64,000 bases of DNA from Microcystis wesenbergii NRERC-220. Its GTDB lineage: Bacteria > Cyanobacteriota > Cyanobacteriia > Cyanobacteriales > Microcystaceae. This document shows, piece by piece, positions 1 through 64,000 of this stretch; the first letter of the stretch is position 1, and every line of letters starts with the position of its first letter. The notes below the pieces were generated by a model. That model did not search any database. It saw only the letters and a list, made by a program, of their open reading frames with translations, and was not told the origin of the DNA. The stretch is from the NCBI RefSeq assembly GCF_032027425.1, contig NZ_JAVSJA010000001.1, positions 1,178,001-1,242,000 on the forward strand, in the 5' to 3' direction. The position numbers and the translations under genes were made by a program.

Positions 1-2020
1 TCCAACATTGGGCCGTGTCGATCACGATCGAAGCTTTTAAACGCAAGTGTGAGCGAATCAGGTGATGATGGACGGCACCAACGGCCAATAAAGGGGGAAT
101 ATAGCTAGTTTTTTCGTCAATAGGAGCAGTTCTGTCACTGAGAATTAAAATTTCTGCTCCCGATGCTACTTTCTTGGCGGCCTCAGCACACAAATTAGCG
201 ATCGCGGTTTCTAATCCCCGGGGGCCGGTGGTCAGATCATAAAGGGTAGAAAGTTCGGCTGTTTTGTAGCTAGAGGTTTTAACTTTGGCTAATTCCGCAT
301 TATTGAGCAGGGGAGAGTCTAATTTCAGTAAATGTGCGTCATCAACCCCTAATTTAAGGATATTGCCCCGTCGTCCCAGATACATAGTCAAGGACATGAC
401 TAAACTTTCCCGTAAGGGATCGATGGGGGGGTTAGTAACTTGGGCAAAACGTTGTTTAAAGTAATCGTAGAGAAGATGGGGTTTACTGGAGAGGACTGCT
501 AGGGGAGTGTCATCACCCATACAGAAAGTCGGTTCTTTTCCCTGTTCTGCCATGGGAACGATAATCATATCCACATCTTCGGATGTATAACCGAAAGCGG
601 TTTGCAGGGGAAGAAGATTACTAGGAGCGGGAATGTCGAGCGCTGTTTCTTTGTCAATCAAGGTGCGTTGGGATTTCACCCATTCACCGTAGGGATTAGC
701 TCCAGCAATTTCCTGTTTAATCGGCCAATTCCGCTTAATTTCGCCTTTTTCTAGGTCAACTGCGATCATTTGACCGGGGCCGAGACGACCTTTTTCCATA
801 ATGGTGGTTTCATCGAGGGGAATAGTTCCCGCTTCCGAAGAAACGACAATATAACCGTTGTTAGTAATGCTATAACGGGCCGGTCGCAAACCGTTGCGAT
901 CCAAACAAGCGCCGACGATTCCCCCGTCACTGAATACCAGTAAAGCCGGACCGTCCCAGGGTTCCTGTAAACCGCTATAGTATTCGTAGAAGTCGATAAT
1001 TTCGGGATAATCCTGTAAATCCGGCTGATTATTGTAGGCCTCCGGCACTAGGATCATAGCTGCTTCTAGGGGACTGCGGCCGGTTCTCACCAATAATTCT
1101 AGGGCGCTATCGAGGTTATAGGAGTCGCTGTTAGCGGGGTTAACAATGGGGGTCAGGGATTGTAATTCTTCGTGGGTCCAACCTTGGGTTTCTAAAGCGG
1201 GTTCCCGGGCCGACATCCAGTTAATATTGCCCAAAAGGGTGTTAATTTCGCCGTTATGACCCAATAAGCGCATCGGTTGAGCGAGAGGCCATTTTGGTTG
1301 GGTGTTGGTGCTAAAACGTCGGTGATAAATAGCGAATTGACTGCTATAGTCGGGATTTTGCAGGTCTAGATAGAATTCTCGCAGGATTTCGCCCCGTACC
1401 ATGCCTTTATAGACAATGGTGCGACAGGAAAAGGAACAGAAATAGAAATCATCGGCCAGTTGCTTACCGACTTCAGAACGGGCAATATAGAGTAGGCGAT
1501 CAAATTGAGAACCGGCTAAATCGGGGGAAGTAACCAGAATTTGCTCGACGTAGGGTTGATTTTCCCTTGCTTGTCTGCCGAGGACTTGGGGACGGACGGG
1601 AACAGCACGCCAACCTAAAATCTTAATATTATATTTATTGACAATTTCCTCGATGTGTGCTTTAGCGTCGGCGCGTTCTTGGGCCGCTTGGGGAAGAAAG
1701 ACCATCCCCACCCCTAGTCGCTCAGATTCTGGCATATTTAAGCCATTTTCGGCGAACCAAGGCGCGAGGACATCTCTGGGGATAGCGGTCATCATACCGG
1801 AACCGTCACCGGAATCCTGATCGGCGCTGCAGCCGCCCCGGTGTTCCAAACAACCTAAGGCTAAAAGGGCCTGTTCAATCAGTTGATGGCTGCCGGAACC
1901 GCGCACATCGGCAATAAAACCGACTCCACAAGCGTCCCGTTCCTCTACGAGCCATCGGGGACCCCAATAGGGATCGATTTGGTGTATATTGTCGGTTTTT
2001 AGGTTATTTTGTTGCGCCAT
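1..2020 (-). CDS. gltB: Glutamate synthase (GOGAT) large subunit, 5' part only
   Basis: The gene starts at an ATG (2018-2020) and stays open to the left window edge, giving 673 residues of a family that is usually about 1,500 long. It makes glutamate from glutamine and 2-oxoglutarate. The class II glutamine amidotransferase domain fills the N-terminal half: Cys31, in ERDACGVGFI, is the expected N-terminal nucleophile after removal of a short propeptide, and HRGG, DSGDGSGM, RRFSTNT and GHNGEINT follow in family order. The start of the central domain is also visible. The FMN and Fe-S region lies outside the window, so ferredoxin-dependent (glsF/gltS type) and NADH-dependent forms cannot be separated; a ferredoxin enzyme is expected in cyanobacteria. 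Confidence 0.95.
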   Translation of the reverse strand, partial: MAQQNNLKTDNIHQIDPYWGPRWLVEERDACGVGFIADVRGSGSHQLIEQALLALGCLEHRGGCSADQDSGDGSGMMTAIPRDVLAPWFAENGLNMPESERLGVGMVFLPQAAQERADAKAHIEEIVNKYNIKILGWRAVPVRPQVLGRQARENQPYVEQILVTSPDLAGSQFDRLLYIARSEVGKQLADDFYFCSFSCRTIVYKGMVRGEILREFYLDLQNPDYSSQFAIYHRRFSTNTQPKWPLAQPMRLLGHNGEINTLLGNINWMSAREPALETQGWTHEELQSLTPIVNPANSDSYNLDSALELLVRTGRSPLEAAMILVPEAYNNQPDLQDYPEIIDFYEYYSGLQEPWDGPALLVFSDGGIVGACLDRNGLRPARYSITNNGYIVVSSEAGTIPLDETTIMEKGRLGPGQMIAVDLEKGEIKRNWPIKQEIAGANPYGEWVKSQRTLIDKETALDIPAPSNLLPLQTAFGYTSEDVDMIIVPMAEQGKEPTFCMGDDTPLAVLSSKPHLLYDYFKQRFAQVTNPPIDPLRESLVMSLTMYLGRRGNILKLGVDDAHLLKLDSPLLNNAELAKVKTSSYKTAELSTLYDLTTGPRGLETAIANLCAEAAKKVASGAEILILSDRTAPIDEKTSYIPPLLAVGAVHHHLIRSHLRLKASIVIDTAQCW

Positions 2021-2340
2021 AGAAGTTATCCTTAGGGTCGTTGTCTAGAAGGGTGGGATAGTTGGTCTGCTGAAAGGGTCAATCTAGAATAGAAATTTTT
2101 TTGATCTTGCCGTTTCGATTGTCGCTGATTTTTAGCCGTTACGATCCTTACCCGGCCCGTCGAGGGAATCACAGGTGATCTACCATGATATAGTAGCTCT
2201 CAGGAATTGTCATCGAAAATCCCCTAGGCAAGATGGGGGTGAAACATCTAAATTTCCCTGTTCTATCAATTGCCAGCCAAATGCACAACCTTATCTTCTT
2301 ACAATAAACCAAAGACCACATTTGATCACACTCTATAACT
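2021..2340. other. Upstream region of the GOGAT gene
   Basis: No coding frame is convincing here. The region must hold the promoter and leader of the leftward GOGAT gene. An AT-rich TATA-like stretch lies near 2187-2195 on the minus strand, but I found no clear NtcA palindrome (GTA-N8-TAC). Confidence 0.4.
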
Positions 2341-2373
2341 AATTGGCCTTTTGATTTTTCAACAAACCTTTAC

Positions 2374-2480
2374 TTAACGGGGGACAGCCACCAATTTATT
2401 GTTGGCGTAATTTTGTAACCATGACCAACTTACACCTGTAACTCTGGCAATACTTCCTGGAGAAATTCCTGATAAATTTC
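2374..2480 (-). pseudogene. IS1-like transposase fragment (N-terminal helix-turn-helix part)
   Basis: The minus strand reads IARVTGVSWSWLQNY followed by ANNKLVAVPR and a stop at 2374-2376. This resembles the InsA-like DNA-binding segment of cyanobacterial IS1-family transposases. Only about 30 residues remain, with no catalytic domain. Its upstream end runs without a break into the duplicated gene-start segment at 2470-2655, so the fragment marks a recombination or deletion joint. The family call is from pattern memory. Confidence 0.5.
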
Positions 2481-2655
2481 TGGAACTGAAAAGTTTTTCG
2501 GTGGGGCCAGTTAACCATCTATGGAGAAAAGAAATTAGCATGATGTTTTTTAGATTGGGATAAAAGGTTAAGATTCTCTAAAACTAAGGGCAATTTTGAC
2601 AAGTAATATCCACTATAAATAAGGATAAGCATAACTGTTTCGCCTGTAATCTGGC
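2470..2655 (-). repeat. Duplicated copy of the 5' end of the neighbouring GT-C-like gene
   Basis: This segment is nearly identical to 4480-4690, which covers the first 35 or so codons and upstream leader of the membrane-protein gene ending at 2787. Shared protein text includes YPNLKNIMLISF and HRWLTGPTEK, and the upstream ATAAATAAGGA and GCATAACTGT stretch is also shared. A block of about 21 bases present at 4651-4671 is missing from this copy. The gene is therefore bracketed by two same-orientation copies of its own start. This looks like the relic of a former tandem paralogue. Confidence 0.8.
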
Positions 2656-2786
2656 ACTCCTTCTACAGCCTTTCTCGTCAAGGTGAAGCACAATCTGAGA
2701 AACGCTGTAATAGCTATTTCAGTCATTTATTTTATTTGCCTTTACTTCAATAGATATCATAGCATTTAGAACGCAATAGTCCTGAA

Positions 2787-4595
2787 TCACAAAGAAGATT
2801 GAAGAATACATTTTGCTTCCAATAACAGCAATTTTTCATTCTCAAAAACCGTGCATTGTTCCTTGAGATTAGTAAGGACAGGAACAGAACCTTGTTCTAA
2901 CTTTTGTAAAGCTTCTTCGGTGGCAGGCTGAAACTGTTTTAGCCAAGAATTGTTACGAACATAATCAGAAGTTAAAGACCCCTTGTCTAATAACCAAAAA
3001 TCTATTCCATACTTATTGATAAAAGTTTTGACTACTTCTAAATTATCGCTATATTGAGAGTTAATAGAATCAGTTACTCGTGAACGAAACTGATTGTAAT
3101 AGCCTAGCTCATAAGGAACATCAAATTTGGGGGCAGCTAAAACTGAACGTTGGGCAAAGCTTGGTAAATTAGATGCTTCGTTGGACAGGGAAGCAATTAG
3201 TATATCTTTTGGTTGTTGTGCCAAAAACTGATATAGTTCTTTTTCCATTCCATAGTTATAACCATGAGTAGAGGTGAGATTTAAAAAACGACTGGGATAG
3301 AGTAGAAAAATTATGGCTAGGAGTAATACAATTACCTGAGCTAATATTTGTTTTTTATTCTGGAGTTTTTGGTTTTTATTATTACCCTGAGATACCCATT
3401 TTTCTAGGAAGCAAATAAAAGCATCTACAACTATAATTAAAGTCATGGCACTAGCCAGACAAATAACATACAAAAGTGAGTGGGCATAGCGACTGGGAAG
3501 ATAAAGCTTGAATAGCAAGGCATGGGCTAAAAAGAATAGAAATAAAGATACAAAAATGATTTGGCTCAGAATTGTAGTGGCAGAAGTAACCCGATTGGCT
3601 AAAGGAAAACGAGATGGATAGCGTAGTAAAATCGGTAAGAATAAGCCTAAGAATAAAATTTGACTAGAAAAAAGCCAATTAAGTTGTAAACTACTGCGAC
3701 TATTTCTACTAGCAAACCAGTAATTCCACCAGTTTTGACCAAAAAACACTACTGAACCTCTGGTCTGAAACTGTGGCAAACTTTTAGCCTGTGCGACCGT
3801 AATCATTGGTCCATATTCGGAAGAACTCAAAACATAGGGTAAAAGCACCAAAAAAGTGACAACTAATCCTGCACCGCATAAAAGAAAATTACTTGGCTCT
3901 AGGGACGGATGCGGCCATCCTTTTCGCCAACTTAATAATCTTAAAACTAAAATTCCACCACTTACAAGAAGATAGGGTGGATAAAATAAACCTTGCAGGA
4001 CAATAGTCACTAAGCAAGGCCAGAAAGAGCGGCGTAGTAGATAGTATAAAAATGCTAAAAATAGTAAAGGACCAAAAGCTCTTGGTGTACTACCAGACAG
4101 TAAGACCCCGGTAATTTTTTGATTGAGTAAAACGGTAAAAATAAATCCCACTGCTGGCACAGGTAACAACTGTCGTGCTGAAACAAAGCCATAGCTTGTT
4201 GTCAGCAAAAGCAAGGGGATAGGCAACAATTTACTCAAAAGGATGGGGTTGATTCCTAGACTAGCAAAGGTACGATAAAGTGCAGTATAGCCGGCTGGTA
4301 GAGATGATAAAAAGTAGTCCCCTATAAAATCTTGAGGGAATAGAGATGATTGCCAAAAACGCAATAGCCAAGTTACATGAAATCTGGCATCTTCTTGGAT
4401 AGAATATTCACTATTAAAACCAGCTTTTACTAAAACAATAATGTTAATTATTGCAAAAATTAAACTTAAACTGAACCAAAATAAATTTCTGGCACTGAAG
4501 AATTTTTCGGTGGGGCCAGTTAACCATCTATGGATAAAAGAAATTAGCATGATGTTTTTTAGATTGGGATAACAGGTTAAAATTCTCTCAAACAA
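2787..4595 (-). CDS. Multi-pass membrane protein, GT-C glycosyltransferase-like
   Basis: 602 residues. A hydrophobic helix at about 38-58 is followed by a loop with an acidic EDARFH motif, then eight or more further membrane helices up to about residue 440, then a soluble domain of about 150 residues. Acidic residues in the first extracytoplasmic loop plus a C-terminal soluble domain are the layout of GT-C enzymes, which use polyprenyl-phosphate sugars outside the membrane. The next gene upstream on the same strand encodes a DPM1-like polyprenyl-phosphate sugar synthase, a natural donor supplier. I do not recognise a named family, so substrate and activity are inferred. An internal ATG at residue 16 is an alternative start. 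Confidence 0.6.
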   Translation of the reverse strand: MFERILTCYPNLKNIMLISFIHRWLTGPTEKFFSARNLFWFSLSLIFAIINIIVLVKAGFNSEYSIQEDARFHVTWLLRFWQSSLFPQDFIGDYFLSSLPAGYTALYRTFASLGINPILLSKLLPIPLLLLTTSYGFVSARQLLPVPAVGFIFTVLLNQKITGVLLSGSTPRAFGPLLFLAFLYYLLRRSFWPCLVTIVLQGLFYPPYLLVSGGILVLRLLSWRKGWPHPSLEPSNFLLCGAGLVVTFLVLLPYVLSSSEYGPMITVAQAKSLPQFQTRGSVVFFGQNWWNYWFASRNSRSSLQLNWLFSSQILFLGLFLPILLRYPSRFPLANRVTSATTILSQIIFVSLFLFFLAHALLFKLYLPSRYAHSLLYVICLASAMTLIIVVDAFICFLEKWVSQGNNKNQKLQNKKQILAQVIVLLLAIIFLLYPSRFLNLTSTHGYNYGMEKELYQFLAQQPKDILIASLSNEASNLPSFAQRSVLAAPKFDVPYELGYYNQFRSRVTDSINSQYSDNLEVVKTFINKYGIDFWLLDKGSLTSDYVRNNSWLKQFQPATEEALQKLEQGSVPVLTNLKEQCTVFENEKLLLLEAKCILQSSL

Positions 4596-4878
4596 AGTGC
4601 GATTTTAACAAGCAATATCCGCCACTATAAATAAGGACAAGCATAACTGTGTTGAGTTACTGGGGTGTTTATTTCGCCTGTAGTGAGTATCAGTGGGAGA
4701 GGCCACTATTTCACTGGTTCTCGTTAAGAATAGTTTAATTAAACAAATTAAAGTCAAAATAATTGGCAAAAATTTTCCACACGACTTGACATTTAATTTC
4801 TACTCTAACTTTACTTATTATGGCTTGTGTACTTAACCAAATTGTCACAAAAAATGCTGACTATCCCGATATTTATTA

Positions 4879-5802
4879 TCAAGTTCGTTTATCAATCATG
4901 TCTGCTAAAAGAGCAAACATTCCTGTTTGGGTTGTCGCTATTAATAGCAGTATAGTTCTTTCTGTGAGATCTTGATAAACAACAAGATCTTGAATTAAGG
5001 TAAATAAAAACCAAAGGAAAAAAAACCCAGAAATCGGTAGAAAAACCCGAAGTGGTGCAAAATACATTCCCACCCTGAGGATTAACTGGACAAAGCGCAA
5101 AGTATCGCGGATAGGCTTAATTTTACTGTTGCCTTGGCGAGCAAAATAGTCAATCGGTTCATAATGGACTAAATAACCATTAGTTAACATGGCTAGGGTA
5201 ATCGTAGTGGTAAAACTAAAAGTATCGGGTAAGATAGTAAAAAATCTCTCTACCACGCTCTTACGAAAAACCCGTAAGCCACTATTAAGATCCAGAATGC
5301 GACTATTGGTAATCCATTCGGCAAAACGGACAAGAAACCACTTAGGAATTTTGCGAATTGTTGGATAAACGACATTAGCACCAGTGCGCGCCCCGACCAC
5401 CATATCGGCATTCTCTAGCAGGGCAACTAATTGGGGAATTCTTTCGTTAGGATAGGTTCCATCCCCATCCGTAATCACGATTGCCCCATATTTAGCCTGT
5501 CTAATTCCCGTTTTTAGCGCCGCACCATAGCCACGATTTCTGGGATGTTCGATTACCCTAAATGTCATCAATTCCTGAAGTTCTCGCAAGATTTCACCCG
5601 TTCGATCCTTAGAACCATCATTAACCACCACAATCTCATAGGTACAATTAGAGAGTTTTAGTTGTTCTTGGAGAAGTTCTAAAGTCGGAGTAATACCCTT
5701 TTCCTCATTGTAGACGGGAATGACAATAGAAAAAGCATCACTGATCTTCTTTCTTGCTGAACTTGACGATAATTTACTCTCCAATTTTGTACTGCTTTCC
5801 AT
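4879..5802 (-). CDS. GT2 family glycosyltransferase, DPM1-like polyprenyl-phosphate sugar synthase
   Basis: 307 residues. The GT-A fold shows SIVIPVYNEEKG near residue 25, VVVNDGSKDRTGE near 60, NRGYGAALKTG near 90 and the metal-binding DGDGTYPNE near 113. Two hydrophobic helices close the protein (about 250-272 and 283-302). This matches bacterial dolichyl/undecaprenyl-phosphate mannose or glucose synthase-like GT2 proteins, which load a sugar on a lipid carrier at the inner face of the membrane. It is co-directional with the GT-C-like gene about 280 bases downstream. Sugar specificity cannot be read from the sequence. Confidence 0.85.
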   Translation of the reverse strand: MESSTKLESKLSSSSARKKISDAFSIVIPVYNEEKGITPTLELLQEQLKLSNCTYEIVVVNDGSKDRTGEILRELQELMTFRVIEHPRNRGYGAALKTGIRQAKYGAIVITDGDGTYPNERIPQLVALLENADMVVGARTGANVVYPTIRKIPKWFLVRFAEWITNSRILDLNSGLRVFRKSVVERFFTILPDTFSFTTTITLAMLTNGYLVHYEPIDYFARQGNSKIKPIRDTLRFVQLILRVGMYFAPLRVFLPISGFFFLWFLFTLIQDLVVYQDLTERTILLLIATTQTGMFALLADMIDKRT

Positions 5803-6295
5803 TATTTCTAGGTGAACTGTTATTAGTTTAGCGGCTTATTATGACTGGTTTCTTCAGAGATATCCTCGTCAGGGTTAACCATAAGTAATCGGGCTAAATC
5901 AATTTCCTAGTCGAGACGGGAGACGGTCGACAGCCATCAGTTATCATTGGTCTGACTGTCTTTTCACTGATTACCGATTACCGATCAATATTTACTGGTG
6001 ACAGACCTAAAAAGCTTTCGAACTAGAGAACCACGAAGTCTGACAGAGTAGGGGCTTAGATGTGTAATGACTTTTACTTAGTTACATAATCATATTTAGT
6101 CAAATGCCAGAAGAACTCAGGAAAAACTCTTCCTCAACCGTCTAGAACTTTTTGTCTGTGTCTAGGTAGTATATTTAATCTCTGCTGAACAGCGATTAAG
6201 TCCCCAATATTTCAGAACTTTACCCTACCTATCCAGTATATCAGTGTATATTGGACAGTTGTCAAGTCCTTCAAAAAAAATTAAGCAATAGATTT
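5803..6295. other. Divergent intergenic region with short direct repeats
   Basis: This region separates the leftward GT2 gene from the rightward methyltransferase gene. It holds a short GATTACC repeat near 5979-5989 and no credible open frame. It should contain both promoters, but no site stands out. Confidence 0.4.
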
Positions 6296-6988
6296 ATGGC
6301 AGAAAAATTAGGCATCGATTATTTTGACAAAAACCGCCCCCTGGCGAAACTTCACGGCAAGACCACCCTGCAAATGCGCCGCAAAATGTATGATTTTTTA
6401 GAGAATGCCGTGGATGGTGTGAGGGGAAAAAAATTTTTAGACCATGGTTCCACACCGGAAACCACCAGACAAGCGAGTAACTGCTTTATCCGCTGGTTGC
6501 TGGAAGATGATGCTAAGGTTTATGCCTGTTCTCCCGAAGAAATTAGCCATTTAGCGGCATTTTTCCCCGGATTAGTTGTCCTTGATTGGCCTCCCACACC
6601 TTCCCAAGTAGAAGGAATTGACTATATCATCTCATCGGCGGTTATCGAACACGTCGGCAATGAACAATCGCAGATTGAATACGTCAGCAGCCTGCTGCGA
6701 TTATGTCCCCGCTTATTTATCACCACTCCTAATCGCTACCACTGGCTAGAATTTCATACGCGCTTGCCCCTCTTGCACTGGCTGCCGAGAAGTTGGCATC
6801 GCGCTGTCTTAAACTTAATTGGGATGAAGTTTTGGGCTAGTGAAAAAAATCTGCGCTTGCTTGCGGAAGATGAATTTGCCCGTATTATTGAACAAGCTGC
6901 CCGAATTAATGGTTTAAAAGTTACTCTCCACTGGTATAAGCCGAAATTTCTGGGCTTAGTGTCTAATCTCTGCGTTTTAGTTAACTAA
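6296..6988 (+). CDS. SAM-dependent methyltransferase-like protein (class I fold)
   Basis: 230 residues from the ATG at 6296. The frame stays open back to a TTG at 6251, but neither start has a clear ribosome binding site. KKFLDHGSTPE takes the place of the usual glycine-rich SAM loop (motif I) and is weak. YIISSAVIEHVGN followed by a pair of leucine-rich segments and LFITTPNRYHWLEF looks like the post-motif region of Methyltransf_11/23 proteins often found in polysaccharide gene clusters. The degenerate motif I means catalysis is not assured. Its position beside the glycosyltransferases suggests glycan modification; this is inference. Confidence 0.55.
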   Translation: MAEKLGIDYFDKNRPLAKLHGKTTLQMRRKMYDFLENAVDGVRGKKFLDHGSTPETTRQASNCFIRWLLEDDAKVYACSPEEISHLAAFFPGLVVLDWPPTPSQVEGIDYIISSAVIEHVGNEQSQIEYVSSLLRLCPRLFITTPNRYHWLEFHTRLPLLHWLPRSWHRAVLNLIGMKFWASEKNLRLLAEDEFARIIEQAARINGLKVTLHWYKPKFLGLVSNLCVLVN

Positions 6989-7082
6989 GGCTGTCAGTCC
7001 TAAAACCACAAATCTATTCCTGGCCACAAACAGAAAATAAGTTATCAAAAAAAGACGAAAAGAAGGGACTTTTTCCGATAAT

Positions 7083-7115
7083 AAAGGGCAGAGTTAGACC
7101 TGCCCTTTGATCTTC
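7083..7115 (+). terminator. Rho-independent terminator candidate after the methyltransferase gene
   Basis: A 9-bp stem AAAGGGCAG / CTGCCCTTT (7083-7091 and 7100-7108) encloses an 8-base loop, followed by T-rich GATCTTCTTTCTT. It lies about 95 bases after the rightward methyltransferase gene and could also serve the leftward gene ending at 7306. Nothing else was found in 6989-7305. Confidence 0.55.
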
Positions 7116-7305
7116 TTTCTTGGCACTGATTACTGATTAATGATTAACGTCAGTTCGGGATAAGGGGGGAAGGAAAAGAGGGCGGCTAGTAAGCTGAAAA
7201 ATATATAACCATATCCTCGATAGTTCCAGTACCCCCAACTCCAGTGCAGTCTTAACGAGTAATTTAGGTAGTCAACGGCTTACTATTGAGGCAATGGGGA
7301 CAAAT

Positions 7306-8193
7306 TCAGGACAAGACTTTCCCTAAACAGGCGGGTAAATCGGCCAATTTTTCTACCACTGTCACCCCAGCTTCTTGAAAATGACGTAAGCTATCTTTTC
7401 TGGTATTCTTAGCGGCAACAGAGTAGGAAAGTTGGTTAGAAATAATTGTTTCTGTATCGCCGAAATTGGTTTCAATCGCTGCATTTAATCCCACAAGATA
7501 GGCAATCACTGGTTTTTCGATCGCCGAGGCAATATATTTGGCAGCCTCGATTTCGGCCTTTCCTCCCACCTGACTGACGAGGAGAATCGCCTCGGTATTG
7601 TCATCTTCCTCAAAAACCTGCAACCATTGGGACAAATTGGAGCCAATAATGCCATCAGTACCCAAATTTACCGCCATAGATTCACCATACCCCGCTGCTG
7701 TTAAAGTTTTCGCCACCTCATCCCCTATGCGATCGCCGCGTGTGATCAGACCGATTGTCCCCGATTGATAAAAGTTCGGTTCACAAATACCCAACCAAAG
7801 ATAATTGGGAATAATTACACCTTGGCTGCCGGGTCCGAGAATTAATGTCCCGGTGGTACTAGCTATCTTTAATAATTCCACCAGATCCAAGGGGGGAACT
7901 TTGGGGGTGACGATAATTAATTGGGGAATACCTGATGCGATCGCTTCTAAGGCCGCATCTAGGACTTGATTGGGGGGGACTAAAATTAAACTGGTTTGGA
8001 TTTCTCCTGCTTCAGCAACGGCCTCGGCCACTAGATCAAACACTGGTATCTCTGCGATTATCTCACCACTGCAGCCACTAGCCACTCCCGCTACTAAACA
8101 GGTTCCTTGGGTTTTCAATCTTGCTGCATAATATTTGCCAAGGGGTCGATCGATCCCTTGCATAATTATCTGATCTTTATCTGTCCATTTCAT
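7306..8193 (-). CDS. Succinyl-CoA synthetase alpha-like protein lacking the phospho-histidine
   Basis: 295 residues, collinear with E. coli SucD (289). The N-terminal CoA-binding fold and the ligase domain are recognisable (GPGSQGVIIP, VGGKAEIEAAKYI, EKPVIAYLVG, FQEAGV). The segment that should read GHAGAI around the phosphorylated His246 reads GDTETI, with Asp at residue 246. Glu208, which stabilises the phospho-histidine, aligns with Gln208, and the GPNCPG motif is GPGSQG. The frame is intact and full length, so this is not an ordinary pseudogene. By homology it would be sucD, but normal ligase chemistry looks impossible; a structural or different role is inferred. The beta-like partner lies 283 bases upstream on the same strand. 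Confidence 0.8.
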   Translation of the reverse strand: MKWTDKDQIIMQGIDRPLGKYYAARLKTQGTCLVAGVASGCSGEIIAEIPVFDLVAEAVAEAGEIQTSLILVPPNQVLDAALEAIASGIPQLIIVTPKVPPLDLVELLKIASTTGTLILGPGSQGVIIPNYLWLGICEPNFYQSGTIGLITRGDRIGDEVAKTLTAAGYGESMAVNLGTDGIIGSNLSQWLQVFEEDDNTEAILLVSQVGGKAEIEAAKYIASAIEKPVIAYLVGLNAAIETNFGDTETIISNQLSYSVAAKNTRKDSLRHFQEAGVTVVEKLADLPACLGKVLS

Positions 8194-8476
8194 ATATTAA
8201 GTGTTGGGAGTTGTTTCAGTTATCAGTAAACAGTAAACAGTAAACAGTAATCAGTAATCAGCTTCTGAAGGCAAGAGTCAAAGGTTTTAAGTAGTCGTGC
8301 AAAATTAATTTCCTAGTGAAGATAGGCAAAAGGCAAGAGGCAAAAGGCTTCGGCCGTGAGATCAGCCGAACGGCAAGAGGGGGTTAGATATGTGTAATTA
8401 ATTTTGCTTAGGTACTTAGATTGGGCCCTTGTGAACTGAAAACTCACATCTGATCACTGATCACTGATCACTGATT
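8194..8476. repeat. Heptamer short tandem repeats between the two SCS-like genes
   Basis: CAGTAAA units are repeated at 8226-8247 and merge into CAGTAAT units. TGATCAC units occur near 8452-8474. The middle part has AGGCAAAAGGCAAGAGGCA-like purine-rich text that recurs elsewhere (for example 10830 and 43560). No gene is seen. The repeat separates two genes that would otherwise be a tight operon. Confidence 0.75.
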
Positions 8477-9661
8477 CTAGGCTAATTTAATGGCTGCAGT
8501 GACCACCTCTTCTAAAGACTCTAACCAATGAAAGTTAACATCAGCTAAACTCTGACTGAGATCGATCGCTTTGCTGTCAGCTAGGACGCGAAAAATTATT
8601 TGTGGTGGGGTGGGATTGAGAAAAGATCGGGGTTCCAAGGTTTGTCTTTCCTGTCGGGTGGCCCGGATCGTTCTTTCGCCGCTGCCAGGGCCGGGTGATA
8701 ATGGGCTATAACTGCGGTAGTAATTGCTAATACTCTCGATCGCTTTTTGGCCAAAGTCGGGATAACTGATAATATCAACGATAACCACTTTTAAATTAGG
8801 CAATAGTTGGAATTGTTGCAGACCGGCCTCTATTTGCTCGTTTAATTGCTCTAATTCTAGTCTTTCCTCCAGTATAAGCCATGCCGCCAGTTTTGCCCCT
8901 TTGCTGGCTAAGGCATCCCAGACAGTGGACATCAAACCCTGGCCATTGCTAATCACGGCTATTCGGCCAGTTTGATCAATTATCGACCAAGGGGATTGTA
9001 ATTGGGGTGGGGTCAAGGCTAGGAGATCGAGATGTCTAGCTAAAGCGGCATCATTAACAGTTATTTTGCCATCTAGGGCCATCACTTCCCCGGCTTCGTT
9101 GATACCCAAGGGATTAATCTCGATAATATCGAGATCTTTGCTGACAAAGAGACTATACATTTTTTCGAGAATTTGACTGATAGACTCGATCAAAGACCCT
9201 CTTAAACCCATAGATACGGCTAATTGCCGACAGAGATAGGGGGAAAATCTCGCTTCGATGACCACTTTTTGCATGGTTGCCAGTAAACTGTCCACATCCA
9301 TCCCCCCTTGACTCGCACCCAGTAAAACTGGTCTTTGCAGATGATAATCGAGTAAAATGGCTAAAAATATCTCCTGTTGCGGATTATACCTGGCTTCTGC
9401 TAGGATTACCTCTGGATATTCTCCGGCGATCGGTAAATGAAAGATAGCATGGGCAGCAGCGATCGCATCAATGGTATTAGCGACAAATCTCACTCCTCCT
9501 GCTTTTCCCCGGCCTCCCGTGCGTACCTGGGATTTCAGCACGATAGGATAGGGAATGTTTAATCTTTTTAGTCCCCCCGGTTCGTGGATTGGTTGGGAAG
9601 GTAAAATGGGGATACCTACTTGAGCAAATATTTCCTTGGCTTGGTATTCGAGTAAATCCAT
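8477..9661 (-). CDS. Succinyl-CoA synthetase beta-like protein with altered ligase domain
   Basis: 394 residues, close to the usual 388. The ATP-grasp part is well kept (MDLLEYQAKEIFAQVGIP at the start, VRTGGRGKAGGV near residue 47, LDIIEINPLGI near 178). The C-terminal ligase domain is not: the GGGA loop and the NIFGG segment of E. coli SucC are replaced by unrelated text (AWLILEERLELEQL, DIISYPDF). A hydrophilic insert rich in Pro, Arg and Gly lies near residues 318-350, encoded around 8600-8720, and interrupts the last part of the domain. The changes parallel those in the alpha-like partner, pointing to joint loss or change of the phospho-relay. Confidence 0.8.
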   Translation of the reverse strand: MDLLEYQAKEIFAQVGIPILPSQPIHEPGGLKRLNIPYPIVLKSQVRTGGRGKAGGVRFVANTIDAIAAAHAIFHLPIAGEYPEVILAEARYNPQQEIFLAILLDYHLQRPVLLGASQGGMDVDSLLATMQKVVIEARFSPYLCRQLAVSMGLRGSLIESISQILEKMYSLFVSKDLDIIEINPLGINEAGEVMALDGKITVNDAALARHLDLLALTPPQLQSPWSIIDQTGRIAVISNGQGLMSTVWDALASKGAKLAAWLILEERLELEQLNEQIEAGLQQFQLLPNLKVVIVDIISYPDFGQKAIESISNYYRSYSPLSPGPGSGERTIRATRQERQTLEPRSFLNPTPPQIIFRVLADSKAIDLSQSLADVNFHWLESLEEVVTAAIKLA

Positions 9662-10116
9662 AATTGATTAATTGATAAAGTGGCGGTTCTCTCTCTGCTC
9701 GTTTCGGTAGCTTGGGGACTATGAAGATTATTTTAGCAACAGCATCCAGTTCACGGGTGATCGGGGAGAATATTCTTGGTTGATAGGGATGGGGGACTTG
9801 TCGTGACGTCAATCTCGATCGCAAAACTTAAAGTTAATTCGATCGGGTGATTTTTTTTTTGATAGGATTGAACCTATAATTTTCCCATAAATAGTTCTTG
9901 TTCCCCATTAACCGTGCCAAACTAAGAACTGCGGACAAATCAAGAGTTTTGGCGTTTCAATAGACCAAATAAACTAATAACTGGCAATTACTCGAAAATA
10001 TCAGTTATTTTTTGCTAAAATTCTCCTTTTTTCCGCATTTTCCTGCTTGGAAACAAACTTTTTTCCCCTTTCGTCTCTATTTTTAATTCGCTCCCACTAG
10101 GAAACTCAAGGGTAAG
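9662..10116. other. Divergent promoter region between the SCS-like pair and an exported protein
   Basis: 455 bases without a credible gene. The stretch 9840-9870 has a T-run and the region from 9880 to 10090 is AT-rich, as expected for promoters. The last bases before the rightward ATG at 10117 contain AAGGGTAAG, a weak ribosome binding site. No known operator was recognised. Confidence 0.35.
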
Positions 10117-10791
10117 ATGCTAAATTTTCAAAAGCAGGGTCGTCATCATCCTTTGACTCTATTAACAATGCTTTTAAGTGCTTCTTTCGTTGTGGTCTGC
10201 CTTTCCTTGACTCCTGCGATCGCACGTCAATTCGCCCCAATTAACCCGATTAAACCAATTCCTTTGGGGAATGATCAATTAATTCCTGCCGGCACAGACA
10301 TCCCTGTAAAATACGAGCAAGGGGAAAAAATTCTTTTAACCAAACAAGAAACTTTTTCTTTATCTCTGACCGTCACCGATAATATCAAAAATTCCCAAGG
10401 ACAGACAATTATTCCCGATGGTAGTCAGATTATCGGAGAAATTAAACCTGATGGTCAAGGTTCGCGTTTTTTATCCCAAAAAATCTTTTTAAAAACCCAT
10501 CAACCCCAAGAAAAATCTATTGATGCTATTTCGGCAGTTTTCACCCGTCTAGAAAGGCTAATTAAGGGAGTTAACCCCGATAAAATTATTCAGGGTGCAG
10601 TATTAGGAAAATCCGCCGCTTCTGTCCTCGCTTCTTTTACTTCTGACCAACCGGTTAGCGAGATTATACGAGGAGGAGGATTAGAAGTATTAGCCGGTTG
10701 GTTATTACGAGGAGAATCGGTGGAATTATTGTCAATTAACCCCAAGGAAGATTTAAAATTAACCCTTCGTTCTGATTTTACCGGTCAGTAA
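10117..10791 (+). CDS. Exported protein of unknown function, paralogue of the protein at 31506
   Basis: 224 residues. A hydrophobic segment at about 16-33 followed by AIARQFA is a likely signal peptide. The mature part opens with IPAGTDIPVKYEQGEKILL, then a beta-rich region (SLSLTVTDNI, GSQIIGEIKPDGQGSRF) and a small Gly/Ala-rich stretch before a C-terminal ELLSINPKEDLKLTL. The same order is found in the product at 31506-32174 (IPAGTVIPLNYEKADKIL, GVRFIADEI, LYSVNPDRDLNITL). The shape recalls TrbI/VirB10-like barrel annotations given to some cyanobacterial proteins, but I cannot assign a function. Probably periplasmic or outer-membrane associated. Confidence 0.75.
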   Translation: MLNFQKQGRHHPLTLLTMLLSASFVVVCLSLTPAIARQFAPINPIKPIPLGNDQLIPAGTDIPVKYEQGEKILLTKQETFSLSLTVTDNIKNSQGQTIIPDGSQIIGEIKPDGQGSRFLSQKIFLKTHQPQEKSIDAISAVFTRLERLIKGVNPDKIIQGAVLGKSAASVLASFTSDQPVSEIIRGGGLEVLAGWLLRGESVELLSINPKEDLKLTLRSDFTGQ

Positions 10792-10792
10792 C

Positions 10793-10850
10793 TACTAAAT
10801 CTGTTGAGTATAGGCTACATATCAGGACAGGCAAAAGGCAAAAGGCAAAA
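10793..10850. repeat. Half of a TA-type MITE (inverted relative to other copies)
   Basis: TACTAAATC, then a GTTGAGTATAGGCTACAT stretch and AGGACAGGCAAAAGGC, is the reverse complement of the right half of the elements at 40698-40827 and 58653-58772. It begins 2 bases after the stop codon of the exported-protein gene. Confidence 0.75.
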
Positions 10851-10913
10851 GTTAGTGTAAGCTGAGAAAAATCAGGTGTGTTAGTTATTAATCTAACACA
10901 CCAGCTATCGAGA

Positions 10914-11864
<951 letters not shown>

Positions 11865-12947
11865 TTAATCCACAGTTGTCATTGAACGATTGCGAAGATA
11901 AGCCAAATCTTTTAATAACTGTCCGCTATCACCACCGTTATTAAGATTAATCCCCAAAGCCGCTAAATCCGCATCTACCATTAATTTTACCAGTCCCTCG
12001 AACGTTACCGACGGCTGCCAGCCTAATTTCTCCCTGGCTTTTGTGGAATCTCCTATTAATAAATCCACTTCCGCTGGACGCAAATAACGTTCATCAAACT
12101 CCACATAATCCTGCCAATTTAAATTAACGTATTGGAAAGAAATATCGAGAAACTCCCGGATAGAATAGGTTTCATTGGTCGCCACCACATAATCATCCGG
12201 TTCTTCCTGTTGTAACATTAACCACATCGCCCGCACATAATCCTTAGCATAACCCCAATCCCGTTTAGAATCAAGATTTCCTAAATAGAGTTTTTTCTGT
12301 TGTCCGGCAATAATTCGGGCCAAGGCGCGGGTAATTTTGCGCGTGACAAAAGTTTCTCCACGCCGGGGGGATTCATGGTTAAATAAAATGCCGTTACAGG
12401 CAAATAAGTCGTAGGATTCCCGATAGTTGATTGTTTGCCAGTGACCGTAAACTTTCGCACAAGCGTAGGGACTGCGGGGATAAAATGGCGTGGTTTCTTT
12501 TTGGGGAACTTCCATGACTTTCCCAAACATTTCCGAGGAACCTGCTTGATAGAAACGCACTTCGATGCCGGTTCTTTTTTGGTAATCCCGAATTGCTTCT
12601 AGTAATCTTAAGACCCCCACCCCCACAGCATCAACGGTGTATTCTGGGGCATCAAAACTAACCCGCACATGGGATTGGGCCCCTAAATTATACACTTCTA
12701 CCGGTTGCACTTGTTCAAGGATACGCCGCAGGGTCGTCCCGTCGGTGAGGTCGCCATAATGAAGAAATAATTTAGTATCGGGCTGGTGGGGGTCAGTGTA
12801 GATATGATCGATGCGATCGGTGTTAAAAGTTGAAGTACGACGGATGATACCGTGGACTTCGTAACCTTTTTCTAATAATAATTCGCTCAGATAGGAACCA
12901 TCTTGACCGGTGATGCCAGTAATCAGGGCGCGTTTCGGTTGAGTCAT
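11865..12947 (-). CDS. gmd: GDP-mannose 4,6-dehydratase
   Basis: 360 residues, full length. The nucleotide-binding [10 protein letters not shown] lies near residue 10-19, [16 protein letters not shown] near 33, [12 protein letters not shown] near 87, the SSEMFG active-site stretch near 137 and [15 protein letters not shown] near 155-170 with the catalytic Tyr-X3-Lys. It converts GDP-D-mannose to GDP-4-keto-6-deoxy-D-mannose, the substrate of the fucose synthase encoded 12 bases downstream. A promoter for both genes is expected in 12948-13069. Confidence 0.97.
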
Positions 12948-13069
12948 CAGTAATTTACCTAATCGGGAAGAATAAAGACCAGGGCAGGGTCTGACTGCTT
13001 ATAGCACACTTTAGCCCCTTAGGACAAGTTTGGCTAGGTTGAGAGGGGACAAAAAGATGAATTGATTTT

Positions 13070-13414
13070 TTATCCGGGCTGCATAGATTCTAAATGGTTC
13101 TGACAATTTTCTCGAAATTTTCTGACTTGAAATTCCTTGACTTTGATTAATCGATAATTATCTTTTCCCATGGCGAGGGAAAATTTGGCTTCGGTGTCAT
13201 CAAGTAAATTTTTGGAGATAGCTTTCCACTGTTCTTGCGTTTGCCAATGGGCAACGATAATTAATTCCTCCTCGATAGCGGGATTAATCCAAATTTCTTT
13301 ACCTAAAAAACCCGCTTGTTTTGCTAAAAACTTTGTCCAAATTTCTTCATCTTTTTGGATAAATTTTTCCCTAGCTTCGGGTTTAACTTGAAATTCTAAC
13401 CACTCAATGACCAT
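13070..13414 (-). CDS. Small ABM-like protein, probably TIGR03792 family
   Basis: 114 residues. MVIEWLEFQVKPEAREKFI then a conserved EEELIIVAHWQTQEQWKAI core resembles the dimeric alpha-beta barrel of antibiotic-biosynthesis-monooxygenase-like proteins and, as I recall it, the cyanobacterial family TIGR03792. No function is established. It is the last gene of a three-gene run: 12 bases after the ParA-like gene, which is itself 15 bases after a metallophosphoesterase gene. Confidence 0.7.
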   Translation of the reverse strand: MVIEWLEFQVKPEAREKFIQKDEEIWTKFLAKQAGFLGKEIWINPAIEEELIIVAHWQTQEQWKAISKNLLDDTEAKFSLAMGKDNYRLIKVKEFQVRKFRENCQNHLESMQPG

Positions 13415-13426
13415 AGTAATTATCTC

Positions 13427-14314
13427 CTATTTTTTGGCTTTCATCAAGAATTCTTCTGTGAGTTTCATAAAAGCTTTGGAACCACTAGAAGAGGGCATGG
13501 CTGCCACCACAGGCACGAACATATCAACAGCTTTAGCTACATTAACATCCATAGGAATCGCATTAGCAAAAATTTGATGGGCTTGAAAATCCTGTTGTAC
13601 CCGGCGCATGACTTGATTATAGTAGCGACTGAGTAAACCACCACCGGAAAGAATAAAAACTATACCGAGTAAACCAGGGTTAATCGGTTGGGTTTCTTGA
13701 TGACTAGCTTTCAGTTTAACTATTCTTCTTTCTAATAGCTGAATGCCGACAATCGATAAAGGTTCGGGACGGGCGGGTAGTAAATAAAAATGACTGCTAC
13801 AGAGACCACTACGAGTTAAAAGATTATAGCCTGGAGCGCAGTCCATGATAATATAATCGTAACGGTCTTGAATGGGATCAATGATTTTTTTAATTAAGAT
13901 TCTTTCGAGGTTATTCCAAGCATAATCAAAGCCTAAATCTTCCTGTAAAATTGCTTGGTGGTGCAGGGTTTCTGAGACGACATATTCATCATAAAGTTCG
14001 ATGTCTCCTGGCAGTAAATCTAAGCCTTTAATTTCACATACTGAAGGGACAATAATATCATCAATAGTTAATTTATTGTAGGGATTGGGTTTGATAATTG
14101 CTTCTAATAAATAGCTTAAAGTGCGTTTTTTGCGACGCAGTTGAGCGAATTCATGGGGGGACATTAAGCTAAGAGTCGCACTGATTTGAGCGTCTAAATC
14201 AAGGACAAGGACTCGTTTTTGCTGAAATTTAGCTAAACAGGTGGCAAGGTTGACGGTAAGGGTAGTTTTTCCTACTCCTCCTTTCATATTAACGGTGCTG
14301 ATGACAGTGGCCAT
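13427..14314 (-). CDS. ParA/MinD-type ATPase without a ParB partner
   Basis: 295 residues. The deviant Walker A motif KGGVGKTT is at residues 11-18, with Walker A' VLVLDLDAQISAT near 35-47 and Walker B YIIMDCAPG near 150. These are marks of cytoplasmic ParA ATPases that form nucleoid-bound gradients to place plasmids, chromosomes or protein cargoes. No parB or parS is seen nearby; the gene sits between a metallophosphoesterase gene and a small ABM-like gene with gaps of 15 and 12 bases. Family is certain; cargo is unknown. Confidence 0.9.
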   Translation of the reverse strand: MATVISTVNMKGGVGKTTLTVNLATCLAKFQQKRVLVLDLDAQISATLSLMSPHEFAQLRRKKRTLSYLLEAIIKPNPYNKLTIDDIIVPSVCEIKGLDLLPGDIELYDEYVVSETLHHQAILQEDLGFDYAWNNLERILIKKIIDPIQDRYDYIIMDCAPGYNLLTRSGLCSSHFYLLPARPEPLSIVGIQLLERRIVKLKASHQETQPINPGLLGIVFILSGGGLLSRYYNQVMRRVQQDFQAHQIFANAIPMDVNVAKAVDMFVPVVAAMPSSSGSKAFMKLTEEFLMKAKK

Positions 14315-14329
14315 GATGGGAATTCCTTT

Positions 14330-15385
14330 CTAGTTAACCGATGGAATATCTCGACGTAAAACCTGCCCGTTGGGAGCCATAATCAAAGGAGGTAAACTGG
14401 TAATATCGATCGCCTCTTGGGTTTTCATGTCGTAGGTGGTGTAAAATGTTTCCTGTTGATGGGGATTAATATCGACAATTGTTAGGGTTTTTCTAGGTGC
14501 TTGTTCACTGTTCAACAACCGTCGCGGTCCACTGCCTAAAGCTCCTGAGTGTAATAATTGTAATTGCCCCCGTTTACCCGGATAGTAAGCGTGAGCGTGG
14601 CCACTAATATAAGTATGCACCTGATAGCCTTCTAAAAACGCTCTTAATTGCTCGGCATCGGCTAAATAATCCCCCGGTCGATTTCTGCCCACGGCAATAC
14701 CGTAGAGGGGTAAATGACCGATTACTAGCCGCATTTTAGCATTTTTAGCGTCGGTACTACTCAAGTTTTTTGCCGCCCAATTTAGTTGTTCCCCAGAGAT
14801 TAAATGAGTGGAGGCATCCCAAACTAGATAGAATATACCATTTTGAGTGAAAGTATAATAAAAAGGAAAGCCGGTTTTATCGATAAAATTTAAACTTGTC
14901 TCATGTTGGGGATTTTGCCAATAATCTTGGGCTAATTTTCTCTCTTTAGCATAGATAAATTTTCCTGCGGATAAAGCTCCAGAAGCGTCATGATTACCGA
15001 TGGTAAAAGCAAAAGGTATTTTAGCAGCTCGCAGGGGCGCAGCGATATGGCGATCAAAGGCTGACCACATGGCGTTAATTGCTGCCTCTGTCAAGCTGCT
15101 TTTTTGTCCTGCCACCATGTCGCCACCACAGAGAACCAGATCGGGTTTATGATTGATAATTAAAGGGATAGCTCGATCGATTTCGGGATCGTAAGTAGTG
15201 GAACCGTATTGACTATTAAGGTCACTAATCACGATTATCTTGACTTTTTTCGCTTTTTGTGCTTGTTTAACGGGAGACTCAGGGGTATTTTGGGAAGTAA
15301 CGGGCTGTAAAATCTGATGAGCGCAAGCTGCCAAGCTAAAACCGCCTAAACTGCCACTAATAAGCAAAAATTTACGGCGTTGCAT
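14330..15385 (-). CDS. Exported metallophosphoesterase (lipoprotein or Tat-type signal)
   Basis: 351 residues. MQRRKFLLISGSLGGFSLAAC combines a twin-Arg-like start with a lipobox-like LAAC (Cys21), so export and lipid anchoring are plausible. Calcineurin-like metal-site motifs follow in order: ISDLNSQYG near residue 53, LVLCGGDMVAG near 85, TIGNHDASG near 130, IGHLPLYG near 222 and SGHAHAYYPG near 260. In the first motif the usual D-x-H is D-x-N, so one metal ligand is changed, a substitution also known in some family members. Substrate unknown. First gene of the ParA operon. Confidence 0.85.
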   Translation of the reverse strand: MQRRKFLLISGSLGGFSLAACAHQILQPVTSQNTPESPVKQAQKAKKVKIIVISDLNSQYGSTTYDPEIDRAIPLIINHKPDLVLCGGDMVAGQKSSLTEAAINAMWSAFDRHIAAPLRAAKIPFAFTIGNHDASGALSAGKFIYAKERKLAQDYWQNPQHETSLNFIDKTGFPFYYTFTQNGIFYLVWDASTHLISGEQLNWAAKNLSSTDAKNAKMRLVIGHLPLYGIAVGRNRPGDYLADAEQLRAFLEGYQVHTYISGHAHAYYPGKRGQLQLLHSGALGSGPRRLLNSEQAPRKTLTIVDINPHQQETFYTTYDMKTQEAIDITSLPPLIMAPNGQVLRRDIPSVN

Positions 15386-15482
15386 AGAATATCAATCTCG
15401 TCTTTAATTGAGGTCACGTCAGTTAGTGTAGCAATTTTTGTCCCTTCGATCGCTTTTTTTCTCCATCATCCCAATTAACCCT

Positions 15483-15488
15483 CAGGAG
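15483..15488 (+). promoter_or_regulatory. Ribosome binding site that sets a TTG start
   Basis: CAGGAG ends 5 bases before TTG at 15494-15496. No ATG or GTG lies at useful spacing, so this site supports the TTG start of the downstream gene. Confidence 0.7.
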
Positions 15489-15493
15489 ATAAC

Positions 15494-15964
15494 TTGACAA
15501 TTCTCTTAACTTCTTTTGCGCCTTGGTTATGCCATCAACCGAGTAATTCCTCCGATGATTTGTTAGTATCTATTCAAGATAATTATGCAAAAAAGCTTTT
15601 ATTTTTGCGTCAACTTCCCGTTAATACCCATCGAGCCAGTGAACGAGTTATCAAAGCTATTCAAGACAAAAACCCCGATTTCGTTATTTGTTGTGGCATG
15701 GCAGAAAGTCGTTATCGTTTAAGTTTAGAATCTCATGCTAGGAGTAGCACAAAACAGTTATTTACACCAATTCCCTTGCCAGATTTAATTAAAAACCTTG
15801 ACTATAGTTATATCAGCGATAATGCCGGTCAGTTTGTCTGCGAAGAATTATATTTTCAAGTCTTAAAACATCATCCGAGAGCTTTATTCGTTCATGTGCC
15901 GCTTTTAACTGACAAAAATTTTGTCATTATTCAAAGGGATTTTCAAAAAATTATCAGTAATTAG
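15494..15964 (+). CDS. Pyroglutamyl-peptidase I-like protein (peptidase family C15 fold)
   Basis: 156 residues, shorter than the usual 200-215. The three catalytic regions of C15 peptidases are recognisable: FVICCGMAESR (Glu near residue 70), NAGQFVCEELYFQVL (Cys near 118) and FVHVPLL (His near 135). The N-terminal GFxPF loop is reduced to TSFAPWL. The family removes N-terminal pyroglutamate from peptides; the short length and the altered substrate loop leave true activity open. Start is TTG with a good CAGGAG site upstream. Confidence 0.7.
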   Translation: MTILLTSFAPWLCHQPSNSSDDLLVSIQDNYAKKLLFLRQLPVNTHRASERVIKAIQDKNPDFVICCGMAESRYRLSLESHARSSTKQLFTPIPLPDLIKNLDYSYISDNAGQFVCEELYFQVLKHHPRALFVHVPLLTDKNFVIIQRDFQKIISN

Positions 15965-15974
15965 TCGGACAAAA

Positions 15975-17030
15975 TTAATTTCCCAAGCTTAAAGAACCGG
16001 AATTTTTTAAGGCCGATAAATTAGCATTACCCGTACAGAATAAAGCAATTTCTAATTCAGCAATCAAAAAAGTCACCAACTCATCTACCGCCGCCTCCGA
16101 TGCCACGGCTGCGGTGAGAAAAGGCCGGGCTAAACCGCCTAAATCCGCCCCTAAAGCGATAGCTTTGCCAATATCGACCCCATTTTTCAAACCCCCGGAA
16201 GCGATGAGAGGAATAGTAGAATTAATCGCCCGGATAGAGGTAATACAATCGGCGGTGGGTAAACCCCAATCGGCAAAAACTTGACCTAAATGACGCTGTT
16301 TTTTGTCTTTTGCCCTTTGACTTTCCACCTTTGCCCAAGAAGTGCCGCCAGCCCCTGCCACATCAATCGCCGCCACCCCCGCCTCTATTAACTTTTTAGC
16401 CATTGCCCCGGAAATCCCGTTACCCACTTCCTTAGCCACCACAGGAACGGGCAATTTAGAGCAGACGAGGGCGATTTTGTCAAGGATTCCTCGAAAATTT
16501 TTATCGCCTCCCGATTGTACCCATTCTTGCAGGGGATTAAGATGAAGAATCAGGGCATCAGCCTCCAATAAATCGACTAATTTAAGGCATTCTTCCACAC
16601 CACAGCCATAATTTAACTGCACTGCCCCTAAATTAGCCAAAAGTAGGATATCGGGGGCGAGATGGCGAACGGAAAAAGTGGCGGCTAATTCCGGTTGTTC
16701 GAGGGCGATACGTTGGGACCCAACCCCCATCGCTAAACGGTAACGTTGGGCGACGGTTGCCAGTCGAGTATTGACTAGATGGGCTAAGGTAGTTCCCCCC
16801 GTCATCGAAGAAATCAATAGAGGCGCGCCGAGGCTTTTGCCTAAAAAGCTAGTACCGATATTAATATCACTACGGTCTAGTTCTGGCAAACAGCAGTGAT
16901 TAAAGCGATATTTCTCTAATCCGCTGCTAATTTCGCTAAATTCTACGTCTTCTTCCAGACAAACTCGCAAATGTTCGGCTTTACGATTTTCTATGTCACT
17001 AGAGGCATTAACAGGGGGGAGAGTGGTCAT
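15975..17030 (-). CDS. fni: Type II isopentenyl-diphosphate delta-isomerase
   Basis: 351 residues. An FMN-dependent TIM barrel: [14 protein letters not shown] at the start, LISSMTGGT near 72, [10 protein letters not shown] near 97, the catalytic LHLNPLQE near 155-162, [11 protein letters not shown] near 198 and the phosphate-binding [20 protein letters not shown] near 285. It interconverts IPP and DMAPP for carotenoid, phytol and quinone side chains. Cyanobacteria using the MEP route generally carry this type. It converges with the C15-like gene with a gap of 10 bases. Confidence 0.95.
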
Positions 17031-17458
17031 AGGTGAGGATGACGATCGCTACACAGTTGACTATACAGGATATTGAGTCAATTGTTCCAGTTGTTAACGA
17101 AGGCGGTGGTTGGTCGTCAGCAATGGAAACAAATTCAGCCATAGGAGCGATCGATCTTTTTGTCCTTTGTGTCTTTGTGGTTCTTTCCACGCGCTATATT
17201 AGATTAACAAGTCAAATAAATCAAGAGAAAGAGCTAAAAGATTGGCAACAGATTAACTGGTTCGTGTATGCTTTGAGATGGTCATAATCTGAGATTTATT
17301 TTTACCCATCAGGTGATTGGCTACGACATGATCAATAGGCCGCCCGTTAGTTTAATCCGTTGCTGCTACGAATGCCTGGGGAAGATTAGCTAATAAGCGA
17401 TCGCCCCGATCTGAAAATTCCCGCTCGATTTTCCTATTGCTTCGGTTGAAAATTGACC
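17031..17458. other. Intergenic region, no supported gene
   Basis: An 84-codon rightward frame (17033-17287) spans much of it but has no ribosome binding site and contains the FVLCVFVVL text typical of a noncoding CTTTGTGTCTTTGTGGTTC repeat seen in cyanobacterial spacers. The region should include promoters of the flanking divergent genes. Confidence 0.4.
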
Positions 17459-18025
17459 ATGACTCTTATCTCTTCTAAATCCCTCACTTTACCGGAATTT
17501 CTCTCGCTAACCGATGCCGATGGCGATATTACCTATGAATTAGTCGATGGAGAAGCGATCGCAAAAATGTCACCGAAATTCTTTCATTCTCGTTTAACTC
17601 TGGCTTTATCTTCTATACTCGATCACTGGAATCAAGGACGGGGAGAGGTGGGAATCGAATGGGCGATCGTCCTAAGCAAAAACGATCGAGATTGGTGTCC
17701 CGTTCCCGATCTCCTCTACATTTCCTTGGAAAGGTTAGGAGATATTACCCTCACCGATGAAGCTTGTCCCGTTCCCCCGGAATTAGTCATCGAAATTATT
17801 TCTCCCGAACAATCCTTCAGCAGCCTGAGCGAAAAAGCCGTGGACTACCTAAAAGCGGGAGTCAGTCGCGTCTGGATCGTCGATCCCCGGGCCAAGCAGA
17901 TCACAATTTTCTATCCCGATGCGCCCCCGGCGATTAAAAAAGGCGATGACGAGATTAGCGATATTCTCCTCCCCGATTTAACCCTAACCCCCGGACAAAT
18001 TTTTGCCAGGGCCCGATTAAGTTAA
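17459..18025 (+). CDS. Uma2 family (DUF820) endonuclease-like protein
   Basis: 188 residues from ATG 17459 (a TTG two codons earlier is also in frame). LTLPEFLSLTDADGDITYELVDGEAI, VPDLLYISLERL, PPELVIEIISPEQS and DYLKAGVSRVWIVDPRAK are the standard Uma2 sequence, a PD-(D/E)xK fold with Asp in PDLL and Glu in VIEI. These proteins are expanded in cyanobacteria, often in many copies, and their biological role is not settled. No partner gene is evident. Confidence 0.9.
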   Translation: MTLISSKSLTLPEFLSLTDADGDITYELVDGEAIAKMSPKFFHSRLTLALSSILDHWNQGRGEVGIEWAIVLSKNDRDWCPVPDLLYISLERLGDITLTDEACPVPPELVIEIISPEQSFSSLSEKAVDYLKAGVSRVWIVDPRAKQITIFYPDAPPAIKKGDDEISDILLPDLTLTPGQIFARARLS

Positions 18026-18318
18026 TGCCCTACACCCCGCGATCGATTCCACCTTCTGCGAACACCTGTACTGATTAACGGCAGCGGATAGATTAGAACG
18101 GATTAAAAAGTTAACGAAAACAGGAACGATCAAAAACCCTAAAAGTCAACCCCTAGGCATAGCGTTTACGGTTTTAACATTCTTGTAATGTTTCGCTCAT
18201 GATCATTTTGGGAGCAGTTTTATGGAGCGATCGCTCTAAGCTGCTGTAGAATTAGTTTAACAAAAGTGAGATGCAGCCAAAGACTTGCAGTTAAATAATT
18301 GGATGGCGACCTAAAAAC

Positions 18319-19671
18319 ATGAGTGAATTAACTATTCGTCCCGCTAAAATTACTGGTGTCATCCCGGATTCGATCGCCGCCGAGGTAGGTTTTGAAATTG
18401 GGGATGCGCTCGTCTCTATCAATGGTAATCGTCCCCGGGACTTAATCGATTATCAATTTTTATGTGCCGATGAATTTTTAACCCTAGAAGTGCTTGATAG
18501 TCAGGGCAAAACTCACCGGATAGACATCGAAAAAGATTATCATGAAGACTTAGGTTTAGAGTTTGAAACTGCCCTTTTTGATGGCTTAATTCAGTGTAAT
18601 AATAAATGTCCTTTTTGCTTTATCGATCAACAACCAGAGGGCAAAAGAGAAACTTTGTACCATAAAGATGATGACTATCGTTTAAGTTTTCTCTATGGCA
18701 GTTATTTAACCTTAACTAATCTCACATCAAAAGAATGGCAGCGGATCGAAAAGATGCACATCTCACCGCTTTTTGTATCCGTTCATGCCACGGAACCAGA
18801 TCTGAGGATTCGTCTCTTAAAAAATCCCCGCGCTGGTCAAATTTTAGACCATTTAAAATGGCTACAAGCGAGACAATTACAAATTCACGCCCAAGTGGTA
18901 GTTTGTCCCAATATTAATGATGGAATTCATCTGCAAAGAACCCTATTAGATTTGGTTTCTTTTCATCGGGGGGATATTCCCTGTGTGGAGTCGGTTGCCG
19001 TGGTTCCCGTGGGATTAACCCGCTTTCGTCCCCAAGAAGATGAATTAATTCCCGTTAGCCAAGAAAAGGCGCGAGAAGTGATTGAACAAGTCCAAATTTT
19101 ACAGAAAAAATTTCGCCAAGAATTTGGCAGTAATGTGGTGTGGTTAGCCGATGAATGGTTTTTAATTGCCCGAGTCGATTTACCACCCCAATCTCACTAC
19201 GAAGACTATCCCCAAATCGGTAACGGAGTTGGCTCAATTCGTCAATTTATTAGGGATTTTCAGAAGACAGCCAAGAAGTTATTACCTGCTCAAATTACTC
19301 CGTATAGACGGTTGATATGGGTAGTGGGAAATGCGGTAGAACAAGCTTTTCAACCCCTAGTTAAACAGTTAAATAAGGTGCAGGGTTTAACCGTGGAATT
19401 AGTGGCTTTAAATAGTGATTATTGGGGACAGGAAATCACGGTTACGGGTTTATTAACTGGCCAAGATATTCTCAAAGGATTACAAGGTAAAAATCTTGGG
19501 GATGGGGTTTTATTACCCTCCCTCATGCTCAAGCATGGGGAAGCGGTATTTTTAGATGATCTAACCCTAGAAACTGTTATTAATCAGTTAGGAGTCCCTA
19601 TTTATCCAATCCTAGGAGTGGAGGAATTAATTAAAACTTGTCTGACGCTCAATAGACCTCTACCTAAGTAA
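18319..19671 (+). CDS. PDZ-radical SAM protein, DUF512 / TIGR03279-like
   Basis: 450 residues. The first 70 or so form a PDZ-like domain (GVIPDSIAAEVGFEIGDALV). A Cys cluster CNNKCPFCF near residues 94-102 matches the CxxxCxxC radical SAM motif, followed by DDDYRLSFLYGSYLTLTNL and a C-terminal DUF512-type region (FGSNVVWLADEWFLIA, GVGSIRQF). The combination is a conserved cyanobacterial family of unknown chemistry, also seen in clostridia. A decayed IS begins directly after the stop codon. Confidence 0.92.
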   Translation: MSELTIRPAKITGVIPDSIAAEVGFEIGDALVSINGNRPRDLIDYQFLCADEFLTLEVLDSQGKTHRIDIEKDYHEDLGLEFETALFDGLIQCNNKCPFCFIDQQPEGKRETLYHKDDDYRLSFLYGSYLTLTNLTSKEWQRIEKMHISPLFVSVHATEPDLRIRLLKNPRAGQILDHLKWLQARQLQIHAQVVVCPNINDGIHLQRTLLDLVSFHRGDIPCVESVAVVPVGLTRFRPQEDELIPVSQEKAREVIEQVQILQKKFRQEFGSNVVWLADEWFLIARVDLPPQSHYEDYPQIGNGVGSIRQFIRDFQKTAKKLLPAQITPYRRLIWVVGNAVEQAFQPLVKQLNKVQGLTVELVALNSDYWGQEITVTGLLTGQDILKGLQGKNLGDGVLLPSLMLKHGEAVFLDDLTLETVINQLGVPIYPILGVEELIKTCLTLNRPLPK

Positions 19672-19673
19672 TA

Positions 19674-20440
19674 TAGGACTTACGCATTGACAGAATTTCC
19701 GTAGTATGCCTTTGAACTTCAGACTATGGCTTCCAAGTTATTGAGGTCAAGGAAGTTGGATGCTAAATTATTGACAATAAAAGAGCGGATGACCTCAGTA
19801 AATAACTCCCTTTGTCAGGAATACCAATTAACAATTTGCGCTTTAAATCGGAGAAATTCTAACTGAATAAATCTGCGAATGGCACAAAATATGTGAGTCC
19901 TGATCGCCTGACTTTCTCTTACTTGAAACCCTTCAATATTACACAATGGTTTTAAGGCACGATGGTACTGCTCAATTCCCCAATGTTGGTCATGAATTTT
20001 CTGGAATTCTGTCCTGGTGATTGAGGGGAGTTTCTCTGAGTTAGAGACGAACACAACGTAGTAACGGAATTCGTTTTTGAAGACCGTTCTAAATACCTTG
20101 ACTCATCCCACTTGTTTCAGATAAACAATTAATCCATCGGTCGGGATATCTAAGGTTTGAACTTGAACATATTTAGTTCCTATTTCAACCGAGACGCGCC
20201 CGATTCACATGAGGAGTAAACAAACCCCGAAAGCCCTTGTCTTTAAGGGTATTCATGGTTTCTTTGGCAGCATACCAACTGTCTCCTGTGACTGTCTCTG
20301 GTTTCAATCCCCAAGCTTTTACTTCGTCCAACATTTCTAAGAAATATTCATGTTTTGTCTGACCCTCCTGTTTATTAACGATTCGATAATTAACGGGAAC
20401 TGACGTTCCTTTACCATCGGTATAATATAAGGTAACTAGG
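19674..20440 (-). pseudogene. IS4/IS701-like transposase remnant, 5' part missing
   Basis: Minus-strand reading gives GLVTLYYTDGKG, EYFLEMLDEVKAWGLKPET, VTGDSWYAAKETM, GFRGLFTPHVN, then a frame break, a TGA in place of Trp (LKQVG*VKVFRT) and the C-terminal block IHDQHWGIEQYHRALKP up to 19815. This is a DDE transposase of IS4/IS701 type with its N-terminal third absent. The outer end near 19674 (TAGGACTTACGCATTGAC) looks like an IS terminus. The upstream end is cut exactly at the IS30-like element end (20441). Confidence 0.75.
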
Positions 20441-21531
20441 CCAATTCAAGTCTGAATTGCATCACTGTCTGATCTACCTTCATAGAATACCTCATTCGGG
20501 GTACGATAGTCAAGACATTTTCGAGGACGATTGTTAATCAAGTTTACGGCTCTTTCTAGCTGCTCTGGCTTAACAATTTTGAAATTCGTTCCCTTGGCAA
20601 AAAATTGTCTTAACAGTCCATTGGTAGGCTCGTTTAATCCCCTCTCTCAAGAATGATAAGGAGTAGCAAAATAAAAATCTGCTCCTAGTTTCTGACTCAA
20701 CTCTTGATGTCCACAAAATTCTTTGACCTGGTCACAAGTAAAGGTTTTTCTTTGGTCAGGGTGAATCTCTTGGAAAAGTTTTTCTGTGACAAGGGTTGAT
20801 TTCCGATGCGGTTTTGTTTTTGGCTAATCCTGCTACTAAAAATTTCGAGCCTTTGTCCATATATGTAACGAGAACTCCTAGATGATTTCCTCCAATCATT
20901 GTGTCACTTTCCCAATGACCGATTTCGGTTTTCTGGTCAGCAATTGCTGGTCGCTCGCAGCTATCTACACGCCACAGAATCCCTCCACGCTTACTTTTCC
21001 CACCGTATCGACTCTTTCTTTTTCCTCGTCCAGCCGCGTAGGTATTCTTGATACTTTCCACAGTCTTGATAGTTCTGATAGATCATTTGATAGATAGTTT
21101 CGTGACTGAGAGATTCTTGACCAGCTTTTTTCAGACGACCTGCTATTTGTTCGGGACTATGATAATATTTCAATCCTTTTTTCACCAACTCTAAGGCTGA
21201 CTCGCTGACATTTTTAAAGGGTTGTTTGGCATTTTTTCGGCGCGTCTCGCTTTGAGCTTGTGCTGTGTCAGGTAGATAGCAGCCGAGGCAACTTTGATTC
21301 CTTCTTAATTCTCGTGCTATCGTGCTTTGATGACATCCGAGCCAGACGGCCATTTGCCGTTGAGATAAATTTCCCTCTTGACTAAGTTGGTAGAGTAAGT
21401 TTCTTTGTTCTATGTTAAGATGTTGGGGGCTTCGTTTTTGGGTCTGATTTGTTTTTGTTAATGATCAGACAGTACCTGATGAGCCTTTCTTTGTCAACTC
21501 TTGAGGTTGATGCGTTTCATTTTTGAATTGG
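20441..21531 (-). mobile_element. IS30-family element with imperfect terminal inverted repeats
   Basis: CCAATTCAA at 20441-20449 and its reverse complement TTGAATTGG at 21523-21531 are the tips; the match continues imperfectly inward (TGAA, GCATCA) for about 24 bases. The enclosed 1,091 bp hold one broken IS30 transposase. The left side abuts an IS4/IS701 remnant; the right side abuts the last codons of a glycosyltransferase gene, so the rest of the older IS was lost. Confidence 0.75.
20446..21470 (-). pseudogene. IS30-family transposase, frameshifted and stopped
   Basis: The N-terminal HTH region (LSQRQMAVWLGCHQSTIARE) and HSPEQIAGRL / SHETIYQMIY blocks are in one frame to about 21010. The DDE core with IGHWESDTMIGG is in a second frame to about 20790. 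The rest (TCDQVKEFCGH, NLINNRPRKCLDYRTP) is in a third. A TGA replaces Trp in the conserved PYHSWERG block around 20643. Three lesions make it inactive, though the aspartates and the glutamate of the DDE triad can still be traced. Confidence 0.9.
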
Positions 21532-21533
21532 CG

Positions 21534-22496
21534 CTATATACTAAAGTTATTTGCCTGATCAGACCCCAGATGATGGCCGATTAGATAGTACAAAGCAGTC
21601 TCTTTTATATCCAAATCAGAACTTAGATGTTGAGATTTATAGGTTAACTTATAAAGTGGGGCTTTTTTTTGGTCAATATGTTCCTTGATTTTCAGGGTTT
21701 CTGATAGGGGAATTTTTACTAACTCACTACCTCCCAATACTAACATTTCATTACAGGGAAGATGAGGGGTACTGTCCCAAATGGTTTTTGCTTTTGAGTC
21801 ACGAAAAACAAGTTTAGTAAAATGGAAAGAGTAATGAAAATAGTAAAGATACTGAAATTTTTGGATGAAAGGATTCACAAGAGTTAGGGTCGATTTGGGA
21901 TCACGCAGAGAGTATTTTAATAGTCCCTCTCTCAGTTTGTTGCCTATCTTTAGGAGAATTGTTCTGAAAAATTTAAAGTTTTTTGACTGAATCAGATTAT
22001 TTTCATATCTGTAAAAATTATGCCAATAAGCCTTATATCGATTAGTAATAAAGTCAGAATTCATATAAGCACACCATTGTTGAATCAGATAAGATTCTTT
22101 GTCAGCAGCCATGAACCAATTGTCCATTAATTTATTTTTATTGATATGATTTAAAGCAAAAAAACCCTGTTTTGTATATTCGGTTAACCAATCATCTAGG
22201 GAAAGACAACAAAAGCAAGTTGCATCTACCCAAACTCCTCCATGTTGACGGAGTAAATTAACTCTGAGAAGGTCAGCTAAAGCAGCTAAATTTGATTTTA
22301 GAAAGTCAATATTTTTAGAAAAATTTATCCAGAAATCTGGTAAAAAATTTGTCAAGTTTTCCATATCCAAAACATTAATTGTCCAGTCAGGATTGTATTT
22401 TTCCCAAGATTCTCGACATTTTTTAATGATATTAGGGGCATTTTCATAACCCTGCGCCCAGAACATCCAGATAGTTTTAGGGATAACATAACTCAT
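21534..22496 (-). CDS. Capsular-polysaccharide-type glycosyltransferase (Caps_synth / GT32-like)
   Basis: 320 residues. IPKTIWMFWAQGYENAP at the start, NPDWTINVLDMENL near 36, LADLLRVNLLRQHGGVWVDATCFC near 72-95 with a D-x-D-like VDAT site, and the later FFALNH and NMA-like blocks are those of Caps_synth (PF05704) and OCH1-like GT32 proteins. It transfers a sugar during surface polysaccharide assembly. Its stop codon lies three bases from an IS30 tip and decayed IS sequence follows on the other side, so it looks like cargo kept between mobile elements. The last codons could have been altered by the IS30 insertion. Confidence 0.85.
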   Translation of the reverse strand: MSYVIPKTIWMFWAQGYENAPNIIKKCRESWEKYNPDWTINVLDMENLTNFLPDFWINFSKNIDFLKSNLAALADLLRVNLLRQHGGVWVDATCFCCLSLDDWLTEYTKQGFFALNHINKNKLMDNWFMAADKESYLIQQWCAYMNSDFITNRYKAYWHNFYRYENNLIQSKNFKFFRTILLKIGNKLREGLLKYSLRDPKSTLTLVNPFIQKFQYLYYFHYSFHFTKLVFRDSKAKTIWDSTPHLPCNEMLVLGGSELVKIPLSETLKIKEHIDQKKAPLYKLTYKSQHLSSDLDIKETALYYLIGHHLGSDQANNFSI

Positions 22497-22499
22497 AAA

Positions 22500-22665
22500 A
22501 TAACTTTTACTGCCAGCTAAAATATGTAACCTTTGATATTGTAATTGACCTTGCTAATTTTGTCAATCGTGTTTCTATACCTGGACTTCCCCGTTGACAA
22601 AAGGCCATAACATCTGCTGTAGGAGGGATTAAGAGAATTTCTGCTGCCCCGTTACTGGGTACAAA
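22500..22665 (-). pseudogene. Unassigned coding scrap beside an IS end
   Basis: One frame reads NGAAEILLIPPTADVMAFCQ, then RGSPGIETRLTKLARS and a stop near 22527. It has protein-like composition but no start of its own and no family I recognise. It could be the 3' end of a gene cut by the IS1634-like remnant. Confidence 0.3.
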
Positions 22666-23275
22666 TTAAGGAAACCCCCAATAAATCTAACGCATGATTG
22701 TTGCAGAGAAGTCGGTCGAGTTATCTTAGAAAAACGATAACTTCCCTCTCTAATCGTACATTCTACTGTATTCAAGCAAATTGTCCCCAAGTCCTCCAAT
22801 AAAGTCCGAAAACTAGACACGGTAAAGTTTTCTTAATTGCTTTTTTTCTCTCTTTAGATTGCCCCGATTCACTGGGATTCGCTTTAATGACATTAAGAGA
22901 GCTATCATCAATTTCTTCATCCTCAAAGAGTAAAGGAGCTAAAGATTGTTTTAAATGCCATTCTACATAGTAAGCTAACATACATAAAAAGATATGAGCC
23001 TTGACTCTATCACCCTGATAATGATAGATAGGACGTACCTTTAAATCAATTGACTTATAACAGCGAAATGCCTCCTCCACTTGAGATAAACTTTTATAAG
23101 CCTTAACCGTTGTCGCTGCATCCATCAACGTTAACTCAACAGAAGTTCTTAACACATATACACCATCCAATGCCGTTTCTTGAGCGATTAATTCCACCTT
23201 ACGCTGATAGGAAAAGCCTTCTTCTTGTCGATAATATCATCGGGTAATTTTGAGAGGTTGGCCAGGGTTCTTTGG
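22629..23275 (-). pseudogene. IS1634-like (IS4 superfamily) transposase remnant
   Basis: The C-terminal half of a DDE transposase: TALDGVYVLRTSV, YKSLSQVEEAFRCYKSIDLK, HYQGDRVKAHIFLCMLAYYV, then a frame change near 22810 and LNTVECTIREGSYRFSKITR. The N-terminal half is missing. Its upstream edge near 23275 fuses to a cbiD gene start. Confidence 0.8.
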
Positions 23276-23282
23276 CAATTGT

Positions 23283-23423
23283 AACGGTTTCTGGCGGTTC
23301 TAAAAGATTAAAAGTAACGGAATTTAGCGCATTTTCGCCGTGGAGATGCTGGAGAGATGCGATCGCACTGGCACAGGCAAAAACCGGTAAAGTGTAACCC
23401 GAACGGGGTGGGGAGATAGACAT
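23283..23423 (-). pseudogene. cbiD: cbiD 5' fragment (cobalt-precorrin-5B C1-methyltransferase), truncated by IS
   Basis: An ATG at 23421-23423 opens a frame with SGYTLPVFACASAIASLQHL and TFNLLEPPETVTIA, which match the start of CbiD, including the SGYTLP motif. After about 47 residues the similarity stops and transposase-derived sequence follows. The normal protein has about 350-400 residues and acts in the anaerobic corrin-ring pathway. The fragment cannot be active; whether an intact copy exists elsewhere is not visible. Confidence 0.65.
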
Positions 23424-23487
23424 GAATAGGGTCGATAGCCAATCAAATTAGCCGTGATCTGATTATAGAACCAAGGGGCAACCGCTG

Positions 23488-23715
23488 CTATTTTTCTCGA
23501 AACCCTGCAATTTTACGCCAAGTAATTTCAGGATATTTTTTTCTAATCTCAGGAGAGAGTTGTTTAACAGCTTCTCCAATGACTTCAAAACAGCGAATCA
23601 CTGCATCTTGAATTAATAAAGATTGATAGAATCTGTCTTTTCCCCCCTGTGTATAAGATTCGATTCGTTCAATTCTATCTAAAATATCACCTAAATAAAT
23701 TAAATCACCATTCAT
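23488..23715 (-). pseudogene. HepT-like toxin, 3'-truncated
   Basis: 75 residues from the ATG at 23713-23715, which overlaps the mntA-like stop as ATGA. LIYLGDILDRIERIESY and FEVIGEAVKQLSPEIRKKYP plus ITWRKIAGFR are standard HepT (DUF86) text. The family then continues with the Arg-X4-6-His catalytic motif (RDVLIH-like); here the frame ends at GFREK-stop, so the histidine and last helix are lost. HepT is a HEPN RNase toxin neutralised by MntA. Loss of the motif should make it harmless. Confidence 0.8.
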
Positions 23716-24008
23716 AAAGGAATCACCTCTTTCATGATTCTTTCCCGAAAACAATCTCGTAAACTGTTAATAGTAGCCACATCAACTTTACAGCCTAAAT
23801 AATCTTCTAAGTCTTGAATTAAACCAATTCTATCTAATAAGTTGCGCCCTTGTTCCATTTCTACTAAAAAGTCAACATCACTGTCATTGCTGTCTTCGCC
23901 TCTAGCAACTGGTCCAAATATTAGAACATTAAATGCCCCATGTTTTCGATCAATTTTTATAATATTCTCTCGTTTTTCTTGAAGAAGTTGATAGCGTTTC
24001 ATTTTCAT
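23712..24008 (-). CDS. MntA-like minimal nucleotidyltransferase antitoxin
   Basis: 98 residues. FNVLIFGPVARGEDSNDSDV is the MNT active-site region, with the SDVD aspartates kept; the usual GS(R)xRG glycine-serine pair is GP-V-A-R-G, so the serine is replaced by proline. In active systems MntA adds AMP units to HepT. It precedes the HepT-like gene with a 4-base ATGA overlap. Both members carry damage at functional motifs, suggesting a decaying pair. Confidence 0.85.
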   Translation of the reverse strand: MKMKRYQLLQEKRENIIKIDRKHGAFNVLIFGPVARGEDSNDSDVDFLVEMEQGRNLLDRIGLIQDLEDYLGCKVDVATINSLRDCFRERIMKEVIPL

Positions 24009-24125
24009 AATTTCCTGAATCGCTCAATAAATTTTTTTCAAGCAAGATGAGTTTTTCCCACAATAATTATAGCATTTTACCCGTACATAATACCATTTTT
24101 CTTTATTCGTGGCAGGTATCTTACT

Positions 24126-24195
24126 CCCCTCTCCCAACCCCCCACCCTCCCCGACCCCCCCGATGTCGGGGGGGGTGGGGGGTTGGGGGTGAGGG
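24126..24195. repeat. Large GC-rich palindromic repeat centred on CCCCCGATGTCGGGGG
   Basis: The arms ACCCCCCCGA and TCGGGGGGGGT extend outward imperfectly through runs of CCAACCCC and GGGGTTGG. The same core occurs at 32296-32316, 40752-40770 (GACGTC centre) and 58695-58714. A long hairpin could act as a terminator for the leftward mntA-hepT side or the frr side. Confidence 0.8.
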
Positions 24196-24305
24196 CAATT
24201 AACCATTTCTGCCATTACTTGTGAAAAATGGTATAAGTAACTGAAAGACTTCACCCCCAAACCTTCCCACTACCCTATACCTTTTCCATAGGGATAAAAA
24301 GCCAA

Positions 24306-24332
24306 ATAGAACAGACAAAAAGCCTGTTCTAT
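24306..24332 (-). terminator. Terminator after frr
   Basis: Reading leftward, ATAGAACAG and CTGTTCTAT form a perfect 9-bp stem around a 9-base loop, followed by TTGGCTTTTTATC. It lies 19 bases after the frr stop codon. Confidence 0.75.
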
Positions 24333-24350
24333 CCCTTAGGAGAAAAAAAC

Positions 24351-25698
<1,348 letters not shown>

Positions 25699-25813
25699 TC
25701 ACTCTCCCCCGGTACCGACAAGTTAAGATTAATAAATCTTTTCCTTGGGAAATTAGTATTTAGTGATACCTTTGTTACTAGGGGAAGCTTAGTTTTATTG
25801 AGAATTAATAACC

Positions 25814-26395
25814 GTGGTCAGCGATCGATTACTATTGGTCAACAAAAGCAATCAAAGGGCCGCTAAAATCGATACCTTTGATTGGGTGTATGGGTTTCAG
25901 GATGGAACTCGTCTGATGGGCAAGGTTTGCGGTTACTTAGCTCCCGATAGTAATCGTCTTCTCGATCCCGAAAACTGCAGCGCTATCTACCAGAATGCCC
26001 GGGGACAAGTCCTTAGTCGTTGGCAAGCTGAAGATTTTATCGCTTTTGAACTAACCACCACCGGGGAAGATATCCTGATCGTGGCTTCTAATGATAATTG
26101 TGTCAGTAATAGTCTCTGTTTGGTTTCGGGCATTAGTCGCAGCTGCGCCCAAGTTAGCGATGAAGGAAAATCCCTCGCCCTGGAGGTTTTTCAATACCCT
26201 GCTTGGTCTTTGCAGGGCGATAATAGCACTTCTAAGCCGGCTTTCAGTTGGAATTGTTCCGTATCTCCCTTTTTCCCCTTTGTTTCCCTGCGTTTTAATC
26301 TTCAGTCCACCAGCAGCAAAAAATTCTATCGTTGGACGGTTTCCCCCTATTTTCCCTTTTGTCCCCTCTTAGAAGTGGGAGAATCCCTGGCCTAA
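25814..26395 (+). CDS. Hypothetical cyanobacterial protein
   Basis: 193 residues from a GTG start at 25814. No signal peptide or membrane segment. A repeated feature of the C-terminal half is the pair VSPFFPFVSLRF and VSPYFPFCPLLE. I cannot assign a family. It diverges from pyrH and converges on aroQ; its TAA stop abuts a MITE that separates it from the aroQ stop. Confidence 0.6.
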   Translation: MVSDRLLLVNKSNQRAAKIDTFDWVYGFQDGTRLMGKVCGYLAPDSNRLLDPENCSAIYQNARGQVLSRWQAEDFIAFELTTTGEDILIVASNDNCVSNSLCLVSGISRSCAQVSDEGKSLALEVFQYPAWSLQGDNSTSKPAFSWNCSVSPFFPFVSLRFNLQSTSSKKFYRWTVSPYFPFCPLLEVGESLA

Positions 26396-26397
26396 TT

Positions 26398-26613
26398 AGG
26401 GTTTGCGGCAAAAAGTTTTTCCTGGGGGCAGGGTGTGGGGTGTAGGGTGTAGGGTGTAGGGTTTTAGCGATTTTGAGGGGGTCAATTACCTAATTTTCAG
26501 GGAAAAAGTACCTGAATTTTCCACCCGATCACTCCCAGATACGGTACTTTTTGGAAACCAAAAAGTCTAAAAGTCTTACCCAACAAGGTTTTTAGATTTA
26601 TTGAGCAAGCCCT
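26398..26613. mobile_element. MITE-like element with AGGGTTTGC ends and AATT duplication
   Basis: The ends are AGGGTTTGC (26398) and GCAAGCCCT (to 26613), flanked by AATT on both sides (26394-26397, 26614-26617). Inside is a GGGTGTAGGGTGTAGGGTG tract (about 26430-26462) and a GGTACTTTTTGG/CCAAAAAGT stem, with no coding frame. 216 bp. A second complete copy is at 42371-42596. Confidence 0.8.
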
Positions 26614-26615
26614 AA

Positions 26616-27071
26616 TTAGCCTTCTCTATTCTTTTGCAAATAATCGACTAATGCCCATAATCCTAGGCGATAACTTTCGGCCCCAAAACCGCTAATCTGT
26701 CCGATGGCTATATCGGCAATGTAGGAATGATGACGAAAAGACTCGCGTTTGTAAATATTGCTTAAGTGTACTTCCACACAGGCCATTTTTGTGCCTAACA
26801 GTGCGTCGCGGATGGCGATACTGGTGTGAGTATAAGCTCCCGCATTAATCAAAATACCGTCCTGCTGACCCCATGCTTGCTGAATCCAGTCCACTAATTG
26901 CCCTTCCTGATTGGACTGGTGCGCGGTTAAATTCACCCCTAAACGGGTAGCTTCTTCGCTTAAAAACTGGTTAATCGTCTCTAAATTGACGTTACCGTAG
27001 AGATTTGGCTCTCTTTTCCCCAATAGGTTTAAATTCGGCCCGTGCAGAACCAGAATGCTTAGTTTATTCAC
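26616..27071 (-). CDS. aroQ: Type II 3-dehydroquinate dehydratase
   Basis: 151 residues from the GTG at 27069-27071; GGGAGGA sits 6 bases before it, which favours this start over a GTG further up. [73 protein letters not shown] and [11 protein letters not shown] give all catalytic blocks, with the active Tyr in LYG and the His in VEVHLSN. Third step of the shikimate pathway. Its stop codon overlaps a MITE target duplication. Confidence 0.97.
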
Positions 27072-27112
27072 AAATGTCCTCCCTATCACCACGAGAATTA
27101 ATCTTATCTCGA

Positions 27113-27577
27113 TCAGGGACTATTGCCGATCAACAACATTTTTGCCGCTACGGTAATCACCGCACCAATAGTAGCACTGAGCGCACCGACAATGATCGGC
27201 AGAATCAGACCTCGGAATCCCTGGAGGTCAGAAATCGCTTTAATCATGGTAGCCTGTTCACTTTCCACCTTTTCGAGTCGTTTATCCATCCCCCCGACTT
27301 TCTCGGTTAAAGCGACCAATCCTATCGATTTAACTTGTTCGTTTTCCACCTTTTCCAGTCGTTTATCCATCCCTACTACTTTCTCGGTCAAAGTAGCTAA
27401 TCCTATCTCTACTTTATTTAATCTTTCATCGATTCTGTCAAAGCGCTCATCAATCTTGTCAAATTTTTGATTAACGTCCCTTTGTAGATTATCTATTTTT
27501 TGACTAACATCCTTAACGCTGTCTTTGATATCCTTTAAGACGGTTTCTAGGGAATAAGTGACGGTTTCTCCGGACAT
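27113..27577 (-). CDS. Coiled-coil protein with one C-terminal membrane helix
   Basis: 154 residues. Residues about 8-115 form a continuous heptad-rich helix ([18 protein letters not shown]) that contains an internal repeat: [20 protein letters not shown] and [20 protein letters not shown], 27 residues apart. A helix at about 124-148 should anchor it. No enzyme motif. Hydrophilic coiled-coil anchors like this are common cyanobacterial orphans. 41 bases upstream of aroQ on the same strand. Confidence 0.75.
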
Positions 27578-27749
27578 TCTGGTAAACTCCCCTTAGTTTT
27601 ATCTTGATCCTTCTCCCATGCTCGCTTTATCGATGGGAAACTACCCTTTAATTATCACCCCAAAATATAGCGCCGGTGTTTGTTTCCCCAGCAGATACCG
27701 GCATCTGTCCCCCTTTTGTCGATTAAATTTGTTAGATTTTGGAGGAGAA

Positions 27750-27827
27750 ATGTTAACTTATTTTAAAATTTATGCTGACCAGCACTGCTACCCATCCCGT
27801 CGGGGGAACAGATATCGATCGCTTTGA
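27750..27827 (+). CDS. Possible 25-codon leader ORF overlapping the PaO-like gene start
   Basis: The strongest ribosome binding site in the area, GGAGGAG at 27741-27747, serves an ATG at 27750. That frame reads MLTYFKIYADQHCYPS and stops at 27827, overlapping the first 56 bases of the Rieske gene in another frame. It could be a translational leader, or a small deletion may have separated the native start from its site. The leader role is speculative. Confidence 0.3.
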   Translation: MLTYFKIYADQHCYPSRRGNRYRSL

Positions 27828-29154
27828 TTGTCGTCAAGTTTGGTATCCTATCTACTACGTCAAAGATTTAGACAAAAAGCAGCCCCAACGCTTTACCCTA
27901 CTAGAAGAGGATTTAGTGATTTGGTGGGACAAAAATCAGCAAGAATGGCGAGTTTTTGAGGATAAATGTCCCCATCGTCTCGCTCCTCTCTCAGAAGGTC
28001 GTCTTAACGAAAGCGGACATCTAGAATGTCCCTATCACGGTTGGTCTTTTTCCGGAGGAGGAAACTGTGAATTTATTCCCCAACAACCGGAAAACAGTCA
28101 AGCTAACACCTCTCGACGCGCTTGTGTGCGGTCTTTACCCACGGCTATCCGTCAGGGATTATTATTCGTTTATGCGGGTAATCCCGAAAATGCTCCCCTG
28201 ACTGCGATTCCAATTATTGAACCCCTGGAGGAGGATGCTGATGCTTGGATTTGTTTGGATACCTTCCGAGATCTACCCTACTCGGCCGTCACTTTAATCG
28301 AAAATATTATTGATTCTAGTCATGTTCCCTATACCCATCATCTCACCATCGGTAATCGGGCCAATGCCGCTCCTATGGAATTAGAAATTATCGAGTCCAA
28401 TCGTCAGGGATTTAAGGGAATTTGGCCCGAAGGACCGCGTAAAGGTCAATTAGGTCAGCAATACAGCAATTTTATCGCCCCCGGATTAATTTACCACGAT
28501 CTCACCTCGGAAAAGTTTGGAAGGACTTTAACAGCTGTCTATGCAACCCCCATCCGTCAGGGAGAATGTCGTCTCTTTGCTCGTTTTCCTTTTAAATTTA
28601 ACTCTAAGCTGCCGAAATTCTTCATTAAGCTTACCCCCACTTGGTATTCCCACATCAATCAAAACGCTATTCTCGAAGATGATCAGATTTTTCTCTACTA
28701 TCAAGAGCGTTATCTGCAAGCTCGGGGGGATAGTCGGAATTTTAGTCAAGCTTGTTATCTCCCCACGAAAGCGGATTTATTTGTGTTCGAGTATCGCAAT
28801 TGGGTTAATCAATACCAAGCTGATCCTTTTGCCGGTCAACCCTTTCCCCCCCTACAATCAAAAGAGATTCTCCTCGAACGCTATCACTCCCATACCAAAA
28901 ATTGTGCTGTTTGTCAAGGGGCTTTAAAAAATATTAATCGTCTTCAGGGGTTAACATTAGCGATCGCTATTATTCTTGGTCTATCTTTACCACTTTTAGC
29001 CCTAATTTTCGGTCAATCAGCCCTCATTCCCGTGACAGTGCTGACAGTATTAACTGTAATTATGGTGGCAGTTTATTGGCGCTTGGGAGAACTGAAAAAA
29101 CAGTTTTATCAAGGACGGGAACTATTGCCGAGAAATACCGGTAAAAAGCGATAA
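27772..29154 (+). CDS. Rieske oxygenase, pheophorbide a oxygenase / Tic55-like
   Basis: 460 residues. Rieske cluster: CPHR (Cys66, His68) and CPYHGWSF (Cys86, His89). Mononuclear iron site: ENIIDSSHVPYTHH with Asp181, His184 and His189. Then the PaO-like C-terminal domain (FIKLTPTWYSHINQN), a CAVCQG CxxC near 378-384 and two membrane helices (about 393-437). Plant PaO opens the chlorophyll ring after phytol and magnesium loss; Tic55 hydroxylates related products. Cyanobacterial homologues exist, substrates are not settled. The ATG at 27772 lacks a ribosome binding site; a strong one lies 25 bases upstream in a different frame. Confidence 0.85.
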   Translation: MLTSTATHPVGGTDIDRFDCRQVWYPIYYVKDLDKKQPQRFTLLEEDLVIWWDKNQQEWRVFEDKCPHRLAPLSEGRLNESGHLECPYHGWSFSGGGNCEFIPQQPENSQANTSRRACVRSLPTAIRQGLLFVYAGNPENAPLTAIPIIEPLEEDADAWICLDTFRDLPYSAVTLIENIIDSSHVPYTHHLTIGNRANAAPMELEIIESNRQGFKGIWPEGPRKGQLGQQYSNFIAPGLIYHDLTSEKFGRTLTAVYATPIRQGECRLFARFPFKFNSKLPKFFIKLTPTWYSHINQNAILEDDQIFLYYQERYLQARGDSRNFSQACYLPTKADLFVFEYRNWVNQYQADPFAGQPFPPLQSKEILLERYHSHTKNCAVCQGALKNINRLQGLTLAIAIILGLSLPLLALIFGQSALIPVTVLTVLTVIMVAVYWRLGELKKQFYQGRELLPRNTGKKR

Positions 29155-29176
29155 AGCTGCCGAAAAAGAGCGGAAG

Positions 29177-31297
29177 TTAGGGAACCGGTTCCTCACTATC
29201 CACTTTGGGGGTTTGGTTTTGGAGAGATTGCTGAAGTTCTTGCCAGCGAGTTTCTGCCAGTTGTTTTTGTGTTTGCACTTCTCGGTCATTGGAACGATAA
29301 CGAAGTGATTCTTGATAAGCTTGAATCGCTCGCTCGTATTGACCGAGTTTAAAGCAACTATTGCCTAAACTTTTCCAGGTTTCGGGGTTATCTTTTTGTC
29401 TTTGAATCGCCTGTTGATAGGCGTTTATGGCTTGGGAATAGTCGCCTAAACGATACCAAGCGTTACCGATACCGATAAAAACTTCGGCTTTTTGGGAAGA
29501 AATGCGGCGAGCTTTTTCGTAGGATGCGATCGCTTCTTGAAATCTTTCCATTTGATGAAGTAATGCCCCTTGATTTAACCAAGCTTGATAATAATTAGAA
29601 TTGGCTTGAGTTGCTTGAGTAAATGCCTCCAAAGCTTCTGACTTGCGGCCTAACTTTTGCAGAATTATCCCTTGACTATAGTGAGCTTGGGAAAATTGGG
29701 GATTAAATTGTCCGGCTTTGCTATAACTTTCTAAGGCATCATTAATTTTATTTAATTGATAGAAACTATTACCTTTTTGATACCAAATTAAGGCATTATC
29801 TGACTCGATCGCTAGAGCCTGATCGTAGGCTTTAACTGCCCCTTCATAATCCTCAAGATTCTGTAATGACCAGCCTTTTTTATACCATATTTTGGCATCA
29901 TTTTGTTGAAAAGTTAACAATTTGTCAAGAGCTTTTTGGGCGGCGGAATATTGTTGTAGTTCTAGATAAATATCGGCCTTACCTTGCCAAGCTTGACTAG
30001 CGGCAGCATTAATAGATAGGACTCGCTCAAAACTTTCTAAAGCCTCCTGATTTTTATCTAATTTATCTAAAGCTTCCCCGCGACCGAGCCAAGCTTGCCA
30101 AGCGGAATCTGGGTTAATTTGAATAGCTTTTTCGTAGGTATTTAAAGCTTCCGAGTATCTTTGTAAAGCCAATAAAGCATCGGCTTTTCCTTGCAATGCC
30201 TCAAGATAATCGGGATTAATTTTTAAGGCTTGACCATAGGAATTAAGGGCATCAGTATAGCGTTTAAGTTGATAAAAAGTCTGACCTTGTTGATAGTAAC
30301 TAAGAGAATTACGAGAATTTTGCCAATAGTCAAAACCCAGATAAGCACCAGCTATTAAGCCAATTGTCCCCGATACAAACAAGATTTTTGTTAGCCAAGA
30401 TTTCCCTTGACGAGCAACCCGACCTTGAGGTTTCACATAGGTAGTTTTCGGATCGAGATGATGAATTTTACCTAATTTTCTCAGAGCGATTAATGCTTCA
30501 CTGGCACTGGTATAACGCTGACGAAAATCATAGCGGATCATGCGCTCGATAACATCACTAAACTCGGCGCTAGTCATGGCCAAATGTTGCCAGAGAATTT
30601 CTCCCGTGCGAGCATCCAATGGAATATCTTCGGGATTTTTACCGGTTAAAGCTTGTAATCCAATCATACCAGTGGCATAGATATCGCTACTAAAACGGGG
30701 ATAACCCTGGGCCTGTTCACTGGGGAAATAACCGGGGGTACCGATAGCGACCGTGGAAACGGTTTTACCTTCTTTAACTACTTGCGTGCTAATTTGTTTG
30801 ACAGCACCAAAATCAATTAAAACCAATTGATTATCTTGACGGCGACGAATAAGATTGAAGGGATTAACATCGCGATGGATCACCTGTTTGTGATGGACAA
30901 ATTCCAGAATTGAGAGAATTTCTGTTAATAAAGCCACCACTTTCTCTTCATTTTGCCTATAGACACCGGCAGTAATTTCTGTGGCTAAATCTTCCCCCTC
31001 AATGTATTCTTGCACGAGGAAAAATTGCCCATTTTCCTCAAAATAAGCAAATAAACGGGGAATATGGCGATGAATGCCCAATTCTTGCAGGATTTTCGCC
31101 TCGGTTTCAAACAGTCGTCTAGCGATGGCTACAGTTTCGGCATTCCGGCACTGGGGTTGAAATTGTTTGATCACACAGCGATTTTGATTAGGTAACTGGC
31201 GATCGCAGGCCAAGAAAGTCTGTCCGAATCCCCCTTTTCCCAATTGACGGATAATTTGGTAGCGATGACTAAGGATGTTTCCGGCAGCGAGTTCCAT
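29177..31297 (-). CDS. Membrane-anchored Ser/Thr protein kinase with TPR domain
   Basis: 706 residues from the ATG at 31297 (a second ATG at 31327 is possible; the frame runs to 31570 but its first part has no kinase similarity and overlaps the divergent gene). Hanks-type motifs: GKGGFGQTF (20-28), Lys44, HRDVNPFNL (141-149) and DFGAV (162-166). The HRDxKxxN lysine is Asn145. A single helix at about 301-323 crosses the membrane, then more than ten tetratricopeptide repeats (about 332-690) extend outside or inside. TPR arrays bind partner proteins. Divergent from the exported protein at 31506. Confidence 0.9.
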   Translation of the reverse strand: MELAAGNILSHRYQIIRQLGKGGFGQTFLACDRQLPNQNRCVIKQFQPQCRNAETVAIARRLFETEAKILQELGIHRHIPRLFAYFEENGQFFLVQEYIEGEDLATEITAGVYRQNEEKVVALLTEILSILEFVHHKQVIHRDVNPFNLIRRRQDNQLVLIDFGAVKQISTQVVKEGKTVSTVAIGTPGYFPSEQAQGYPRFSSDIYATGMIGLQALTGKNPEDIPLDARTGEILWQHLAMTSAEFSDVIERMIRYDFRQRYTSASEALIALRKLGKIHHLDPKTTYVKPQGRVARQGKSWLTKILFVSGTIGLIAGAYLGFDYWQNSRNSLSYYQQGQTFYQLKRYTDALNSYGQALKINPDYLEALQGKADALLALQRYSEALNTYEKAIQINPDSAWQAWLGRGEALDKLDKNQEALESFERVLSINAAASQAWQGKADIYLELQQYSAAQKALDKLLTFQQNDAKIWYKKGWSLQNLEDYEGAVKAYDQALAIESDNALIWYQKGNSFYQLNKINDALESYSKAGQFNPQFSQAHYSQGIILQKLGRKSEALEAFTQATQANSNYYQAWLNQGALLHQMERFQEAIASYEKARRISSQKAEVFIGIGNAWYRLGDYSQAINAYQQAIQRQKDNPETWKSLGNSCFKLGQYERAIQAYQESLRYRSNDREVQTQKQLAETRWQELQQSLQNQTPKVDSEEPVP

Positions 31298-31505
31298 AGA
31301 CGATGGCAATCCGAGGTTTTTTACCATTCTAGGCTTTTCGGCTCTCTTTTGCGGTCGCTGGACAAAATGGGGAAATTCCCCTATTCCACTTTTTTCCCTA
31401 TAGAGAGGGAAAAAATTCCCTGTGGAGGGGACTGACATGACAGACAGAAAAAAATAATCTAGAAATAGAGAAAGTTCACTGTTGTTTTTTGAGAGGATAA
31501 CCGCT

Positions 31506-32174
31506 ATGTCTATGAATCCTGTTACTAGAGCCAGCACAGCTTTACTGATTACCCTGCTCATGGGTTCCATGTCCGGTACTTTTCCCGTCCTCGCTCAAAG
31601 TAATATTAATCGGCAAAGTCTCATCGCTCAACAAATCTCGATTCCGGCAGGAACAGTTATCCCCCTGAATTACGAGAAAGCCGATAAAATTTTAGTTTCT
31701 AAAAGTGATGTTATTCCTCTGACTTTAACCGTAGCCAGAGATATTCGTAACCGGAATGGGAGTGTGGTGATTGCAGCGGGAAGTGAAGTCAAGGGTACTT
31801 TAGAAGCGGCGGGCCGAGGTGTGCGGTTTATTGCCGATGAAATTCGCCTCGATGGGGGTAGTCGCACCATTCCCCTCAATGGCACTTCGCGATTAATTAC
31901 TACCACTGAAACCGTGCGTAAAGGGGCAAAAACTCAAGATATCTTAGGGGGAACCGTCGCCGGTGCGGGGGCAGCTACAGCGATCGCTGCTCTTACGGGC
32001 GATCGCAAGATTGAAGTTCTCGACGTTTTAGCGGGGGCAGCCGTGGGAACCCTTGCAGGATGGGGTTTACCGACGGCGGGAATTGTCGGTGGTAGTTCCG
32101 TGCAGTTATACTCTGTTAACCCCGATCGAGATTTAAATATTACCCTGCAATCGCCCCTAGTGATCAGAGATTAG
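31506..32174 (+). CDS. Exported protein, paralogue of the protein at 10117
   Basis: 222 residues from ATG 31506, with GAGAGGATAA just upstream; a TTG at 31482 in frame is less likely. Signal peptide at about 1-33 (LLITLLMGSMSGTFPVLAQS). The mature domain starts IPAGTVIPLNYEKADKIL and continues as in the 10-kb paralogue, but its C-terminal third has a glycine/alanine-rich stretch (GGTVAGAGAATAIAAL, GAAVGTLAGWG), like a glycine-zipper membrane segment. Function unknown. It is followed by a repeat-rich spacer. Confidence 0.8.
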   Translation: MSMNPVTRASTALLITLLMGSMSGTFPVLAQSNINRQSLIAQQISIPAGTVIPLNYEKADKILVSKSDVIPLTLTVARDIRNRNGSVVIAAGSEVKGTLEAAGRGVRFIADEIRLDGGSRTIPLNGTSRLITTTETVRKGAKTQDILGGTVAGAGAATAIAALTGDRKIEVLDVLAGAAVGTLAGWGLPTAGIVGGSSVQLYSVNPDRDLNITLQSPLVIRD

Positions 32175-32176
32175 TT

Positions 32177-32335
32177 AGGGTCTGCTGAAAAAGTTTTTCG
32201 TGGGGGCAGGGTGTGGCCCCCCAACCCCTAGGGTTGGGTAGGGTTGATTCATGAATCAACCCTACCCCCCCAACCCCCACCCCCCCTGCCCCCCGACCCC
32301 CCCGATGTCGGGGGGCAGGGGGCGGCAAGGGGGGG
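32177..32335. repeat. Repeat-rich spacer: MITE left end, 32-base palindrome, GC palindrome
   Basis: AGGGTCTGCTGAAAAAG at 32177 is the left end of the AGGGTTTGC MITE family, 3 bases after a stop codon. GGGTAGGGTTGATTCA and its exact complement form a perfect 32-base palindrome at 32236-32267, also found at 37847-37876 (30 bases). CCCCCCGATGTCGGGGGG is at 32298-32315. Nothing coding is seen in 32175-32469. Confidence 0.8.
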
Positions 32336-32469
32336 TTAGCTAATCTAAGGATAGGCGGTTAAGATGCGTCTTAGTTTAATTGGAATGGTCGATTTGTTAG
32401 ATTTTTAATAGTCGGTCTGTCAACCGATGGACAAAAACAGTTAAAAGATCAGAATTCAGAGATCAAAGT

Positions 32470-33639
32470 ATGAAACTTCCTACAGGGTTACGGCGAACTA
32501 TTACCCACGCTTTGGCAACTTTTCTGGGAGTTATGCTCGGTTTTAGCAGTTTAGCGGCGGTAAATGCTCAAAATCTGCCCACTGCTGCCGCCGATCTGGT
32601 CAGAATCCCCCCAGAGATGACGGCGGAAAGTTTTGTCGCTAAGGCAGTGGCCCGCACAGGTGCGGCAGTGGTGCGAATTGACACCGAAGCGATTATCACT
32701 CGTACCAATAGCCCCTTTTTTGATGATCCTTTTTTTCAGGAGTTTTTTGGGGAACAGTTTCGTGTTCCCACCCAGCAGCGAGTGGCGGGCCAGGGATCGG
32801 GTTTTATTATCGATGGCAGTGGTTTAATCTTAACTAATGCCCATGTGGTGGATAATGCCGATAAGGTAACGGTAACTTTAAAAGATGGTCGTAGCTTCAA
32901 AGGAGAAGTACGCGGTACTGATGAGATCACTGATTTAGCCGTGGTGAAAATTAATCCCCAAGGGGAAAATTTACCTGTAGCAGTCCTCGGCAATTCCGCA
33001 TCCATACAAGTGGGGGACTGGGCGATCGCAGTAGGCAATCCCGTCGGTCTAGATAATACGGTAACTTTAGGAATTATTAGCACGATCGGGCGCTCGGCGG
33101 CTAAGGCGGGTATTCCCGATAAACGCATTGATTTTATCCAAACCGATGCCGCTATTAACCCGGGTAATTCCGGCGGTCCTTTACTCAACGCCCAAGGGGA
33201 AGTCATCGGCATCAATACGGCCATTCGTGCTGATGCCATGGGCATCGGTTTTGCCATTCCCATCGACCGGGCCAAGCAGTTACAAGCGACCCTAGAATCA
33301 GGTCAAAAGGTGGCCCATCCCTATATCGGTGTGCAGATGGTTAATCTAACTCCCGATTTAGCCCGGGCTAATAATCAAAACCCCAATTCTGCCATGATCG
33401 TGCCGGAAGTGTCGGGAATTTTGGTGGTGAAAGTCTTACCCAATACCCCCGCCGAAAAAGCCGGGATCCGTCGCGGGGATGTGATTGTCAAAGCTAATAA
33501 TCAACCGGTTAGCGATGGCGGTGAGTTACAGGAAATGGTGGAAAAAACTGGAATCGGTCAATCTTTACCCTTAAGAATCAGAAGGGGTGAAAGGGCGATC
33601 GATCTCACCGTAATCACCGCCCAAATGTCGAATCAGTAA
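32470..33639 (+). CDS. HtrA/Deg-family serine protease with PDZ domain
   Basis: 389 residues. Signal or anchor segment at about 12-34. The trypsin-like triad is His125 (LTNAHVVDNA), Asp155 (EITDLAVVKI) and Ser234 (NPGNSGGPLLN). The C-terminal PDZ region (PYIGVQMVNL to GDVIVKANNQPV) spans about 285-385. Cyanobacteria usually have three such proteases (HtrA, HhoA, HhoB) that degrade damaged proteins in the periplasm and at thylakoids; I cannot say which one this is. Confidence 0.93.
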   Translation: MKLPTGLRRTITHALATFLGVMLGFSSLAAVNAQNLPTAAADLVRIPPEMTAESFVAKAVARTGAAVVRIDTEAIITRTNSPFFDDPFFQEFFGEQFRVPTQQRVAGQGSGFIIDGSGLILTNAHVVDNADKVTVTLKDGRSFKGEVRGTDEITDLAVVKINPQGENLPVAVLGNSASIQVGDWAIAVGNPVGLDNTVTLGIISTIGRSAAKAGIPDKRIDFIQTDAAINPGNSGGPLLNAQGEVIGINTAIRADAMGIGFAIPIDRAKQLQATLESGQKVAHPYIGVQMVNLTPDLARANNQNPNSAMIVPEVSGILVVKVLPNTPAEKAGIRRGDVIVKANNQPVSDGGELQEMVEKTGIGQSLPLRIRRGERAIDLTVITAQMSNQ

Positions 33640-33654
33640 TCGGCAGTCCAGAGT

Positions 33655-33720
33655 CAGTTATCAGTGATCAGATGTAAGTTTTCAGTTCACTGTTTACTGT
33701 TCACTGTTCACTGTTCACTG
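33655..33720. repeat. Heptamer repeat cluster (CTGTTCA / CAGTGAT type)
   Basis: ACTGTTCACTGTTCACTG and similar 7-base units occupy this spacer between the protease and channel genes. Same repeat class as near 8230, 42300, 53590 and 61600. Confidence 0.75.
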
Positions 33721-33837
33721 AAGAAAAATCCCCCCATCACCAAATCGGTTTTTTTCCTTGAGAGCGTTCTCGGTTTTTCCTCTCGCCCCTATAATCTGTG
33801 TGTAAATTAGCTTTATTTCTTTGCGAGGATAATAACT

Positions 33838-34653
33838 ATGGATCCGGCTCAAGTTAGCAATCAAGTGTACTTTATCAGGGATTTAGCGATTAGCTTCGGG
33901 GCGAAATTAATCGGGGCGATCGTACTCTGGTTTATTGGTAAATGGTTGATTAATCTAGCGATTAATCTGCTCAAAACCAGTTTAGCCAAGGGCAACGTCG
34001 ATCCTACCATCGTTAGATATATCATTTCTTTCATCCTCATTGCCCTGCAAGTTGTCCTGATCGTGGCGATTTTGGGCTTTTTTGGCGTTGAAACCACTTC
34101 TTTTGCCGCACTTTTAGCCGCTACTGGTATTGCGATCGGGGCCGCTTGGGGGGGGCTGTTGGCCAATTTTGCCGCCGGGGCTTTTTTAGTCATGTTCCGT
34201 CCCTTCAAGGTGGGCGATTTTGTCTCTGCGGCAGGTATAACTGGCACGGTGGAGGAATTGGGTTTATTTGCCACTACTATCAACACTCCTGACAATATTA
34301 GAACTGTAGTCGGCAATAACAGCATTTTTTCTGGAAATATTCAAAATTTTTCCGCTAATCCCTATCGTCGTGTGGAGTTGACCGCTCAATTAAGTCACGG
34401 GGTAAATGTCCCAGAAGCGATCGCCCTGTTAAAGGCTAAAATTAGCCGTATCCCCAATGTTTTGACTAATCCCACCCCCGATGTGGAAATTTTAGAATTT
34501 AATCCCTCCGGACTTCTCTTGGCAGTGCGTTCCTATTGCAGTAACGACAACTATTGGCAGGTCTATTTTGACACTAATAAGGTTATCTATGAATCCTTCG
34601 GTGAAGCGGGCTATCCTATTCCTGCTACCCACACGGTTTTACACAATCAATAG
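33838..34653 (+). CDS. Small-conductance mechanosensitive channel family protein (MscS)
   Basis: 271 residues. Three membrane segments in the first 120, with the pore-lining TM3 motif GIAIGAAWGGLLANFAAGAFL, then the beta-domain start MFRPFKVGDFVSAAGITGTV and the IRTVVGNNSIFSGNI loop. Standard for the minimal MscS form, which opens under membrane tension to release solutes at hypo-osmotic shock. Start ATG 33838 with AGGATAA upstream. Its stop TAG overlaps a MITE left end. Confidence 0.93.
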   Translation: MDPAQVSNQVYFIRDLAISFGAKLIGAIVLWFIGKWLINLAINLLKTSLAKGNVDPTIVRYIISFILIALQVVLIVAILGFFGVETTSFAALLAATGIAIGAAWGGLLANFAAGAFLVMFRPFKVGDFVSAAGITGTVEELGLFATTINTPDNIRTVVGNNSIFSGNIQNFSANPYRRVELTAQLSHGVNVPEAIALLKAKISRIPNVLTNPTPDVEILEFNPSGLLLAVRSYCSNDNYWQVYFDTNKVIYESFGEAGYPIPATHTVLHNQ

Positions 34654-34700
34654 GGTTTGCTGAAAAAGTCTGTTGGTGGGGTTAGGAGTCAGGCTTCGGC
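34652..34700. repeat. Left end of AGGGTTTGC-type MITE, no right end found
   Basis: AGGGTTTGCTGAAAAAGTCTG starts within the TAG stop of the MscS gene. No GCAAACCCT end could be found before the next gene, so only half remains. The rest of 34700-34925 has no gene. Confidence 0.6.
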
Positions 34701-34937
34701 CGTCGGTCGTTTCAGGCTTTGTTGTCCTCCTTTTTCCCACCAGTTTGTGTACTAAAAGAAGGATAATGCAAGGTTTTTGAAGGTCACAATCCTATTTTCT
34801 GAGGCATATTTTCGGCTCTCCTCGACTTTGTGGGATAATCAGTGCTTATCATTCGTAGGAGTCTTGCCACAAGGCTTTAAAGACTATATTTCTGGAAAAT
34901 TATCGGGGGCATTTCCTATTAGCGAGTGAAGCAAAAG

Positions 34938-37637
34938 ATGACTACTACCCTTGAAAGCTTACAGGAATTTATTGATTTCTGTCAACAGCATATTACTGGC
35001 AAAGAAAGGAAAGAAGCTCAGATTTTCCTAGACCGTTTCTTTCGAGCTTTTGGTCATAAAGGTGCGTTAGAAGCGGGTGCAACCTATGAGGAGGCGATTA
35101 CTAAAGGTAGCAAGAAAGGTAAAACAGGATTTGCTGATTTAGTTTGGAAACCTCGTGTTTTAATTGAAATGAAAAAGCGAGGAGAAGATTTAAGTAAGCA
35201 CTATCCCCAAGCTTTTGAATACTGGAGTCGATTGGTTCCTAATCGCCCTCGCTATGTCTTATTATGTAATTTTGATCAGTTCTGGATTTTTGATTTTGAT
35301 CTTCAAATAGATGAACCGGTAGATCGAGTAAATCTCAACGATTTGAAAAATCGGGTGAGTGCCTTCAATTTTATGGAAGTAGGGAATCGTACCCCTATCT
35401 TTCAGAATAATCAAGTCGAGATTACAGAAACGGCAGCGCGGCGGATGGGTGAGTTATTTCAACTGTTAAAAAAACGCAGTCATAAAAGCGGTTTTGATGA
35501 GTTGACGGCCCAGCGATTTATTTTGCAGTGTGTATTAGCAATGTTTGCCGAGGATCGAGGATTGTTACCAAGAGATTTATTTATTTCTTGTGTACAAGAG
35601 TGTCTAAATGGGGGCAATTCCTATGATGTCTTGGGGGGATTATTTCAACAGATGAACCAACCCGGAATTACCCCCGCTGGCAAGTATCAGGGAGTGGATT
35701 ATTTTAATGGGGGACTGTTTAGTATAATTCATCCAATTGAATTAACTAATAAAGAATTAGAGTTTCTGGATGTGGCGGCGCGTCAGGATTGGAGTAAGAT
35801 CCGTCCGGCAATTTTTGGTAATATTTTTGAGGGGACGGCTAATGCTGAAGAACGCCACACCTACGGAATGCACTTTACCTCAGAAGCGGATATTATGAAA
35901 ATTGTTCGCCCAACTATTAGCCGCTATTGGGAGGAGAGAATTGAGCAAGCTGGGACGATTGGTGAGTTAAATACACTTCAGTTAGAATTACAGCAGTATA
36001 AGGTATTAGATCCGGCTTGCGGTTCGGGTAATTTTCTCTATGTCGCCTATCAAGAATTAAAGCGCATTGAACAGTTATTAATTGAAAAGATTGCTAACCG
36101 TCGTCGTTCTTCTAGTGACCAGTTACAGATTAGTTTTGTTACGCCTAAACAGTTTTATGGAATGGATATTAATCCTTTTGCTGTAGAGTTGGCGCGGGTG
36201 ACTTTAATGATTGCCAGAAAGGTGGCGATTGATAAGTTTAATTTGACGGAAGCTTCTTTACCTTTGGATACTTTGGATAGTAATATTATTTGTGCTGATG
36301 CTTTGTTTACGGATTGGCAAAAAGCAGACGCAATTATCGGTAATCCTCCATTTTTGGGAGGTAAACACATGAGATTAAATCTCAGTGATGATTATGTTAA
36401 TAAAGTGTTTGCGAGGTTTTCTGAGGTTAAAGACTCGGTTGATTTTTGTTCCTATTGGTTTCGTCTAGCACATAATCAATTAGATGAGAAAGGAAGAGCG
36501 GGTTTAGTCGGAACTAATTCTATTAGTCAAGGGAAAAGTCGTGTAGCGGCGTTGGATTATATTACTCACAATGGTGGACACATTCATGAGGCGATTTCTA
36601 CTCAGCCTTGGTCTGGTGAAGCTAATGTTCATGTTAGTATTGTCAATTGGAGTAAAGTTGAACCAGTAAGTTATTATTTAGATAATCATTCAGTTTCTCA
36701 GATTAATTCTTCTTTGACGACCACAGTAGATATTTCCAAAGCAGTTAGACTATTGGCAAACAAAAATATTAGTTTTCAAGGAGTGATACCAGTTGGTAAG
36801 GGATTTTATATTAAGAGTGAGCAAGCGGAAAAATGGATCGAAAATGATCTTAAGAATAAAGAGGTTTTAAAATTATCATCCTCTGCTAGTGATTTAACTG
36901 ACAATCCTCATGGAAAACCTAGCCGATGGATTATTGATTTTAACAATATGAGTTTAGAAGATGCTAGTGAGTATAAACTACCTTTTGAGCATATTAAATT
37001 AACTGTTAAGCCGGAAAGAGAAATAAATCGTGAGCCTATTATGAGAGAAAAGTGGTGGCGATTTAAACGAACTAACGAAGGAATGAGAACAGCAATCACT
37101 TCCATTTCATGCTATTTCACTGTCCCACGAGTCTCTAAATGGTTTATTTTCCTTCCGGCTAAAAAAGAATGGCTTCCTGCTGACTCAACTACTGTCGTTT
37201 CTTCTGATGATTTCTATATTCTCGGTATCCTAACATCTAACATTCATCGCCTCTGGGTAAAAGCTCAAAGTTCAACTTTAAAAGGCGATACTCGCTATAC
37301 CAATACAACCTGTTTTGAAACCTTCCCCTTTCCCCAGACACCTTCACAGGAACTTGTCGAAAAAATCCGTCAAACCGCCGGGGAATTACACGAATACCGC
37401 AGCCAACAGATGGAGAAAAAACAATGGGGAATCACCAAACTATATAACCAATTCTTTAACGAACCCAGTAGCCAACTGTATCAACTCCATCAGAAATTAG
37501 ACAAGCTAGTGATGGAAGCCTATCACTTCCAAGCTGACGACGACATCTTAGAGAAACTATTAACCTTAAACCTAGAATTAGCAGAAAAAGAGAAGCGAGG
37601 AGAAACCGTCATCGGTCCCTGGTCTCCTTACTCTTAG
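34938..37637 (+). CDS. MmeI-like single-chain restriction-modification enzyme (type IIL/IIG)
   Basis: 899 residues from ATG 34938 (GTG 34926 is also in frame). Nuclease: D67 then nine residues then E77-M-K79 (GFADLVWKPRVLIEMKKRG), the same D-X9-ExK spacing known for MmeI. Helical linker, then N6-adenine methylase motif I DPACGSGNF near 360 and motif IV NPPF near 467. The last 350 or so residues hold the target recognition domain (GDTRYTNTTCFETFPFP) and a helical tail. Such enzymes cut about 20 bases from the site and methylate only one strand for protection. No separate specificity gene is seen. Full-length and apparently intact. Confidence 0.9.
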   Translation: MTTTLESLQEFIDFCQQHITGKERKEAQIFLDRFFRAFGHKGALEAGATYEEAITKGSKKGKTGFADLVWKPRVLIEMKKRGEDLSKHYPQAFEYWSRLVPNRPRYVLLCNFDQFWIFDFDLQIDEPVDRVNLNDLKNRVSAFNFMEVGNRTPIFQNNQVEITETAARRMGELFQLLKKRSHKSGFDELTAQRFILQCVLAMFAEDRGLLPRDLFISCVQECLNGGNSYDVLGGLFQQMNQPGITPAGKYQGVDYFNGGLFSIIHPIELTNKELEFLDVAARQDWSKIRPAIFGNIFEGTANAEERHTYGMHFTSEADIMKIVRPTISRYWEERIEQAGTIGELNTLQLELQQYKVLDPACGSGNFLYVAYQELKRIEQLLIEKIANRRRSSSDQLQISFVTPKQFYGMDINPFAVELARVTLMIARKVAIDKFNLTEASLPLDTLDSNIICADALFTDWQKADAIIGNPPFLGGKHMRLNLSDDYVNKVFARFSEVKDSVDFCSYWFRLAHNQLDEKGRAGLVGTNSISQGKSRVAALDYITHNGGHIHEAISTQPWSGEANVHVSIVNWSKVEPVSYYLDNHSVSQINSSLTTTVDISKAVRLLANKNISFQGVIPVGKGFYIKSEQAEKWIENDLKNKEVLKLSSSASDLTDNPHGKPSRWIIDFNNMSLEDASEYKLPFEHIKLTVKPEREINREPIMREKWWRFKRTNEGMRTAITSISCYFTVPRVSKWFIFLPAKKEWLPADSTTVVSSDDFYILGILTSNIHRLWVKAQSSTLKGDTRYTNTTCFETFPFPQTPSQELVEKIRQTAGELHEYRSQQMEKKQWGITKLYNQFFNEPSSQLYQLHQKLDKLVMEAYHFQADDDILEKLLTLNLELAEKEKRGETVIGPWSPYS

Positions 37638-38096
37638 ATTGTAGAATTGGTAAAGAGTAATCGTCGAAGTTATTGGGTTGCGCTTTTTCAAGCGAATTGA
37701 GCTATTTTCGACTTCGTATTGTTGCGCTCAACTCAAACTATGGGGCGATGCGCTCTGCTACCCAGTGCCTTCGCCATCGCACTTAAACCCACAGCTGCAA
37801 TTAAGTAGGTAGGCGTTAAAAATTGTCAGACACCACCTTTATCAAGGGTAGGGTTGATTCATGAATCAACCCTACCTTATCAGGGGGGCAGGGGGGATCG
37901 GCACCCCCCTTATCAAGGGGGGCAGGGGGGATCGAACCTAAAATCCATTTTAAATTTAATTATAACCAGCTACTTAATCTGCATGGTGCGTTCCCCAAAA
38001 ATCGATCGCTGGAGCAGTAGGAGCCACATTAGGGAACACACCCTACAAGATCATCTGCTACGCAGTGCCTTCGCCACCGCACTTAGTTATCCTCTC
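37638..38096. repeat. Composite repeat region after the MmeI-like gene
   Basis: Contains the 30-base palindrome GGTAGGGTTGATTCA/TGAATCAACCCTACC (37847-37876), a GGGGTGCCGATCCCCCC-type repeat (37895-37935, compare 43638 and 63415), and an inverted-end element GGTGCGTTCCCC...GGGAACACACC (37985-38046) related to 49395-49430 and 52525-52590. No credible gene is present. Confidence 0.75.
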
Positions 38097-38753
38097 CTAA
38101 CCGTGCATTGGACACTTTCCGCCAGAAACCAATTTTTCTAAAAATTGGCTATTATCAAAAAAATGTTCGACATAAGTCAGTTTTAAATCTGCATTTACAT
38201 CAGCAATTGTAATGCCATATACCTCAATTAGTTTGTTGGTAGGCGCGTGACCTTTAAATTCTCCTTGATGTGTTCCCCAATGCCTCCATTTAAAAATAAC
38301 TCTTGGCGGACCGCTATAAGCTTCAATAACTTCCCAAACAAAGCCAGTTTTAAAAGCATTCATAAAACTTGCTGCACCTGATTCAAAATCTTCTGCTTTT
38401 GAACTATAAACCGGTGTTTCGCCTAAAAATAAATTATAAGTTCCGCGTTCTATAATGTCTTGTACCGTATATTCCGGACCGTGGTTAGTACGCATTCTAA
38501 ATCGATGTATATCCACCGATGTCCATTGATTTGGATTTAGCTTATAAGTGGCTTCCATTTCAAATGTTCTTACTAAATTTTGTGCAATAGCTTCTAATGA
38601 GCCAGTTGGATGGTGTTTTTCGCTTTGCGCCCTTAATGTTTTATTCGTTCCTGAATAATCAGGGCGTTTTCCATAACGCCATTCTATGCCGTCATCAGCC
38701 ACAAGTACATTATCTCTATCTTGTATTTGAATAGGAATATTCTCTGCTGACAT
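38097..38753 (-). CDS. SnoaL-like / pathogen-related-protein-like protein
   Basis: 218 residues. The core SGPPRVIFKWRHWGTHQGEF and APTNKLIEVYGITIADVNAD reads like SnoaL-type cone folds and their plant pathogen-related protein cousins. The family includes polyketide cyclases and binding proteins, so no reaction can be assigned. The N-terminal part (NVLVADDGIEWRYGKRPDYS) is extra to a bare SnoaL domain. No operon partner; surrounded by repeats, which would fit acquisition. Confidence 0.6.
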   Translation of the reverse strand: MSAENIPIQIQDRDNVLVADDGIEWRYGKRPDYSGTNKTLRAQSEKHHPTGSLEAIAQNLVRTFEMEATYKLNPNQWTSVDIHRFRMRTNHGPEYTVQDIIERGTYNLFLGETPVYSSKAEDFESGAASFMNAFKTGFVWEVIEAYSGPPRVIFKWRHWGTHQGEFKGHAPTNKLIEVYGITIADVNADLKLTYVEHFFDNSQFLEKLVSGGKCPMHG

Positions 38754-39256
38754 ATTTAACTCCTTCTGTGATCTTTAAAATTGCTGAAACTTACCTAAAA
38801 AACGAATACCTCGTGTTTACCCAAAGGTTTAATTGAGCGGTAAATGATCGTATTTCCCCCCCAACAAAAACCCATTAATATTGTCCGCTCCAATGGTGTG
38901 TTATGCCCGATCACTTAACTATTCTTAATTTCCATGATCGCGAATAACCCCTGTGGACTGAACAAGGAAGCGAACCATTTTGCGATCACCTAATCTCTAA
39001 TTGAAACAGGCAACCTTGACGGACTTCACTGTTTGGCCTAACTATGGATTATACGGAAACTTTCCACATATCACGCTAAATACACATTTTTTAAAAAATC
39101 TTTCCGTATATTACTCTCCTATAAAGCGATCGCAAGAAACTTTCCCTAATAAAATTACAAGTAACCGTGTTATTTTGAAAATCCCACAGGGTGGCTGATA
39201 CAAAATTAGGTTATACTTCATCTTTATGAGAAAAGCTGCCATACCGGAATCTAATT
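38754..39256. other. Intergenic region, no supported gene
   Basis: About 500 bases, AT-rich. A 65-codon frame at 39001-39198 starts with TTG, lacks a ribosome binding site and shows no family text. I looked for a B12-type riboswitch box ahead of cobS and did not find one. ATACGGAAA and its complement flank 39050-39110 as a short inverted repeat. Confidence 0.4.
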
Positions 39257-40015
39257 TTGGGGAGATTGATTACCATATTTAAGTTCATTTGTCAAGAAAT
39301 TCGCTCATTTTTAGGTGCGATCGCTTTTTACACAATTATTCCGGTTCCGATTGCCTGGCCTGATTTTGGCAGAATTGCCCGATGGATTCCCTTAGTGGGC
39401 TTATTTTTGGGTTTAATTCTAGTTTTGCTCGATATAACTCTAGCTGGTCTGGGAATGCCCCCCTTAACTCGTGCGGTTGTCCTTGTGGCAGTTTGGGTTT
39501 ATCTAACGGGAGGACTACACCTTGATGGAGTTAGTGACACGGCCGATGGTTTAGCTGTCACTGACCCCCAGCGTCGTTTAGCGGTCATGGCCGATAGTGT
39601 TACCGGGGCCTTTGGAGTCATGGCCGTGATCATGGTTTTGCTGTTAAAAATCGCCGCTTTGACAGATTTAAGCGATAATCGAGCCTTAGCCCTAATTTTA
39701 GCACCAATTTGGGGACGTTGGGGGCAAGTAATGGCGATCGCTCTTTATCCCTACCTCAAACCCACCGGTAAGGGAGCCTTTCATAAAGTGGCTTTTTGTC
39801 TGCCTTGGGACTGTGGGGGAGTAATTTTGGGGTTAATCGCCCTATTTGGCGGTCTAAGGTGGGGAATAATCGCCATTAGTGCCGGAATCGCCCTCGCTCT
39901 GCTTACTGGTTACTGGTTATATCGTCGTCTTCGGGGTCATACCGGCGATACCTACGGTGCGGTGGTGGAGTGGACAGAGGCTCTATTCTTGGTTTTTTTG
40001 ACAATAATTACCTAA
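39257..40015 (+). CDS. cobS: Adenosylcobinamide-GDP ribazoletransferase (cobalamin synthase)
   Basis: 252 residues. The diagnostic segment GGLHLDGVSDTADGLA with D-x-x-D-T-A-D lies near 95, after IPLVGLFLGLILVLLD; six or so membrane helices cover the rest (FGVMAVIMVLLLKIAAL, LALILAPIWGRWGQVM). It joins alpha-ribazole and AdoCbi-GDP in the last steps of B12 synthesis at the membrane. The start is uncertain: TTG at 39257, with another TTG at 39266 after GGGGAGA. Its 3' end overlaps the convergent PPC gene by four bases. Confidence 0.93.
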   Translation: MGRLITIFKFICQEIRSFLGAIAFYTIIPVPIAWPDFGRIARWIPLVGLFLGLILVLLDITLAGLGMPPLTRAVVLVAVWVYLTGGLHLDGVSDTADGLAVTDPQRRLAVMADSVTGAFGVMAVIMVLLLKIAALTDLSDNRALALILAPIWGRWGQVMAIALYPYLKPTGKGAFHKVAFCLPWDCGGVILGLIALFGGLRWGIIAISAGIALALLTGYWLYRRLRGHTGDTYGAVVEWTEALFLVFLTIIT

Positions 40016-40473
40016 TTTTTGCCCTCCACGGCCCGTAAACGGGTTAATTTCAGGGTAAAATTTCCCCCACCGGTTTCTCCGAAAGCTCTCACCCGAATAA
40101 TATATTTACCCGACTCGGTAATGCGCGCAAAGAGGAGGGCATTAGTGCCACCATCGGGACCATCATCATTTTCCGCTACAGTGGAACCATCGTCGGCCAG
40201 GAGAATTAAAACTCCATCAAAATTTTCCGATTTGAGATCGATGGCCACCTGATCGTCCTTGTCCAAATCTACGGTATAATCCCTAGCAAACCCCCCCTCC
40301 CCCGTGGGAATATCTTTGTCGGTGAGAGTATCGTTAATTTCTTTATTGAGGATGAGGGGGACGGGATTATAGATTTTTTCCGCTCGCACCGGCAAAGATT
40401 GACCGCTTAACCAGAATAAAGTGAGCAAGACGCATAAACCAGAATAGCGACCAGTCAAAGGAAATCTTGTCAT
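40012..40473 (-). CDS. Exported PPC-domain protein
   Basis: 153 residues from ATG 40473 (another ATG at 40497 is in frame). Signal peptide with LCVLLTLFWLSGQSLPVRAE. The mature part is one bacterial pre-peptidase C-terminal (PPC) domain: DYTVDLDKDDQVAIDLKSEN, FDGVLILLADDGSTVAENDD, and ESGKYIIRVRAF. PPC domains are beta-sandwich modules usually fused to secreted proteases; here it stands alone, so it may be an adhesive or binding module. Confidence 0.8.
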   Translation of the reverse strand: MTRFPLTGRYSGLCVLLTLFWLSGQSLPVRAEKIYNPVPLILNKEINDTLTDKDIPTGEGGFARDYTVDLDKDDQVAIDLKSENFDGVLILLADDGSTVAENDDGPDGGTNALLFARITESGKYIIRVRAFGETGGGNFTLKLTRLRAVEGKN

Positions 40474-40697
40474 AATGGCAGATGTTCGTTTTCTCAATCT
40501 CCCTATTCTACAAAAAACTGATAACTATCAGCAGTTCGACAAAATTAAATTCAGAATCTGGAAAGGGGGAACAACAGAACTGCGGAACTGCCTGTAATTA
40601 ATTTGCTTAACTATGAATATATATTCCTTGTTGGCAAAAACGAGTGAAAAATCTCCCTTTGAGCAAGGGAGTAAGAGGGAAGATAAAACCCGTTTAA

Positions 40698-40827
40698 TAC
40701 TAAATCCTGTTATTAAAAACTGATTATTTATTCTCCCCTACCCCCCCTTGCCCCCCCGACGTCGGGGGGGTTGCCTCTTGCATGAGTGCCTGTCCTGATA
40801 TGTAGCCTATACTCAACGGATTTAGTA
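40698..40827. mobile_element. TA-type MITE (CTAAATC ends), complete copy
   Basis: TA then CTAAATCC at 40700 and GGATTTAG then TA at 40827: inverted ends flanked by a TA target duplication, as in IS630/Tc1-type elements. The middle carries the CCCCCCGACGTCGGGGGG palindrome. Homologous complete copy at 58653-58772, halves at 10793 and 60534. Confidence 0.8.
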
Positions 40828-40894
40828 TAAGGTAATTGCTGTGATTATTAATTGACAATATTTAAAGGAGATTAATTAAAAAATGAACTAGAAG

Positions 40895-41116
40895 TTAAAA
40901 ACTTAAAGGGGGTTCTTCCATGGGCAAAGAAGCTAAAGACTGAGTGATATGATAGGCTTGACCGCGATAGGTAACGGCTACCAGTTTCTGAATGGGTTGA
41001 ACGACACCACGGTTTTTTAAATAGGGAACACCACGATAGCTTAAAATCATCGGACTGGAAGCAACGGTGGCAGTGGGATTTTTCTCGTAAGCAATGCCGC
41101 GATAGGTTAATTTCAT
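40895..41116 (-). CDS. DUF4278 domain protein
   Basis: 73 residues, opening with MKLTYRGIAYEKN. The YRG motif occurs three times: LTYRGIAYE, LSYRGVPYL and VTYRGQAYH (near residues 3, 26 and 48). This small family is common in cyanobacteria and has no known role; expression is often stress related. A leftward frame upstream ends near 41210 with a potassium channel; the gap is about 93 bases. Confidence 0.85.
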   Translation of the reverse strand: MKLTYRGIAYEKNPTATVASSPMILSYRGVPYLKNRGVVQPIQKLVAVTYRGQAYHITQSLASLPMEEPPLSF

Positions 41117-41209
41117 AGCTGTCCCTGGAGATAATTAGTGAGCCATTCCTATCTCCATCTGCGGCGAAATTAATTCCAGAAAAGCTAAACTTTTTTCTGG
41201 GTAAATATC

Positions 41210-42286
41210 CTACCAAGAAGACCCTCGATAGCGCATTTCTCGACGCAAGGCATAACGACGGGCAAAATTGGGAACATCGCCCCGATGACCTAATAAAATG
41301 ACCGTATCGCCTTGCTGTAGAATGGTGGAATTGTCGGGATGGGTGATGACACGACCATCAAATTGACGGACAGCGACGATAATAAAAGCACCCTGTCCCC
41401 GCACTTCCATCTGACTGATAGGTTGTCCCAAAAAGGGCGAATCGCTTAAAATCGAGTATTCTTCAAATTGCAGGTCGATATCGGCTAATAATTCGTTGAG
41501 ATTGCGCCTACCTTCATCTTCCTGTAAAAAATCAATCGCGGCCGGATGGGTGATTAAATGGGCCATTCTCTCTGCTCCAATGGTAGCAGGTAAGACCACT
41601 TGATCGGCCCCGGCTAGTTTTAATTTTTTCTCGGTGCTGGGATATTCTCCCCTAGCGATGATGTATAGTTGCGGACTGAGTTCTCTTGCGGTTAAAGTGA
41701 TGAAGACATTTAAGGCATCATCGGGCAACACCGTCGCTAAAACTCGCGCTTTGTCGATACCGGCTTTCTGGAGAATACTTTCATCGGTGGCGTTACCATT
41801 AAGAGTTATGTAACCTTTTTCCTGAGCTAATCCAATGCGATCGGGGTTATTATCGACGATAATAAAAGATTGGGCTGTTTTTGCCAATTTAGTCGTTAGG
41901 ATGCGTCCTATGCGCCCAAAACCGCAGATTATGACGTGATTTTCTAAGCATTCCATCTCTTTATTCATCCGGCGATCGCTAAAAGCTCTGTTAATTTCTC
42001 CCTCGGTCAGCATCTGAAAAAACCCTCCCACCACATAAACGGCCGAGGTGGTCCCACAGATGATAACTAACATGGTAAAAGCTCTCAGACTGGGAGTGTT
42101 AATCGGTTTAACTTCCCCGAAACCTACCCCAAATATGGTGATAATCACCATATAAACGGCATCGAGAAAACTCCAACCGTAGGCCATATAACCGATAGTT
42201 GCTCCGACTACCGTAGCGAGAAAAAAACTCGCACCGATGATAATCCTTTTCAGTGAACTTTGCATCGATTTCCGTGACCTGACCAT
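41210..42286 (-). CDS. Potassium channel-like protein with RCK domains
   Basis: 358 residues. Two membrane helices (about 13-33 and 68-90) flank a pore loop whose selectivity filter reads IFGVGFGE (about 52-59) instead of TVGYGD. A Rossmann RCK_N domain follows (VIICGFGRIGRILTTKLAK, near 112-130), then an RCK_C (PFLGQPISQMEVRGQGAFI, near 290). The family includes MthK-like and Kch-like channels gated by ligands. The altered filter (Phe for Tyr, Glu for Asp) could change ion choice. Start could also be Met8. Confidence 0.85.
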   Translation of the reverse strand: MVRSRKSMQSSLKRIIIGASFFLATVVGATIGYMAYGWSFLDAVYMVIITIFGVGFGEVKPINTPSLRAFTMLVIICGTTSAVYVVGGFFQMLTEGEINRAFSDRRMNKEMECLENHVIICGFGRIGRILTTKLAKTAQSFIIVDNNPDRIGLAQEKGYITLNGNATDESILQKAGIDKARVLATVLPDDALNVFITLTARELSPQLYIIARGEYPSTEKKLKLAGADQVVLPATIGAERMAHLITHPAAIDFLQEDEGRRNLNELLADIDLQFEEYSILSDSPFLGQPISQMEVRGQGAFIIVAVRQFDGRVITHPDNSTILQQGDTVILLGHRGDVPNFARRYALRREMRYRGSSW

Positions 42287-42301
42287 CTAGCTATCAGCTT
42301 A

Positions 42302-42336
42302 CAACAGTTATCAGTTATCAGTTATCAGTTATCAGT
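42302..42336. repeat. CAGTTAT heptamer tandem repeat
   Basis: CAGTTAT is repeated five times in a row, directly upstream of the potassium channel gene. Same class as 53595-53650. Confidence 0.85.
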
Positions 42337-42370
42337 TATCGGATGTGAGTTTTTAGCTATCGAACTACTT

Positions 42371-42596
42371 AGGGTTTGCAGAATAAGTCCCCAGAGGGAA
42401 TCTAGGAGCCACACAGTTGGCAAAATGGTAATTTCGTCGCTTAGTTTCTGAATTTTATCTGGCGATAGCCAATAAAAGTGCAAGGGTTTTGAGTCCCTCG
42501 GATCGATTTCTCAACGTTTGTTTCTTGCACTTTTTTGGTTAAAAAAGTCCCAAAAACCTTTTCTAGCAAGGATTATACTGATATTCAGCAAACCCT
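42371..42596. mobile_element. MITE-like element, AGGGTTTGC ends, ACTT duplication
   Basis: AGGGTTTGCAGAATA at 42371 and TATTCAGCAAACCCT ending at 42596 are inverted ends matching at 14 of 15 positions. ACTT precedes (42367-42370) and follows (42597-42600). No coding frame inside. 226 bp, related to 26398-26613. Confidence 0.85.
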
Positions 42597-42662
42597 ACTT
42601 AATCAGTACATAGCATAAAAGCAAGCTGTGATTGAGTTATAATTTTTGGAGATGTTTACTGA

Positions 42663-43517
42663 TTACTGTTTACTGATTACTGTTGAGACTTGACATTGGG
42701 GACAAAAATGAGAGGAGCGCCCACTTAATTTAATTCTGGCAATAGTTGCACCGCAAAGACGACAATTTTCGCCAGTACGACCATAAACCCAGGCCATCGC
42801 CCCATAATTGCCGTTAACTCCCGTAACGTGGAGAAAATCGCTAAAACTGGTGCCGCCTTCAGCGATCGCGGTTTCCAATACAGAAATAATGTTTTTTGTC
42901 AATAAGTCTATTTGCTCAATTTTTAAGAGATTAGCGGCAGTTTGGGGATGGATACCACTTTTAAAAAGAACTTCATCCGCGTAGATATTGCCAATTCCTG
43001 CCACCACATTTTGATCGAGGAGAAAAGTTTTAATCGGACGACGACTTTTTTGACAGTGACTATAGAGGTAATCGGGGGTAAAATTGCGATCGAAGGGTTC
43101 TAGTCCCAGTTTTTTGAGACCAGTAATCACAGTTTCTGGGGTTTTATCGGCGGCAATCCACCAAATTTTCCCGAAAGTGCGGGTATCGATAAAGCGCAAT
43201 TCTTGCTGATTAGCAAAAAAGAAGCGTAAGCGCGTATGAATCGGCAGGGGAGTGGTATCTTTTACCCAGAGCAATTGTCCGGTCATACGCAGATGAACCC
43301 CGATACTGCTACCATTATCTAAATTGGCGAGGAGATATTTGCCCCGGCGCTGCCAATTGCTAATCGTGGTCTGAGCAATTCCTTGCAGAAAAGTTGCCTC
43401 GCAATTAGGATAGGCTAGGGTACGCTGTAATAATACTTCCCCACCGATAATTTTTTTGCCCTGGGTAACTTGATTTAACCCGCGACGCACCGTTTCTACT
43501 TCTGGCAATTCTGGCAT
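42663..43517 (-). CDS. mutM: Formamidopyrimidine-DNA glycosylase
   Basis: 284 residues. MPELPEVETVRRGLNQ gives Pro2 and Glu3, the catalytic N-terminus after Met removal. HLRMTGQLLW near 76, GIGNIYADEVLF near 172-183, FSDFLHVTGVNGNYG near 225 and the terminal zinc finger CRLCG...CPQC (about 253-275) complete the enzyme. It removes 8-oxoguanine and other oxidised purines. Preceded by heptamer and TA-like repeats. Confidence 0.97.
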   Translation of the reverse strand: MPELPEVETVRRGLNQVTQGKKIIGGEVLLQRTLAYPNCEATFLQGIAQTTISNWQRRGKYLLANLDNGSSIGVHLRMTGQLLWVKDTTPLPIHTRLRFFFANQQELRFIDTRTFGKIWWIAADKTPETVITGLKKLGLEPFDRNFTPDYLYSHCQKSRRPIKTFLLDQNVVAGIGNIYADEVLFKSGIHPQTAANLLKIEQIDLLTKNIISVLETAIAEGGTSFSDFLHVTGVNGNYGAMAWVYGRTGENCRLCGATIARIKLSGRSSHFCPQCQVSTVISKQ

Positions 43518-43739
43518 ATAAGTGATTGAACAAAATTAAGTTCTTGGTTAGGGTAGGCAAAAGGCAAAAGATAGATAAACAGAACTTTTTAAGTAAGTGA
43601 TTCTAATTAAATATAAGATAGATTTTGCCTCTGATCCCCCCTGCCCCCCTTGATAAGGGGGGTGCCGATAGGTGGGGGGATCAGAAAATTTTTAACACCT
43701 ACCTACTGATCGGGAAACGACACCAGATTAACGTCAATT
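43518..43739. repeat. Repeat-containing spacer
   Basis: ATCCCCCCTGCCCCCCTT and GGGGGGTGCCGATAGG (43638-43680) form the inverted unit also found near 37900 and 63415. AGGCAAAAGGCAAAAG is at 43555. No gene. Confidence 0.7.
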
Positions 43740-45110
43740 CTACTTTAACTTTAACATTTCGATAGTATCAATTATTTCCCGTTCAAAACTGACTTGAGCG
43801 CGATTAGTTTTACCACCAATATAAAAGCGATCACCCGATTGTAAAGCCCAAATTTGGGAATGGGAAAAGTAACTCATTACTACTCCCATCATCAATAAAG
43901 CAAAACCTAAATAGACAATCGGGACTCCCGGATCTGCCTTAATTTGTAAACCTGTACTGCCCACTAATTCGACTATTTTTAGATTAACTCCATTGATAGG
44001 AATCGTCATTCCTTCTCGTACAGCAGAGGTTAAATCTCCCTTAGCATCATAGACAACTAACGTACCTTGTAAATCTCTGGCTAAAAGAGAAACTCCCTCA
44101 CTAAGATCGGTTTTAGTCGGAATCCAAGTTCCCCAGATTTGTCCATTACCTTTCGTGTCTAAACTAGCCATCGGTAGCTGTAGGATTGGACTATTATTCA
44201 CCTGTACTTTTACCCCAGCAATTCCCCAACTGGTTTGATAAAAAGTCACCCCTTTATGGTGCAAAGGTTGATTAACTTGAATAGTTTTGCGATCGATCTG
44301 CTGTCCTTGATTATCGATTACCGACAGATCAGAATAAAATTGTTCTACGTCACCTTTAGGACTATAATCAATCCAAAAACGATTAACTTTAATCCCCCAA
44401 TCTTTAGGGAGAGAATTTTTAGATAATGGTCCGGCTTCAATAATATTTTTAACCTGAAAACTATCGCCACTAGCTACCATTTCTTGAGCGAAAAAGCCGG
44501 TTAACGCTCCCCAGATCGCTCCCGCTAAAATAATTAACATGGCTGCATGAACGATAATCGGACCGATTTTACCAATCAGACCTTTACGAGCATAAAGACT
44601 GTTATTTTCTAGAAAAACTTTGTAGCCTTTTTTTTCTAATAAGGGGGTTAGTGATTCTAGGGAACCGGTTTCTAATTCAGCACTTAAAGCTAGTTTTTGA
44701 AATTGGCGAGATTGTTGATAAAATTGCCAGTTTCTTGCCGCCTTTAAAGCGGGTAATTGTCGTCGGAAGGTACAAGCGGTTAAACTGGAACCAAAGAGAA
44801 TTAATAATGATAGATACCACCAAGTGCTATAAACATGATTTAATCCCAATAGTAATAAAACTTTCCAAGTCAGAAAGCCAAATAAAGCGGGTTTTTCAGG
44901 ATAATTAACTTGGTAGAAAGATAGAGATTGGCCCTGTTCGATTACCGTCCCAGAAATGCTAAAAATAGCGATTAAAAGTAAGAGGATAATTGCCAATCGC
45001 AGATCGGCAATAGTCTGGATAAATTTACGTCCCCATTGAGGCGGTCTATTCTTTAAATTTGAGGAAGTTTCCGATATAGTCATAGTTAAAAGTTTTGTCA
45101 TTTTAGCCAA
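43740..45110 (-). CDS. ccs1: Cytochrome c biogenesis protein Ccs1/ResB
   Basis: 456 residues. N-terminal helices [21 protein letters not shown] and [20 protein letters not shown], a third near 77-98, a large lumenal loop, and a fourth helix after [27 protein letters not shown]. The [14 protein letters not shown] stretch in the middle holds the conserved His. Ccs1 works with CcsA at the thylakoid to carry heme and join it to apocytochromes such as c6 and f. Its partner ccdA is 23 bases upstream on the same strand. Start could be a later Met. Confidence 0.93.
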
Positions 45111-45133
45111 TTATCTATCATAACTCTCCACCA

Positions 45134-45862
45134 TCACAGCAGACGGGATAATAAAGAAAAAACTCCAAAACCGATTAATAAAACCCCACTGACAGGATTA
45201 ATCCAACCGGACCATTGACGCAGGGAAAGAAAGCTTTTCAGCGAGGCAGTAAAAGAACCGACGATAATTAGGGGTAAAACATAGCCAGCAGTGTAGGATA
45301 ACAATAATCCCCCTCCTAAGCTTAAATCCCCCGTATTTGCCACCCATGCCAATAAAGTTGCTAGAACAGGTGTACTGCAAGGAGAGGCGATTAAACCAAA
45401 TGTTAAACCAAGAAGATAGGACCGCAAAATCGGAGGAAAATCCCCGGTAATCCAATCGGTAGCGCCAAGGGAGGGGAAGCGCAGGGGTAATAATTCCAAG
45501 AGGTTTAACCCCATCAAAATAGCGATCGCACTGACGATAATTGGTAAACCGATCCCCACCTGTCCATAGACTTTTCCTAAAGTAGCGGCAATTAGTCCCA
45601 ATCCCGCTAAGGTGGTGGCTAATCCCAGAGAAAACCATGTGGACTGCCAAAAAGCCGCTAAACGACCTTGATTTTCGTAACCCCCGATATAAGCGACGGT
45701 AATCGGCAACATCGACAGCATACAGGGGGTAAGACTGGTGAGTAAACCGGCTAGAAAAATCACGGCAATACTGACAAAACTAAGGTGAGTTAGTTGGGAA
45801 GTCACTAAGCGATCGGCGTATTGTTCAAGGTGATAGAGTTGAGTCTGTAATTGGTCTAACAT
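45134..45862 (-). CDS. ccdA: Thiol-disulfide transporter CcdA
   Basis: 242 residues with six membrane helices. Two conserved cysteines sit in LTSLTPCMLSMLPI (near 47) and GLIASPCSTPVLATLL (near 160), the reducing-electron shuttle pair. CcdA passes electrons from stromal thioredoxin to the lumenal side so that apocytochrome heme-site cysteines stay reduced. It lies 18 bases after a VOC gene and 23 before ccs1, which gives a cytochrome-assembly pair. Confidence 0.95.
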   Translation of the reverse strand: MLDQLQTQLYHLEQYADRLVTSQLTHLSFVSIAVIFLAGLLTSLTPCMLSMLPITVAYIGGYENQGRLAAFWQSTWFSLGLATTLAGLGLIAATLGKVYGQVGIGLPIIVSAIAILMGLNLLELLPLRFPSLGATDWITGDFPPILRSYLLGLTFGLIASPCSTPVLATLLAWVANTGDLSLGGGLLLSYTAGYVLPLIIVGSFTASLKSFLSLRQWSGWINPVSGVLLIGFGVFSLLSRLL

Positions 45863-45880
45863 ATCGGGGAATTTTTCAGG

Positions 45881-46243
45881 CTAAATTTGGCTCATTTCTA
45901 GGATATTACCATCGGGATCACTGACAAATAATGCCTTTCTACCCGAGGCACTCATTTGAATTGTATAACCTTGACTTTCTAGATAGTTACCCATGGCTGC
46001 CACGTCATCAATAGCGAAGGCAATATGAGGATTGCGTCCCCATTTTTCGGGATTGGGACGGTAGTTTTGGTAATTGGTATCGACAATTAAATGAATTTGA
46101 TAATCTCCCACTTGATACCAAACCCCATCGTATTGAAAAGGGCGATCAATTCTAGTCAATCCTAGAACATTTTCGTAAAAGTTAACGGCTTTTTCTAGCT
46201 CCGTGACTAAAATCGCCGTGTGTAAGGATTTGGTGATGTTCAT
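45881..46243 (-). CDS. VOC superfamily protein (glyoxalase-like)
   Basis: 120 residues from ATG 46243. HTAILVTELEKAVNFYENVL, GLTRIDRPFQY, HIAFAIDDV and FVSDPDGNILEM give the two beta-alpha-beta-beta-beta repeats of the vicinal oxygen chelate fold with likely metal ligands at His and Glu. Substrate unknown. The start lies 3 bases past the permease stop and the gene is 18 bases before ccdA, so it is translated with the surrounding run. Confidence 0.85.
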   Translation of the reverse strand: MNITKSLHTAILVTELEKAVNFYENVLGLTRIDRPFQYDGVWYQVGDYQIHLIVDTNYQNYRPNPEKWGRNPHIAFAIDDVAAMGNYLESQGYTIQMSASGRKALFVSDPDGNILEMSQI

Positions 46244-46245
46244 AG

Positions 46246-47202
46246 TTAATATCTGACTCGCGGATCGAGCCAACTATAGGTTAAATCGGCAATTAAGTTA
46301 AAGATAACAATTAAAATCCCATAGATAAAGGTAATCGCCATCACTACGGGGGTATCACTGCGGGAAATAGAATCAATTAATAAAGCACCGATACCCGGCA
46401 CACGAAACACTTGTTCTGTAACTAAAGCACCGGTAAAAATTGAGGGAATATCGAGAGCAATCAGGGTGACAACGGGGATTAAAGCATTACGCACTATATG
46501 CTTAGTTAGGACAGAAAAATTAGTTAGTCCCTTGGCTAAGGCAGTTTTAACGTACTCTTGGTGAATTTCTTCAGTTACGGAAGAACGCACGAAACGCATC
46601 AACATCGCCCCTTGATATAAGCTTAATACGGTTACGGGCATAATTGACTGTTTAACCTGCTCGATCAAACTATTAAAATCGCGGATTTCTAGGGTACTGT
46701 TATAAAAAGATGGTAGCCAGTTTAACTGCACACTAAAGATAATAATTAATAATAATCCCGTCACAAAGGTGGGTAAAGAAAAGCCCAGCAGGGAAAAAGT
46801 AGAGATGATTTTGTCTAACCAAGAATAGCGCTTGACTGCTGAAATTACGCCCAAAGGAAAAGCAATTAAAACCCCGAAAATATAGGCAATACCGACAATC
46901 CAGAGGGTTGTGGGTAAACGCTGCCAAATGAGGGTAAAAACTGGGCTGCGACTGGTGAAAGAATAGCCCATATCTCCTTGAAGAAATGCTAACAACCACT
47001 TGATATAACGCACGGGAAGGGGTTGATCTAATCCGAGACTTTTGCGAATATTTTCTCGCACCGCTTCCGTAATAGCTGGATTAGCGGCAAATTCCCCCAT
47101 CGGATCCCCCGGCGCTAGGGCCAAAATGCCAAAAACCACCATACTAATGGCTAAAAGAGTGGGAATCGAAAATAATAATCTTCTCAGAAAATATTTGAGC
47201 AT
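46246..47202 (-). CDS. Peptide-type ABC transporter permease (DppB/OppB family)
   Basis: 318 residues with six membrane helices. The EAA-type loop EYVKTALAKGLTNFSVLTKH near 215-235 docks the ATPase; LAPGDPMGEFAANP and SLGLDQPLPVRYIKWL are conserved in DppB-type permeases. These normally form a dimer with a DppC-type permease and two ATPases, but none is encoded nearby. It starts directly at the stop of the binding-protein gene (no gap). The missing partners must be elsewhere. Confidence 0.93.
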   Translation of the reverse strand: MLKYFLRRLLFSIPTLLAISMVVFGILALAPGDPMGEFAANPAITEAVRENIRKSLGLDQPLPVRYIKWLLAFLQGDMGYSFTSRSPVFTLIWQRLPTTLWIVGIAYIFGVLIAFPLGVISAVKRYSWLDKIISTFSLLGFSLPTFVTGLLLIIIFSVQLNWLPSFYNSTLEIRDFNSLIEQVKQSIMPVTVLSLYQGAMLMRFVRSSVTEEIHQEYVKTALAKGLTNFSVLTKHIVRNALIPVVTLIALDIPSIFTGALVTEQVFRVPGIGALLIDSISRSDTPVVMAITFIYGILIVIFNLIADLTYSWLDPRVRY

Positions 47203-48936
47203 TTATTTACTACGCTTCCAGTCTTTGATGTTCCAAGTATTTCTATCCCAGGGAGTTAATTCAAACCCCGACAAACTATTACTAATTGCCACCACATCGG
47301 CACGATGAACTAGGGGAATAATCACAAAATCATTAATTAACATATCATTCATTTTAATCGCTATTTCTCGCCGTTTTTCTGGGTTTAATTCTTGACTAAA
47401 AGCTTGCCATAATTTATCGTATTCAGGATTACAATAACGAGCATAATTATCCCCGGCCCAACCATCAGCTTTTTGAGGAATTTCGCTACAAGTAAAGGTT
47501 TTAAAATAGGCTTTTGGATCAGGACTATTATTACCTGTAGTGTACATTTGTAGGTCAGCATAAAACTTTTCTACCGTGTCATCGTTAGCAGGATCGCTAG
47601 AAAAGAAAATACTGGCATCAACAGTTTTTAATTCTACTCCTACCCCGATCGCTTGTAAACTTTGTTTGATAATTTCTTGGGTTTTCTGACGGAGAGGATT
47701 GACGGTAGTTTGAAAAACTAATTTCATTTCTACCCCATTTTTATCCCTAGTGCCATCACCATTACTATCTTTCCATCCCGCATCATCTAGTAATTTCTTA
47801 GCCTTTTCTAGATTAAATTCATAGCTAGTATTGGGGGAATTATATTCCGATGGCATCACAATAAAATTAGGAGTTGTTTTCCCAGTAATACCATAAAGTT
47901 GCGTGGCAATAGTATCTCTGTCAACGGCTAAAGATAAAGCTTCTCTTACTTTCACATCACTCAAAAAAGGATGGGGAAACTTAATACTAGACCTCTCACC
48001 TTCAGCCGTAGCTTGATTAGGATCACTCAAATTAAATAACACTCGTTCAATCAAAGAACCGAAATTAGATATTAACTGACCCCGACCCGCTTTTTCTAAA
48101 TCACTTAAAACCTTGGCCTCTACTTGCAAATTATAGGCATAATCCGCCTCCTCTGTCTGTAAAACCGCTCGTGCCGCAGAAGTTGCATCACCTCCTCCTT
48201 TTAATTCTATTCTTTGAAAACCTAATTTATCTGCTTCTCTAAAGAAAGAATTTGGTTCATAAACCGCCGTATCTCCCGGTTTAAATTCTACCACTTTATA
48301 GGGTCCAGTTCCCACTGGTAATAAATTAGCGGGGGCCTGGCGTGCCGTTTCATTGCTATACTTTTCATAGAGATGAGCGGGTAAAATCATCCCTTCTGTT
48401 CCCACAAAAACTAATGACCAAGCGGGATTAACTTGTTTAAAAGTTATTTTAACCGTATGGGGATTGATCGCTTCCACACTTTTAACTATTTCATAATTGC
48501 CAGCGCTAGTAGAACCAGTTTTCGGATTGGTAATAAAATTATAGGTAGCGATGACATCTTTGGCAGTAAAAGGAGTACCATCTGACCATTTAATATCTTT
48601 TTTTAGCTTCCATGTCACCGATTTACCATCCCGGGCAACTCCCCCATTTTCAATAGTAGGAATTTCCGCCGCTAAAAAAGGAACTAATTCCCCTTTTTCA
48701 TTAAAACTAGCCAAAGGTTCTAAGGTAATGCGACTCGCTTCTGAGTCTTTAAATCCCGTGGAGAGATGAGGATTTAAAATCGTCGGCGCTTGCCAATATA
48801 AAAGTTTTAAAGTTTCTGAATTATTATTGGTCGTTGCCGGAGGATTATTAGCTGTTTGTTGACGACAAGCACTAAAAAGCAGCGTACAACTAAGGGATAA
48901 AATTAACAGGGGCAAGAAAAGCGATCGCTTAAACAT
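47203..48936 (-). CDS. Extracellular solute-binding lipoprotein (peptide/nickel family 5)
   Basis: 577 residues from ATG 48936. Lipobox LLFSAC with Cys24. SBP_bac_5 features include LKLLYWQAPTILNPHLSTGF, KWSDGTPFTAKDVIATYNFI, LPVGTGPYKVVEF, VREALSLAVDRDTIA and the C-terminal NDFVIIPLVHRADV. The family binds oligopeptides, dipeptides, nickel-chelates or other solutes; ligand is not readable. It leads the run with the DppB-like permease. Confidence 0.93.
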   Translation of the reverse strand: MFKRSLFLPLLILSLSCTLLFSACRQQTANNPPATTNNNSETLKLLYWQAPTILNPHLSTGFKDSEASRITLEPLASFNEKGELVPFLAAEIPTIENGGVARDGKSVTWKLKKDIKWSDGTPFTAKDVIATYNFITNPKTGSTSAGNYEIVKSVEAINPHTVKITFKQVNPAWSLVFVGTEGMILPAHLYEKYSNETARQAPANLLPVGTGPYKVVEFKPGDTAVYEPNSFFREADKLGFQRIELKGGGDATSAARAVLQTEEADYAYNLQVEAKVLSDLEKAGRGQLISNFGSLIERVLFNLSDPNQATAEGERSSIKFPHPFLSDVKVREALSLAVDRDTIATQLYGITGKTTPNFIVMPSEYNSPNTSYEFNLEKAKKLLDDAGWKDSNGDGTRDKNGVEMKLVFQTTVNPLRQKTQEIIKQSLQAIGVGVELKTVDASIFFSSDPANDDTVEKFYADLQMYTTGNNSPDPKAYFKTFTCSEIPQKADGWAGDNYARYCNPEYDKLWQAFSQELNPEKRREIAIKMNDMLINDFVIIPLVHRADVVAISNSLSGFELTPWDRNTWNIKDWKRSK

Positions 48937-49133
48937 TTTTAATGACAATCAATAATTCAACAGGGTGACTTAGGTGATTCCCTAACCCACCAATAACAAG
49001 TTATCAGACATTGAGTCTTGATCTCGATCGATTAATTGATTATTTGCCTTTATCCATTCCTAGTCAAGTTAAATCGATCGTGCTATAGTAGCGATGCTGT
49101 ACTAGACAAGAAAATCTTAGGCACGGCGACGAA

Positions 49134-49307
49134 ATGGGTTCTTCGGTTTGTGTTATGCAATGTACGGGGGTTATAAGGGACGGAACCCTTATAGAGAAAA
49201 ACGTTTGGCGATTTTTGTCAATTGTTTTTGATCTAGAGCGAACTAATCAATTAAATCTCTTGCCAGATAAGGATTTAGTCGATTTATGCCACCCTATCGA
49301 ACCATAA
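49134..49307 (+). CDS. Candidate small protein, 57 residues, unrecognised
   Basis: ATG 49134 to TAA 49307. It reads MGSSVCVMQCTGVIRDGTLI, then KNVWRFLSIVFDLERTNQLN and DKDLVDLCHPIEP. The composition is protein-like and clear of repeats. A -10 type TATAGT lies upstream near 49085-49090. No family is recognised and no ribosome binding site is obvious, so it may be a remnant. Its 5' region also carries a short hairpin TATAAGGG / CCCTTATA (49172-49193) inside the frame. The rest of 48937-49618 has no gene apart from the repeat at 49395. Confidence 0.35.
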   Translation: MGSSVCVMQCTGVIRDGTLIEKNVWRFLSIVFDLERTNQLNLLPDKDLVDLCHPIEP

Positions 49308-49394
49308 AAAGTAACGAAGAGCCAGAAAATCCGTATTTGGGGTGTTGTATGGAAAAAATCCGTCTAGTATATAATTGGTGTGGTAGCCATCGCT

Positions 49395-49430
49395 GTAGGG
49401 TGCGTTCCCTAATGTGGCTCCTACTGCTCC
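49395..49430. repeat. GGTGCGTTCCC-type repeat, upstream copy
   Basis: GTAGGGTGCGTTCCCTAATG and then CTCCTACTGCTCC. The same sequence in the same direction is at 52525-52560, and inverted at 37985-38046. It flanks the restriction-modification and HigBA cassette with 52525-52590. Confidence 0.85.
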
Positions 49431-49618
49431 ACTAGCAGTAGGCTAATCTGGCTAACACGCTTTTGGGCGTGATATAGGGAAAAGTTCTGGCGATCGCGCC
49501 TAAATGGGGTGATATGCCGAAAGTTGACCCATATCATTACTTTTAGGAGTGTTATACAGAAAATTTCCGTATAATTAATAGTTAGCTGCATGAAACCAAA
49601 ACCTTACGGAGTCAAAGT

Positions 49619-50740
49619 TTGAAGAATCAAAAGCGACAAGCCATCAGCCTTTTTTCAGGGGCAGGCGGCATGGACGTAGGTGTACGGGATGCTGGCTTCA
49701 ATATTCTTGCAGAGATTGAATTCGATCAACACTGCTGTGCAACTTTAGTGGCTAATGCAGAAACTCATGGATACAACACAAAAGTCATTCATGCGGACAT
49801 ACGAACGATTGCTCCAAAGCAATTGTTGAACGATTTATTTTTAAAGAAGGGTGAGCTAGATTTGCTTTTCGGTGGTCCGCCTTGTCAATCCTTCTCTTTA
49901 GCAGGTAAACAGCGTGGTTTGGAAGATGAACGAGGACTGCTCCTTTTTGAAATAATTAGATTTGCGAAAGAGTTACAGCCCAAAGTAATTTTTCTTGAGC
50001 AAGTCAAAGGGTTGCTTTCCTCAAAGGGCGAAAACAATAGGCGCGGCGAAGTATTTGAAAAATTCTTGGAAGAACTGGAGGCTATAGACTACACACCGAA
50101 ATGGCGCGTAATTATGGCAGCCGATTATGGTGTTCCTCAATTAAGGGAACGGCTTTTTGTTATAGCCACCAGAGGGCGTAACGGATTTTATTTTCCAGAG
50201 AGAACACATGCGCCTATAGAGGAATGCAATGGGTTATTTTCGTACAAGCCATATATCGGAATAGGTGAAGTCCTAAATGGATTGTCAGAGCCAGATCAAA
50301 AAATTAAAGGCAAGACTGTTTACGATAGAGCGGATAGCCATGTTGATGTAACTCCACCACGAGATCGTGAGAGAATTGCTCAAGTCACTGAAGGCTCTTA
50401 TCTGGCAGCCCAAACCCACCTTGGGGAAGAACTCCGCTGCGGATTATCACCAAAAGATACAACCAAATATTTGCGTCTTCATCGAAAACGCCCATCAAAC
50501 ACATTGCGGTGCGGGGAAATATTTTATCATCCTACTGAAAGTCGATACTTGACTCCTAGAGAATATATGAGGATACATGGTTATCCTGACAGCTACATAT
50601 TGAAGGGGCCAATTCGATCAAGAACAGGATCGGTTCCGAACTTGGATCAGCACAGGCAAATTGCTAATTCTGTTCCCCCTCCCTTAGCTAAGGCAATGGC
50701 ACTCCAAATCAAAGGATTTTTAGATGAGCAAAATATTTGA
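49619..50740 (+). CDS. DNA (cytosine-5) methyltransferase
   Basis: 373 residues from TTG 49619, with GGAG at 49606-49609. Motif I LFSGAGGMDVG (11-21), motif IV GGPPCQSF with catalytic Cys89, motif VI LEQVKGL near 127 (ENV is usual), motif VIII QLRERLFVIATR near 178 and motif X IANSVPPPLAKAMA near 345. Target site is not readable. The next gene, a NotI-like nuclease, overlaps it by 17 bases, so it is the protecting methylase of a type II system. Confidence 0.95.
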   Translation: MKNQKRQAISLFSGAGGMDVGVRDAGFNILAEIEFDQHCCATLVANAETHGYNTKVIHADIRTIAPKQLLNDLFLKKGELDLLFGGPPCQSFSLAGKQRGLEDERGLLLFEIIRFAKELQPKVIFLEQVKGLLSSKGENNRRGEVFEKFLEELEAIDYTPKWRVIMAADYGVPQLRERLFVIATRGRNGFYFPERTHAPIEECNGLFSYKPYIGIGEVLNGLSEPDQKIKGKTVYDRADSHVDVTPPRDRERIAQVTEGSYLAAQTHLGEELRCGLSPKDTTKYLRLHRKRPSNTLRCGEIFYHPTESRYLTPREYMRIHGYPDSYILKGPIRSRTGSVPNLDQHRQIANSVPPPLAKAMALQIKGFLDEQNI

Positions 50741-51833
50741 ACTGTATGGATATCGTCTTGACTGCTGGAATGCAGAAGCCTCTGCCAATAGAGAAAAAGC
50801 ATGGTGTCCTTTTATGGATGCCGAGTGTGACGGTGGCGGAAACCGTTACCTTTCGGCATTAGACATCAACAAGAATCCAACACTAGAAAAGTTTTTTCCA
50901 GGAAAGAAAATAGTCCAATCAGGTGTTTGCTCGTTACGTTTGCGAGATTCTGAGCAGCCATGGATTGTTTGTCCACGCCGTCTATTGTCCTTGAAAGGAC
51001 AACAAGAAAACTATCAAGCCCATGTTCGGGAGCAATTGGTCAAATATTCAAATCTTGAACAAGGAAAGCTCTACCGGGCATGGTCTGAAGTTAAAATGAA
51101 AGTAAATACCACGAATGATGATGATGAGGCAAAATCCTTCGACTATACGTTTGATTATGTCATAGCAGGTGCGAGCCGAAAAAAACTATCTGAAGTAGCC
51201 GTACTGGTTGGGAAAGGAGTTCGCGCAACTCAAAAAATTGCTGAAGAAAATCAATATACTTTAGCATCCCGAAACGGAGAGCTTTGGATTGACGATTTTC
51301 CTTCTGATCCAATTGTCATTGTTGAAATCATGACATCAAGCACGTCAGGGGGCGACAAAAATAAACGAACCCAGATTGCTATGGCTTGTGAGGATGCTAT
51401 CGTTTCTCCAGAAACTCATAACGGCCCAGGAATTAACTATCGCCAAGTATGGGCACGAATGGTTAGCCAATTGATTGTAAAATCCCAAGTTGGTCTTGCT
51501 TGGAATGGCAAAACCTTCTGGCTTCTTCAGGATCTTCTTGCTCAATACATCTCCTCTACCACAGCATTGGACTTGTCAAAATACATTGCTCAACATCCTG
51601 ATGAGGTGAATATTCTTGCATTCGGATACGGCGAAATTGATGCAGAACCTACTTCACCGATCATAGAACTCAGTGACTCTACTTTTTATGCTGGGCCTAT
51701 AACCGAGAATGCCGACAATTCAGTTTCTAAGGGCTTCGTCGAGATTGTAAAAATTGGTGCTCCGCCGGATAAAGAGCATCTATGGCGTTCTTTGTTCAAG
51801 AAGGCACCATGTGGAAACATCACATGGAAATGA
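50724..51833 (+). CDS. NotI-like type II restriction endonuclease
   Basis: 369 residues. Four cysteines (Cys28, Cys35, Cys69, Cys83, in AWCPFMDAEC, SGVCS and WIVCPRRLL) match the Cys4 iron site that distinguishes NotI (PF12183). The nuclease region has FDYTFDYVIAG near 140 and IVIVEIMTSSTSGG near 196-209, candidates for the PD-(D/E)xK residues. NotI itself cuts an 8-base site; specificity here is unknown. Its overlap with a C5 methylase gene fits the NotI pattern. Family by my recall, not by a search. Confidence 0.75.
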   Translation: MSKIFELYGYRLDCWNAEASANREKAWCPFMDAECDGGGNRYLSALDINKNPTLEKFFPGKKIVQSGVCSLRLRDSEQPWIVCPRRLLSLKGQQENYQAHVREQLVKYSNLEQGKLYRAWSEVKMKVNTTNDDDEAKSFDYTFDYVIAGASRKKLSEVAVLVGKGVRATQKIAEENQYTLASRNGELWIDDFPSDPIVIVEIMTSSTSGGDKNKRTQIAMACEDAIVSPETHNGPGINYRQVWARMVSQLIVKSQVGLAWNGKTFWLLQDLLAQYISSTTALDLSKYIAQHPDEVNILAFGYGEIDAEPTSPIIELSDSTFYAGPITENADNSVSKGFVEIVKIGAPPDKEHLWRSLFKKAPCGNITWK

Positions 51834-51885
51834 AGAAAAAGCAGCTAGGGTTGTAACCAGTAACGTTATGGGTTACACTTAATGG

Positions 51886-52164
51886 ATGATAGTCAGTTTC
51901 AAGCATCGAGGACTAGAGCAGTTCTTTGAGTCGGGAACCACCCGAGGCATTCAGGCAAATCATGCCAAACGAATTCGGCTGATTCTGGCTCGTCTCAGTG
52001 CTGCAACTTCACCGCAAGACATGAACTTGCCCGGATTGGTACTTCATGAACTGGCAGGGCAACGTAAAGGAACCTGGACGGTGAGAGTATCTGGAAACTG
52101 GCGGATCACTTTCACCTTTGACGGTGTTGATGCTTGTGATGTCGATCTTGAGGACTACCACTGA
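51886..52164 (+). CDS. higB: HigB-like toxin (RelE superfamily)
   Basis: 92 residues. [20 protein letters not shown] and [46 protein letters not shown] and DVDLEDYH follow the HigB pattern. HigB cuts mRNA at the ribosome. Toxin-before-antitoxin order and the overlapping stop/start (TGATG at 52162) with the next gene are as expected for HigBA. It lies about 50 bases after the NotI-like gene, possibly helping keep the cassette in the genome. Confidence 0.9.
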
Positions 52165-52451
52165 TGAAAATGCATAATCCACCACATCCTGGTGAAGTTC
52201 TTAAAGAACTTTGTCTCGAACCTTTAAATCTGACTGTGACTGAGGCTGCTGAAGCATTGGGTGTAAGTCGAAAAACCCTATCTGCCATCTTAAATGGTAG
52301 GGCAGGTATTAGCCCCGAAATGGCAATTCGCTTAGGGAAAGCTTTCGATACATCTCCTGAAAGTTGGCTCAATCAGCAAATGCAATACGATCTATGGCAA
52401 GCAGAGCAGACAATTGGCAATATCAAAGTCAAACGGCTATCAGTTGTCTAA
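52164..52451 (+). CDS. higA: HigA-like antitoxin (XRE HTH)
   Basis: 95 residues. [20 protein letters not shown] and [20 protein letters not shown] give the XRE HTH start of Hig[22 protein letters not shown] completes it. It binds HigB and represses the shared operon. It starts at the last base of the HigB stop codon. The stop codon is followed within 3 bases by an AGGGTTTGCAG half-MITE. Confidence 0.93.
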
Positions 52452-52453
52452 CC

Positions 52454-52590
52454 AGGGTTTGCAGCCGACGGACTCAACACCCCAGTGCGATGCCGAAGTC
52501 ACTGCATAGCAGATCGCCGATCGCGTAGGGTGCGTTCCCTAATGCAACTTCTACTGCTCCACCAATAGATTTTTGGGGAACGCACCATGC
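52454..52590. repeat. Half-MITE followed by GGTGCGTTCCC-type repeat, downstream copy
   Basis: AGGGTTTGCAG lies at 52454-52464. GTAGGGTGCGTTCCCTAATG then CTACTGCTCC and an inverted end GGGGAACGCACC at 52525-52590. No coding content in 52452-52665. Confidence 0.8.
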
Positions 52591-52665
52591 TAGAGGATTA
52601 TAAAAATATTTGCCGTCGCACTCCAACCCATCGCGGCTGAGTTCAACCGTTATCGAGAAAAATAG

Positions 52666-53544
52666 TTAAATCCCGTCAAATTCCCCTAAAACTTTCACCT
52701 CTGGTTCTAACCAGAGGGACCAGCGATCGAACACTTGTTCCTGCACATGGCGAATTAAACGCAGAATATCCGAGGCTTTTGCTGAACCAATATTCAGGAT
52801 AAAATTAGCGTGTAACTCTGATACTTGCGCCCCACCAATTTGATAACCTTTTAATCCCATTTCCTCAATTAAAGCCCCGGCAAATTGCGGTTTAGGATTG
52901 CGGAAAACACTACCACAACTAGGACGATCATAGGGTTGGGTACTTTTGCGATGGAGTAAATTATGGGTAGTAATTGCCATTATTTCCTCGCGATTATCGG
53001 TAGCTTCTAACTGAAATGTAGCTTCGACAACTAAACGTTGATTCCCTTGCAGAGAAGAACTGCGATAACTATAATTTAAATCTTCTTTGCTTAAAGTTTC
53101 TAACTGACCATCGGGATTTAATACCAGCGCCCGCACTAATCGATCCGCCACACAGGAGGTGTGCGCCCCCGCATTCATCACCACAGCCCCCCCCACCGTA
53201 CCGGGGATACCCACCGCCCATTCTAGGCCCCTCCAGCCCCTTTTTGCCGCTCTCCAAGCTATTTTTGGCAGGGGTTCCCCCGCCGCTGCTGTAATCGTAG
53301 CAGTTTCGGCATCAAAACAACTCGATCGCAGATGGCGAGTATTGAGAACAAGTCCGGGTAAACCTCGATCGCTGATTAGTAAATTTGAACCAGCCCCCAA
53401 AACAGTCAAGGGTAAATCTTGCGATCGCACCCAAGCGAACACTTCTCTTAATTCCTCTAGATTAACTGGTTCGGCATACCATTGCGCTCTTCCCCCCACC
53501 CGGTAGGAAGTGAAATCAGCTAGAGAAACAGAGGATTTAATCAT
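52666..53544 (-). CDS. murB: UDP-N-acetylenolpyruvoylglucosamine reductase
   Basis: 292 residues. FAD-binding: LTVLGAGSNLLISDRGLPG near 43-61, GLEWAVGIPGTVGGAVVMNAGAH near 107-129 and the Ser/Glu active-site region (CGSVFRNPKP near 205). It makes UDP-MurNAc by reducing the enolpyruvyl group, the second step of peptidoglycan synthesis. It follows murC on the same strand with about 113 bases of spacer carrying heptamer repeats, so they form a cell-wall pair. Confidence 0.97.
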   Translation of the reverse strand: MIKSSVSLADFTSYRVGGRAQWYAEPVNLEELREVFAWVRSQDLPLTVLGAGSNLLISDRGLPGLVLNTRHLRSSCFDAETATITAAAGEPLPKIAWRAAKRGWRGLEWAVGIPGTVGGAVVMNAGAHTSCVADRLVRALVLNPDGQLETLSKEDLNYSYRSSSLQGNQRLVVEATFQLEATDNREEIMAITTHNLLHRKSTQPYDRPSCGSVFRNPKPQFAGALIEEMGLKGYQIGGAQVSELHANFILNIGSAKASDILRLIRHVQEQVFDRWSLWLEPEVKVLGEFDGI

Positions 53545-53577
53545 AGGGTTTTAGGGGGTTGGGGAGCATTTTCAGTG

Positions 53578-53655
53578 AACAGTAATCAGTAATCAGTAAA
53601 CATAATAACTGATAACTAATAACTGATAACTGATAACTGATAACTGATAACTGAC
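53578..53655. repeat. AACTGAT heptamer tandem repeat between murB and murC
   Basis: Several runs of AACTGAT or close variants are arranged head-to-tail. Such heptamers are frequent spacers in this window (8226, 33660, 42302, 61594). Confidence 0.85.
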
Positions 53656-53657
53656 TC

Positions 53658-55094
53658 CTATACTCTAACTGCTAATTGTTCGCGGTAAAGAGAGAGCATT
53701 TCGGGGATAACTTGATTGAGATTGCCAGCACCGAGGAAGAGGGCTAGATCCCCTGGTTGGAGAATTTCTAGCAGGAATTGACCTAAAGAACTCAATTCAG
53801 GGTGATAGTAGGCGTTTTTATGGTGTTTTCTCACCTGTTCGACCACTTGCTGCCCGGTGACGTGATTGATATTCACTTCCCCAGCACTATAAATATCCGT
53901 TAAGACTACCACATCGGCGGAACTGAAAGCGGAGCCGAATTCCTCTAAAAAGGCAGTGGTGCGACTGTAGCGATGGGGTTGGAAAATAGCGATCGAACGT
54001 TGGTACTGTTTGCCTTCTACCTTCAATTTTGCCGCCGCTAACGTGGCCAACAATTCGCTAGGATGGTGGGCATAATCATCGATAAAGGTGATGCCGTTTG
54101 CTTCTCCCTTGTGTTCAAAACGGCGTTTTGCTCCGGCAAAAGTAGCGATCGCATCGGCAATAACAGCAAATTCTAAACCGAGATAACGTCCGATGGCCAC
54201 CACTGCCAAAGCATTGCTAATATTATGTTGCCCTGGGATTTTCACTTCCATTTGTCCCAGATAACTGCCCTTTTCCCAGACGGCAGCTTTCATCATTCCC
54301 TGTTCATAGATAATCTCGCTGACGGTGTAATCGGCACCTTTTTCGGGATCGAGACTATAACTGATTGTCGGACGGAAATGCTCGGCGATCGTGTCACAAT
54401 CTAAACAAGCGACTAAAATCTGGCACTGATTGGCAAATTCATGGAAAGTATCGATAACTTCGCTTAAATTATGGTAATGATCCGGGTGATCTAGCTCAAT
54501 ATTAGTGATTACGCCGATTTTCGGGGCGTGTTTGGTTAGGGAACCATCGGACTCATCGGCCTCTGCCACCAAAAAACGACCTTGACCAAGACGAGCGTTA
54601 CCTTCCCAAGCGTCCACCTCACCACCGACAATGATCGTGGGGTCTAATCCCGCTTCTAACAAAACGTAACCGATTAGGCTGCTAGTGGTGGTTTTGCCGT
54701 GGGTGCCAGCGACGGCGATACTGTCGTAATCAGCTATTAAAGCCGCTAAAACGTCGCTACGGTGAAAAATTGGGTATCCTAAGTCTCTGGCCGCTTGATA
54801 TTCCTTGTTATGGTCATTAATCGCCGTGGAGCAGATTACTTGCGGAACTGTTTGGCTACTGTTTTGAGGGACCGGAGAATGAAATACAGCTAAATTATTG
54901 GCCTCTTGACGGTGGAAAATGTGCGCTCCCGCTCCCTGTAGCCTTTGGGTGATATGAGTAGGACGTAAATCGGAGCCAGACACGGGTAAATTGCGTTTGG
55001 CTAAGATATAAGCGAGGGCTGACATCCCAATGCCGCCAATACCGATAAAATGGAAAGGTTGGCCGTTAAAATTAACTTTTTTCACTGTTTTCAC
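53658..55094 (-). CDS. murC: UDP-N-acetylmuramate-L-alanine ligase
   Basis: 478 residues. The first Rossmann loop FIGIGGIGMSALAYILAK is near 17-34, the ATP-binding AGTHGKTTTSSLIGYVL near 130-146, EADESDGSL near 178-186, NIELDHPDHYHN near 195-206 and DDYAHHPSE near 336-344. This is the standard Mur ligase for L-Ala addition to UDP-MurNAc. Its length of 478 is usual. Confidence 0.98.
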   Translation of the reverse strand: MKTVKKVNFNGQPFHFIGIGGIGMSALAYILAKRNLPVSGSDLRPTHITQRLQGAGAHIFHRQEANNLAVFHSPVPQNSSQTVPQVICSTAINDHNKEYQAARDLGYPIFHRSDVLAALIADYDSIAVAGTHGKTTTSSLIGYVLLEAGLDPTIIVGGEVDAWEGNARLGQGRFLVAEADESDGSLTKHAPKIGVITNIELDHPDHYHNLSEVIDTFHEFANQCQILVACLDCDTIAEHFRPTISYSLDPEKGADYTVSEIIYEQGMMKAAVWEKGSYLGQMEVKIPGQHNISNALAVVAIGRYLGLEFAVIADAIATFAGAKRRFEHKGEANGITFIDDYAHHPSELLATLAAAKLKVEGKQYQRSIAIFQPHRYSRTTAFLEEFGSAFSSADVVVLTDIYSAGEVNINHVTGQQVVEQVRKHHKNAYYHPELSSLGQFLLEILQPGDLALFLGAGNLNQVIPEMLSLYREQLAVRV

Positions 55095-55541
55095 TCCTCA
55101 GACCCACGATTATATAAGTTTTAAACTCGATCGGTAGTAAAGTCAACCTCATGATAGGGGCATTTGAGCAGAATGCCAAAATGTTGCCCAGTCACCTTGC
55201 AAAATCCTTGACGCAGAATTAATTTTTTTTCTCCCAATTCCTTTTTTTTGGGAGTGGGAAGTGGGAAGTGGGGTGTGGGGTTTGGGTGTGGGGTGTAGGG
55301 TGTGGAGTGTGGGTGTGGGGTGTGGGGTGTGGGGAGAATCAATAAAAATAATCTCCTGTCTCGGAGTCTCCTGTCTCGGAGTCTCCTGTCTCGGAGTCTC
55401 CTGTCTCCTATCTCCTGTCTCCTGAATGGTGAGCTAATAAATTATTTCCGATCGGGATCGTAAAGTTCAACCTTTAAGGTATGATTGGGAACATTAATTA
55501 TTTTTTTATGTATTGCACTAAAACGTAGAGGGCAAGCAGCA
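55095..55541. repeat. Spacer with GT-rich tract and three 15-base direct repeats
   Basis: 55245-55335 is a GGGTGTGGGGTGTGG-type tract. 55353-55397 is a 15-base unit CTCCTGTCTCGGAGT repeated three times, followed by shortened copies (CTCCTGTCTCCTATCTCC) to 55426. The end contains the leader of gap2. No gene recognised. Confidence 0.8.
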
Positions 55542-56558
55542 GTGATTAGAGTAGCGATCAATGGTTTCGGACGGATTGGACGTAATTTCCTAAGATGTTG
55601 GTTAGGACGGACTAATAGTGGCTTGGAGGTAGTGGGGATCAATGATACATCCGATCCCCGTAGTAACGCTCACCTGCTCAAATATGACTCGATGTTAGGC
55701 AAACTTAACGCTAATATCGATGCCGATGATAATTCTTTAATTGTTAACGGTAAAACCATTAAATGTTATTCCGATCGCAATCCCCTCAATCTGCCCTGGG
55801 CAGAATGGGGTGTAGATTTAGTGATCGAAGCTACCGGTGTTTTCGTCGATGAAGAGGGCGCTTCTAAGCATATTGTCGCAGGAGCTAAAAAAGTCCTCAT
55901 TACCGCACCGGGTAAGGGTGCGGGTGTGGGAACCTATGTCGTCGGTGTCAACGCTCACGAATACGAACACGATAAATACAACGTCATCAGTAATGCCAGT
56001 TGTACCACCAACTGTCTTGCTCCTGTCGTCAAAGTGATTCACGAAAACTTCGGCATCATCAAAGGGACGATGACCACCACCCACAGTTACACTGGTGATC
56101 AACGGATTCTGGATGCTAGTCACCGGGATCTGCGTCGCGCCCGCGCCGCTGCCGTTAACATCGTTCCCACCTCCACCGGTGCCGCCAAGGCTGTAGCCTT
56201 AGTTATCCCGGAAATGAAAGGGAAACTTAACGGTATCGCTCTGCGTGTACCCACTCCTAACGTTTCTGTGGTGGATTTAGTGGCGCAAGTGGAAAAAAGC
56301 ACGATCGCGGAACAGGTAAACGAAGTCCTCAAAGAAGCTTCGGAAAATTCTTTGAAAGGAATTCTCGAATATAATGATTTACCCCTCGTTTCCTCTGATT
56401 ATCGCGGTGTTGATGCTTCCTCGATCATCGATGCTAGTCTAACGATGGTGATGGGTGGCGATATGGTGAAAGTTATCGCTTGGTACGATAACGAATGGGG
56501 TTACTCCCAACGGGTGGTTGATCTCGCTGAAGTCGTCGCCAGCAAGTGGAAAGGCTAA
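55542..56558 (+). CDS. gap2: Glyceraldehyde-3-phosphate dehydrogenase, Gap2 type
   Basis: 338 residues from GTG 55542 (AGAGGGCAAG upstream). An in-frame extension of 19 codons exists but the alignment starts at [19 protein letters not shown]. Catalytic Cys154 lies in [12 protein letters not shown]; the NAD(P) loop [20 protein letters not shown] is the plastid/cyanobacterial GapA-B class. The enzyme serves the Calvin cycle and uses NADPH as well as NADH. Catalytic His181-like residue lies in [12 protein letters not shown]. Full length. Confidence 0.97.
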
Positions 56559-56563
56559 ATCAG

Positions 56564-57340
56564 TTAACTGAGCAGTGACAAATTCTCACTGAAAAAGCGC
56601 CGATAGATTCCCTCTGTCACCAATTGAGCGGTGATTAGGTTAGCTAGGGCAATCATAAACAGGATCAGTATCTGGTAGGAAGCGGCGTTTAAAGGTTCAC
56701 TTCCTGCCAATACCTGTCCGGTGAACATTCCGGGTAAACTGACTAAACCCACTACCATCATCTGATTGAGGGTGGGGATTAAACTAGCTCGAATCGCTTC
56801 TTTTTGGTAAGATGCGATCGCTTGTTGAGGGGTTGCCCCTAAACAAAGATGGGTTTCGATTTCCAAACGGTGACTTTTAATCGTACTGCTTAATCTTTCC
56901 CCGGCTAAAGAGGCACTGTTCATCGCTTGCCCTAACACCATTCCCGTCAAGGGAATCAAGTATTGGGGTGAGTACCATTGTTCTGGTTGAATAATTAAAG
57001 CGATCGCATAACCTAAAGTTAGACAGCTACTAATTAATAAAGAGCCGAAAACTAGCGGTAATAGGGCTTTATCCCGGCTATCGATGCGATTTTTAGCAAC
57101 AATAGTCGCAATAGTCATCATCACTGCCAAAATCCCCAGCACTGCTAGAGGATTATCGAGGGAAAAAATAACGGCGATAACGTAGCCTACCACTAATAAT
57201 TGCAGGATCGATCGACCGGTCGCTAATAATAATTGTCCCTCTAGAGCTAAATTTGACCAACGGGAGAGGAGTAAACAAATACCCATCATCCCCAAAGCCC
57301 AACCCAAATCCACCAGATTTAGTTCTACTAATCCATCCAT
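56564..57340 (-). CDS. UPF0014/FetB-like ABC transporter permease
   Basis: 258 residues with six or seven membrane helices. LLATGRSILQLLVVGYVIAV, MMTIATIVAKNRIDSRDK, LIPLTGMVLGQAMNSASL, IETHLCLGATPQQAI and LPGMFTGQVLAGSEPL are conserved FetB text. E. coli FetAB exports iron; the ATPase partner (FetA) is not visible next to it. It converges with gap2 (5 bases apart) and is divergent from the DegT gene. Confidence 0.85.
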   Translation of the reverse strand: MDGLVELNLVDLGWALGMMGICLLLSRWSNLALEGQLLLATGRSILQLLVVGYVIAVIFSLDNPLAVLGILAVMMTIATIVAKNRIDSRDKALLPLVFGSLLISSCLTLGYAIALIIQPEQWYSPQYLIPLTGMVLGQAMNSASLAGERLSSTIKSHRLEIETHLCLGATPQQAIASYQKEAIRASLIPTLNQMMVVGLVSLPGMFTGQVLAGSEPLNAASYQILILFMIALANLITAQLVTEGIYRRFFSENLSLLS

Positions 57341-57466
57341 AAAAATAAAAGAAACAAATTAAAAGGACACTTCATCTATAAATAGCAAGTTTATAATTAT
57401 TTTTGACTAATTATTGCTTTTTTTCGCCGACAAATCCCGATTAGTCTCTAATTTGAGTGAAAGCGC

Positions 57467-58579
57467 GTGAGTACAATTCCCCCCGTCGATTTATCCCGTC
57501 AATACCAAGTCATCAGCCAAGAAGCTAACCATGCCGTTTTAGAAATCCTCCGTTCTGGGCGCTATATTGGTGGCGAAGCTGTGAGCGAATTAGAACGACA
57601 ATTTGCCCTCTATCATGGTGTTAGCGATTGTGTCGCCTGTAATTCGGGAACCGATGCCCTTTATCTGGCACTGCGCGCCCTCGGTATTCAAGCGGGGGAT
57701 GAAGTAATTACTTCTACTTTTTCGTTTATTGCCACCGCCGAAGCGATTAATTTAGTCGGGGCAGTGCCGGTTTTTGTCGATATCGATATTAATACTTTTA
57801 ACCTCGATGTGGCACTGTTGGAAAAAGCGCTTACTCCCCAAACTAAGGCTATTATTCCAGTACACCTTTTTGGGCAATCTGTCAATATGTCTGAGGTGGT
57901 AAATTTCGCTCGTTCTCATAATTTATTGGTGATTGAGGATTGCGCTCAGGCAACGGGAGCAGAATGGCATGGGCAGAAAGTGGGGAGTATCGGCGATATT
58001 GGCTGTTTTAGCTTCTTTCCCACCAAAAATTTAGGCGGTTGTGGCGATGGTGGGGCTGTCACCACTAATAACCCTGAGTTAGCGGCACAAATTCGCATGA
58101 TTAAAGAACACGGCAGCAAGGTGCGTTATCTCCACGAGGTAATCGGGGTGAATAGCCGCTTAGATGCCATTCAAGCGGTTATTTTGCAAATTAAGCTGAA
58201 ATACCTCGATTTTTGGAATAATCAACGGATCGAGATTGCCCAACGTTATCGGGAATTACTGCAACCTTTGCCTAATATCACTTTACCTGCTGCTTTAGCC
58301 GGGGGTAAGCACGTTTGGAATCAGTACACAATCCTAACGGAAAATCGTGACCAAATTCGGGCGGCTTTGCAGGAAAAAGATGTCTTATCTATGGTTTATT
58401 ATCCGATTCCCCTACATTTACAGCCGGTTTATCAGTATTTAGGCTATAAAAAAGGTGATTTACCCGTGGCTGAATTGGCCAGTGAAAAAGTGTTATCTTT
58501 ACCTATGTTTCCCGATTTAAGCTTTGAGGAACAACAACAGGTAGCCTATGCGCTGAAAGATTGTTTGCATAGTTCCTGA
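57467..58579 (+). CDS. DegT/DnrJ/EryC1/StrS aminotransferase
   Basis: 370 residues from GTG 57467. PLP Lys187 is in FFPTKNLGGCGDGG; the ACNSGTDALYLALRAL (near 58) and PVHLFGQSVNMSEV (near 131) blocks are typical. Family members add the amino group to keto-sugars for surface glycans or antibiotics. No sugar dehydrogenase is adjacent; gmd, fcl and glycosyltransferases lie elsewhere in the window. It is followed by a MITE. Confidence 0.92.
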   Translation: MSTIPPVDLSRQYQVISQEANHAVLEILRSGRYIGGEAVSELERQFALYHGVSDCVACNSGTDALYLALRALGIQAGDEVITSTFSFIATAEAINLVGAVPVFVDIDINTFNLDVALLEKALTPQTKAIIPVHLFGQSVNMSEVVNFARSHNLLVIEDCAQATGAEWHGQKVGSIGDIGCFSFFPTKNLGGCGDGGAVTTNNPELAAQIRMIKEHGSKVRYLHEVIGVNSRLDAIQAVILQIKLKYLDFWNNQRIEIAQRYRELLQPLPNITLPAALAGGKHVWNQYTILTENRDQIRAALQEKDVLSMVYYPIPLHLQPVYQYLGYKKGDLPVAELASEKVLSLPMFPDLSFEEQQQVAYALKDCLHSS

Positions 58580-58652
58580 TTTATCAGTAGGAATTATGAA
58601 TGATGAATTAGGAATTATCAAGTGGGAAGAATAAATAAAAATAATCTCCTGA

Positions 58653-58772
58653 TACTAAATCTGGTTATTAAAAACTGATTATTTATTCCCTCCACCCCCC
58701 CGATGTCGGGGGGGCAGGGGGGGTTGCCTTTTGCCTGTCCTCACAAGTAGCCTATACTCAACGGATTTAGTA
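58653..58772. mobile_element. TA-type MITE (CTAAATC ends), complete copy
   Basis: TA-CTAAATC at 58653 and GATTTAG-TA ending 58772, with the palindrome CCCCCCGATGTCGGGGGG at 58696-58713. The layout matches 40698-40827. It separates two convergent genes, so it may also terminate transcription. Confidence 0.85.
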
Positions 58773-58779
58773 TCAATAA

Positions 58780-60483
58780 TTAAGCGGTTAAATCGATTAA
58801 CTTTTGTTTTAAAGTTTCCAATCCTAGCCGCCGAATAGCCGAGATAAAAACAGCTTGGGGATATTTTTCCTTAGCTATTTCCAAATCGTCGCTTTTTACC
58901 TGATCCAACTTATTAAACACCATTAACATTGGACCAGTTTGAATCGGCATCTCCGAGAGGATTTTTAACACCGAGGCAATCTGACTTTCCCAAGCTGGAT
59001 GGGAGAGATCCACCAGATGGAGTAAGGCGTCTGCTTCCGTTACTTCCTCCAAAGTTGCCCGAAAAGCATCCACCAGCGAGGGGGGTAATTCATGGATAAA
59101 ACCCACCGTATCGGTTAGTAAGAGGGGGTGAGATGCTTGGGTGAGGGGATCGGTAATAGTTAAGCGTCGGGTGGTGGGATCGAGGGTAGCAAACAGTTGA
59201 TCGGCGGTATAAACTTCGGCAGCGGTGAGAGCATTAATTAAAGTAGATTTTCCCGCATTGGTGTAACCGACGATCGCCACACTGGCTACCTCTTGTTTTT
59301 GCCGTTGTTTGCGTAAACGGGAACGATGAGCTTGCAGTTGATCCACCTCATCCTGGAGACGGGATAAACGACGTTGAATAGTTCGGCGTTCTGTTTCTAA
59401 TTTTGTCTCCCCCGGTCCGCGAGTGCCAATTCCTCCCCCTAATCTCGACATGGCTAATCCGCGCCCGGTGAGACGCGGTAAAGTGTATTCTAATTGGGCT
59501 AATTCTACCTGTAGTTTACCCGCTTGGGATTGGGCCCGTTGGGCGAAAATGTCCAGGATCACCTCGGTGCGATCGACCACTCTCACCCCGATTTGGTTCT
59601 CTAGATTGCGAATTTGGGCGGGAGAAAGATCCCGATTGAATACAACTAAATTAGCCCCGGAAGTTTGCACCTGTAGGGCGATTTCTGCCACTTTTCCCGA
59701 ACCGATCACTGTTTGAGGATGGGGATGATCCCGTTTTTGTCGGGTGACTTGCAAAACTTTGCCCCCGGCGGTATCAACTAAACGTTCTAATTCGCTTAAA
59801 CCGTCCTCGAACTGGCGATCGCTCATACCGTCGGTGATTAAACCAACCAATAGCACCCGATCTTCGGCTGTATCAACGGTTATAGCGGTAAATTCTCGCT
59901 GAAACTCCGCCTCTAGTCCTTCCACTAACTCTAAAAAGTCCTGTTTGCTTAAATCCTCTAGATTTAAGGGCGGGGAGACAGACCAGTATATATTACTATT
60001 GACATTTGTTTGACTTTGTGGTATGAGATGCGCCAGATAGACCTGCTCCACATAACCGGTCGCCCCACCACCGCGACGGATCATGCCTGTGCCGGTTAGG
60101 GTTAAGATCACCAGTGCGTCTAATCTTTGCAGAGCCATGGCGGTTAAACTGGATTCTTTTGGCGGTTCCTGCTTGAGTTCCGTGGCGATACAACGAATTC
60201 CGCAAAGACGTTCGGACCCGTAGCGGGGTAGTTCCAAGAGGGAAAATTGGGTTTGTCGGGGGGTTCCCACTCCCACACGAATTACCTGGCCGCGACGGTT
60301 GATATAGGTGCAGAGGGGTTGATGAATATCGGTACTAATAGCCGCCAGTCTTTGGGCGAATTCTGGGGTGGTGAGAGTATCGATGGGTAAGCGTTCATGG
60401 TACAGCCTTTGTAGCTGTTTCATCTGACTGGCTTTCAGTCCCTGGGTATTGCCGAAGATGGTATCGATAGGCTTTCCTCGCAA
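58780..60483 (-). CDS. hflX: GTPase HflX
   Basis: 567 residues. Long N-terminal HflX domain (LVVFNRDLSPAQIRNLENQI near 280), glycine-rich GRGLAMSRLGGGIGTRGPGE loop near 340 and G-domain motifs GYTNAGKSTL (near 405), TLDPTTR (near 434), DTVGFI (near 460) and NKLD (near 530). HflX splits stalled ribosomes. The N-terminal 150 residues are an extension usual in cyanobacterial members. Start is TTG at 60481-60483; the next ATG (Met21) would cut into conserved text. Confidence 0.95.
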   Translation of the reverse strand: MRGKPIDTIFGNTQGLKASQMKQLQRLYHERLPIDTLTTPEFAQRLAAISTDIHQPLCTYINRRGQVIRVGVGTPRQTQFSLLELPRYGSERLCGIRCIATELKQEPPKESSLTAMALQRLDALVILTLTGTGMIRRGGGATGYVEQVYLAHLIPQSQTNVNSNIYWSVSPPLNLEDLSKQDFLELVEGLEAEFQREFTAITVDTAEDRVLLVGLITDGMSDRQFEDGLSELERLVDTAGGKVLQVTRQKRDHPHPQTVIGSGKVAEIALQVQTSGANLVVFNRDLSPAQIRNLENQIGVRVVDRTEVILDIFAQRAQSQAGKLQVELAQLEYTLPRLTGRGLAMSRLGGGIGTRGPGETKLETERRTIQRRLSRLQDEVDQLQAHRSRLRKQRQKQEVASVAIVGYTNAGKSTLINALTAAEVYTADQLFATLDPTTRRLTITDPLTQASHPLLLTDTVGFIHELPPSLVDAFRATLEEVTEADALLHLVDLSHPAWESQIASVLKILSEMPIQTGPMLMVFNKLDQVKSDDLEIAKEKYPQAVFISAIRRLGLETLKQKLIDLTA

Positions 60484-60533
60484 TTAGGATTTTATGTATT
60501 ATTGTAGCGATTTTGACCATCGCTGCCCTTTTA

Positions 60534-60593
60534 TACTAAATCCAGTTATTAAAAACTGATTATCTATTCCTCCTATTGCCTATTGCATGAGTA
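60534..60593. repeat. Left half of TA-type MITE
   Basis: TA-CTAAATCC at 60534, then GTTATTAAAAACTGATTAT as in the two full copies, then divergence near 60570. Confidence 0.7.
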
Positions 60594-60624
60594 GAAAACG
60601 GGTTTCTCGGAGAAACCCGTTTTC
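60594..60624. terminator. Perfect 14-bp hairpin
   Basis: GAAAACGGGTTTCT, a CGG loop and AGAAACCCGTTTTC. It lies between the divergent hflX and aldolase genes, in the 5' leader of the latter; it may be a bidirectional terminator or an RNA stability element. Confidence 0.6.
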
Positions 60625-60693
60625 TGTGCGTTACTCAGAAGCCCGCCCTAATTGGGGTAAAATTGGGCAGTATCAATGGTTATTTTCCATATT

Positions 60694-61599
60694 ATGCTCG
60701 CTTCTACTCAGGAACTCCTCGAAACCGCTCGCAAAAATATCTATGCGATCGGGGCTTTTAATGTTTATAACCTAGAAGGGGTCAAAGCGGTGATTAGTGC
60801 CGCCGAGGATTGTCGTAGTCCCGCTATGTTGCAAATTCACCCCAGCGCTTTGCGTTATGGCAGTTCCACCCTCGTCGCTCTCTGTTTAGAGGCTGCTCGC
60901 TCGGCCAAGGTTCCTATCTCGGTCCATCTTGACCATAGCACTAAAGCCAGCGATATCTACGAGGCCCTAGAAGCGGGGATGACCTCAATTATGGCCGATG
61001 GCTCTCATCTTCCCTACCAAGATAATCTCGCTTTTACCAAAGAAATGACTCGTCTAGCTCACGAATACGGGGCTGTGGTGGAGGCAGAAATCGGCCGAAT
61101 TAGCGGCACTGAGGACGGGTTAACTATTGCCGAAAAAGAGGCTAAAATGACAGATCCAGAGCAAGCAGTGCAATTTGTGGAAGCGACGGGAGTGGATTCT
61201 CTGGCCGTAACTATCGGTAATGTCCATGGCGAGTACAAAAGTCCGCCCCGTCTCGATTTCGATCGCCTGGACCGGATTCGACAACTTCTGTCTATTCCCC
61301 TAGTTTTACACGGTGCTTCCGGTTTACCCCCAGAAATGATCGGGCGATCGATCCAGTTAGGAGTCTGCAAATTTAATGTTAATACGGAAGTGCGTCAAGC
61401 CTATATGCAGTCCCTGAAACGGGAAATTTGCGGGCCAGAGGATAAGGATTTATTAGAAATCGCAGGAGAGGCAATTTCCGCAATGAAATCGGTAATTATC
61501 GACAAATTAACCCTTTTTGGTGCTGTCAATAAGGCCCATCTCCACGAAACTCCCTACGCTCAAATGTTAGCGGGACTATCAGTTATCAGTAAACAGTAA
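60694..61599 (+). CDS. Class II ketose-bisphosphate aldolase (KbaY/GatY-like)
   Basis: 301 residues from ATG 60694 (an earlier ATG at 60676 is also in frame). YAIGAFNVYNLEGV near 20, HLDHSTKASD near 82 with zinc His and catalytic Asp, GTEDG near 142, HGEYKSPPRLDFDRL near 178 with zinc His, and VLHGASGLPPEMI near 208 with zinc His. The length of about 300 fits the short class II (tagatose- or fructose-bisphosphate) group rather than the 359-residue CbbA form. Substrate is not certain; it may act in Calvin cycle or sugar breakdown. Confidence 0.88.
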   Translation: MLASTQELLETARKNIYAIGAFNVYNLEGVKAVISAAEDCRSPAMLQIHPSALRYGSSTLVALCLEAARSAKVPISVHLDHSTKASDIYEALEAGMTSIMADGSHLPYQDNLAFTKEMTRLAHEYGAVVEAEIGRISGTEDGLTIAEKEAKMTDPEQAVQFVEATGVDSLAVTIGNVHGEYKSPPRLDFDRLDRIRQLLSIPLVLHGASGLPPEMIGRSIQLGVCKFNVNTEVRQAYMQSLKREICGPEDKDLLEIAGEAISAMKSVIIDKLTLFGAVNKAHLHETPYAQMLAGLSVISKQ

Positions 61600-61640
61600 T
61601 CAGTTATCAGTTATCAGTAAACAGTTATCAGTTATCAGTA
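61594..61640. repeat. CAGTTAT / CAGTAAA heptamer cluster
   Basis: Runs of CAGTTAT and CAGTAAA heptamers overlap the end of the aldolase gene and continue into the spacer, with further TGATCAC units near 61757-61770. Confidence 0.8.
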
Positions 61641-61779
61641 GATATCTGCAATTCACTGAAAAAATACGGGTTAATCAACCAGAAAGACTTTTAGTCTTGA
61701 GATAATAGTAGCTGGAGGTCTAGTAAGCTGAAACCTCACATTTGATAACTGGTAACTGATCACTGATCACTGAGATAAA

Positions 61780-62379
61780 ATGCCGATGAAAAAATTAATT
61801 CTAGCCACGAGTAACCCGGGTAAATTAGCAGAGATAGGGGAATACTTAACCGATATCGACCTAGAATTGCAGTTAAAACCCGATGATTTAGAGATAGAGG
61901 AAACAGGGGCGACTTTTGCCGAAAATGCCTATTTAAAAGCTGCTCAAATTGCCCTAACATTGGGAGAATGGTCGATCGCCGATGATTCGGGATTGGAAGT
62001 AACCGGGTTAGGAAATGCCCCGGGGATTTACTCGGCCCGCTATGGTAAAAATGATCGAGAAAGAATCGATCGCCTCGTCAGAGAATTAGGAGATAATCAG
62101 GATCGTTCGGCCCGTTTTGTCTGTGTAATTGCGATCGCCCGTCCCGATGGTGAGATTGCCTTGAGCGCCACAGGAATCTGCACGGGAGAAATTCTCACCA
62201 GTCCTAGGGGTAAAGGTGGTTTTGGTTACGATCCGATTTTTTATGTCCCCGAATACGCTTTAACCTTTGCGGAAATGTCTCCCGAATTAAAAAGAAAAAT
62301 TAGCCATCGAGGACGAGCTTTTGAGCAATTGCTGCCCCATCTCAAGACTCTCGCGGGTACAAATTCATTAAAGCCCTGA
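61780..62379 (+). CDS. rdgB: Non-canonical purine NTP pyrophosphatase
   Basis: 199 residues. [17 protein letters not shown] at the start (near 6-22), [20 protein letters not shown] (near 66-85), ARYGKND near 88, [15 protein letters not shown] (near 146-160) and the SHRGRAF tail near 178 form the ITPase fold. It removes ITP, XTP and dITP before they enter nucleic acids. Its 3' end overlaps the convergent lipA gene by 38 bases. Confidence 0.97.
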
Positions 62380-63217
62380 CTTGTTCAGCATGATAAGAGC
62401 TTCTTGTCAAGGGACTCGCAACAATTTGTAAAAATCCCAGAGACTCCCCGTATTCGCGCCAAGCTTGGAACTGTTCGGGGGTGATAAATTCCTGTACACC
62501 GAGATGTTTTGGCGATGGTTGCAGATACTGCCCGATGGTGAGAATATCACAATCAACGGCCCGTAAATCGTCCATCACTTGCCGCACTTCCTCGTCGGTT
62601 TCCCCCAATCCCACCATAATGCCCGATTTTGTGTAGGTAGCGGGAACAATGGCGCGAGCGCGCTGCAATAATTCTAGAGAACGCTGGTAATCACCCTGGG
62701 GACGCACACGACGGTAGAGACGGGGAACAGTTTCGGTATTGTGGTTTAAAACTTCAGGTTTAGCGGCAAGAATTAAAGCTAAAGCCTGCCAATTGCCGCA
62801 AAGATCGGGAATCAGCACTTCGATGGTGGTTTTTTGGGAAATGCGGCGAATTTCCTCGATACAACGGACAAATTGACTAGCACCCCCATCAGCCAAATCA
62901 TCGCGATTGACAGAAGTGATCACTACATGATTAAGATCGAGACGTTGCACGGCTGCCGCTAGTCGCAGGGGTTCCGTGGAGTCTAAAGGTTGGGGTTTTT
63001 TCTCAAAATCTATATCACAGTAAGGACAGGCGCGAGTGCAAGCAGGACCCATAATTAAAAAGGTAGCCGTCCCCGCGTGGAAACATTCGCCGATATTGGG
63101 ACAGGAAGCCTCCTCACAAACGGTATTTAAGCCTAAATCGCGTAAAACTTCCTTAACACTGCCGACTCGCTGCCATTGCGGTGCTTTTACCCGTAACCAC
63201 TCTGGTTTGACCGTCAC
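62342..63217 (-). CDS. lipA: Lipoyl synthase
   Basis: 291 residues. The auxiliary Fe-S cluster ligands are in [13 protein letters not shown] (near 35-47) and the radical SAM cluster in CTRACPYCD (near 61-69). The RSSYHAEQV tail near 275 supplies the serine ligand. It inserts sulfur at C6 and C8 of octanoyl groups on lipoyl proteins. The 3' end overlaps rdgB by 38 bases in a tail-to-tail arrangement. Confidence 0.97.
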
Positions 63218-63318
63218 GCCTGAACTACTCCGATAATTTTTGCCTATATCTGTAATATCCTAGCAAGTCTCGACCCACTCAAGGCAGAATATGCTATGAT
63301 AATTTAGCTAAAAACTTT

Positions 63319-63392
63319 CGGGATGTAGCGCAGCTTGGTAGCGCACTTCGTTCGGGACGAAGGGGCCGCAGGTTCGAATCCTGTCATCCCGA
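63319..63392 (+). tRNA. tRNA-Pro (CGG)
   Basis: The acceptor arms CGGGATG (63319-63325) and CATCCCG (63385-63391) pair fully, with an A discriminator. The D arm is GCGCAGCTTGGTAGCGC. The anticodon stem CTTCG/CGAAG holds a TTCGGGA loop, so the anticodon is CGG. The T arm is GCAGGTTCGAATCCTGT. No CCA is encoded. The sequence CGG-anticodon proline tRNA is fully consistent. Confidence 0.97.
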
Positions 63393-63414
63393 TTAAAGAC
63401 AATCAAGGGTAGAT

Positions 63415-63467
63415 CCCCCCGCCTATCGGCACCCCCCTTAATAAGGGGGGCAGGGGGGATCAGAGTC
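63415..63467. repeat. CCCCCCGCC / GGGGGGCAGGGGGGATC repeat
   Basis: GATCCCCCCGCCTATCGG and AAGGGGGGCAGGGGGGATC face each other around CACCCCCCTTAATAAGG. The unit is shared with 37895-37935 and 43638-43680. It follows the tRNA gene. Confidence 0.75.
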
Positions 63468-63520
63468 CAAAATCTATCTTCTATTTGATTATAACTACTT
63501 AATTTACCTCCTCTAAGCCC

Positions 63521-64000
63521 ATGTCTAGATTATTAATCAGCCAGTATCAGGCGGAAGTTGAAAAGATTGTCCAGTATGGCGGCAGTCGCAAGGAAACTTC
63601 GATTAGAGTCGCTTTTCAGAATTTATTAAATGACTATTGCAAGGCGCGGGATTTTTTGTTAATTCCGGAGTTGGATTATCGCACTAAGTCGGGAAAAGTT
63701 GTCTATCCTGACGGGACGGTAAAGGATGCTTTACGGTTAGATTGGGGATATTGGGAAAGTAAGGATCAATACGATAATTTAGACGAGGAAATAGAGAAGA
63801 AGTTAGCGAAAGGCTACCCTAATGACAATATTTTATTTGAAGACTCCCAGACGGCGGTTTTAATTCAAGGAGGAGAGGAAAGACTGCGCGTCTCGATGCG
63901 CGATGATGAGGCTTTGGATGGGATTATTAATGCTTTTATCAATTATGTACGTCCGGAGGTTGAGGATTTTCGAGAGGCGATTGATAGTTTTAAGGAAGAT
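63521..64000 (+). CDS. Type ISP-like restriction-modification protein, 5' part only
   Basis: 160 residues are visible, open to the right edge. VEKIVQYGGSRKETSIRVAF and DALRLDWGYWESKDQYDNLD, then YPNDNILFEDSQTAVLIQGG and NYVRPEVEDFREAID, match the N-terminal nuclease part of large type ISP-like proteins that continue with helicase or N6-methylase domains. The ATG at 63521 has no clear ribosome binding site. Later domains are outside the window. Confidence 0.7.
   Translation, partial: MSRLLISQYQAEVEKIVQYGGSRKETSIRVAFQNLLNDYCKARDFLLIPELDYRTKSGKVVYPDGTVKDALRLDWGYWESKDQYDNLDEEIEKKLAKGYPNDNILFEDSQTAVLIQGGEERLRVSMRDDEALDGIINAFINYVRPEVEDFREAIDSFKED

Follow-up and report, generated by a model that had tools for sequence, protein, structure and literature searches.

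A succinyl-CoA synthetase-like gene pair without the catalytic histidine is kept under purifying selection in Microcystis and related Cyanobacteria

In the 64,000-nucleotide stretch of Microcystis DNA analysed here (the window), two minus-strand genes encode proteins that are intact homologues of SucC and SucD along both subunits, and from which catalytic residues of succinyl-CoA synthetase (SCS) have been lost. The gene pair is kept and protected by selection despite this loss, and probably has another job. The explanation towards which we lean is a maintained pseudo-succinyl-CoA synthetase, which would hold ATP, would not carry its phosphate to succinate, and would act as an adenylate-responsive scaffold or regulator. 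A sequence-only reading of the window had described the substitutions and proposed loss of SCS function. What it had not foreseen is that the trait is widespread in the order, that it has arisen at least twice, and that the divergence of other SCS motifs is older.

The gene pair and its lost catalytic residues

The SucD-like alpha subunit (295 aa) is encoded at positions 7306..8193 and the SucC-like beta subunit (394 aa) at 8477..9661, beta preceding alpha on the minus strand. Both are complete open reading frames at these coordinates, as the sequence-only reading had stated. Pfam searches recognise CoA_binding (48.1 bits, cut-off 22.3) and Ligase_CoA (31.3 bits, cut-off 24.5) in alpha, and ATP-grasp_2 (120.7 bits, cut-off 29.5) in beta. 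The scores fall below the cut-offs of the NCBIfam models for SCS, both for alpha (TIGR01019, 204 vs 353.2 bits; NF004230, 207.4 vs 336) and for beta (TIGR01016, 166.4 vs 375.55; NF001913, 159.1 vs 370). The malate-CoA ligase and ATP-citrate synthase models are also below cut-off (NF010647, 101.9 vs 604; PF24948, 28.6 vs 83). Identities of 94-97% between beta and named records agree with the assignment to Microcystis. A second, canonical sucCD copy was looked for in the Microcystis genome and none is present, the genome having one Ligase_CoA match, a single alpha match and a single beta match. The spacer between the two genes (8194-8476, 283 bases) contains short repeats such as GATCAGTGATCAGTGATCAG; in another genome of the sample (G097) it is about 105 bases long.

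Alignment to solved SCS alpha chains bears out all three alpha substitutions that had been proposed. At the E. coli GHAGAI site, residues 245-250 read GDTETI (7444..7461, minus strand), His246 being replaced by Asp. At the IGEIGG site, residues 206-211 read VSQVGG (7561..7578, minus strand), with Gln in place of Glu208, and the GPNCPG site, which holds Asn122 and Cys123, has become GPGSQG (residues 120-125; 7819..7836, minus strand). The Asp, the Gln and GPGSQG are found in 9/9 Microcystis rows. The Rossmann loop is also altered, since the canonical Thr-Gly of QGxTGxxG is Asp-Arg in Microcystis (QGIDRPLG in the window; 8137..8160, minus strand), and the Lys42 site is occupied by H, Q, C or L across the nine rows. 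In SCS, this loop and Lys42 presumably have a CoA-phosphate role. A conserved histidine at a shifted position was searched for in the window alpha and none was found; its sole histidine, residue 271, is common to 8/76 rows of the clade described below. Within the window's family (f1), the catalytic histidine is absent from 15/15 alphas, of which 13 have Asp and 2 Asn.

The two halves of beta differ in what they have kept. The ATP-grasp half (residues 1-225; 8987..9661, minus strand) retains KSQVRTGGRGKAGG, EINPLGI and MALDGK, and its active-site residues K46, G53, R54, K56, E99, E107, E197, N199 and D213 (E. coli numbers) are conserved in 9/9 Microcystis betas. In the C-terminal ligase half (residues 226-394; 8480..8986, minus strand), EERL stands at the GGGA site (8858-8869, minus strand) in 9/9 Microcystis rows, and DIISYP at the NIFGGI site (8759-8776, minus strand), where the nine betas read DIISYP (5), DIVSYP (3) or DIVGYP (1). 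We take GGGA and NIFGG to have a succinate-binding role in the ligase domain of SCS. The earlier description of the GGGA and NIFGG segments as absent beside an intact ATP-grasp half is right for the motifs, which are gone. The ligase half itself has diverged, yet it is present, since profile-profile comparison by hhalign relates it to canonical betas with 99.2% probability (E 6.7e-20, 136 columns).

Divergence older than the histidine loss

The phylum sample comprises 292 genomes, with alpha matches in 183 and beta matches in 117 at E <= 0.001, many of the weak alpha matches being frames of more than 700 residues. Of the 83 genomes sampled in the window's order, 81 have beta and 80 alpha; one alpha miss (G237) is uninformative, beta there lying 236 bases from the contig end. 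The stretches compared come from the 81 order genomes with a match, 9 other Cyanobacteriia and 12 phylum genomes outside the class. Named loci were added from the best 80 of 426 relatives, and alpha was found in 69 of them.

Motifs at sites that bind succinate and the CoA phosphate in SCS are nowhere intact among the Cyanobacteriia rows compared. Beta NIFGGI, beta GGGA and the Thr-Gly of alpha QGxTG are intact in 0/146 Cyanobacteriia rows, whether His-bearing or His-less; the departure from textbook SCS therefore predates the histidine loss. Among the 12 rows outside the class, NIFGGI is intact in 7, GGGA in 11 and the Thr-Gly in 12, and N..GGI is found in 12/12. The loss is graded within the 146 rows, the GG of NIFGG being kept in 6 (5 of them His-bearing), the first GG of GGGA in 13 and the loop Gly in 3. 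On the tree, several partial keepers (G011, L255, L256) are placed close to the root of the class. The His-bearing pairs that were scored (G289, G011, G099) exceed the window scores, yet they also miss the NCBIfam cut-offs.

Distribution and history of the histidine loss

Alignment against E. coli and the cyanobacterial homologues confirmed the histidine loss reported for the window and showed it to be shared by 64 of the 80 alphas sampled in the order. It extends to 5/5 sampled genomes of the genus containing Synechocystis salina, and the canonical-site histidine is absent from 6/6 genomes of genus g17, which includes Limnothrix sp. RL_2_0. E. coli and the 11 tree rows from outside the class keep all of His, Glu, Asn and Cys. 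Among the nine other Cyanobacteriia, one (G286) lacks the histidine at an uncertainly aligned position; its alpha histidine loop (L115) is rearranged, with extra residues, and may represent a third loss. In g17, alpha reads CHDAGT, CHDAST or CHNAGT (L263-L267), a histidine preceding the canonical site by one residue in 5/6 genomes, and Tyr takes the place of this early histidine in the remaining one (L262). L231, which also has the histidine one residue early, is one of these g17 genomes. Two genomes carry a separate 90-aa frame matching beta residues 1-78 with 64% identity (G051:C1:1011193-1011426; G233:C1:721756-721989, which falls within L116). In both, the frame shares a contig with the complete beta gene, of which it is perhaps a partial copy.

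The main tree was built from 158 rows of joined alpha and beta columns, the alpha motif columns being left out. It requires three changes of histidine state, namely in a 31-row clade, in a 76-row clade and in G286. The 31-row clade (SH-aLRT 100) consists of His-less rows of family f5, which from its placement would be Nostocaceae-like. The 76-row clade (SH-aLRT 97) groups His-less Microcystis, Synechocystis, Crocosphaera and Pleurocapsa-, Spirulina- and Limnothrix-like rows. With 58 chosen rows and a mixture model, two changes of state are needed. Holding all His-less rows together as a single clade is rejected for the same 58 rows and model (p-AU 0.00764).

Two losses and one loss followed by one regain (in the G005 and L237 lineage) have an equal step cost. 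Two losses are favoured because the replacements differ between the clades, with Gln in 28/31 Nostocaceae-like rows versus Asp in 52/76 and Asn in 17/76 rows of the Microcystis clade, and because G005 and L237, the His-bearing sisters, have Glu208 intact. From these comparisons, the favoured reading is that the histidine was lost at least twice.

Glu208 has largely followed the histidine, Gln replacing it in 31/31 rows of the Nostocaceae-like clade and in 42/76 of the Microcystis clade. Across the 146 Cyanobacteriia rows, both residues are kept in 36, neither in 104, Glu alone in 4 and His alone in 2; the exceptions are thus Glu in 4/108 His-less rows and Lys at the Glu208 site in 2/38 His-bearing rows. 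This joint change of His and Glu goes back to two main events, a number with which an independent-pairs test cannot reach significance. The Nostocaceae-like clade has gone further, beta D213, presumably a metal ligand, being Asn in 31/31 rows and G53 being Glu or Asp in 29/31. Twelve positions of these rows have swapped one conserved residue for another, and four of the 12 are catalytic or motif positions (alpha E209Q and H247Q in Met numbering, beta D213N and G290R). These swaps look like the substitutions that would be chosen for silencing an enzyme with its fold kept.

Selection acting on the pair

Pooled Nei-Gojobori dN/dS ratios for the Microcystis set (n=9 sequences) are 0.10 for alpha and 0.15 for beta, with 0.084 for the N-terminal and 0.24 for the C-terminal part of beta. 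For alpha and beta, respectively, the ratios are 0.10 and 0.15 in the His-less Nostocaceae-like rows, and 0.11 and 0.14 in the His-bearing rows of family f6. Lower values are found in the His-bearing rows of family f2 (0.055 and 0.049). The diatom endosymbiont group (G147, G183 and G268, with G143) gives 0.22 and 0.17 from three usable pairs. The pair is under purifying selection, the ATP-grasp half being the most conserved, and after the loss of catalytic residues selection is nowhere near neutral. The sequence-only reading had suggested that an alternative TCA route would relax selection on SCS; the ratios are no more relaxed than in the His-bearing f6 relatives, although the His-bearing f2 rows are lower.

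Decay would be another way to explain the missing residues. With a 2-oxoglutarate decarboxylase bypass, SCS would be dispensable and the pair would be on its way out. This would suit the faster evolution of the C-terminal half of beta. It would also suit two genomes belonging to the same genus (G054, G121) that lack SucCD-type matches to both subunits (no alpha match, and a weak beta match only, in a frame of more than 900 residues), as well as at least 17 other Cyanobacteriia without an alpha match. Such decay is nevertheless very improbable, because none of the matches in the order (80 alpha, 81 beta) contains an internal stop, and because the pair is kept in diatom endosymbionts, from both Rhopalodia and Epithemia (L196 and L199, on the same contigs as G183 and G268). 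Ratios of 0.10-0.15, with none near 1, also disfavour pseudogene drift, in agreement with the sequence-only reading, which had argued against simple decay.

Likeness to known systems and possible function

The window pair resembles SucCD (TIGR01019/TIGR01016) in the homology of both subunits, the kept ATP-grasp residues and the beta-alpha order. It differs by the absence of the phosphohistidine, Glu208, NIFGGI and GGGA, by the altered QGxTG loop and by its scores below the NCBIfam cut-offs. A close comparison within the phylum is with His-bearing cyanobacterial SucCD, as in Leptolyngbya sp. (L232) and Microcoleus vaginatus (L260), where none of NIFGGI, GGGA and the QGxTG Thr-Gly is intact either; these pairs keep GHAGA and GEIGG, however, and branch outside the His-less clades.

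Outside the SucCD family, the NDP-forming acyl-CoA synthetase domain of Pat/PatZ is a relative of SCS. In these proteins a related fold has lost its catalytic histidine and is kept as a regulatory domain, and such dead domains of Pat enzymes are described as acetyl-CoA sensors (PMC8556138). The idea of a sensor or regulator thus has a precedent, since dead synthetase domains sense acetyl-CoA in Pat. Unlike Pat, a single chain fused to a GNAT domain, the window pair consists of two separate subunits, in which Pfam searches at E up to 1 found no GNAT domain. Another SucD-like protein is AllF (FdrA), from oxamic transcarbamylase, for which no SCS activity is reported to have been detected (PMC8550087, PMC11326118). 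On the window pair, however, the PRK06091 FdrA model scores 25.4 bits, its cut-off being 433.

In this superfamily, a histidine on a swinging loop is described as delivering the phosphate of ATP to the acyl site, some 30 angstroms away (PMC11494057). Because the histidine is absent, the two half-sites cannot be coupled by the known route, and from this established mechanism a loss of SCS function would follow. Repurposing of the pair is favoured, its role being putatively that of a sensor, a scaffold or a new ATP-dependent enzyme. In the scheme that we prefer, alpha and beta would still form a complex and beta would bind Mg-ATP or ADP. In the absence of the histidine, phosphate would not cross the ~30 angstroms to the alpha site, and the succinate-CoA reaction would stay idle. 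Nucleotide binding by beta would then set the conformation of the complex, which may serve as an adenylate-responsive scaffold or as a regulator of a partner, by analogy with acetyl-CoA sensing in Pat. In the Nostocaceae-like relatives, from which beta Asp213 has been lost too, the role may be mainly structural, or another ligand may be bound.

A new ATP-dependent reaction of beta is the main rival. Its ATP-grasp half would phosphorylate or ligate another acceptor, with alpha and the ligase half of beta binding the new substrate. The conservation of the nucleotide site would be expected of such an enzyme. In the 76-row clade, seven of the nine residues checked (K46, R54, E99, E107, E197, N199, D213) are invariant in 76/76 rows and G53 is kept in 75, K56 being Lys in 53, Arg in 18, Gln in 4 and Leu in 1. 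The dN/dS ratio of alpha, as low as that of beta, points the same way, and AllFGH provides an example of a SucD-like protein serving carbamoyl-phosphate chemistry (PMC11326118). The sites where a new substrate would bind tell a different story. The former active-site positions of alpha vary widely across the clade, and the 74 beta positions conserved in at least 95% of rows all lie within residues 1-199, with none beyond. The Nostocaceae-like branch lacks Asp213, and no gene context names a substrate. A new enzyme is therefore possible but doubtful.

The gene neighbourhood gave no clue to function or substrate across 182 genomes or loci. Besides the pair itself, the real neighbour met most often, in 56 of the 182, is a 616-aa protein that has no Pfam match. 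Its gene is found upstream of alpha, on the opposite strand, in 28/31 f5 genomes and 20 named loci (L210:1894-3741, minus strand, and homologues), and no such frame stands beside the pair in the window. The two genes are about 16 kb apart in one Microcystis genome (G095; L148, L149) and lie in separate sequence stretches in 16 of the 99 genomes having both; co-expression is therefore not assured.

Physiological implications

Searches for the OGDH C-terminal domain, MetA and methylmalonyl-CoA mutase found no match in this genome; in 14 control genomes they gave matches in 6, 8 and 8, respectively. The alternative TCA route invoked by the sequence-only reading fits both these absences and the characterised 2-oxoglutarate decarboxylase of Microcystis (PMC10418658).

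One observation at odds with a pseudoenzyme comes from a mutant. Synechococcus PCC 7002 is taken here as a member of genus g17; if it is, the phenotype of its sucCD mutant is that of a His-less pair. Deletion of sucCD in this strain is reported to have lowered succinate and malate (PMC5160925), as expected of an active enzyme, which counts against the pseudoenzyme reading; in the quadruple mutant SZ007, succinate is described as not lowered (PMC5160925). The pair might thus still be an SCS or a related acyl-CoA synthetase, in which another residue, such as Asp, would carry the phosphate, or in which ATP use would be bypassed. Besides the mutant, the Asp at the site in most rows of the Microcystis clade and the early histidine in five of the six g17 genomes speak for it. 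We consider it improbable. Asn replaces Asp even within Synechocystis, so that Asp is not essential; none of the Cyanobacteriia rows has kept NIFGGI, GGGA or the Thr-Gly intact, and the genome lacks the three matches named above. Asp as a new phosphate carrier is itself disfavoured, Asn occurring in close relatives.

The SucC and SucD proteins have been quantified in Synechocystis (PMC9175036), where upregulation of the sucD transcript is described for early light (PMC4959675). In Synechocystis studies, SucCD figures as an enzyme that works or probably does so (PMC7133116, PMC9855186, PMC9175036), and the Synechococcus 7002 sucCD mutant was interpreted on the same basis (PMC5160925); one review states instead that cyanobacteria lack succinyl-CoA synthetase (PMC11546870). 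A statement that cyanobacterial SucD lacks the histidine was not found in the titles and abstracts that searches of open-licence literature brought up, which is weak evidence of novelty.

A wider reading, speculative and rather unlikely, is that Cyanobacteria twice turned SCS into a non-catalytic, adenylate-reading regulatory complex tuning C4 and CO2 metabolism. If this were true, mutants and flux models that treat SucCD as an active TCA enzyme would need reinterpretation. More generally, if the complex is not a ligase, the source of succinyl-CoA in these organisms, or their need for it, can be put to a direct test, and the function to be sought is that of a pseudoenzyme which many cyanobacteria have kept.
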